From Actinomycetota bacterium (lineage in GTDB: Bacteria > Actinomycetota > Acidimicrobiia > Acidimicrobiales > Ilumatobacteraceae), in contig JAUXQB010000132.1 of assembly GCA_030685215.1 (NCBI GenBank), positions 1 through 35,621 on the forward strand: DNA of 35,621 bases. Reading direction: 5' to 3'. Position 1 is the first letter of the stretch. Each line of letters starts with the position of its first letter. Below, piece by piece: positions 1 through 35,621 of the stretch. Both the position numbers and the translations under genes were made by a program. The notes beneath the pieces are model-generated. The model had not been told where the DNA came from and ran no database searches. It worked only from the letters and a program-made list of their open reading frames with translations.

Positions 1-1
1 C

Positions 2-100
2 GGTGGCCCCCTCGGCGCCGCCATCGGCGGCACGCTCGTCCTGCGCCCCATCTGGGCCCGCAACCTGCGCGGCCTGCGCACCCTCGTCGAATCCCGCTGA
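2..100 (+). CDS. C-terminal end of a truncated plus-strand gene
   Basis: The reading frame is open from base 2 and ends with TGA at 98-100. It gives about 32 residues that begin GGPLGAAIGGTLVLRP and finish with a basic tail ending VESR. The Gly/Ala-rich hydrophobic stretch followed by Arg-rich residues would suit the last membrane helix and cytoplasmic tail of a transporter. That is only a guess from composition, and the family cannot be named. A strong hairpin follows 20 bases after the stop, which supports this being a real gene end. The 5' part lies outside the window. Confidence 0.45.
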   Translation, partial: GGPLGAAIGGTLVLRPIWARNLRGLRTLVESR

Positions 101-119
101 CACTCGGACGGCCCCCCAA

Positions 120-162
120 CTTTGGCGCTCACACGCCCATATGGGGCGTCCCAGCGCCAAAG
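120..162. terminator. Bidirectional hairpin terminator between convergent genes
   Basis: A perfect 10-bp inverted repeat (CTTTGGCGCT at 120-129, AGCGCCAAAG at 153-162) encloses a second 6-bp one (ACGCCC at 133-138, GGGCGT at 144-149) with an ATATG loop. The hairpin lies between the plus-strand gene ending at 100 and azlD ending at 224 on the minus strand, so it could stop transcription from both sides. There is no clear T-tract on either side. Confidence 0.6.
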
Positions 163-223
163 CTGAGCCCCAGGGGCCGCACCCGTGAACTGCCGTCCAC
201 CCACCTCGACGACGATCGACGGA

Positions 224-526
224 CTACGTGAGCGCTCGCACCGCGGCGGTGACGGCGGCGCCGATGACGATGACGGCGATCAGTGGCGCCCTACGCCAGG
301 CCGCGATCACGGCTGCGCCGACACCTGCGGCGCGGGCGTCGAGCTGCAGGTGCTTGCCGACGGCGAACGTGTCGTTGACGATGATGGCCGCGATGAGTGC
401 CGCCGGGATGAGCGCGAGGCAGCGGTCGAGCACCGGCGGCAACGTGCGGTCGCCCACCAGCACCAGGCCGAGCGCCTTGAACCCGTACGAGGTGGCGGCG
501 AGCGCCAACACGAACCCCCAGCTCAC
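224..526 (-). CDS. azlD: AzlD-like small subunit of an amino-acid exporter
   Basis: This is a protein of about 100 aa made of hydrophobic helices (SWGFVLALAATSYGFKALG near the start, then LIPAALIAAIIV). It fits the AzlD family, the small partner of AzlC in branched-chain amino acid export across the cytoplasmic membrane. The GTG start at 526 overlaps the azlC stop by 4 nt, the usual arrangement for translationally coupled subunits. A longer in-frame reading exists upstream, but it is Arg/His-rich and lies inside azlC, so I rejected it. The substrate cannot be read from sequence; branched-chain amino acids are the family default. Confidence 0.75.
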   Translation of the reverse strand: MSWGFVLALAATSYGFKALGLVLVGDRTLPPVLDRCLALIPAALIAAIIVNDTFAVGKHLQLDARAAGVGAAVIAAWRRAPLIAVIVIGAAVTAAVRALT

Positions 527-1206
527 GGCGTCGCCTCCTTCGGCGCGGGGATGCCGACGACGACACCGACCGCGGCGCACAGGATGGGCACGCCGATGGG
601 AACGAACGGGATGGTGGCCAGGCACACCACTGCGCCGATGGCCGCCGCGACGGCCGAGCGCCGCTCACGCAGCAGCGGCCAGAGCATCGCCACGAACGCC
701 GCGGGGAACGCCGCGTCGAGGCCGTACACCGTCGGGTCGATGGCCGACCCGAGCACGGCACCGAGCAGGGTTCCCAGGTTCCAGAACAGGTAGATGCTCG
801 CGCCCGTGATCCAGAACGCCGCCACTCGATGCCGCTCGTCGTCCTGGCCCGCTGCCATGGCCGTCGACTCGTCGAGGACGAGGTGTGCGGCGAGCAGCCG
901 CGTGCCGAGCCGACCGTGGAGGTGCGGCGCCATCGCCAGGCCGTACACGCTGTTGCGCGCCGCCAACAGTGCCGCACCACCGAACGCGGACATCGCCGAG
1001 CCACCGGCGCCGAACACGCTGACGGCCGAGAACTGGGAGGCACCGGTGAACACGAGCAGCGACATCACGCAGGTCTGCGCCACCGACGCGCCGGCCGACA
1101 CGGAGGTGACGCCGAACGACACCGCGAACACGCCGACCGCGAAGCCCAGCGTCACGCAGGCGGCCACGACGGCACGCAACTGCTCGTCTCGCCACCACTT
1201 GCTCAT
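523..1206 (-). CDS. azlC: AzlC-like permease, large subunit of an amino-acid exporter
   Basis: The protein has 227 aa and several predicted membrane helices. It carries the AzlC hallmark near the first third (SLLVFTGASQFSAVSVFG), followed by a small-residue-rich stretch with a conserved-looking RNSVYGLAMAP. With azlD it should form a branched-chain amino acid efflux system in the inner membrane. I chose the ATG at 1206 because the protein begins there with a normal short basic N-terminus (MSKWWRDEQLR); the longer open frame upstream is a shadow of glgB. The gene lies 13 nt downstream of glgB on the same strand, so it may be co-transcribed with it, although no functional link is evident. Confidence 0.85.
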   Translation of the reverse strand: MSKWWRDEQLRAVVAACVTLGFAVGVFAVSFGVTSVSAGASVAQTCVMSLLVFTGASQFSAVSVFGAGGSAMSAFGGAALLAARNSVYGLAMAPHLHGRLGTRLLAAHLVLDESTAMAAGQDDERHRVAAFWITGASIYLFWNLGTLLGAVLGSAIDPTVYGLDAAFPAAFVAMLWPLLRERRSAVAAAIGAVVCLATIPFVPIGVPILCAAVGVVVGIPAPKEATP

Positions 1207-1219
1207 CTGCAACCCGGGC

Positions 1220-3106
1220 TCACGGACGAGCGGCTCCGACCCACAACACGCCCAGCGGCGGCAGATCGACCACCACCGACGCCGGTTGCCCCTGCCACGG
1301 CACCTCGGTGGTGGCGACGCACACGGCGGTGCCCGTGCGCAGACCTTCCAGGTCGTAGCCGGCGAACCCACTCCCGCCGTAGTTCGGTGAGTCGGAGTCG
1401 AGCAGCACGTGCCACTCGCCGGCCCACGGCACACCCATGCGGTAGCCGGGCCGCGGCACGGGTGTGAAGTTGGCGGCGACGGCCACCGCGGTGCCGCCCG
1501 CGTAGCCCCAGCGGAGGAACGCGAACAGCGAGTTCTCCGCGTCGTCGGCCTCGAGCCACTGGAAACCGGTGGGCTCGTGGTCGCGCTCGAACAGCGCCGG
1601 CCACGCGGTGACCACCCGATTGAGCTCGGCCAGCAGGTCGCGGATGCCGCGGTGCGGCGCGTGCTCGAGCAGGTACCACGGCAGGCCGGTGCTCTCGTTC
1701 CACTCCGTGAACGGGGCGATCTCCGCGCCCATGAACAGCAGCGGCGCGCCCGGTTGCGCCCACATCCACGCGTAGAGCGCACGCAGGTTCGCGAAGCGCT
1801 GCCAGTCGTCGCCGGGCATCTTGGCGAGGAGGCTGCCCTTGCCGTGCACCACCTCGTCGTGACTGAGCGGCAGCACGAACCGTTCGCTGAACGCGTAGAG
1901 CAGCCCGAACGAGAGCTCGCGATGGTGGAACTTGCGATGCACCGAGTCGTGCTGCAGGTAGCCCAGCGTGTCGTTCATCCAGCCCATGTTCCACTTGTGC
2001 GTGAAGCCGAGGCCGCCGTACTCGATGGGGTGGGTGACCTTCGGCCACGCCGTGCTCTCCTCCGCGATCACCATCGCCGTCGGCGCCTCCAACGCGACCA
2101 CCGTGTTGAGCTCGCGCAGGAACGTGATGGCTTCCAGGTTCTCGCGGCCGCCTTCACGGTTGGGCACCCACCCGCCCGCCGGGCGCGAGTAGTCGAGGTA
2201 GAGCATGCTGGCCACCGCGTCGACGCGCAGGCCGTCGATGTGGAACTCGTGCAGCCAGTAGAGCGCGTTGGCCACCAGGAAGTTGCGCACCTCGTTGCGG
2301 CCGTAGTTGAACACGTACGTGCCCCAGTCGGGGTGCTCGCCCTGGCGCGGGTCGGAGTGCTCGTACAGCGCGGTGCCGTCGAAACGGGCGAGGCTCCACT
2401 CGTCCTTCGGGAAGTGCGCCGGCACCCAGTCGATGATGACGCCGATGCCTCGACGGTGCAGCGTGTCGACCATCGCGCGCAGGTCGTCGGGCGACCCGTA
2501 GCGGGCGGTGGGTGCGTAGTAGCCGCTGACCTGGTAGCCCCACGAGCCACCGAACGGGTGCTCGGCGACGGGCAGGAGCTCGACGTGCGTGAAGCCCAGC
2601 GCCGACACGTGATCGGCGAGCTGTTCACCGAACTCCACGTAGCCCGTCACCCCGGAGCGCCACGAACCGATGTGCGCCTCGTACACCCGCAACGGCGCAC
2701 CCGGTCGGTGACTGCGCGACGACATCCACTCGTCGTCGCTCCACTCGAAGCGATGGTCGGCGGGCACCACACTCGCGTTCGACGGCGGGCACTCGCTCTG
2801 ACGAGCCATCGGGTCGGCCTTCATCATGTAGGCACCGGTTGCCGACGTGACGCCGAACTTGTACCGCTGCTCGCCCAGCGCGGTGGGGCAGTCGAGCGCC
2901 CAGATGCCCGACGAACCCTGCGGTTGCAGCTGCTGGCCGCCCTGCCAGTCGTTCCAGTCGCCGAGCACTTCGACGGCCTTCGCGTTCGGCGCCCAGACCG
3001 CGAAGCGGACGCCTCCTTCGGGCAGCACGTGCGCACCGAGGAACTCCCAGAGTCGCCGATGGCTTCCCTCACCGAACAGATGCAGATCAAGGTCGGACAA
3101 CACCAC
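1220..3106 (-). CDS. glgB: 1,4-alpha-glucan branching enzyme
   Basis: About 628 aa. It moves alpha-1,4-glucan segments onto 6-positions to make glycogen branches in the cytoplasm. An N-terminal CBM48-like domain (FAVWAPNAKAVEVLGDWNDW) precedes a GH13 barrel with all four signature regions: DWVPAHF, GLRVDAVASML (nucleophile Asp), VIAEEST (acid/base Glu) and LPLSHDEVVHGKGSL. The start is uncertain. I chose GTG at 3106 because TACGCT lies 6 nt upstream, the spacing seen at many other starts here. GTG at 3124 and GTG at 3103 are alternatives. The open frame continues to 3580, but that part is Arg/Ala-rich shadow of the divergent glucosyltransferase. Its divergent neighbours are a GT4 glucosyltransferase and glgP, forming a glucan cluster. 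Confidence 0.93.
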   Translation of the reverse strand: MVLSDLDLHLFGEGSHRRLWEFLGAHVLPEGGVRFAVWAPNAKAVEVLGDWNDWQGGQQLQPQGSSGIWALDCPTALGEQRYKFGVTSATGAYMMKADPMARQSECPPSNASVVPADHRFEWSDDEWMSSRSHRPGAPLRVYEAHIGSWRSGVTGYVEFGEQLADHVSALGFTHVELLPVAEHPFGGSWGYQVSGYYAPTARYGSPDDLRAMVDTLHRRGIGVIIDWVPAHFPKDEWSLARFDGTALYEHSDPRQGEHPDWGTYVFNYGRNEVRNFLVANALYWLHEFHIDGLRVDAVASMLYLDYSRPAGGWVPNREGGRENLEAITFLRELNTVVALEAPTAMVIAEESTAWPKVTHPIEYGGLGFTHKWNMGWMNDTLGYLQHDSVHRKFHHRELSFGLLYAFSERFVLPLSHDEVVHGKGSLLAKMPGDDWQRFANLRALYAWMWAQPGAPLLFMGAEIAPFTEWNESTGLPWYLLEHAPHRGIRDLLAELNRVVTAWPALFERDHEPTGFQWLEADDAENSLFAFLRWGYAGGTAVAVAANFTPVPRPGYRMGVPWAGEWHVLLDSDSPNYGGSGFAGYDLEGLRTGTAVCVATTEVPWQGQPASVVVDLPPLGVLWVGAARP

Positions 3107-3112
3107 GTCCCG

Positions 3113-3118
3113 AGCGTA
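3113..3118 (-). promoter_or_regulatory. Putative -10 of glgB (TACGCT), leaderless spacing
   Basis: On the minus strand TACGCT is followed by 6 nt and then the GTG at 3106. No Shine-Dalgarno sequence is seen. A -35 for this promoter would fall near 3136-3141, the same bases where the -35 of the divergent gene would fall. Confidence 0.4.
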
Positions 3119-3156
3119 GGCCACAGCGACGCCGTCGGCGTCGGTCGCCGCGCTGC

Positions 3157-3162
3157 TACGTT
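3157..3162 (+). promoter_or_regulatory. Putative -10 of the GT4 gene (TACGTT), leaderless spacing
   Basis: TACGTT is followed by 6 nt and the GTG at 3169, with no ribosome binding site between. It lies back to back with the glgB hexamer, 38 bp away. Confidence 0.4.
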
Positions 3163-3168
3163 CGCTGC

Positions 3169-4320
3169 GTGCGCGTGTTGATGTTGTCGTGGGAGTACCC
3201 ACCGCTCGTGGTGGGGGGCATCGCCGCGCACGTGGAAGGCCTCGCGCGTGCGATGCAGCGCGCCGGCCACGAGGTGGTGGTGTGCAGCCTGTACCACCCC
3301 GACGAGCCCGACGACTCGGTGGTCGAGGGAGTCCGCGTGCTGCGCGCCGACCCCGCGTTGCCGTGGTTGCCCGACGACGATCTGGTCGCCCGGATGGCGA
3401 GCGCGAACCACCAACTGGTGCAGCTCGCGACTCGGCTCGGCGACTGGCGGCCCGACGTGGTGCACGCGCACGACTGGCTGGTGGCATGGGCAGGCGACAC
3501 GCTGAAGACGCTGCTCGACGTGCCGCTCGTCGCCACCATCCACGCCACCGAACGCGGCCGCCACGGAGGTCACCTGCCACCCGGGCTGCCCGGCACCATC
3601 AACTCCGTCGAGTGGTGGTTGGCGTATCAGGCCAGAACCATCATCGCCTGCTCGCAGTTCATGGTGCGCGAGGTCGTGCACAACTTCGAGCTCCCGGTGG
3701 AGAAGGTGCACCTGGTGCCCAACGGCGTCGACACCGAGCGCTGGCGCTCCGTCGCTGCCAGCGGCAGCTCGTCGCGCGAACCGCTCGTCGTGGCGTGGGG
3801 TCGCATCCAGTACGAGAAGGGGTTCCAGGTGCTCGGCCGCGCCATCGGCGAACTGCGCCACCGCATCCCCGGCATCCGCTGCGTCATCGCCGGCCGCGGC
3901 AGCTACCTGCCCGAACTGCAGACGCACATCGACATGGAGGGCGTCAGCGACATCGTGCAACTGGCCGGCTTCGTGCCCGACGACGAGTTGCACGAGCTGC
4001 TGCAACGGGCAAGCTGCGTGGTCATCCCCTCGCTGTACGAGCCGTTCGGCATCGTCGCACTGGAGGGCATGGCCGCGGGAGCACCCACGATCGTGGCGCG
4101 CACCGGCGGCCTCGCCGAGATCGTCGACGGCACCGATGCCGGCATGCTGTTCGAGCCCGGCAACCACCACGAACTGGCCGACCGCATCGCCGAGGTGATC
4201 GCCGACCCGGCGGCGGCAGAACGGTTGCGCACCAACGCCGCGCAGCTGCTGCGCAAGACCTACACCTGGGACGCGATCGCCACCGAGACCATCGCGGTCT
4301 ACCGCTCCGCGCTCGTCTGA
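3169..4320 (+). CDS. GT4 alpha-glucosyltransferase, Rv3032-like (glycogen synthase-type)
   Basis: 383 aa, GT-B fold. The N-terminal half starts with LMLSWEYPPLVVGGIAAHV and contains VVHAHDWLVAW and a HATERGRHGG segment. The C-terminal half has GRIQYEKGFQVLGRAI and the retaining GT4 E-x7-E motif (YEPFGIVALEG, Glu291 and Glu299). From memory it resembles mycobacterial Rv3032, an alpha-1,4-glucosyltransferase of methylglucose lipopolysaccharide and glycogen synthesis that uses nucleotide-glucose. A GlgA/GlgM-type glycogen synthase role is the alternative, and the neighbours glgB and glgP fit either. The start is GTG at 3169, placed by the adjacent TACGTT hexamer and a clean N-terminal strand. 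The gene ends about 90 nt before glgP, which appears to have its own promoter. Confidence 0.88.
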   Translation: MRVLMLSWEYPPLVVGGIAAHVEGLARAMQRAGHEVVVCSLYHPDEPDDSVVEGVRVLRADPALPWLPDDDLVARMASANHQLVQLATRLGDWRPDVVHAHDWLVAWAGDTLKTLLDVPLVATIHATERGRHGGHLPPGLPGTINSVEWWLAYQARTIIACSQFMVREVVHNFELPVEKVHLVPNGVDTERWRSVAASGSSSREPLVVAWGRIQYEKGFQVLGRAIGELRHRIPGIRCVIAGRGSYLPELQTHIDMEGVSDIVQLAGFVPDDELHELLQRASCVVIPSLYEPFGIVALEGMAAGAPTIVARTGGLAEIVDGTDAGMLFEPGNHHELADRIAEVIADPAAAERLRTNAAQLLRKTYTWDAIATETIAVYRSALV

Positions 4321-4399
4321 CCAGCACCGCAGCCTGCCGCGCGCGAACTCGTCACATGTGGCAACGGACCGTCAGGGCGACGGTTGCCGCTTCGCGGAC

Positions 4400-4405
4400 T
4401 ACCCT
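4400..4405 (+). promoter_or_regulatory. Putative -10 of glgP (TACCCT), leaderless spacing
   Basis: TACCCT is followed by 7 nt and the ATG at 4413, with no Shine-Dalgarno sequence in the gap. No convincing -35 is visible. Confidence 0.4.
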
Positions 4406-4412
4406 TGCCCAG

Positions 4413-6875
4413 ATGCGTGCAGTTCGTCAGTTCAACGTGGTCCCTGCCATTCCCCCCGCTCTGCAAGCGCTTACAGACCTGGCGTTCAACCTCCACTGGA
4501 CCTGGGATCGCGATGCCAAGGCCCTGTTCGAGCGTCTCGACCCCGTGCTCTGGAAGAGCACCGGCAACGACCCGCTGCGCCTGCTGGCGAGCATCACCGA
4601 GCAGCAGTGGGCCGTCCTCGCCGCCGATGCGGGCGTGGTGGCCGCCACCACCGCCGCGGTCGAGCGCCTGCGCGACGCGGTCGACGAGGCACGCTGGTTC
4701 CAGAACCGTGCCGACTCGCCGCTCGACAGCGTGGCGTACTTCGCGGCCGAGTTCGGCCTCTCCGAGACCCTGCCGCAGTACTCCGGCGGCCTCGGCATCC
4801 TCGCCGGCGACCACCTCAAGGCCGCCTCCGACCTGGGCGTGCCACTCACCGCGATCGGCCTGCTCTACGCCGAGGGCTACTTCCGCCAGAGCCTCAACGC
4901 CGACGGCTGGCAGGAGGAGCGTTACCCCGCGCTCGACACGCACGGCCTGGCGCTGCACCCCACCGACGTGCAGGTGAGCCTCGAGATCGGCGACGAGACC
5001 GTGCAGGTGAAGGCGTGGCGCGTGCAGGTGGGCCGCGTGCAGCTGTACCTGCTCGACACCAACGTCGACGGCAACAGCGAGTCGGCGGCCGCCATCACCG
5101 ACCGTCTGTACGGCGGCGACTCAGAGCACCGCCTGCGCCAGGAGATGGTGCTCGGCATCGGCGGCGTACGCGTGCTGCGTGCGCTCGGCCTCGACCCGCA
5201 GGTGTTCCACACCAACGAGGGCCACGCCGGGTTCCTGTCGCTCGAGCGCATCCGCGAACTGGTCGCCACCGGCACCACCTTCCGCGAGGCCGTCGAGGCC
5301 GTGCGCGCGGGTGGCGTGTTCACCACCCACACACCGGTGCCCGCCGGCATCGACCGCTTCACCCGTGAGCTGATGGAGAAGTACTTCGCCAACTTCGCCC
5401 CCTCGCTCGGCATCACCTTCGACGAGCTGATGACCGTCGGCCAGCGCGCCGACGAGCAGGACGACAAGTTCAACATGGCCGTGATGGGGCTGCGCATGGC
5501 CGGTCGCAGCAACGGCGTCGCGCAGCTCCACGGCGAGGTCAGCCGCGAGATGTTCGCCGGCATGTGGCCCGACGTGCCCGTGCAAGAGGTGCCGATCGGC
5601 GCCATCACCAACGGCGTGCACGCGCACACCTGGGTGGGCGACCACATCGCGCCGCTGCTCGCCAAGACGGTGGGGCCGGTGTGGGACGGCGCCGACGAGG
5701 CCTCGTGGGCCGGTGTCGTGCACCTCGACCCGCTCGAGGTGTGGGCCGCTCGCGCCAAGGGCCGCGCGGAACTGGTGGCGTTCGTGCGCTCACGCATGGG
5801 CGATGCACTGCTCGACCCGAAGGCGCTCACCATCGGCTTCGCGCGCCGGTTCGCCACCTACAAGCGCGCCACCATGCTGCTGTCGCAGCCGGATCGCCTC
5901 CGCGCGCTGCTGCTCTCCACCGACCGGCCCGTGCAGTTCGTGTTCGCCGGCAAGGCGCACCCGGCCGACCAGCCGGGCAAGGACATGATCCGCGACATCG
6001 AGCTGTTCGCTCGCCAGCTCGACGTGGGTCACCGTTTCGTGTTCGTGCCCGACTACGACATGGCCGTGGCCCGCATGATGTACCACGGCTGCGATGTGTG
6101 GCTCAACAACCCCCGCCGACCGCTGGAAGCGTGTGGTACCAGCGGGATGAAGGCCGCGCTCAACGGCGCGCTCAACTGCAGCATCCTCGACGGCTGGTGG
6201 GACGAATGCTACGACGGCGAGAACGGGTGGGCCATCAACTCCGCCGACGACGACCCCGACCTCGCCCGCCGCGACCAGCGCGAGGCCACCAGCCTGTTCG
6301 GGCTGCTCGAGCGAGAGATCACGCCGCTGTTCTACGACCGCGACATCACGGGCACGCCCATCGGCTGGATCCAGAAGATGCAGCACAACTGGCGCTCGCT
6401 CGGCCCGTTCGTCACGGCCGCACGCATGGTGCGCGACTACACCACCGACCTGTACGAGCCCGCCGCCGCCAGTTCCCGACACGCACTTGCCGACAACGCC
6501 GCGGCCGCCCGCAGCCTGGCGGCGTGGAAGCAACGCGTCACCGACGCGTGGCCGTCGGTGAAGGTGATCGATGTCGTCTCCGACAACTCACCCGCACACG
6601 AGGGCGAAGCGCGCCACGTGGTCGCGCACGTCGACATCGACGGCATCGAGCGCGACGCCATCACGGTGCAGGCGTTGCACGGCCCCATCAACTCCGAAGG
6701 GGTGTTCATCGGCACCCCGAAGATGGTGGCACTCGCCCCCACCGGCGAGGGCGTGTGGGAGGCCGACTACACCGTCGGCGAGGCCGGTCCGTACGGCATC
6801 ACGGTGCGCGCGATGCCGTCGAACCCCGACCTCATCTCGCCCGTCGAGATGGGCACCATCGCCTGGGCCAACTGA
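4413..6875 (+). CDS. glgP: Alpha-glucan (glycogen) phosphorylase, GT35
   Basis: 820 aa. It releases glucose-1-phosphate from the ends of alpha-1,4-glucans using inorganic phosphate and pyridoxal phosphate. It looks like the actinobacterial long-N-terminus type: an N-terminal helical domain (LTDLAFNLHWTWDRDAK), then VAYFAAEFGLSETLPQYSGG, HTNEGHAGF and GVFTTHTPVPAGIDRF, and the PLP-binding segment CGTSGMKAALNGALN with Lys580 as the expected Schiff-base lysine. The C-terminal 130 residues or so form a beta-rich extra domain. The start at 4413 follows TACCCT by 7 nt. The frame stays open far upstream, but that part is the GT4 gene read in another frame. It ends 5 nt before the convergent gene at 6880. 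Confidence 0.93.
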   Translation: MRAVRQFNVVPAIPPALQALTDLAFNLHWTWDRDAKALFERLDPVLWKSTGNDPLRLLASITEQQWAVLAADAGVVAATTAAVERLRDAVDEARWFQNRADSPLDSVAYFAAEFGLSETLPQYSGGLGILAGDHLKAASDLGVPLTAIGLLYAEGYFRQSLNADGWQEERYPALDTHGLALHPTDVQVSLEIGDETVQVKAWRVQVGRVQLYLLDTNVDGNSESAAAITDRLYGGDSEHRLRQEMVLGIGGVRVLRALGLDPQVFHTNEGHAGFLSLERIRELVATGTTFREAVEAVRAGGVFTTHTPVPAGIDRFTRELMEKYFANFAPSLGITFDELMTVGQRADEQDDKFNMAVMGLRMAGRSNGVAQLHGEVSREMFAGMWPDVPVQEVPIGAITNGVHAHTWVGDHIAPLLAKTVGPVWDGADEASWAGVVHLDPLEVWAARAKGRAELVAFVRSRMGDALLDPKALTIGFARRFATYKRATMLLSQPDRLRALLLSTDRPVQFVFAGKAHPADQPGKDMIRDIELFARQLDVGHRFVFVPDYDMAVARMMYHGCDVWLNNPRRPLEACGTSGMKAALNGALNCSILDGWWDECYDGENGWAINSADDDPDLARRDQREATSLFGLLEREITPLFYDRDITGTPIGWIQKMQHNWRSLGPFVTAARMVRDYTTDLYEPAAASSRHALADNAAAARSLAAWKQRVTDAWPSVKVIDVVSDNSPAHEGEARHVVAHVDIDGIERDAITVQALHGPINSEGVFIGTPKMVALAPTGEGVWEADYTVGEAGPYGITVRAMPSNPDLISPVEMGTIAWAN

Positions 6876-6879
6876 CCCG

Positions 6880-8709
6880 TCAGCCGTTGCGGAAGTCGGG
6901 GGTCTCCCAGATCCGCTGCGCCAGGTAGCTCTCCACCTCGGCGATGTACTGCCGAGCCGGTTGCGTGTACCAGCGACCTGCGAACCAGACGCCGAGGCAG
7001 CCCTTCATGTCGCCGGCGACGTAGGTGGCACCGCGTTCGACGGAGTTCAACCACGTCTCGCGGCCCTCGAAGCACGAGCGCCAGACGGCGTAGGTGTAGT
7101 CGACGTTGTACGCCGACGAACGGCGAGCGTTGTCGTCGACGAACGCGCTGCCGTGGTACGGCACACGCACCTGGCCGAGACCGAACGACTCACCGCCGTC
7201 GCCCACCGCGGTCATGTTCCACCACGACTCCTTGGCGATCTGTGCGCGGACGATGTCCTCGTCGATGCCCCACTTGCAGGCCACCCACTGCAGGATCTCG
7301 TCGGTCGTGCCGACGAAGTTGCCGTCGACCCGGGTGTACACGGTGTTGGCGCGGGTGCCGCGCGTGTTGTTGTACGCCTGGTTGCCGGGGCGGATCTCGG
7401 CGACGCCACGGATGCGTGTGGCGCACTGTGCACCGGTCGGCAGCACCGAACCGACGGGAAGCGTCGTGAACTTGGAGGGTGTCGGCGGTGGCGGCACGGG
7501 CGGACGGCTCAGGGTGCCGGGCACCCAACCGACCGCGTCGGCGATCAGGCTCACCGGCGTGCCGTTGTTGCTGACCGCTCGCAGGCAGATCTCTCCGGTC
7601 GCCACCGACAGCGTCATCAGCGCCGAGTTCGCACGCACCGCGCCGGGCCAGAAGTTGAGCACCGAGGCATCGGGCATCGCCCCGTCGCACGACCAGGCCG
7701 TCACGTAGCCGAAGCCGCCCACGTCGGCCACGGTGAGCGTGAGCATCGCGGCAGCCGACTCGTTCGGCACGCCACCGCGACCTGCAACGCGCAAGCGCAG
7801 CGTCTCACCGCTGCGCGCCGCGCCCGTCGACCACAACCCGATGCGCGTGTCGAGCACTCGGGCGGGGTCCTTCACGCGCAGCCCACCGGTGGCGGGTAGG
7901 TGGCCGAACGTGTCGACGATCAGTTCGGTGGGCGCGCTGGAGTACGCACACACGTCGCCCGTCGACAACGCGGTGGTGGTGAACGACGCCACCGTCTCGT
8001 AGGCGCCGAAGTTCACCGTCGACGAGCTCGGCGCCCAGCCGGACCCGCCGGCCGCCGAGCACGGGAACAGCGACACGAATCCGCCGCGCTTGGGTGCGAC
8101 GACGGTGACGTTGAGCGCTGCTGCGGTGGCATCGGCAGGAATGCCGACGGTTCCGGCGACTCGGATGCGACGGACGACGTTCGCCGCCAGCGGGTTGTCG
8201 GTGATGCGTGTGTCGACGATGCGTTGCGGCGTGATGGTCGACACGTCGCCGGTGCCGGTGAACAGCGCCATCGCGTCGGCGAGCAGCTGCACGTCGTCGG
8301 ACGACTCCAGGCACACCGAGCCACGCGTCGCCGTCGCCTGGCTGACTCGCACCACCACCATGTTGGGCACGGATCGTCCGGCGACGAAGTTGAGGTTGGA
8401 GGTGGTCGGCTTGGCCTCGTCGCACGACCAGGCGGTGACGAACCCGTTGGTGTCGGCGCCGGTGGCGGTGACGTTGAGCGCGACGGCCGTGGCACCTGCG
8501 GTGACCGCGCCGGGGATGGTGAACCGCACCAGCTGGCCGCCACGAACCGGGCCGACGACGCCGCCGACTCCCGTACGAGTGTCGAGCACGCGAGCCGGTG
8601 TCGACGGCAGCACTGCTGCAGAGGCCGACGGGACGGGGGCACCGGGTGCCGACACGACGGCCGACGATGCGATGACGGCGAGCGCAGCGGCGCGAGCGAG
8701 CAACCTCAT
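6880..8709 (-). CDS. Secreted lytic transglycosylase-like protein with three PARVLDTR-type domains
   Basis: 609 aa. A signal peptide (residues 1-31, cleavage near ASA-AV) is followed by three repeats of about 122 residues that open with PARVLDTR (38), PQRIVDTR (161) and PARVLDTR (282). Each holds a WSCD- or LFPCS-like turn and paired Cys. A Pro-rich linker (402-411) leads to a C-terminal domain with AKESWWN (Glu494, likely catalytic) and SFGLGQV (508-514), the pattern of SLT/goose-lysozyme transglycosylases that cleave peptidoglycan. I infer cell-surface anchoring or exopolymer binding by the repeats and wall cleavage by the C-terminus. The start at 8709 has a strong GGGAGGAGA site 5 nt upstream, so this gene is not leaderless. 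Catalysis is predicted, not shown. Confidence 0.8.
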   Translation of the reverse strand: MRLLARAAALAVIASSAVVSAPGAPVPSASAAVLPSTPARVLDTRTGVGGVVGPVRGGQLVRFTIPGAVTAGATAVALNVTATGADTNGFVTAWSCDEAKPTTSNLNFVAGRSVPNMVVVRVSQATATRGSVCLESSDDVQLLADAMALFTGTGDVSTITPQRIVDTRITDNPLAANVVRRIRVAGTVGIPADATAAALNVTVVAPKRGGFVSLFPCSAAGGSGWAPSSSTVNFGAYETVASFTTTALSTGDVCAYSSAPTELIVDTFGHLPATGGLRVKDPARVLDTRIGLWSTGAARSGETLRLRVAGRGGVPNESAAAMLTLTVADVGGFGYVTAWSCDGAMPDASVLNFWPGAVRANSALMTLSVATGEICLRAVSNNGTPVSLIADAVGWVPGTLSRPPVPPPPTPSKFTTLPVGSVLPTGAQCATRIRGVAEIRPGNQAYNNTRGTRANTVYTRVDGNFVGTTDEILQWVACKWGIDEDIVRAQIAKESWWNMTAVGDGGESFGLGQVRVPYHGSAFVDDNARRSSAYNVDYTYAVWRSCFEGRETWLNSVERGATYVAGDMKGCLGVWFAGRWYTQPARQYIAEVESYLAQRIWETPDFRNG

Positions 8710-8723
8710 GCGATTCTCCTCCC

Positions 8724-8738
8724 GGGCGATCATCGCCC
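8724..8738. promoter_or_regulatory. Palindrome in the leader of the lytic enzyme gene
   Basis: GGGCGAT at 8724-8730 and ATCGCCC at 8732-8738 form a perfect inverted repeat with a single central base, just upstream of the Shine-Dalgarno site. It could be an operator or a 5'-UTR hairpin. Further upstream, 8740-8850 shows only weak promoter-like pieces (TAGCGT on the minus strand at 8779-8784). Confidence 0.35.
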
Positions 8739-8852
8739 GACGTAGCCCACGCGCGCCCCGCGGAACCTGACCCCATCCACGCTAGCCCGCACCCTCGCGG
8801 AATTGTCGTCAAACTGTAATGTTGCGACGCTCGTCGAGGCCACGACGTCCTG

Positions 8853-8929
8853 GTTCTGGACAGGAATCGTCCCACTCCGGATTCTGGAACGGAATTGTCC
8901 CGACTTGCGGGACGATTCCTGTCCGGAAC
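8853..8929. repeat. MITE-like element: 21-bp inverted repeat with an internal third copy
   Basis: A left arm at 8853-8873 (containing GGACAGGAATCGTCCC) and a right arm at 8909-8929 (containing GGGACGATTCCTGTCC) are inverted copies with one mismatch. A third, diverged copy (TTCTGGAACGGAATTGTCCC, 8882-8901) lies in the loop in the same orientation as the left arm, 28 bp from it. The element occupies the gap between the crotonase stop and the lytic enzyme promoter region. It could be a dispersed palindromic repeat or a decayed miniature transposon. Confidence 0.65.
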
Positions 8930-8942
8930 GGGTCGAGCCGGC

Positions 8943-9716
8943 TCAGTGGCCGGTGAACTCGGCCTTGCCGGGGCCGTTGGCGAGGAAGCTCTGCACGCCG
9001 ATCTGGCTGTCGTCGGTGCGGAAGACGGCCTCGAACAGATCGATCTCCAACGCCAACCCGGCTGCGAGCGGAGTGCCGGCGCCCTCGTCGACAGCTCGCT
9101 TGACCAGTGCCTGCGCGAGCACCGCGCCAGCAGCCACTTCGGTCGCCAGCGCCAACGCGCGCTCGTGGAGCGATTCGTTGGGCACCACTTCGCCGACCAG
9201 GCCGATGCGCAGCGCCTCGTCCGCGCGCACCTGGCGGCCGGTGATCATCAGCTCCTTGGCTCGGCTGCGGCCCACCGTGCGGGTCAACCGCTGCGTGCCG
9301 CCGCCACCGGGAATGATGCCCAGCAGCACTTCCGGCTGTCCGAACACCGCGCGCTCGGCAGCGATGCGATAGTCGCACGACAGCGCCAGCTCGCAGCCCC
9401 CGCCCAGGGCGTAGCCGCTCACCGCGGCGATGACGAAGCGCGGGATGGCGGCCACTGCGTTCAGCGCGCGGTGGAAGCCTTCGCCGATGGCGCGGCCCTG
9501 GTCGGCGCCACCGAACTCGGCGATGTCGGCCCCTGCGGCGAAGATGCGCTCGCCGCCGGTGATGACCACGGCGCCGGGCGGGTCGGCGGTGAGCGCGGTG
9601 GCCACCTCGAACAGTTCGCCGAGCAGCGCCTGCGACAACGCGTTCACCTTCGGATTGTTGAGCGTGACCACGGCAACGCCGTCGTCGCGCCGCTCCAGCA
9701 GCACCAGTTCACCCAT
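8943..9716 (-). CDS. Enoyl-CoA hydratase/isomerase (crotonase) family protein
   Basis: 257 aa, the usual length for a stand-alone crotonase. The oxyanion-hole segments are visible (FAAGADIAEF and ALGGGCELALSCD), and both expected catalytic glutamates are present: Glu109 in GGGCELAL and Glu129 in FGQPEVLLGIIPGGGG. It should hydrate trans-2-enoyl-CoA in fatty-acid or amino-acid breakdown; the exact substrate cannot be told. The start at ATG 9716 is preceded by TAGAGT at 7 nt; a GTG at 9725 is possible but would sit inside that hexamer. The nearby meaB gene, on the same strand but beyond a repeat region, also points to acyl-CoA metabolism, although the two are not clearly one operon. Confidence 0.88.
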   Translation of the reverse strand: MGELVLLERRDDGVAVVTLNNPKVNALSQALLGELFEVATALTADPPGAVVITGGERIFAAGADIAEFGGADQGRAIGEGFHRALNAVAAIPRFVIAAVSGYALGGGCELALSCDYRIAAERAVFGQPEVLLGIIPGGGGTQRLTRTVGRSRAKELMITGRQVRADEALRIGLVGEVVPNESLHERALALATEVAAGAVLAQALVKRAVDEGAGTPLAAGLALEIDLFEAVFRTDDSQIGVQSFLANGPGKAEFTGH

Positions 9717-9723
9717 GCCCGGC

Positions 9724-9729
9724 ACTCTA
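9724..9729 (-). promoter_or_regulatory. Putative -10 of the crotonase gene (TAGAGT)
   Basis: On the minus strand TAGAGT is followed by 7 nt and ATG at 9716, with no Shine-Dalgarno sequence. Confidence 0.4.
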
Positions 9730-9751
9730 CGCCCGCCACCCCTCCCGTCTC

Positions 9752-9915
9752 CCCGACCACGTCATGCCGCATGCGACGAATCCTCGCTCCAGCCATGACA
9801 CAAACGAAGAATCTCCCCCGACGGACGAAACCGCGCCTCAACCCGCGCACGCACCACCCTCCCGACCACGTCATGTCGCATGCGACGAATCCTCGCTCCA
9901 GCCATGACGCAAACG
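9752..9915. repeat. 55-bp direct repeat pair, intergenic
   Basis: Copy 1 (9752-9806) and copy 2 (9861-9915) both begin CCCGACCACGTCATG and end CATGACRCAAACG. They differ at two positions only and lie 109 bp apart start to start. Each copy contains the palindrome CGCATGCG and the segment ATCCTCGCTCCAGCCATG. No convincing gene lies across them; the short open frames they create on both strands repeat the same peptide and are by-products. Confidence 0.75.
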
Positions 9916-9946
9916 GAGAAACCGCCGATGGACCGGGCCGGACCTG

Positions 9947-9968
9947 GGCCGCGGCTGAGTCCGCGGCC
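9947..9968 (-). terminator. GC-rich hairpin after meaB
   Basis: GGCCGCGG (9947-9954) and CCGCGGCC (9961-9968) form an 8-bp stem with a 6-base loop, 17 bases past the meaB stop on the minus strand. No T-tract follows, so termination is only suggested. Confidence 0.4.
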
Positions 9969-9985
9969 GGGGAGTGAGCGGCTTG

Positions 9986-10948
9986 TCAGGCGCCGATGGT
10001 GCCGAGCATCTCGTCGGCGGCCGCCCACGGGTCGATGGTGCGGTGCAGCACGTCGGCCTGCAGCTGAGCCCAGCGCTCGCCGGTGGTGAGGTCGCGGGCA
10101 CGTTGCTCGAGCCGGCGGGCGACGATCTCGCGCAGTTCCTCGCGGAGGCGGAACTCGCGGCGCCGAACCAGCTCGCCGTTGCCCTCGATGAACGCCCGGT
10201 GTGCCACCACGGTGTCCCACAGCTCGGGCACTCCCCGCTTGTCGGTGGCGACCACGGGAATGATGGGCGGCCGCCACGCTTCGTGTGCGAGGTCGCTGAG
10301 CTCGAGCATCTGCTCGAGGTCGCGGCGGGTGTCTTCCACGCCCTTGCGGTCGGCCTTGTTGATGACGAACACGTCGGCGATCTCCATCAGCCCGGCCTTG
10401 TTGGCCTGCACCGAGTCGCCCCAGCCGGGGTTGACGACCACCACTGTGGTGTCGGCCTTGCCGGCGATCTCCACTTCCACCTGGCCGACACCGACGGTCT
10501 CGACGAGGATCCAGTGCCGACCGACCGCGTCGAGCAGCCGAGCGGCTTCGGGCGTGGCCAACGACAGCCCACCGAGGTGACCGCGGGTGGCCATCGACCG
10601 GATGAACACCCCCGGGTCGGTGGCGTGGTCCTGCATGCGGACGCGATCGCCCAGGATGGCACCGCCGGTGAACGGCGAGGAGGGGTCGATGGCCAACACC
10701 GCCACCTCCTCCTGCTGTTGACGCAGGTGGCCGATGAGCGCAGACGTGAGCGTGCTCTTGCCGGCACCCGGCGCGCCGGTGAGACCGACGGTGTAGCCGC
10801 TGCCCGACATCGGGTACGTGATGCGGCTGACCTCGCGGGCATCCGGGCCCCCGCGCTCGACCAGCGACAGCAGCCGGGCGAGCGCGCCGCGGTCGCCGTT
10901 GCGGGCCGCTTCGAACAGCTCGGCGACGGGCAGCGACCGACGGCTCAT
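9986..10948 (-). CDS. meaB: MeaB/ArgK-type G3E GTPase
   Basis: 320 aa. MeaB proteins are GTPase chaperones of B12-dependent acyl-CoA mutases: they protect the mutase and help load intact adenosylcobalamin. Visible are the Walker A GAPGAGKST (58-66), AIDPSSPFTGGAILGDR, the family segment ETVGVGQVEVE, and the base-specificity motif NKADRKG. The ATG at 10948 overlaps the TGA of the upstream nfuA-like gene by 4 nt, so the two are probably translationally coupled. No methylmalonyl-CoA mutase gene is in the window, so the partner must be elsewhere. The open frame extends to 11059 but runs through the upstream gene. Confidence 0.92.
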   Translation of the reverse strand: MSRRSLPVAELFEAARNGDRGALARLLSLVERGGPDAREVSRITYPMSGSGYTVGLTGAPGAGKSTLTSALIGHLRQQQEEVAVLAIDPSSPFTGGAILGDRVRMQDHATDPGVFIRSMATRGHLGGLSLATPEAARLLDAVGRHWILVETVGVGQVEVEIAGKADTTVVVVNPGWGDSVQANKAGLMEIADVFVINKADRKGVEDTRRDLEQMLELSDLAHEAWRPPIIPVVATDKRGVPELWDTVVAHRAFIEGNGELVRRREFRLREELREIVARRLEQRARDLTTGERWAQLQADVLHRTIDPWAAADEMLGTIGA

Positions 10949-11184
10949 AGCTCGTCGGGCACCACGTTGACGACTTCGGTGATGCCGTCGATGCGGTCGC
11001 GCATGATGCGCTCGATGCCGGCCTTCAGCGTCTGGCTGCTGGCCGGGCAGGTGCCGCACGCACCGATGAGCGTGACGGTGACGATGCCGGTGGCCTCGTC
11101 GACGCCGCGGAGGATGATGTCGCCGCCGTCGGCTTGCAGCGCCGGCCGGATGACCTCGATGGTTTCTTCCACTTGAGTGAGCAT
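10945..11184 (-). CDS. NfuA/NifU C-terminal domain iron-sulfur scaffold protein
   Basis: 79 aa, one NifU C-terminal domain and nothing else. It has IRPALQADGGDIILRGV and the cluster-binding GACGTCPAS with Cys43 and Cys46, which in this family hold a [4Fe-4S] cluster at a dimer interface for delivery to target proteins. Two starts are possible, ATG at 11184 and ATG at 11199 (adding MRKFP); neither has a clear Shine-Dalgarno site or -10 hexamer. I chose the shorter because the domain begins there. The 4-nt overlap with meaB suggests joint expression. Confidence 0.88.
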   Translation of the reverse strand: MLTQVEETIEVIRPALQADGGDIILRGVDEATGIVTVTLIGACGTCPASSQTLKAGIERIMRDRIDGITEVVNVVPDEL

Positions 11185-11273
11185 CGGGAACTTTCGCATC
11201 GGGCGGAACGACTGTGCAGTGAGCGGTCGACGCCGCAGGGCGCGCCGGACGACCATTGAACCAGGACCAACCG

Positions 11274-11279
11274 TAGGAT
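11274..11279 (+). promoter_or_regulatory. Putative -10 of the cupredoxin-like lipoprotein (TAGGAT)
   Basis: TAGGAT is followed by 8 nt and the ATG at 11288, with no Shine-Dalgarno sequence in between. Confidence 0.4.
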
Positions 11280-11287
11280 TGCGACTC

Positions 11288-11755
11288 ATGAGATCAGTTC
11301 GTGCTCTGGCACTCATCCCGGTTGCAGCGCTGCTCGTCGCAGCGTGCGGTGACGATTCCGCCGCGACCGACGCCTCGACTGCCGACACCGTCGCCACCAC
11401 CACCTCCGTGGCTCCGCAGACCACCCTCGTCGTCATCGACACCGTGCCCGGCACCGAGGCGCCGCAGGTCACCACGCCCGAGACCGCCATCGACGGTCCC
11501 GTGCAGATCGACGTCGTGGTCGGCGTCGACAGCAGCCCCGATCGAGTGGTGCCGGTGCAGCTCGGCGCCGACGTGACGCTCAACATCACCAACCCGAACG
11601 CGGCCGACGAGTTCCACATCCACGGCATCGAGCTCGAGCAGGCAGCCGACGCGGGACAGATGATCACGTTCAACTTCGTCGTCGATCAGCCCGGCTCGTT
11701 CGAGGTGGAGAGTCACGTCACCGACGGCGTCCTCGTCACGATCACCGTGTCGTGA
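11288..11755 (+). CDS. Lipoprotein with a C-terminal cupredoxin-like domain
   Basis: 155 aa. A short signal peptide ends in the lipobox LLVAAC (Cys20), so the protein is probably lipid-anchored outside the membrane. A Thr/Ala/Pro-rich linker (about 25-70) leads to a cupredoxin-like beta domain that starts near VPVQLGADVTLNITN, contains EFHIHGIEL, and ends FEVESHVTDGVLVTITVS. The usual copper-ligand Cys is absent, so it may bind copper differently or not at all. I chose the ATG at 11288 over the longer open frame from 11177 because it gives the signal peptide and follows TAGGAT. The stop overlaps the first of four 17-bp repeats that lead into the next small gene. Confidence 0.75.
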   Translation: MRSVRALALIPVAALLVAACGDDSAATDASTADTVATTTSVAPQTTLVVIDTVPGTEAPQVTTPETAIDGPVQIDVVVGVDSSPDRVVPVQLGADVTLNITNPNAADEFHIHGIELEQAADAGQMITFNFVVDQPGSFEVESHVTDGVLVTITVS

Positions 11756-11811
11756 GCAGGACCGTGTCGTGACCAGGACCGTGTCGTGATCAGGACCGTC
11801 TCGTGATCGCG
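11744..11811 (+). repeat. Four tandem 17-bp units spanning a stop/start junction
   Basis: Units 11744-11760, 11761-11777, 11778-11794 and 11795-11811 follow the pattern ACCGTGTCGTGANCAGG; the last one is diverged. Every unit holds an AGGA, a GTG start and a GTGA stop/start overlap. The lipoprotein stop (11753-11755) is therefore followed by three 6-codon reading frames (VSRTVS, VTRTVS, VIRTVS), each overlapping the next by 4 nt. The last one overlaps the GTG start of the 50-aa protein at 11803. Confidence 0.85.
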
Positions 11812-11955
11812 CATCAGGGTGGCTGGGACGAGATCCTGCTGGTGCTGGGGCCGATCCTGGTGATCGCCGGACTGCTGCGGCTCGCCAAGCGACGCGTCGA
11901 CCGTCATGAACGCGGCGACGACGACCCTGCCGCCACCGACGACTCGGTGACCTGA
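11803..11955 (+). CDS. Small single-helix membrane protein (50 aa)
   Basis: The frame runs from GTG at 11803 to TGA at 11953-11955. It encodes IAHQGGWDE, then one hydrophobic helix (ILLVLGPILVIAGLLRLAKRR, roughly residues 11-31), then a highly charged tail (RHERGDDDPAATDDSVT). The helix followed by Arg/Lys suggests N-out, C-in insertion. It is coupled to the cupredoxin-like lipoprotein by a GTGA overlap through the 17-bp repeats, which suggests the two work together at the membrane, perhaps in metal or redox handling; that role is inference. I recall similar short HQGGWDE proteins in other actinobacteria but cannot confirm it here. It ends 4 nt before murA on the other strand. Confidence 0.65.
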   Translation: MIAHQGGWDEILLVLGPILVIAGLLRLAKRRVDRHERGDDDPAATDDSVT

Positions 11956-11959
11956 CTCG

Positions 11960-13261
11960 TCAGGCGGGCGCGTCGACGCGTTCGATGTCGGCGCCGAGCG
12001 CCGCGAGGCGGCCGACCAGATCGTCGTAGCCGCGGTCGACGTGGTGCACGCCGGCAACCGAGGTCTCGCCGTCGGCGGCGAGCCCGGCCACCACCAGCGC
12101 GGCACCGGCTCGGATGTCGGGAGCGCGCACGGGTGCACCGCTGAGCTGGGGCACGCCGCGCACCACGGCGTGGTGGCCGTCGGCGCGGATGTCGGCGCCG
12201 AGGCGCTGCAGCTCCTCCACGTAGCGGAAGCGACCCGGGTAGAGGTTCTCGGTGACGATGCCCACACCGTCGGCGACCGCGAGCATGGTGACGATGAGCG
12301 GCTTGTAGTCGGTGGCGATGCCGGGGTACGGCAGCGTGGCCACGTCGATGCTGCGCAGGCGACCTTCCGCCCACACCGCCAGCCCGCCGCCCGCGTCGCT
12401 GCCGTCGAGCGCGCCACCGATGGTGGTGATGCTGAGGCCCATGTCGCGGAAGCGGCGCAACAGCATCTCCATGTGGTCGGCGCGAGCGCCGCGCAGCACC
12501 ACCTCGCCACCGCTCACCGCCACCGCAGCCAGGTAGGTGGCCGCCTGGATGCGGTCCGGCACCACCTGATGGTCGGCGGCGTGCAGTTGGCCGGGTTCGA
12601 CGCCTTCGATGACCAACGTGGACGAACCGATGCCGCCGATGTGCGCGCCCATGGCCACCAGGAAGTTGCACAGGTCGGCGATCTCCGGTTCGCGGGCTGC
12701 GTTGTCGATGACCGTGGTGCCCTTCGCGTGCACCGCTGCGGTGAGGATGTTCTCGGTGGCGCCGACGCTGGGGAAGTCGAGTGTGATGTCGGCGCCGTGC
12801 AGCCGCTCGGCGCGGGCCTCGACCACGCCATGGCGCAACTCGAACGTGGCCCCCATCGCCTCCAGCCCCTTGAGGTGCATGTCGATGGGGCGACTGCCGA
12901 AGTCGTCGCCGCCGGGCAGCGACAGCGACACTCGTCCGAAGCGACCGAGCAACGGACCGAGCACGTTGATGCTGGCGCGGATGCGCTCGACCAGTTCGTA
13001 GGGAGCGACCGGTGAGATGTTGCCGTCGTTGACCATGCGCACGGTGTCGGGGCCGACGCGCTCGCTGCGCACGCCGATGGCGGCGAGCAGGTCGCCCATG
13101 ATGCCGACGTCGACGATGTCGGGCACGTTGGTGAGCGTGGACGTTCCGTCGGCGAGCAGGGTGGCAGCCATCAGCTTCAACACCGAGTTCTTCGCGCCGG
13201 GAATGGCCACTTCACCACGGAGCGGGCCGGCGCGGCGGATGAGAATTCGCTCGTCGTTCAT
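11960..13261 (-). CDS. murA: UDP-N-acetylglucosamine 1-carboxyvinyltransferase
   Basis: 433 aa, full length. It transfers enolpyruvate from PEP to UDP-GlcNAc, the first committed step of peptidoglycan synthesis. The N-terminus has [21 protein letters not shown] with the conserved Lys-Asn pair; [14 protein letters not shown] and [13 protein letters not shown] lie in the second half. The active-site loop reads [14 protein letters not shown]: Asp119 takes the place of the usual Cys (Cys115 in E. coli). This exchange is known in mycobacteria and chlamydiae and makes MurA insensitive to fosfomycin. I chose ATG at 13261; the longer open frame upstream is a shadow of the divergent MFS gene. Confidence 0.95.
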
Positions 13262-13320
13262 GAGGTCGTCAAGTATGCCCGGTTCCGGCAGCTGCGCGGT
13301 CCCGCCGACGGCCCGCCGGG

Positions 13321-13326
13321 TAGCCT
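13321..13326 (+). promoter_or_regulatory. Putative -10 of the MFS gene (TAGCCT)
   Basis: TAGCCT is followed by 7 nt and the GTG at 13334, with no Shine-Dalgarno sequence. Confidence 0.4.
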
Positions 13327-13333
13327 CCGTGCG

Positions 13334-14842
13334 GTGCCGAAACGACTCTCCACCATCACCACGGTGTGGCCGGCAGGGTCTCCGGGAGCCGAGGCCGCGA
13401 CGACCCCACGCTCCGACGTGGTCGACGAGCAGGCAGAGGCCGACGGATCGTTCAGCCAGGCCGTCGGCCCGTTCCGCAGCTACCGCCGCGAGGTCGCGAC
13501 GCACGACGACGGCTCGGTCACCGAAACGACCACCTACCGGCTGAGCATCCCGTGGTTCGGCTGGCTGTTCGCCGGCGCGCTGCGCCGGTCGCTGCGCAGT
13601 CGTCGACCAGAGGGCGCCTCCAGTCCGTGGTGGTCGCCGCCCGACCGGCTCACCGAACGTCAGGCGCGATCGCTCGCGCTGCTGGCGGCCGCCGGCATGT
13701 CGGCCACCTTCGCCAACACGCTGTTCACCCAGACGTCCACGTTCGTCGCCGACAGCTTCGACATCTCCGAACGCGGCCTGGGGCACGCGGGTGCCATCGT
13801 CCGCCTCGGTGTGGTCATCGCGCTGCCGTTCGCGCTGCTGGCGGATCGAGTTGGCCGGCGACGCATGATCGTGCTGCTGGCGTGGTTGACGCCCATCGTC
13901 TGCGCACTCGGCGCGGCGGCCACCAGCTTCCCGCTGCTGGTGGCGACGCAGACCGTGGGCCGCCCGCTCGGCATCGCACTCGCGTTGCTCGCCGCGGTGG
14001 CCGCGGCCGAGGAGATGCCGCGCAACAGTCGCGCCTACGCCGTCAGTGTGCTGGCGATGGCCGCCGGTCTGGGTGCCGGCGTCGCGGTCGCGGCCCTCCG
14101 CCTCACCGACCTCGGGCCGGAAGGGTGGCGGTTGGTCTACCTGCTCTCGCTCGTCTGGCTTCCGGTCGCGGTCAGTCTCGGCCGGCACCTCCTCGAGACC
14201 CGACGCTTCGAGACCATCCACCGCATCGGCGTGCCGATCAATCGAAAGCGACTCGCGCTCATCGCATCGGTGGCGCTGGCCGCGAACATGTTCGTCGCGC
14301 CGGCCTCGTACTTCCAGAACAACTACCTCGACAAGGTGCGCGGCTACAGCGGCGGCGGCATCGCGCTGTTCACACTTGCCACCGGCACACCGGCGTCGCT
14401 CGGCCTGGTGGTCGGCGGCAAGCTGGCCGACGTGGTCGGCCGCCGCCGGCTCATCGCCATCTGCTCGCCCATCTCCACTATCTGCATCACCACCGCGTTC
14501 TTCGTGTCGGGCCCGTCGATGTGGGCGGTGTCGCTCACCGGTGGGTTCATGGCCGCCATGGCCTACCCCGCCTTCGCGGTGTATCGAGCCGAGATGTTCC
14601 CCACCGGCAACCGAGGGATGGCGAACGGTCTCGTCACCGCGACGGCCCTGCTCAGCGGCAGCGTCGGCATCCTGCTGGTGGGGTCGTTGAGGGACCAGGG
14701 ATACAGCTACGGCAGCCTGATGGCGTGCATGGCGCTGGGTCAGCTCACCGCCGCCTTCGTCGCCTACCGCTGGTACCCCGAGACCGCGCACCTGGAGCTG
14801 GAAGCCCTCAACCCCGGTGACCCGGTGATCTCAGAGCGCTGA
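13334..14842 (+). CDS. Major facilitator superfamily transporter
   Basis: 502 aa. An unusual cytoplasmic N-terminus of about 110 residues (acidic, then [19 protein letters not shown]) precedes about 12 membrane helices. The MFS loop 2-3 motif appears as ADRVGRRRM, and its echo in the second half as [13 protein letters not shown], so both halves are intact; [15 protein letters not shown] lies at the start of the second half. It is probably a proton-coupled transporter, substrate unknown. The start is GTG at 13334, 7 nt after TAGCCT and divergent from murA. The last codons (Ser-Glu-Arg-stop) lie inside the left copy of a 31-bp direct repeat that bounds a 2.5 kb insertion, yet the gene is complete. 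Confidence 0.88.
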
Positions 14843-14857
14843 CATCCAGGCGGCCAC
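14827..14857. repeat. Left 31-bp direct repeat bounding the insertion (att-like)
   Basis: The 31 bases begin GATCTCAGAGCGCTGACATC and are identical to 17383-17413. This copy contains the MFS stop codon (TGA at 14840-14842). Its centre TCAGAGCGCTGA holds stop codons for both strands. The sequences outside the two copies differ from the next base on. Confidence 0.9.
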
Positions 14858-15023
14858 GACCGCGACCGGACATCGACCAGCATCGCGGCAGACCCAACTA
14901 GCGGAGTGTCATAGAACGTCTGCCCCTATCACCTACCGGCACTTCCGGGAAGCGTTTCCTTCAGCGAAGGGCGACCGTCGCCGTTCGATCCGTCATGTCG
15001 GTCGGGCCCGTGGAGAACGCAGG

Positions 15024-15578
15024 TCACGGTTGAAGCGGCTCACGGAGCCCGGCGATGAGCCCCTCTGAGGTGATCCGCAGGCGACCCGGCCGGGCCGCCG
15101 AGAACTGGCTGTACAACGCAGGCGAACGAGCTTCCAGACTGGTCAACCACGTTGCGAACACCGCGAGCACCGTTGGCAACTGCATCTCAATCCACTCGTC
15201 CCAGCGATGTCCCGGCTCGGCTCGAACAAGGCCGAGATGTGCGAGCCGACCGTTGAGTTGATCCATCTTCAGGAGGTCACGGTCCGGCCGCCACGCCCAG
15301 TCAGGCACGAAGTCCCGTGCCGAGACGCGATTGCCCTTCTGCTCGCCGAGGAACTCGATCACGCAGCGAATGTGCACGAGTCCCGCCTCGAGGAGCGAGT
15401 TTCGGACGACCTGCTCAACCTCGTTTCGATTGCCCCGAGCAGCGAACAGCAGGAGCTGCTGAACCTCGTAGTGGACAGGGTCGAGCATCTGAGCGAGTAG
15501 CGCAGCTGTCTTGGTCGGAGGCTTCGAACCCACACCAGCAGTCCGTCGTGCTCGCAGAGCGCGCTGAGCCGTCTCCAC
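15024..15578 (-). CDS. Unknown helical protein in the insertion
   Basis: 184 aa, no family recognised. It is predicted mostly alpha-helical, with HYEVQQLLLFAARG, then NSLLEAGLVHIRCVIEFLG and a Trp-rich middle (FVPDWAWRPDRD). The buried 'E..LVH.R..I.FL' helix is reminiscent of small all-alpha proteins that accompany mobile DNA, but this is not enough to name a domain. The start is GTG at 15578; ATG at 15488 (MLDPVHYEV) is equally possible, because the first 30 residues are basic and low in structure. No promoter or Shine-Dalgarno site decides it. It is the largest gene of the insertion and points toward its left end. Confidence 0.6.
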   Translation of the reverse strand: METAQRALRARRTAGVGSKPPTKTAALLAQMLDPVHYEVQQLLLFAARGNRNEVEQVVRNSLLEAGLVHIRCVIEFLGEQKGNRVSARDFVPDWAWRPDRDLLKMDQLNGRLAHLGLVRAEPGHRWDEWIEMQLPTVLAVFATWLTSLEARSPALYSQFSAARPGRLRITSEGLIAGLREPLQP

Positions 15579-15660
15579 AGAGTCGCCCTGTCGCAGACGG
15601 CGTCATGCGGTCCCGATCACCCTGGCGACGGAGCGCCGGGCGGGCAGCGCTGCGCCGCCC

Positions 15661-15823
15661 CGCGTCCGCGGACGCGTGGCTCGTGCTCGTCAACAACTCT
15701 GTAACAGGCCTTGATGACGCTGATCGCGCGAGCGCGATCGAGAACACGATGCTGGTCCGATTGACCCGAGTCGACGGTCCCCAGGCGCCGAGCTTTCTTA
15801 CGTGGCGCGCGTCCGCGGACGCG
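15661..15823. repeat. Two identical 16-bp palindromes plus an 18-bp palindrome
   Basis: CGCGTCCGCGGACGCG occurs at 15661-15676 and again at 15808-15823; each copy is its own reverse complement. Between them GATCGCGC-GA-GCGCGATC (15722-15739) is a further inverted repeat. The whole stretch 15579-15916 has no convincing gene. It may be a binding region for a regulator or a replication or recombination protein. Confidence 0.7.
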
Positions 15824-15916
15824 TGCCCCGACGACTGCCCGACAGCCAGCGCGGGACGAGGTTCTTTCAGCGCCGCTATCGGCAGTTCTGCGCGGGCGGT
15901 CCGGAGCCCGTTCGCG

Positions 15917-16153
15917 CTATTTCGTACCGCGGCGACCCGTGGTGAACAGACCGGCGAGCATCAAGGCCATCCCGATGACACCGGCGAGCCATAGCGATTT
16001 GCCCGCGTACCAGACACCGATCGTCGCAAGCCACACGGCAACGGCGACCCACCATTCGATGGACGGCTGGTGACGCACCGAGCGGTAGATCGCTACTGCG
16101 AGAGCAGCGACCGGCACCGCGACGATCGCAAGCACCATCAGGTAGATCAGCAC
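15917..16153 (-). CDS. Small membrane protein in the insertion (78 aa)
   Basis: Three hydrophobic segments are clear: MVLAIVAVPVAALAVAIY near the N-terminus, WWVAVAVWLATIGVWY, and LAGVIGMALMLAGLF before a basic end (TTGRRGTK). It is an integral membrane protein of unknown role. The GTG start at 16153 is supported by TAGCGT exactly 6 nt upstream on the minus strand, the same arrangement as the chromosomal leaderless genes, so it is probably expressed. No relative is recognised. Confidence 0.65.
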   Translation of the reverse strand: MLIYLMVLAIVAVPVAALAVAIYRSVRHQPSIEWWVAVAVWLATIGVWYAGKSLWLAGVIGMALMLAGLFTTGRRGTK

Positions 16154-16159
16154 ATGTCC

Positions 16160-16165
16160 ACGCTA
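16160..16165 (-). promoter_or_regulatory. Putative -10 (TAGCGT) of the small membrane protein
   Basis: On the minus strand TAGCGT is followed by 6 nt and the GTG at 16153. No Shine-Dalgarno sequence is present. Confidence 0.4.
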
Positions 16166-16359
16166 AGGGACGAGCAGATCGGCATACCTGCGCTACGCAC
16201 GGAGGGTGGGTTGGTGCGCGATCATGGGCCGGTGAGACGAAGCCTGCGGCGTACAAACTGCGGTGCAACGTCTATCTCGAGAAGTCGGGCGACCGATCAG
16301 TCGTCGCTCAATGCTTCAACCACTCAGGACTGCAAGCCGAGATTGCAGGTGCTGCCCGG

Positions 16360-16704
16360 TTGATCTCTGCGACTGATGACGAAGTGCTCGGCGGCGAGAC
16401 GCTGACAGCACTCGACGCCTGCCGCTGGGGACCGTCGTTCAACTATCGCGACGCCAAGCTGACCGACTGGCCGGCCTACCAAGCGTCGGGTGAGACGTCC
16501 GTCAAACGATTCGAGCAGCGATGGCGCAAACTTCGTGTCGCAGGCGCCAACGAGCACAACCTCATGTGGGAACTCTCCGTCAAACTGGACCGGGACCACG
16601 ACCTAGCGCTGACCGCGACAGTGGCACACCGCGACGATCGCACGCGACTGGGCGAAGCCCTTACCTACGTGAACCACCAGGCCCAACTCTTCGAAGGTTT
16701 GTGA
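16360..16704 (+). CDS. Unknown protein, possibly 5'-damaged
   Basis: From TTG at 16360 the frame gives 114 aa (ISATDDEVLGGETLTAL ... NHQAQLFEGL). The same frame is open and looks coding upstream of this (KLRCNVYLEKSGDRSVV and QCFNHSGLQAEIAGAARL, from about 16255). It reaches back to about 16153 without any ATG, GTG or TTG. An ATG at 16154 (MSTLRDEQIGIPAL) lies in a neighbouring frame. A single frameshift between about 16230 and 16255 would join them into one protein of about 180 aa, so this may be a broken gene, or it may start at a rare codon (CTG 16258). The family is unknown. A hairpin follows the stop directly. Confidence 0.45.
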   Translation: MISATDDEVLGGETLTALDACRWGPSFNYRDAKLTDWPAYQASGETSVKRFEQRWRKLRVAGANEHNLMWELSVKLDRDHDLALTATVAHRDDRTRLGEALTYVNHQAQLFEGL

Positions 16705-16734
16705 GACCCCTGGTCCGGTGCGAGCCAGGGTCTC
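16703..16734 (+). terminator. Hairpin at the stop of the 16360 ORF
   Basis: GAGACCCCTGG (16703-16713) pairs with CCAGGGTCTC (16725-16734) with one bulged base. It begins inside the stop codon. No T-run follows. Confidence 0.5.
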
Positions 16735-16746
16735 GAAGGGCATATC

Positions 16747-16790
16747 CGCCGCCACGAGCGGCGATCTCCCCAGACCTATCGGCAGATAGG
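16747..16790. repeat. Two further hairpins in the insertion
   Basis: CGCCGC-CACGA-GCGGCG (16747-16763) and CCTATC-GGCA-GATAGG (16775-16790) are perfect stem-loops that directly follow the terminator-like hairpin at 16703-16734. They stand in the leader of the next small gene. Confidence 0.55.
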
Positions 16791-16819
16791 CCGCACCGTG
16801 GTCGTGTAGAACAGTCGGC

Positions 16820-17038
16820 GTGTCGATTACAGAGCGCGTTCGCGTGGTGCTGCGTGGCAAGGGGACCTGCACCCGATGCGGGTCCAGCACTGGGCATGCC
16901 TTCATCCACTGGGCACCCGACGAGCCTCGCCCCAAGTTGCGGGATCACGTCGTCGTCTGCTCCTCGTGTCACACGGTGTTCACCAGCCACCGCGGCCGAC
17001 TTCGCGTGTGGTGCCCAGGCGGTGCCAATAGCGCCTAG
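16820..17038 (+). CDS. Small zinc-finger/HNH-like protein (72 aa)
   Basis: The protein contains GTCTRCGS, then HAFIHWAPDE, then VVVCSSCHTVF. Two CxxC pairs framing a His-containing segment, with CxxCH at the second, look like a Zn-binding treble-clef/HNH fold. The Asp/Asn-His catalytic pair of active HNH nucleases is not clear, so it may be DNA-binding only. The start is GTG at 16820; TAGAAC lies 7 nt upstream, a weaker version of the leaderless hexamer. It is a plausible DNA-handling protein for a mobile element, but that is inference. Confidence 0.5.
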   Translation: MSITERVRVVLRGKGTCTRCGSSTGHAFIHWAPDEPRPKLRDHVVVCSSCHTVFTSHRGRLRVWCPGGANSA

Positions 17039-17072
17039 TGCCCGCTATGTGCGCATGGCGCAAGCCGCTGGA

Positions 17073-17098
17073 GCGCACAGATCGTTTGATCTGAGCGC
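17073..17098 (+). terminator. Long hairpin after the zinc-finger gene
   Basis: GCGC-A-CAGATC (17073-17083) pairs with GATCTG-A-GCGC (17088-17098) around a GTTT loop, broken only by one A-A mismatch. It lies 34 bases past the stop at 17038. No T-run follows. The stretch 17099-17193 shows nothing else. Confidence 0.45.
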
Positions 17099-17193
17099 AT
17101 CCCCGCCGCCGGATCTGGGGCAGCGGCTCGACAGCGGTGCCCGGAGTGGAGCAAGGTCAAGTTCTTGCTCATTCGCAAGTCGTAGACCGCACG

Positions 17194-17361
17194 TCAGCTC
17201 TCCAAGGGCGTTCGCTCGCCGGCCGATTCAAAGGAGGCCAAGTTGACCTGGAGGCCGTCGGCGTAGAAGATCCCGGTTGGCGGCCGCGGGCCACGCTCGA
17301 AGAGCACGATGTCTGGCACGACTACTACGGCTATCGTCACAGTCGAGGTCGCAATCGGCAC
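17194..17361 (-). CDS. Possible small protein at the right end of the insertion (55 aa)
   Basis: From GTG at 17361 (or GTG at 17340) to TGA the frame encodes TVTIAVVVVPDIVLFERG, then PPTGIFYADGLQVNLASF, with alternating beta-like hydrophobic strands and normal amino-acid balance, unlike the Arg-rich shadow frames around it. No family is recognised and no ribosome binding site is clear. This is a weak call. Confidence 0.3.
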   Translation of the reverse strand: MPIATSTVTIAVVVVPDIVLFERGPRPPTGIFYADGLQVNLASFESAGERTPLES

Positions 17362-17382
17362 ACGCTCTCACGTTCGCGTAAG

Positions 17383-17413
17383 GATCTCAGAGCGCTGACA
17401 TCCAGGCGGCCAC
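17383..17413. repeat. Right 31-bp direct repeat bounding the insertion (att-like)
   Basis: Identical to 14827-14857. This copy contains the last codons and stop (TGA, minus strand, 17387-17389) of the alpha/beta hydrolase gene. Confidence 0.9.
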
Positions 17414-17947
17414 CAACTGAGCGATGCGTTGGTCGCAGCCCTTCAGGTCGTGGCCCTTGCCGTCGAGCCACTCGTGGGTGACGGGGCCGGGGATGGTGGC
17501 GGTCCACTGCTGCAGCTCGTCGGGCGTACCGAACGTGTCGCGGGTGCCGGAGATGAACAGGCACGGCACGGTGAGCCGCGGGAAGTGCTCGACGCGCAAC
17601 CGATCGGGCTTGCCGGGTGGATGCAGCGGGTAGCAGATGAGCACCAGACCCTTGGCCGGCAGCGGGTCGGTCTCGTCGCCGACCACCATCGAACAGATGC
17701 GTCCGCCCATCGAACGTCCACCGAGCACCAGCCCGTCGGGAGGTGTGAGCGCGGCCAGCATCGGCGCGGCGTGTTCACGCACGGTCTGCAGCAGCACCGG
17801 TGGACGGTCAGGTGCTCGACGGCCGGCGAGTCGGTAGGGGAAGTCGGCGCGCACGCACGGCGCGGGCACGATGGCGGCCTCGATGGCGACGAGGCTGGCG
17901 TGCGTGCTGGACGAGCCGGCGCCGGGGAAGAGCAGCAGGCTGTTCAT
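17387..17947 (-). CDS. Alpha/beta hydrolase (KANL3/Tex30- or dienelactone-hydrolase-like)
   Basis: 186 aa, a minimal alpha/beta hydrolase. It starts with the first strand and turn (LLLFPGAGSSSTH). The nucleophile elbow is LGGRSMGGR (Ser79), the acid SGTRDTFG (Asp137) and the base GKGHDLKG (His166), so the catalytic triad looks intact. It is a cytoplasmic esterase-type enzyme of unknown substrate. ATG 17947 overlaps the upstream J-domain gene by 4 nt; it is the last gene of a four-gene operon. Its last residues Met-Ser-Ala-Leu and stop lie in the right copy of the 31-bp repeat, so the adjacent insertion left it complete. Confidence 0.82.
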   Translation of the reverse strand: MNSLLLFPGAGSSSTHASLVAIEAAIVPAPCVRADFPYRLAGRRAPDRPPVLLQTVREHAAPMLAALTPPDGLVLGGRSMGGRICSMVVGDETDPLPAKGLVLICYPLHPPGKPDRLRVEHFPRLTVPCLFISGTRDTFGTPDELQQWTATIPGPVTHEWLDGKGHDLKGCDQRIAQLVAAWMSAL

Positions 17948-18645
17948 TGCCCGAGCAGGATCCGTCGTGCTTCGCCGAGCCGCTCGATGGTGTCGCCCGC
18001 AGTGTCGTCGTCGCCACCGTGGTCGGGGTGCGCGTCGCGCAGCCGGCTGCGGAAGTGCTTCATCACGTCCTTCTTGCTGACCGTACCGGTGTCGACCGGG
18101 AAGCCGAGCAGCGTGAGCGCCCACACTCGCGGGTCTGTGACACCGACCAGATCGTTGCGGCTGACGCCCGTGATGTCGGCGACGAACGACGGGCCGATCG
18201 GCCCCCGCCATCGCATCGCGCGGTGCAGCACCGGAGCGACGCTGCGCCGCGACTCGAGGCTCATCCGCTCGAGTGCGTACACCGCGCCGAGCACCTGCGA
18301 CAGCGGGCGCCCCATGGAGTGCAGGTCGAACTCCACGTGGTCGGCGTCGCCGTTGAGCTGATGCACGCTGGCGGCCAGACCGTGCCGGTCGACCTGGTAG
18401 CGGTGCTGCAGACGCGGCTGCGTGATGCGATCGCCCCTTGCCACCTGGTCGATGAGCCGACCGAGGTCGGGGTGCAGCTCGTCGTCGACGTCGGGAAGGT
18501 AGGCAGCCACCACCGCCGCCAGCAGCACCCCACCCAGGCCGGGTGCGGGGTCGGTGGGCAGCACCAGGTGACCGAGCGCGACGCGGCGCGTGGGGGTGAC
18601 CGGGCGTGTGTGCCAGATCTGCAGCTCCGCCAGCAGCACGGCCAC
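17944..18645 (-). CDS. Protein with a C-terminal J-domain-like module
   Basis: 233 aa. The N-terminal 170 residues match nothing I recognise; they contain helical stretches (GLGGVLLAAVVAAYLPD and LSQVLGAVYALERM). The C-terminus TVSKKDVMKHFRSRLRD then HPDHGG (His206-Pro207-Asp208) and a following helix match a DnaJ J-domain, whose HPD loop stimulates DnaK/Hsp70 ATPase. It is short of the first J helix, so it may be degenerate. The GTG start at 18645 abuts the TGA of the upstream gene, and the stop overlaps the hydrolase start by 4 nt. Confidence 0.7.
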   Translation of the reverse strand: MAVLLAELQIWHTRPVTPTRRVALGHLVLPTDPAPGLGGVLLAAVVAAYLPDVDDELHPDLGRLIDQVARGDRITQPRLQHRYQVDRHGLAASVHQLNGDADHVEFDLHSMGRPLSQVLGAVYALERMSLESRRSVAPVLHRAMRWRGPIGPSFVADITGVSRNDLVGVTDPRVWALTLLGFPVDTGTVSKKDVMKHFRSRLRDAHPDHGGDDDTAGDTIERLGEARRILLGQ

Positions 18646-19422
18646 TCAGATGTAGGGACGCAGGAGGTCGTGCAGGTCGGCCGCGATGGTCATGGCCGCG
18701 TCGTGGTCGGGCTCGTCGTCGTCGACGAGCGCACCGGCCAGCTCGTCGGCCAGCTCGCACGTGCGCTTCCACAACCGCAGGTCGACCCCGTAGGGAGGCG
18801 CATCGGGCTCGGCCACCGCGACCGCGGCGAGCAGCTGCTCGAGCCCATCGGCGTCGAGCGCATTTCGCTGCAGTCGTTCGCCGGCGAGGAAGAAGGTGGT
18901 GAGCGTCTCGAACGGCAGCCGCTCCGTGTCGTCGTCGTCGTCGAGGTCGTCGGGATGGGCGGCGAACTCGCCGGACTCGATGAGATCCATCAGCGACTCG
19001 ACCACGGGTTCGTGATCGGTGGGCACGAGCAGCAGGTCGTCCTCCCACCGGTACGGGATCTCCTGGCGGGTGAGCGCACGGGTGATGGACTGCCGATCGC
19101 CCTCCGGCCACTCGGCCAGGTCGTACTCGGTGGTGGCGACGCCCTCGGCGATGTCGATCGGTTGCGCTGCCGGGTTGTCGTGCGGCGCTTCGGCGTCGGC
19201 GGAGTAGACGATGCCCAGGCGCTCTTCGACGCGGGTGATGGTGGCGTCGGCCACCGCCTCGTGCGACTCGGGCACCACCAGCTCGGCGCCGTCCCACGTG
19301 TGCGGGATGTCGTCGTCGGCCAGCTCGGCGGCCAGCTCGGCCTGCTGGTCGAACGACCACATGCTCAGGTCGTACAGCACCCGAGTTGCATCAGGATCGT
19401 TGGGATTCCACTCGTCGCTCAC
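18646..19422 (-). CDS. Acidic cytoplasmic protein with two repeated modules, unknown
   Basis: 258 aa, strongly acidic, no signal peptide. It contains two copies of a module starting Tyr-Asp-Leu-x-x-Trp, with Ile-Pro-[His/Tyr]-x-Trp about 22 residues later and Leu-x-Val-Pro after that (Tyr17 to Pro51 and Tyr100 to Pro134, offset 83). An Asp-rich break (HPDDLDDDDDTERLPF) separates these from a helical C-terminal domain (QLLAAVAVAEP, LWKRTCELADELAGAL). The predicted beta-alpha-beta modules look like ligand- or protein-binding units; no function is known to me. The GTG start at 19422 overlaps the upstream peptidase stop by 4 nt. Confidence 0.7.
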   Translation of the reverse strand: MSDEWNPNDPDATRVLYDLSMWSFDQQAELAAELADDDIPHTWDGAELVVPESHEAVADATITRVEERLGIVYSADAEAPHDNPAAQPIDIAEGVATTEYDLAEWPEGDRQSITRALTRQEIPYRWEDDLLLVPTDHEPVVESLMDLIESGEFAAHPDDLDDDDDTERLPFETLTTFFLAGERLQRNALDADGLEQLLAAVAVAEPDAPPYGVDLRLWKRTCELADELAGALVDDDEPDHDAAMTIAADLHDLLRPYI

Positions 19423-21203
19423 GACCGAGACGCTACCGGCACGCAGCGAGCCAGGAAGCCCTCGACCCGGCGATACTCGTCGAGCTGGTTCACCGCCTGG
19501 CGGAAGCCGTGCCCCTCGCCCTCGTACACGTGCAGCTCGACCTGCCCGCCGGACGTGGCCACTCGTTGCGCGAACACCCGACTCTGCTGCACGGGCACCA
19601 CCGCATCGCCGTCGCCGTGCAGCACGAGCAGCGGCGTGCGCCTGAGGCGGCCGGTGTGCAGGATGGGCGAGCGTTCCCGATAGCGCGGCAGCGCGTCGGG
19701 CAGCGGGCCGACCAGGCTGACGGTGTAGTGACGTTCGAAGCGGTGGCTGCGCTCGGCGAGGTCGGCGAGGTCGGTCACCGGGTAGAGCACCACCGCGGCG
19801 GCGAACGCATCGGGATCGGCCGCCACCGCGCCGAGCGCGGTGAACCCGCCCGCGGAGCTGCCCATCACGACCGTGTGCGAGGGACGCGCCCACCCGGCGT
19901 CGTGCGCGTGGCGCACGACGGCCAACGTGTCGCCGACGTCGAGCTCGCCCCACCGTTCGCGCAGCGCCTGCTGGTACGCGCGCCCGTGCCCCGTGGAGCC
20001 GCGATGATCCGGCACCAGGATGCTCCACCCACGCGAGAGCCAGTACGCGAAGCGAGGCATGAACGTGACCTGCCACTGATCGGTGGGGCCACCGTGCAGC
20101 CAGACGATGAGCCGGCCATCGGACTCGGCAGCGCGATAGAGACGAGCGTGCACGACCCCATCGATGGCGGCGACCTCCACCAGCTCCGGCTCGGGCAGCG
20201 CGTCAGGGGTGAAGCCGGCTGCGGGTCCCACCGCAACCACCGAGCGTTCCCAGGTGGCGGTGTCGTAGACCACCACCTGCGTCGGCGTGCGCGCTCCTGT
20301 GCGCAGCGCTGCGAGGCGAGTGCCCTGCCACGACAGCTGACCGTGCACGCCGCGCGCCACCTCACGCGTGACGCCACCGGCGAGGTCGGCAACGCAGAGC
20401 CGACCGAAGCCTGACTCGTTGCGCGTGTACGCGAGCGAGCGTGCGTCGGGCGACCATGCGTACGAGCACTGACCGGGGCCCCAGCTGGGGCCTGCGTGCT
20501 CGAACGGCTCGGCGACCACTGCCCGATCTCCCACGTGCACGTTGAGCCAGCCACTGTCGTCGCGCACGGACGTGGGCGTGCCGTCGGGCATCACACGCGG
20601 CTGTTGGACGGCGCCCCCACCATCGAGCACGACGCTCACGTGTCCCTCGGCGTCGATGCGCTGCACACGGCTGCGATCCCACGGCATGTCGGGAACGTCC
20701 CACGCGTGCCACCGCACGCTGAGCGAGTCGGCCTCCACGAACGGGTCCATGCAGAAGTCGGCATTGCCGTCGTCGAGCCGGGTCGTGGACAGATCGGCGA
20801 GGCGCACGCGGTGCACCTCGGCGAGGTCGAGCACGTACACGACCGACGAACCATCGGGCGCCGCGGTGGGACCGGTGGCGCTGCGATCAGGTCCGTGATC
20901 GGTGAGCGCCCTCGGGGGTGCGCCGGTGAGCGACTGCAGCCAGAGGTTGCCGTCGACACCCACGTAGACCACCGCGTCGCCGGCCGCCGTGAAGCACCAC
21001 GCACCGCCACCCATGCCGCGTCCGGCACGCAGACCGGGCGCGTTCGCGAGCACCTGCTGGTGCCCGCCGTCGAGGTGATGCAGCACCAACCACGCCGCAC
21101 CGTCGTGCGCAACCGCATGCACCAACAGCGATCCGTCGGCGCTCAGTCGGGGTTCGGTGAGGTCGCGTCCACCGATGCACTGCTCGGCCGAGATCGGTGC
21201 CAT
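19419..21203 (-). CDS. S9 family prolyl oligopeptidase-like peptidase
   Basis: 594 aa. The N-terminal two thirds is a beta-propeller with TolB/WD-like blades (YAWSPDARSLAYTRNESG). The C-terminal alpha/beta hydrolase domain has WLHGGPTDQW, the nucleophile GSSAGGFTALG, the acid HGDGDAVVP and the base GEGHGFRQ, the order expected for S9 peptidases such as acylaminoacyl-peptidase or dipeptidyl-peptidase types. It has no signal peptide, so it is probably cytoplasmic and acts on short peptides. ATG 21203 follows TATCGT by 7 nt. It is the first gene of the operon and ends with a GTGA overlap. Confidence 0.88.
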   Translation of the reverse strand: MAPISAEQCIGGRDLTEPRLSADGSLLVHAVAHDGAAWLVLHHLDGGHQQVLANAPGLRAGRGMGGGAWCFTAAGDAVVYVGVDGNLWLQSLTGAPPRALTDHGPDRSATGPTAAPDGSSVVYVLDLAEVHRVRLADLSTTRLDDGNADFCMDPFVEADSLSVRWHAWDVPDMPWDRSRVQRIDAEGHVSVVLDGGGAVQQPRVMPDGTPTSVRDDSGWLNVHVGDRAVVAEPFEHAGPSWGPGQCSYAWSPDARSLAYTRNESGFGRLCVADLAGGVTREVARGVHGQLSWQGTRLAALRTGARTPTQVVVYDTATWERSVVAVGPAAGFTPDALPEPELVEVAAIDGVVHARLYRAAESDGRLIVWLHGGPTDQWQVTFMPRFAYWLSRGWSILVPDHRGSTGHGRAYQQALRERWGELDVGDTLAVVRHAHDAGWARPSHTVVMGSSAGGFTALGAVAADPDAFAAAVVLYPVTDLADLAERSHRFERHYTVSLVGPLPDALPRYRERSPILHTGRLRRTPLLVLHGDGDAVVPVQQSRVFAQRVATSGGQVELHVYEGEGHGFRQAVNQLDEYRRVEGFLARCVPVASRS

Positions 21204-21210
21204 TCGGGCC

Positions 21211-21224
21211 ACGATACATATCGT
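21211..21224. promoter_or_regulatory. Putative -10 and overlapping palindromic operator of the S9 peptidase operon
   Basis: ACGATA-CA-TATCGT is a perfect inverted repeat. Its ACGATA arm read on the minus strand is TATCGT, placed 7 nt before the ATG at 21203. A bound repressor would therefore block the promoter directly. The AT-rich bases TTCGTTTATTC follow at 21222-21232. Confidence 0.45.
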
Positions 21225-21306
21225 TCGTTTATTCAGTGGACTGCGCACTCGGTCGTCGGGCACACTGCTGGCCGTCGTCACGCCAGCCACGAAAGGAGGC
21301 ACCCTC

Positions 21307-21378
21307 ATGTTGCAGCAACACATCATCGGCACCAAGAGCGCGAGCCCCATCGGCAGCGCACGCCTCGCCACCGTCTGA
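21307..21378 (+). CDS. 23-aa peptide ORF with a very strong ribosome binding site
   Basis: ATG TTG CAG CAA CAC ... GTC TGA encodes MLQQHIIGTKSASP then IGSARLATV. An ideal AAAGGAGG (21292-21299) stands 7 nt upstream, the best Shine-Dalgarno site I found in the window. It may be a leader peptide or an independent small protein. It lies between the divergent peptidase operon and glpX. Nothing identifies a function. Confidence 0.45.
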   Translation: MLQQHIIGTKSASPIGSARLATV

Positions 21379-21519
21379 CCGGTCGGCACTTCACCACCAT
21401 CTCGCGAGCGTCGTCACTCGACGGACGCCCGAGCACGCGGCCGGCACTCCGCTCGCTGCGCACCGTGACCTGACGCACCGTCGCGCCACGTACCTCCCCC
21501 TCATGAACAGGACACTCCC

Positions 21520-21648
21520 GTGAACAACCTCCCTTATTCCCTGATGCAACACCTCGTACACGATCACCAGGAACGCCTCCGGCGCCCTCGCGATCGCGGA
21601 CGACCACTCCGGCCCTCACGCGCCGGCGCTCACGAGCGTCGGCGCTGA
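21520..21648 (+). CDS. 42-aa basic small protein ORF
   Basis: GTG at 21520 opens a frame encoding [19 protein letters not shown] and then an Arg/Pro-rich tail. AGGA lies 7 nt upstream, inside a 6-codon ORF (MNRTLP, 21503-21523) whose stop overlaps the GTG by 4 nt. The amphipathic N-terminal helix looks real, while the tail is of shadow-like composition, so the call is moderate at best. Between the two small ORFs (21379-21502) nothing else is seen. Confidence 0.4.
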
Positions 21649-21725
21649 GGCCCCCGGCCGATTTCAGGCACTACGGCCCCCGGCCGATTTCAGGCGCTAC
21701 GGCCCTCGGGCGATTCGCGCACTAC
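21649..21725. repeat. Three tandem 26-bp units upstream of glpX
   Basis: Units 21649-21674, 21675-21700 and 21701-21725 follow the pattern GGCCCCCGGCCGATTTCAGG plus CRCTAC. The first two differ at one base; the third is diverged, 25 bp long, and runs into the glpX promoter hexamer. Confidence 0.75.
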
Positions 21726-21728
21726 GGT
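21723..21728 (+). promoter_or_regulatory. Putative -10 of glpX (TACGGT)
   Basis: TACGGT is followed by 8 nt and the ATG at 21737. It forms the edge of the third 26-bp tandem unit. Confidence 0.35.
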
Positions 21729-21736
21729 GGGTGCCG

Positions 21737-22729
21737 ATGATCGCCAACTCGCAGAAGCCCGACCGCAACCTCGCCCTCGAACTGGTCCGGGTCACCGAAT
21801 CGGCCGCACTCGCCGCATCGCGTTGGGTGGGTCGCGGCGACAAGAACGGCGCCGACGCCGCCGCGGTCGACGCGATGCGCACCGTGCTCTCCACCGTGCC
21901 GATGGACGGCATCGTCGTCATCGGTGAAGGCGAGAAGGACGAAGCACCGATGCTCTTCAACGGCGAGCGCGTGGGCGACGGCACCAGCCCGCAGACCGAC
22001 GTCGCCGTCGACCCCATCGACGGCACCACACTCACCGCCTATGGCCGCGCGAACGCCATCGCCGTCATCGCGGTGGGCGAGCGCGGCACGATGTTCAACC
22101 CCGGCGGGTGCGTCTACATGCACAAGATCGCCGTCGGCCCCGAGGCCGCCGGGTCCATCGACATCACCGCCACCCCCACCCAGAACCTGCGCTGGATCGC
22201 GAAGGCGAAGGGCGAGTCCGTGCGCGATCTCACCGTCGTCATCCTCGACCGCCCCCGCCACGCCGACCTCATCGCCGAGGTGCGCAGCACCGGCGCACGC
22301 GTGAAGCTCATCGGCGACGGCGACATCTTCGGCGCCATCGCCACCGGTTGGCCCGAGGCCGGCGTCGACGTGCTCATCGGCATCGGCGGCACCCCGGAGG
22401 GCGTCATCTCGGCGGCAGCTCTGAAAGGCATGGGCGGCGAGATCCAGGGCCTGCTCGCGCCACGCGACGACGCCGAGCGCGATGCGGCCATCGCCGACGG
22501 CTACGACCTGTCGCGAGTGCTCACCACCGACGATCTCGTGCAGGGCGACAACTGCTTCTTCGCCGCCACCGGCATCACCGACGGCGAGCTGCTCCGCGGC
22601 GTCCGCTACGAGCACGGCGGCGCCCGCACGCAGAGCCTGGTGATGCGCTCACGCAGCGGCACCGTGCGAATGATCGACGCGCATCACCGCATCGACAAGC
22701 TCGCGTCGTTCGCAGCCGTCGAGTACTGA
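21737..22729 (+). CDS. glpX: Class II fructose-1,6-bisphosphatase
   Basis: 330 aa. It hydrolyses fructose-1,6-bisphosphate to fructose-6-phosphate in gluconeogenesis. Class II marks are plain: [10 protein letters not shown] (63-72), the metal-binding VDPIDGTT (92-98 core), [11 protein letters not shown] and [16 protein letters not shown]. GlpX is the usual single essential FBPase of actinobacteria. I chose ATG 21737; GTG 21731 would lie only 2 nt after the promoter hexamer. Gluconeogenic flux from here would feed the glucan cluster at the start of the window, but there is no physical linkage. Confidence 0.95.
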
Positions 22730-22738
22730 CCGCCGCGT

Positions 22739-23518
22739 TCAGTCGCGCTGCACCAGGCTGCTCAGTCGACGAGCAAGGCCGCGCGGCGTGAGACCCGACG
22801 CGGTGACCATGCCCTTGTAGAGCACACCCGGCACCGACAGCGCCTTGCCCTTGGCCACGTCGTTGAGGCCGGCGAGCGCCACCTCGTGCGCTTCCAACCA
22901 CACGAACGTGGGGTACTGCGTGGCATACGACTCGGTGCTGCTGACGCTCTGGAACTCGGTGCGCGTGAGGCCCGGGCACAGTGCGGTGACGTGCACGCCG
23001 GTGCCGCGAGCTTCCTCGTGCAGGCTCTCCGTGAGGTTCGTGACATACGCCTTGGTCGCCGCATAGACCGCCAGCTTCGGGGCCGGTTGGAAGCTGGCGA
23101 CGCTGCTCACGTTGAGCAGGAACCCGCGACCGCGAGGGATCATCACACCCATCGCGGCTCGACTGAGGCGGGTGAGCGCCGCGATGTTGAGCTGGATCTC
23201 GGCGTCGAGCCGATCCGCGTCGAGCTCGTGGAACGAGCCGGACGTGCCGAAGCCCGCGTTGTTCACCAACAGGTCGATCGGGTTGGCACTGTCGGCCACT
23301 CGCGCCGCGACGGCGGCGAGGCCGTCGGTGGTGCCCAGGTCGGCGACCAGCACTTCCACCGACGTGAACCGATTGGCCAGCTCCTGCAGCCGATCCCGTC
23401 GGCGGGCCACCACGACCGTGGGGATGTCGGCCTCGCCCAGCAGTTCGGCCATGGACTCGCCGATGCCACTGGACGCGCCGGTGACCAGTGCAGAGGTGAA
23501 CGGGAAGGAAGCACTCAT
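22739..23518 (-). CDS. Short-chain dehydrogenase/reductase
   Basis: 259 aa, classical SDR. The NAD(P)-binding TGASSGIG (13-20), NNAG (86-89), the catalytic Ser in NVSS (138-139) and YAATK (Tyr152, Lys156) are all present. The Arg pair after strand 2 (VVVARRRDRL) favours NADP(H). Substrate unknown. ATG 23518 follows TAGCCT by 7 nt. It is divergent from a lipoprotein gene with only 40 bp between the start codons. Confidence 0.9.
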   Translation of the reverse strand: MSASFPFTSALVTGASSGIGESMAELLGEADIPTVVVARRRDRLQELANRFTSVEVLVADLGTTDGLAAVAARVADSANPIDLLVNNAGFGTSGSFHELDADRLDAEIQLNIAALTRLSRAAMGVMIPRGRGFLLNVSSVASFQPAPKLAVYAATKAYVTNLTESLHEEARGTGVHVTALCPGLTRTEFQSVSSTESYATQYPTFVWLEAHEVALAGLNDVAKGKALSVPGVLYKGMVTASGLTPRGLARRLSSLVQRD

Positions 23519-23525
23519 GCAGGCA

Positions 23526-23531
23526 AGGCTA
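23526..23531 (-). promoter_or_regulatory. Putative -10 of the SDR gene (TAGCCT)
   Basis: On the minus strand TAGCCT is followed by 7 nt and ATG 23518. These bases coincide with where a -35 of the opposite promoter would fall. Confidence 0.4.
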
Positions 23532-23546
23532 GGCCGCGCTGCGTCG

Positions 23547-23552
23547 TACGAT
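23547..23552 (+). promoter_or_regulatory. Putative -10 of the Asp-box lipoprotein gene (TACGAT)
   Basis: TACGAT is followed by 6 nt and the GTG at 23559, with no Shine-Dalgarno sequence. Confidence 0.4.
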
Positions 23553-23558
23553 GTCCGG

Positions 23559-24998
23559 GTGCGGACCATCAGCCTCAGCCGAGCCTCCACCGTTCGATCC
23601 CGTCTCACCACGCTCGCAGTCGTCGGCTCGTCGCTCGTGCTCGCATCGTGTGGCGACGGCATCGACGAAGGCGTCGGCGGCCAGGCCACCGATCGTCCGG
23701 CCACTGCGCCCACCACCACGGAGCCCGCCGTGCGCACGCTGCCCACGCTCGAGTTCACCGACCTCGAACTCGACATCACCGACACGAGTGCTCAGTACAG
23801 CGGCGCGCGCACCGCGCTGCACCTCGCCGACGGCTCCTGGCTGGCCGCGGGGTACGACAACCACTCCACTCGCGGGCAGCCGGAACCGGGAGCGGTCTGG
23901 CGCAGCGACGATCTCAGCAACTGGACGCGCGTGGGCGACGGCATCAGCGACGAATCGGGCCAGCAGGTCATCGCCTCACTCGTCGCCGTCGACGATCGAA
24001 TCATCGCGGCCGGGACCAACTTCGTGCGCGACGACCTGGAGGCCGACCTACCCACCTACGACGCCGACGTCTGGGTGAGCGACGACGGTGCCGACTCGTT
24101 CCGCAAGGTGCACCTCGCCGACGACGCGGCGGTCAACGGCGCGGCGTCGCTGCTCGGCGCCGTCTACGCATGGGGCTACGAGTTCGACGACGGCGGCATC
24201 GGTCGCGGACAGATCTGGCGCAGCGACGATCACGGCGACAGCTGGCAGCACCTCTCGCCCGCCGCGAGCCCGCAACCCGGTGCAGCCGTCACCCCGCTCG
24301 GCCCGGTCCAGCAGGTGGTGCAGTGGGACGACACGTTGGTGGCCGTCGGGTTCTCCAACCTCGGTGATCCCGACGGCTCCGACTATCCGCTCGACGAGAT
24401 TGCCCTCGGCTCCGCCACCGAGACCTGGGAACCACTCGACATCACCCTGTCCTACTCCGACGATCAGGGCGCATCCTGGCGCACCACCACACCCGTCGGC
24501 CTGAGCGGAGTCGCCGACGCACAGATCGCATACTCCGCCGCCGTGGTCGGCGACCATCTCGTCCTCAGCGGCATGTCGGCGCAGCAGGGCCTGATGTTCG
24601 ACCCCGACGAGTTGATCGACATCGACGACCTCGAGTTCGACCCCGAGTTCGACTTCGAGTCACCGCTCGCCGAAGCCCGGCTGTGGACGTGCGACTTCGT
24701 GCTGCAGAGCTGCGCCGCCGTCGAGATGCGCGATCGAGGGTACGACCTCGTCATCTCCACCATCGCCGTCGCCGATGGTCTCGTCTACGCGGCCGTCACC
24801 GGCATCGACGAGGAGCCCTTCGCGACGGTCGACCGCCTCTACGTGTTCGACCCCGCGTCGGCAGAGCTGCGATCGCAGCGACTTCCGGCCTGGATCGATC
24901 AGGTGAACGAGATCGTCACCGATGGCGACGAGCTGCTGCTCTTCGGCCACGGACCCGACAGCGACCTGCTGCAGGTGGCACGAGCGTCGACCGGTTGA
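23559..24998 (+). CDS. Lipoprotein with a sialidase-like Asp-box beta-propeller
   Basis: 479 aa. The signal peptide ends in lipobox LVLASC (Cys31), followed by a Thr/Pro linker. The body holds Asp-box-like motifs spaced along the chain: VWRSDDLSNW, VWVSDDGADSF, IWRSDDHGDSW and LSYSDDQGASW. This S-x-D-x-G-x-S/T-W pattern marks beta-propeller blades. A very acidic insert (DPDELIDIDDLEFDPEFD) might bind calcium. I see no sialidase catalytic Arg triad, so an enzymatic role is doubtful; a surface binding or scaffold role is more likely. The GTG 23559 start follows TACGAT; the open frame upstream belongs to the SDR gene in shadow. It ends 9 nt before convergent atpC. Confidence 0.75.
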   Translation: MRTISLSRASTVRSRLTTLAVVGSSLVLASCGDGIDEGVGGQATDRPATAPTTTEPAVRTLPTLEFTDLELDITDTSAQYSGARTALHLADGSWLAAGYDNHSTRGQPEPGAVWRSDDLSNWTRVGDGISDESGQQVIASLVAVDDRIIAAGTNFVRDDLEADLPTYDADVWVSDDGADSFRKVHLADDAAVNGAASLLGAVYAWGYEFDDGGIGRGQIWRSDDHGDSWQHLSPAASPQPGAAVTPLGPVQQVVQWDDTLVAVGFSNLGDPDGSDYPLDEIALGSATETWEPLDITLSYSDDQGASWRTTTPVGLSGVADAQIAYSAAVVGDHLVLSGMSAQQGLMFDPDELIDIDDLEFDPEFDFESPLAEARLWTCDFVLQSCAAVEMRDRGYDLVISTIAVADGLVYAAVTGIDEEPFATVDRLYVFDPASAELRSQRLPAWIDQVNEIVTDGDELLLFGHGPDSDLLQVARASTG

Positions 24999-25007
24999 GT
25001 CAGGCGA

Positions 25008-25424
25008 TCAGTGCGCGCCCTGCGGCGTACCGGCGAGACCGCCGGATGCCGACAGACGAGCATGTGCACGACTGAGCGCCGAGATGGCCTCGGCGTCGTG
25101 CTCGCGTGCGATCGCTTCCTCGGCGGACTCCTTGGCCCGCAACGCACGCGCGCGGTCGATCTCGTCGCCGATCTCGGCCACGTCGCTGAGGATGCTCACC
25201 CGAGTGCCGCTGACGTCGACGAACCCGCCGTGCACGGCGACGTCGAGGACGGTGCCGTCGACGAGGGTGATGCGGGTGTGGCTCTCGGTGAGCGCGCCCA
25301 GGAACGGAGCGTGGCCGGGCAGGAACGCGATCTCGCCGCCACCGAGGGTGCGCGTGATCACCTGCGTGGCCTCACCGGAGAACAGCACGCGCTCCGGCGA
25401 CACCACTTCGACCTTCATGCTCAT
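25008..25424 (-). CDS. atpC: ATP synthase epsilon subunit
   Basis: 138 aa. An N-terminal beta-sandwich (VEVVSPERVLFSGEATQVI, GEIAFLPGHAPFLGAL, VHGGFVDVSG) and a C-terminal two-helix part rich in Ala/Glu. Epsilon joins the central stalk to the c-ring and can inhibit ATP hydrolysis. ATG 25424 lies 2 nt after the atpD stop; ATG 25418 is an alternative. It is the last gene of the atp operon. No terminator hairpin is visible in the 9-nt gap to the convergent lipoprotein gene. Confidence 0.93.
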   Translation of the reverse strand: MSMKVEVVSPERVLFSGEATQVITRTLGGGEIAFLPGHAPFLGALTESHTRITLVDGTVLDVAVHGGFVDVSGTRVSILSDVAEIGDEIDRARALRAKESAEEAIAREHDAEAISALSRAHARLSASGGLAGTPQGAH

Positions 25425-25426
25425 GG

Positions 25427-27870
<2,444 letters not shown>

Positions 27871-27875
27871 CTAGA

Positions 27876-29480
27876 TCACTCCGTCGCGAGGGTCTTGTTG
27901 CTGTGGGCTTCGCCCAGCTCTTCGGCGTCGGTGGCCAACACGTCGGCCGCAGCCTTTGCCGTGGCCAGCGCGGCGACGAACTGCTGCTTGAACGACTCGA
28001 TGATGTCGCCGAGCTCGCCGGGCACGTCGGCCTTCGGGTTGCTGCGCATGCCGGCCAGCAGGCCGCCCTGCGTGCTGCGCACGTGAGCGAGCAGCTCACC
28101 TTCGAAGCGACGGACCTCGTTGACCGGCAGGCTGTCGAGGTAGCCCTTGGTGCCGGCGAACACGACCACGACCTGCTCCTCCACGGGCATCGGGCTGTTG
28201 AGCGGCTGCTTGAGCAGCTCGACCAGACGGTAGCCACGCTCGAGCTGCGCCTTCGAGATGGCGTCGAGCTCGGAACCGAAGGTGGCGAACGCCTCGAGCT
28301 CACGGAACTGTGCGAGGTCGAGCTTCAGGGTGCCGGAGACCGACTTCATCGCCTTGATCTGTGCAGCACCACCCACGCGCGACACCGAGATGCCCACGTC
28401 GACGGCCGGGCGCACACCCGACTTGAACAGGTTGTCCTGCAGGTAGACCTGGCCGTCGGTGATGGAGATGACGTTGGTGGGGATGTAGGCCGACACGTCG
28501 CCGGCCTTGGTCTCGATGACCGGCAGCGCGGTGAGCGAACCGGCACCACGATCGTCGCTGAGCTTGGCAGCGCGCTCGAGCAGGCGGCTGTGCAGGTAGA
28601 ACACGTCGCCGGGGTACGCCTCGCGGCCCGGCGGGCGGCGCAGCAACAGCGACACCTGGCGGTACGCCTCGGCCTGCTTGGAGAGGTCGTCGTACACGAT
28701 GAGCGCGTGCTCACCGTTCTCCATCCAGTGCTGGCCGATGGCGCAGCCGGCGTACGGCGCGAGGTACTTGAAGGGAGCCGGGTCGCTGGCCGGAGCCGCC
28801 ACGACGACGGTGTACTCGAGGGCGCCGTACTGGCGCAGGGTCTCGACGGTCTGGGCGACGGTGGAGCCCTTCTGACCGATGGCGACGTAGATGCACTTCA
28901 CGCCCAGGCCGCGCTGGTTGATGATGGCGTCGACGGCGACGGTGGTCTTGCCGGTCTTGCGGTCGCCGATGATGAGCTGACGCTGGCCACGGCCGATGGG
29001 GGTCATCGCGTCGATCGACTTGATGCCGGTCTGCAGCGGCTCGTGCACGGGCTTGCGGCCCATGATGCCGGGCGCCTGGATCTCGACGCGGCGCTGGATG
29101 CCGCCGACGATGTCGCCCTTGCCGTCGATCGGCTGGCCGAGCGCGTTGACCACGCGACCGAGCATCGCGTCGCCGACGGGCACCGAGAGGATGCGGCCGG
29201 TGGCCTTGACGGTCTGGCCTTCCTCGATCTCGAAGCCCTCGCCGAGGACGACGGAACCGATGGACTCCTCGTCGAGGTTCAGCGCGAGGCCGATGGTGCC
29301 GTCCTCGAACTCGAGCAGCTCGTTGACGGCGCAGTCGGGCAGGCCGCTGATGCGGGCGATGCCGTCGCCCACCTGTGTGACGCGACCGACGGTGCGGGCC
29401 TCGAGCGACGGCTCGAAGCCGTCGAGGTTCTTCTTCAGCGCTGCGGCGATGTCGCCGGCGCTCAGTGTGAGTTCAGCCAT
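27876..29480 (-). CDS. atpA: ATP synthase alpha subunit
   Basis: 534 aa. This is the non-catalytic nucleotide-binding subunit of F1. The Walker A GDRKTGKT (172-179) and [16 protein letters not shown] are clear, as are QRQLIIGD and the C-terminal helices ([13 protein letters not shown]). The N-terminal helix ([17 protein letters not shown]) that contacts delta is intact. ATG 29480 has a weak purine-rich leader and follows atpH by 27 nt. Nothing is unusual. Confidence 0.98.
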
Positions 29481-29507
29481 GTTGTTCGTTGCTCCGATTC
29501 GGCGCCT

Positions 29508-30035
29508 CTAGAGGCGGGACTTCAGCTGGTCGATGCGGGTCCGGACGCTGCCGTCGATGACGGTGTCGCCCACGGTGGCCACCAACCCGCCCAGGACGGA
29601 CGGATCGACCACGACTTTCAGGTTCACCTGCTTGCCGGTGGCGTTGACCAGCGCTGCGGTGAGGCGAGCTTCCTGGTCGGCGGTGAGAGGAACGGCGCTG
29701 CGCACTTCGGCCACTTCCTGGTGCTTGGCCGCGCTGGCCCGAGCGACGAGGTTGTCGACGATGGCGGGCAGGTCGCGGGTGCGGCCGGAGCCGACCACCA
29801 TCGAGATCAGCTGCGTGGTGGTGCCGGTGGCCTTGCCACCGAGCAGGTCTTCGATGATGGCCTGGCGCTTGGCCGGCGGGATCTGCTCGTCGGTGAGCGC
29901 GTTGCGCAGTGCATCGCTGCTCTCGAAGCTGCGAGCGAAGCGGAACAGTTCGTCCTCCACCTCGTCGAGCGTGCCTTCCGCGCGGGCGATCTCGAAGAGA
30001 CCGCGTGCGTAGCCTTCGATGCGGTTGTCACTCAT
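29508..30035 (-). CDS. atpH: ATP synthase delta subunit
   Basis: 175 aa, normal length for a free-standing delta. The N-terminal six-helix domain begins RIEGYARGLFEIARAEGTLD, and the C-terminal domain holds LVNATGKQVNLKVVVDPSVLGG with the conserved Gly-Gly. Delta ties the peripheral stalk to the top of F1. It is separate from b here, unlike mycobacteria where a b-like domain is fused to delta. The ATG at 30035 has a GGAG about 8 nt upstream. The gap to atpF is 64 nt. Confidence 0.93.
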   Translation of the reverse strand: MSDNRIEGYARGLFEIARAEGTLDEVEDELFRFARSFESSDALRNALTDEQIPPAKRQAIIEDLLGGKATGTTTQLISMVVGSGRTRDLPAIVDNLVARASAAKHQEVAEVRSAVPLTADQEARLTAALVNATGKQVNLKVVVDPSVLGGLVATVGDTVIDGSVRTRIDQLKSRL

Positions 30036-30099
30036 GCCGACGCTCCGACTGTTCTCAATGCTCGTTTCCGCTCGCTGCAGCGGATAGCTGGTTGGTGGC

Positions 30100-30684
30100 T
30101 CATGCGCTCGCTCCAACTCGTGCGATGAAGTTCTCGATCAGTTCCTGCTGCGTCGCGTCGTCGAGCGAGCCGGTGACCACGTGGTCGACGGCGGCCGACG
30201 AGAGCCGTGCGATCTCGGCGCGCAGTTCGTCGCCGACGCGGCTCTGTGCGCTGACCAGATCGGCGGCGGCCTTCGCTTCCACTTCCGCGACCTCGACCGA
30301 CAGGCGAGCCCGACCGTCTTCCAGCACGGCGGCAGCCTGGGTCTCGGCCTCGGCGAGCAGACGTGCACGCTCGCCGGCGATGTCGCCCTTGGCGGTGCGG
30401 ATCTGCGCTGCCTCGGTTGCGGCCGACGACGTGTCGGCTGCTGCGGCGTCGAGCTCCTTCTGGATCTTCTCGGTGCGAGCGGCGAAGCTCTTCTTCATCA
30501 CCGGCCAGCCGAACTTGTAGATCGCCGCGAAGATGATGACCGAGGCGAGACCGCCCCAGATGATCTCGGCGGTCTCCGGCAGCAGCGGGCTGTGCGTGAC
30601 GACGTTGCCGTCGGCGTCGGTGTAGATGTGCTCTTCCTCCGCGACCCAGCGGCCGGCGGTGGCGATGATGCCCAGAACGCTCAT
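30100..30684 (-). CDS. atpF: ATP synthase b subunit
   Basis: 194 aa. An N-terminal stretch of about 40 residues (EEEHIYTDADGNVV, polar and acidic) precedes one membrane helix (IIWGGLASVIIFAAIYKF). A long Ala/Glu/Arg-rich coiled coil follows (FAARTEKIQKELDAAAADT ... RVGDELRAEIARL), the peripheral stalk. The N-terminal leader is longer than in typical b subunits and would lie outside the membrane. ATG 30684 overlaps the upstream b' gene by 4 nt, which fixes the start. Confidence 0.93.
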   Translation of the reverse strand: MSVLGIIATAGRWVAEEEHIYTDADGNVVTHSPLLPETAEIIWGGLASVIIFAAIYKFGWPVMKKSFAARTEKIQKELDAAAADTSSAATEAAQIRTAKGDIAGERARLLAEAETQAAAVLEDGRARLSVEVAEVEAKAAADLVSAQSRVGDELRAEIARLSSAAVDHVVTGSLDDATQQELIENFIARVGASA

Positions 30685-31289
30685 CGTGCCATCACCTCGC
30701 TGACCACTCGGTCGACCACGTCGGCGCCGGGCTTGCGGCCCGTGGCCAACTCGCCGGCGCGGCCGGCGACATCGCTGACCGCAGCGTGGATCTGTGACTG
30801 TGCGGCGGCCCGGACGGCCTCGGCCTGGGCGGTGGCGGCAGCACGCTGTTCGGCGAGCCGTGCGTTGACCTCGGCCAGCGTGGTCTGCCGCTCTGCCTCC
30901 AGCGTGACCCGTGCGGCGTCGACGATCTTGGCCGCTTCGGCCTTGATGCCGGCCAGCTGCGCTTCGTACTCGGCCACTTCCGCGCGAGCGGCTGCCCGCT
31001 CGGCGTCGGCGTTGTCGTGCGAGCTGCGGATGCCGTGGTAACGAGCATCCATGCCCTTCTTCAACTTCGGGAAGAGGAAGAAGCGCATGAGCAGCGCGAG
31101 GACGATGAACGAACCTGCGCCCCAGGCGAGTTCCTTCATCTCCGGGACGATGGGACCAGGATCCTTGCTCACGGTCTCGCTGTGAGCTTCTTCCTCGGTG
31201 CCTTCGTCACCCGCGCGAGGCGCGAGGACGACCGAGACGGTGGAACCGTGGCCGTGAACGACATGGAGATGTACGACGGCGGAGTGCAC
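30681..31289 (-). CDS. Second ATP synthase b-type subunit (b') with His-rich N-terminus
   Basis: 202 aa. The GTG start at 31289 has a strong AAGGAG 5 nt upstream and is preferred to the TTG at 31316. The first 50 residues are hydrophilic outside a His-rich patch (HSAVVHLHVVHGHG; His at 2, 7, 9, 12, 14) and an acidic run (EGTEEEAHSE). One membrane helix follows (LAWGAGSFIVLALLMRFFLF), then a long coiled coil (DAERAAARAEVAEYEAQLAG ...). Paired b and b' subunits are the rule in cyanobacteria and alphaproteobacteria and would form a heterodimeric stalk here. The His patch would face outside and could bind metal; that is speculation. Confidence 0.9.
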   Translation of the reverse strand: MHSAVVHLHVVHGHGSTVSVVLAPRAGDEGTEEEAHSETVSKDPGPIVPEMKELAWGAGSFIVLALLMRFFLFPKLKKGMDARYHGIRSSHDNADAERAAARAEVAEYEAQLAGIKAEAAKIVDAARVTLEAERQTTLAEVNARLAEQRAAATAQAEAVRAAAQSQIHAAVSDVAGRAGELATGRKPGADVVDRVVSEVMAR

Positions 31290-31325
31290 GTCAGCTCCTT
31301 CGGGTAGGACGGACAAGAGGACGGC

Positions 31326-33198
<1,873 letters not shown>

Positions 33199-33264
33199 CA
33201 GGGGCGGAGTCCTCGGGATGCGCGCCGGCCACAACGTTGTGGCCGAGCTTGTGAACGCGAACAC

Positions 33265-33295
33265 AATCTAGTCGCACCGGCGCACCGCGATGCAA
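33265..33295 (-). promoter_or_regulatory. Putative atp operon promoter
   Basis: On the minus strand TTGCAT (33290-33295) and TAGATT (33265-33270) are separated by 19 bp. The transcript start would fall near 33255, giving a leader of about 55 nt before TTG 33198. The spacing is longer than the 17-18 bp optimum. No other promoter-like pair was noticed in the gap 33199-33339. Confidence 0.4.
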
Positions 33296-33339
33296 CCCTG
33301 GAGCAACAAATCACCCGCACGCACGGATCGCGGCTCGAG

Positions 33340-34455
33340 TCACGTGCGGCGGCGGCGGATCTGCGGGTGCAGCACGGTGTACAGCACGAGGCCGAGCATC
33401 GCCGCCCCGATCGGGATGTAGCTGACGCCGCTGCCGGTGAACACCGGGTAGAGCACGAACGCGCTGAGCAGCGCGGTCCACGTCCAGAGGATGAGCACGC
33501 TGCGCCGTTGGCCGTGGCCCATCTCCATCAGCCGGTGGTGCAGGTGCCCCTTGTCGGCCGACGCGACGCCCTGTCGGCGAGCCGCTCGGCGCACGATCGC
33601 GAAGAGCGTGTCGAGGATGGGCACGCCGAGGATGAACAGCGGGATGAACAGCGGCGCGAGGAAGAAGTAGGTCTGGCCGAGCACGGGTTCGGCGTTGGGG
33701 TCCGCGCGACCGCCGACGACGCTGGTGCTCACGGCCATCAACAGGCCCAGCAGCAGCGCGCCACCATCACCCATGAAGATGCGCGCCGGGTTGAAGTTGT
33801 GCGGCAGGAAACCCACGCAGATGCCGACGGCGAGGATGGCGACGAGCGGGCCGATGTTGGGCGGGGTGAGCATGCCGGGCATGTCGGCGAGGTGCTGGCT
33901 GTAGAGGAAGAACGCGCCGGCGCCGATGGCGACGATGCCGGCCGCGAGCCCGTCGAGCCCGTCGATGAGGTTGATCGCGTTGGTCATGCCCAGCAGCCAG
34001 ACCACGGTGATGAGCGGCACCCAGTCGTCGCTGAGGATGTACACGTCGAGGAACGGCACGCGGAAGTAGAACATCGTGACGCCGTACACCACCAGCACCA
34101 CACCGGCCAGCACGGTGCCCACCACCTTCGCCGGCGCGGAGATCTCGTGGATGTCGTCGATGAAGCCCACCGCGAAGATGACGGTCGCGGCGAAGAGCAC
34201 GCCGCGCGGTTCGGAGAACCCCGCGAACAGCGGGTCGAATGTGTCCATCAACCGTGCCGCGGCGAACGCGACGAGGAAGCCGATGAACATCGCGATGCCG
34301 CCGACGTCGGGAGTGGCCACCTTGTGGATGCGGCGATCGTCGGGCTCGACCACCCAGCCCATGCGGCGCGCCAACCAGCCCACCAGCGGCGTGGTGAGGA
34401 AGGTGGTGACGGCGGCGATCGCCCCCACCACCAGGTATGCGCCCGTGCCTGGCAT
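33340..34455 (-). CDS. wecA: WecA/TagO-type undecaprenyl-phosphate sugar-1-phosphate transferase
   Basis: 371 aa, about 11 membrane helices. It transfers GlcNAc-1-phosphate (or a related sugar) from a UDP-sugar to undecaprenyl or decaprenyl phosphate, starting cell-wall glycan synthesis. Family motifs: DDRRIHKVATPDVGG, GFIDDI (Asp100, Asp101), NAINLIDGLDGLAAG, FNPARIFMGDGGALLLG and the cytoplasmic His motif KGHLHHRLMEMG. In mycobacteria the equivalent gene (rfe/wecA) also lies just before the atp operon. ATG 34455 overlaps the upstream stop by one base (TGATG). It ends 70 bp before the putative atp promoter. Confidence 0.92.
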   Translation of the reverse strand: MPGTGAYLVVGAIAAVTTFLTTPLVGWLARRMGWVVEPDDRRIHKVATPDVGGIAMFIGFLVAFAAARLMDTFDPLFAGFSEPRGVLFAATVIFAVGFIDDIHEISAPAKVVGTVLAGVVLVVYGVTMFYFRVPFLDVYILSDDWVPLITVVWLLGMTNAINLIDGLDGLAAGIVAIGAGAFFLYSQHLADMPGMLTPPNIGPLVAILAVGICVGFLPHNFNPARIFMGDGGALLLGLLMAVSTSVVGGRADPNAEPVLGQTYFFLAPLFIPLFILGVPILDTLFAIVRRAARRQGVASADKGHLHHRLMEMGHGQRRSVLILWTWTALLSAFVLYPVFTGSGVSYIPIGAAMLGLVLYTVLHPQIRRRRT

Positions 34456-34934
34456 CAGCCGGGCCGACGGTGTTGCTGCTGCTGCGGGTCGAAGCCCTGG
34501 AAGCCGAACCAGCCCGCCGCGACGAGCGCGAGCAGCGAGTAGACCGGCGGCGACACCGACTTGGTGAACGCATGGTGCAGCACCTCGACCAACCAGTCGA
34601 GGTACGGGACGAGCGGGATGTCGAGCGCGTCGCCGTTCTCCGCGAACAGCCGGATGACGAGGTGACGCTCGACGTAGTACATGGCCAGCATCAACGTGAC
34701 CACCGTGACGACCACCGAGACGACCGCCGATGCACCGCCCGCGCGCCGCGCGCCGAAGTACACGCCATAGGCGACCACCACTCCGAACGCCGGGATGAGG
34801 TAGGTCTGCATCGACGACGTGCCGAGCACGATGAGGTACCACACCAGACCGGCAGTGATGCCTGCAGCGAGACCGCACACCACGCCCCGGCGCAACGACG
34901 GCACGAGGGGGCTGGTGTCAGCGACGTTGCTCAC
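34455..34934 (-). CDS. Unknown membrane protein between glyA and wecA
   Basis: 159 aa with about four hydrophobic segments (GVVCGLAAGITAGLVWYLIV, LIPAFGVVVAYGVYFGA, AVVSVVVTVVTLMLAMYYV, VYSLLALVAAGWFGF) and a Gln/Arg-rich end. No family is recognised. The GTG start at 34934 follows TACAGT by 8 nt. The TGATG junction with wecA suggests translational coupling and a possible role with the transferase. Confidence 0.75.
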   Translation of the reverse strand: MSNVADTSPLVPSLRRGVVCGLAAGITAGLVWYLIVLGTSSMQTYLIPAFGVVVAYGVYFGARRAGGASAVVSVVVTVVTLMLAMYYVERHLVIRLFAENGDALDIPLVPYLDWLVEVLHHAFTKSVSPPVYSLLALVAAGWFGFQGFDPQQQQHRRPG

Positions 34935-34942
34935 GGCCGACC

Positions 34943-34948
34943 ACTGTA
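34943..34948 (-). promoter_or_regulatory. Putative -10 (TACAGT) of the membrane protein-wecA pair
   Basis: On the minus strand TACAGT is followed by 8 nt and the GTG at 34934, just past the glyA stop at 34953. Confidence 0.35.
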
Positions 34949-34952
34949 GCGA

Positions 34953-35621
34953 TCAGCTGTAGGCGGGGAACTGCGCACACAGGGCGGCGACTTCGGCCTT
35001 CGCGGCGGCCACCGCGGCCGGATCGGCGCGGTGGCGCAGGATGCGCGCGATGAGCTCCGCGATCACCGGCATCTGCGCTTCGGTCATGCCCTGGGTGGTG
35101 ACCGAGGGCGTGCCGATGCGCACGCCGCTGGTGACGAACGGGCTGCGCGGGTCGTTGGGGATGGTGTTCTTGTTGAGCGTGACGCCGCCCAGATCCAACA
35201 CCGCCTGTGCTTCCTTGCCGGTGAGCTCGGCGTCGAACGGCCGCAGGTCGACCACCATCAGGTGGCTGTCGGTGCCGCCGCTGACCAACCGGAAACCCTG
35301 CTGCACGAGCGCGTCGGCCAGCGCGCTCGCGTTCTTCACGATCTGCTGTGCGTAGACCTTGAACTCCGGCTGCAACGCCTCGTGGAAGGCGACGGCCTTG
35401 CCCGCGATGACGTGCTCGAGCGGACCGCCCTGCCAGCCGGGGAACACGGCCTTGTCGATGGCGACACCGTACTCGGCCTTGCTGAGGATGCATCCGCCGC
35501 GCGGGCCGCGAAGGGTCTTGTGCGTGGTGAACGTGACGATGTCGGCGTACGGCACCGGGTTCGCGTGTGCGCCGCCGGCGATGAGGCCTGCGAGGTGTGC
35601 GGCGTCGAACATGAACAGCGC
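34953..35621 (-). CDS. glyA: Serine hydroxymethyltransferase, C-terminal part
   Basis: The last 223 residues are present; the gene continues beyond the window edge. It makes glycine and methylene-tetrahydrofolate from serine with PLP. The PLP-lysine segment [15 protein letters not shown], the preceding [14 protein letters not shown], the [18 protein letters not shown] stretch and [17 protein letters not shown] are diagnostic. Nothing is odd in the visible part. The stop is TGA at 34953-34955. Confidence 0.96.

What the first reader, a model, noticed from the sequence alone, without database searches (positions are those of the whole stretch)
14827..17413. Insertion with a 31-bp direct repeat placed exactly on the shared stop codons of two convergent genes
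14827-14857 and 17383-17413 are identical over 31 bases and diverge at once outside. The left copy completes the plus-strand MFS gene (…Ser-Glu-Arg-stop); the right copy completes the minus-strand hydrolase gene (…Met-Ser-Ala-Leu-stop). Without the insertion the two stops overlap in TCAGAGCGCTGA. The element is thus neutral to both neighbours, as expected of an att site in a gene 3' end, but here the target is a protein-coding overlap rather than a tRNA, and no integrase is inside. It could be a class of small cargo elements mobilised in trans.
Basis: partly seen in the sequence, partly recalled or inferred. Interest (0 to 1): 0.8.

Follow-up and report, generated by a model that had tools for sequence, protein, structure and literature searches.

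The report
Small gene island flanked by repeats
A 2.5-kb piece of foreign-looking DNA sits between two bacterial genes whose ends probably used to overlap, with a 31-base copy of their shared end on each side so that neither gene is harmed; it looks like a small, worn genomic island without its own integration enzyme, an ordinary kind of thing in a neat place.

Summary
In detail: 14827-14857 and 17383-17413 are identical over 31 bases and complete the MFS gene (+) and the hydrolase gene (-). None of 14 same-genus genomes carries the insert; in 13 the two gene ends lie between 38 bases overlapping and 80 apart (the 14th lacks the hydrolase), and 4 keep the exact 12-base stop overlap. The 2525-base insert has GC 0.646 (surroundings about 0.70), orphan ORFs, a probable worn type I methylase fragment at its right end, and no recombinase found. 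Of 48 loci with the gene pair in a wider scan, 2 have other inserts here without repeats, so this is not a seen att hotspot. The same scan found a 44-base tRNA-Glu repeat around 4.8 kb without recombinase in a sister genome, and a 47-base repeat around 4.1 kb in this one. Best reading: a small recombinase-less, CIME-like island placed by a site-specific recombinase. Target duplication during fragment capture is the main rival and is not excluded. Mobilisation in trans is possible but not shown.

The parts
14827..14857 (.). left copy of the 31-base direct repeat; holds the end of the MFS gene
17383..17413 (.). right copy of the 31-base direct repeat; holds the end of the hydrolase gene
14831..14842 (.). 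TCAGAGCGCTGA, the 12 bases in which the two stop codons overlap in the empty site (second copy at 17387-17398)
   Evidence: the same overlap in 4 of 14 same-genus loci
14858..17382 (.). insert, 2525 bases, GC 0.646, no recombinase gene found
13334..14842 (+). MFS transporter, 502 aa, intact
17387..17947 (-). alpha/beta hydrolase, 186 aa, intact
   Evidence: PF20408
17944..18645 (-). conserved 233-aa neighbour gene (DnaJ-like by my reading, no family search), used to check synteny
15024..15578 (-). ORF A, 184 aa, orphan; GC3 0.72 against 0.87-0.89 in the flanking genes
15917..16162 (-). ORF B, 81-aa open frame, hydrophobic (membrane-like by eye)
16225..16704 (+). ORF C, orphan; frame open from 15979, no clear start codon
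16820..17038 (+). ORF D, about 72 aa, cysteine-rich, zinc-ribbon/HNH-like; only sub-threshold hits (phrog_8048 HNH E 0.051; Pfam WD40_RLD 0.054, recombinase zinc ribbon PF13408 0.14, others)
17197..17367 (-). fragment E, probable relic of a type I methyltransferase (HsdM): two collinear motifs, about 18 residues missing between them; no methylase hit in Pfam or NCBIfam
   Evidence: PDLC03026, E 7.1e-5; PDB 2okc, 2y7c, 2ar0, E 0.005-0.018; against: 16, 77
17029..17130 (+). hairpin-bearing repeat, also on own contigs C68 and C70 (77-78% identical)
15661..15676 (.). palindrome CGCGTCCGCGGACGCG (again at 15808-15823); among the own stretches scanned also on C274 (3 copies) and C136 (1 copy)
14906..14943 (+). 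short segment beginning 48 bases inside the left end, 87% identical to a place on own contig C227 (E 7.7e-4) and partly to C276 (E 0.0094)

Best explanation
A small, worn genomic island whose 31-base flanks are the attL and attR left by a site-specific (most likely tyrosine) recombinase. Steps: (1) the ancestral junction was MFS and hydrolase overlapping by 12 bases at their stops [shown by sister species]; (2) DNA carrying the same 31 bases recombined there, so each gene kept its end [position and repeat shown; recombination inferred]; (3) the unit now has orphan ORFs and a probable methylase relic and no recombinase, which was lost by deletion or supplied in trans at the time [absence shown at the sensitivity of the searches; cause inferred]. 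It probably does little for the host and can leave again only if a recombinase of the right specificity is present [inferred].
For: Exact repeat and intact genes. Insert derived: 0 of 14 same-genus genomes have it. Foreign composition: GC 0.646, GC3 0.72-0.78 in ORFs A-D against 0.87-0.89 in MFS and hydrolase. Tyrosine-integrase att repeats are given as 8-60 bases, and 3' ends of protein genes kept whole by the repeat are usual targets (PMC5704250, passages). The same scan in 200 kb of the sister genome G004 found an att-like case at a tRNA: a 44-base repeat at the 3' end of tRNA-Glu around 4.8 kb (GC 0.59), with no integrase among 6 ORFs scanned and none of G004's 3 tyrosine or 3 large serine recombinase matches on that contig. 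This genome has tyrosine integrases, two of them in loci that also hold a tmRNA and a tRNA-Arg gene. A restriction-modification relic is typical island content (general knowledge).
Against: No recombinase found in the insert: none of the 7 PF00589 matches of this genome lies on the window's contig and there is no PF07508 match; family scans of its open frames gave nothing above threshold, only a sub-threshold recombinase-zinc-ribbon hit in ORF D (E 0.14). No second element with this core: own genome, 0 viral contigs for the 21-base core. At this junction 2 of 48 loci have other inserts, without repeats. Both copies match this species' own junction at 31 of 31 while four sister species differ at 5 to 9 positions, so the incoming DNA would have to come from the same species; target duplication explains this at least as well. 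The repeat is longer than the 16-20 bases called usual for islands in one review (PMC2704930, passages). The weak palindrome in the repeat is unremarkable: 140 of 2000 random 31-mers of the window score as high.
Confidence: 0.55

Rival explanations
1. Capture of a linear DNA fragment at a break with long staggered ends: filling in the ends and joining (for example by Ku/LigD-type end joining, which many actinobacteria have; recalled) duplicates the 31 target bases on both sides. No recombinase and no att site are needed, and the neutral position is due to selection.
For: The repeat is identical to the species' own junction at all 31 places, with abrupt ends. No recombinase found in the insert. 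A second case in this genome, L104, has a 47-base repeat of different sequence at the start of a GNAT-like gene, so length and sequence vary. The right end of the insert is a probable broken gene.
Against: A 31-base stagger is long. The insert shares repeats with other variable places of this genome, as island DNA would. The sister genome has an att-like tRNA island without a recombinase. I did not test whether Ku/LigD are present.
Confidence: 0.27
2. A mobile class of cargo elements that never carry a recombinase and are moved in trans by a resident integrase.
For: The repeat copies are identical, including 19 positions that are non-coding in one of the copies (15 right of the MFS stop, 4 left of the hydrolase stop), so the insertion looks recent, while the methylase relic inside is already worn: the unit may have travelled without an integrase. 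Similar recombinase-less repeat-flanked units: L104 and the G004 tRNA-Glu island.
Against: The three units have no DNA similarity to each other by blastn at E <= 0.1 and no common core, so they do not look like one family; their proteins were not compared. No helper with a matching core was found. A single recent deletion of the integrase explains the same picture.
Confidence: 0.12
3. Assembly or strain-mixture artefact: a separate molecule bearing the 31-base sequence was joined into the contig.
For: The genome is in 340 contigs, no reads were available, and one other contig (C5, L189) starts with a 99-base repeat that looks like an assembly end.
Against: An accidental join would still need the 31 bases at both ends of the foreign piece. 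Parts of the insert recur elsewhere in this genome, which argues against a contaminant.
Confidence: 0.04
4. Transposon-like insertion with an unusually long target-site duplication.
For: A duplicated target flanks the insert.
Against: No inverted repeat joins the two ends among the 25 of 41 pairs shown, nor by eye; no transposase hit; the outermost ends do not recur in the genome, only a segment 48 bases inside the left end does, weakly.
Confidence: 0.02

Closest known systems
CIME (cis-mobilizable element), for example in Streptococcus salivarius and S. agalactiae (PMC7563491, passages)
   Same: Small (1.2-13 kb for classical CIMEs there) unit between direct repeats at a gene end, no integrase, no transfer genes, cargo only.
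   Different: No related ICE/IME, no accretion partner and no shared integration site found here; descent from a conjugative element is unproven.
ssrA genomic islands of Dehalococcoides without integration module (PMC3146451, passages)
   Same: Islands between direct repeats with cargo and no recombinase (15 reported there).
   Different: Those stand among tandem islands, many with recombinases, at one tmRNA gene; here a single insert at a protein-gene junction.
IMEs and islands in 3' ends of protein genes (guaA, rpsI, trmE, yicC; PMC5704250, passages and part of a table)
   Same: The repeat restores the gene end; tyrosine att repeats of 8-60 bases.
   Different: They encode an integrase; here none was found, and the repeat restores two overlapping convergent genes at once.

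Membership tests
genomic island (horizontally acquired insert) | absent at the same place in relatives | tested here: met
   0 of 14 same-genus genomes carry it
genomic island (horizontally acquired insert) | composition unlike the host | tested here: met
   GC 0.646; GC3 0.72-0.78 against 0.87-0.89
genomic island (horizontally acquired insert) | flanking direct repeats | tested here: met
   31 of 31 bases
CIME | no integrase and no transfer genes | tested here: met
   no hit of that kind above threshold
CIME | flanks are functional attL/attR | not testable with these tools
   repeat present; recombination cannot be assayed
CIME | derived from an ICE/IME by deletion | tested here: inconclusive
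   only a probable methylase relic; no conjugation or mobilisation remnant found
CIME | shares its integration site with an ICE or IME | tested here: not met
   none seen at this junction in the 80 loci; no matching core at resident integrases
IME at a protein-gene 3' end | own integrase | tested here: not met
transposon / insertion sequence | terminal inverted repeats and transposase | tested here: not met
   (25 of 41 pairs shown)
integron cassette array | attC sites | not tested
   the 17029-17130 repeat was only inspected by eye

The most novel reading that the evidence does not exclude
Ilumatobacteraceae carry several small recombinase-free cargo units bounded by 30-50-base repeats (this one, the 47-base unit on contig C131, the tRNA-Glu unit of the sister genome), moved in trans by unlinked recombinases into gene ends, including a junction where one att site restores two overlapping convergent protein genes.
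Probability: 0.14. Interest if true: 0.65.

Novelty: new member of a known kind. Interest (0 to 1): 0.36.

Why it matters
It is a clean case, with empty junctions in sister species, of foreign DNA entering a packed gene junction without harm to either gene: the duplicated stretch covers the whole stop overlap. If the 31 bases prove to be an att site, overlapping convergent stops are a further kind of safe integration target beside tRNA genes and single protein-gene ends. If they prove to be a fill-in duplication, it shows a recombinase-free way by which small cargo enters actinobacterial genomes.

Tried and rejected
Recombinase hidden in the insert: Pfam on 5 insert frames (with the two flanking genes) and on 10 further open frames, PHROGs, PADLOC and NCBIfam on the 5 frames, six-frame searches of the whole genome for PF00589 and PF07508: nothing above threshold in the insert; ORF D has sub-threshold hits, among them a recombinase zinc ribbon (E 0.14). 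Rfam on 14700-17600: none. Insert DNA in plasmid and phage records: none. ORF A in plasmids: none. Fragment E in plasmids: one weak place (E 0.4) without annotation. ORFs A, C and D in viral contigs: no relative. ORF A: own plus 2 weak hits among 298 order genomes, own only among 396 phylum genomes. ORF C: own plus 1 weak hit, broken by stops, among 395 class genomes.

Second case C131 (L104): the empty-site test failed because neither GNAT-like neighbour has a clear counterpart in the genus; kept as suggestive only. The C68/C70 shared sequence first looked like an element end; I read it as the edge of an IS110-type insertion sequence (by eye). The palindrome in the 31 bases is not above background. 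Other pairs in the own-genome scan were set aside by eye: L118 (44, 33 and 30 bases, paralogous genes), L112 (34 bases, short-spaced intergenic repeat), L189 (99 bases, contig start), L073 (the palindrome), and the remaining pairs of 20-26 bases. Structure models of ORFs A and C were too poor to search with (pLDDT 47.1 and 31.2). Papers: of six answered searches (listings and abstract starts) only asked for convergent genes or overlapping stops as integration site; no fitting title was seen.
Full report
The observation. The 31-base sequence at 14827-14857 recurs exactly at 17383-17413. The left copy completes the MFS gene 13334-14842; the right copy completes the hydrolase gene 17387-17947 on the other strand. 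Outside the repeat the two places differ at once. By base composition 8e-9 such pairs are expected in the window. A search of the own genome (4.32 Mb, 340 contigs) found the 31-mer at these two places and no other at E <= 0.001 (40 of 51 first-look candidates scored).

The empty site. The MFS gene was found in 59 of 61 genomes (relatives plus own). All 14 other held genomes of the genus have it and none has the insert: in 13 the hydrolase stop lies from 38 bases overlapping to 80 bases beyond the MFS stop; in 1 (L013) no hydrolase was found and the DnaJ-like gene follows after about 19 bases. Four of the 14 have exactly the 12-base overlap TCAGAGnnCTGA. For L010 the gap was counted from a stop behind an earlier in-frame stop; this does not change the range. 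In 48 of 80 a convergent hydrolase is present; 46 of 48 have a gap of -62 to +99 bases and 10 of 48 exactly -12. In the other 32 no convergent hydrolase was hit (absent, too diverged or contig end; not examined one by one, except L291). Two of 48 have inserts: L241 (Desertimonas flava, 3809 bases) and L267 (1456 bases); L291 has 1350 bases before the DnaJ-like gene. None of the three has an exact direct repeat of 12 bases or more at its edges. So inserts occur here rarely, by more than one route, and only the window's has the repeat. No other strain of the window's own species was available.

The insert. 2525 bases, GC 0.646 in surroundings of about 0.70. ORFs A to D are orphans with GC3 0.72-0.78 against 0.87-0.89 in the flanking genes. 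Fragment E at the right end matches type I methyltransferases in two collinear motifs with about 18 residues missing between them (PADLOC E 7.1e-5; three PDB sequences E 0.005-0.018). Pfam and NCBIfam show no methylase hit, so I call it a probable HsdM relic. Pieces of the insert recur at other places of the genome: a hairpin repeat on C68 and C70, a palindrome on C274, and weakly a short left-end segment on C227 and C276. This speaks for accessory DNA of this organism and against a contaminant. No recombinase, transposase or transfer gene was found above threshold; ORF D has several sub-threshold hits, among them an HNH family (E 0.051) and a recombinase zinc ribbon (E 0.14).

Is it one of several? 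I scanned 106 pieces of the own genome (105 stretches and the window, 1.31 Mb of 4.32 Mb) for exact repeats of 20 bases or more, 150-20000 bases apart or up to 30000. Besides the window, one pair looks like the same anatomy: 47 bases on contig C131 (L104 3858-3904 and 8022-8068) around a phosphoesterase-like gene (by eye), a PPDK/PEP-utiliser protein and a 309-aa ORF. Its left copy is the start of a GNAT-like gene (by eye). Its GC is that of the host (0.699), and its empty site could not be tested. None of the own PF00589 matches lies on C131 or on the window's contig. In 200 kb of the same-genus genome G004 the scan found a 44-base repeat at the 3' end of tRNA-Glu around 4.8 kb, GC 0.59. Of six ORFs scanned from it one has hits (HTH plus IrrE-like) and none is an integrase, and no PF00589 or PF07508 match of G004 lies on that contig. 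I did not check its empty site. In 200 kb of G025 no pair of 28 bases or more stood 1-20 kb apart outside a tandem-repeat array. In 80 relatives' loci (837 kb) two pairs of 24 bases or more at 400 bases or more came up, L251 and L267; L251 surrounds a gene with a REase_MTES_1575 match just under the cut-off. The window unit, the C131 unit and the tRNA unit show no DNA similarity to each other by blastn at E <= 0.1, so they do not look like one family with one recombinase.

Mechanism. A site-specific recombinase is the best reading: repeat length and position fit tyrosine-integrase att sites in protein-gene 3' ends (PMC5704250, passages), and integrase-less units of this size are known (PMC7563491; PMC3146451; passages only). 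The genome has 7 tyrosine-recombinase matches on 6 contigs, two of them in loci with a tmRNA and a tRNA-Arg gene. Loci of 2.4-3.5 kb around them hold at best 17-20 of the 31 bases, and no large serine recombinase was found. Against it: both copies equal this species' own junction at all 31 positions, although the four sister species that keep the overlap differ at 5 to 9 of them. An element from outside the species should show mismatches; one from inside the species, or a fill-in duplication of the target, would not. The position does not decide between them: any insert that duplicates at least the 12 overlap bases spares both genes, and others would be selected against. The equal copies, with 19 positions non-coding in one copy, suggest a recent insertion of already worn DNA, which fits either travel without an integrase or fragment capture.

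Verdict. Observation confirmed; att and trans-mobilisation readings plausible but unproven. I file it as a small repeat-flanked, recombinase-less genomic island, CIME-like in anatomy, not as a CIME, since a shared site with an ICE or IME was tested and not met. The double neutrality at overlapping convergent stops is neat. My paper searches (listings and abstract starts; passages of five papers) showed no earlier report of it, but only asked for it. It follows from the repeat covering the overlap and needs no new mechanism.

Noticed in passing
L104 (own contig C131:20001-35890) 3858-3904 and 8022-8068: 47-base exact direct repeat around 4.1 kb (phosphoesterase-like gene, PPDK/PEP-utiliser protein, 309-aa ORF); the left copy is the start of a GNAT-like gene. 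A second repeat-flanked unit without integrase in this genome; empty site untestable in the genus.
   Followed up: partly
L211 (G004 contig C17:460001-480000) 3595-3638 and 8400-8443: 44-base repeat at the 3' end of tRNA-Glu around 4.8 kb, GC 0.59, with an HTH/IrrE-like gene and small orphan ORFs; no recombinase found.
   Followed up: partly
L073 (own contig C274:20000-32000) 5033, 5194, 6365: A DUF222 gene (13E12-repeat kind, recalled) flanked by copies of the palindrome CGCGTCCGCGGACGCG, the same palindrome that stands twice in the window's insert.
   Followed up: partly
window 17029-17130; own contigs C68:4214-4317 and C70:560-630: About 100-base hairpin-bearing repeat; on C68 and C70 it stands close to the 3' end of a core-like gene (gcvT-like, SGNH-hydrolase-like, by eye), beside an IS110-type sequence (by eye).
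   Followed up: partly
window 9752-9826 and 9861-9933; L112 1347-1575: Intergenic repeat with the core ATGGCTGGAGCGAG in two window copies (89% identical) and in a short-spaced array on own contig C315: a dispersed repeat family.
   Followed up: no
L251 1790-1828 and 2897-2935: A gene with a REase_MTES_1575 match just under the Pfam cut-off, flanked by a 39-base repeat with a further partial copy, in a relative.
   Followed up: no
L309 (own contig C128:1985-5488): Two tyrosine recombinase genes side by side (open frames of 364 and 448 aa), as in multi-recombinase elements (recalled).
   Followed up: no
L267 4571-4597 and 8930-8956: 27-base palindromic repeat before the MFS gene and again just before the hydrolase stop, bracketing a stretch with MFS and a 1.4-kb insert.
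   Followed up: no
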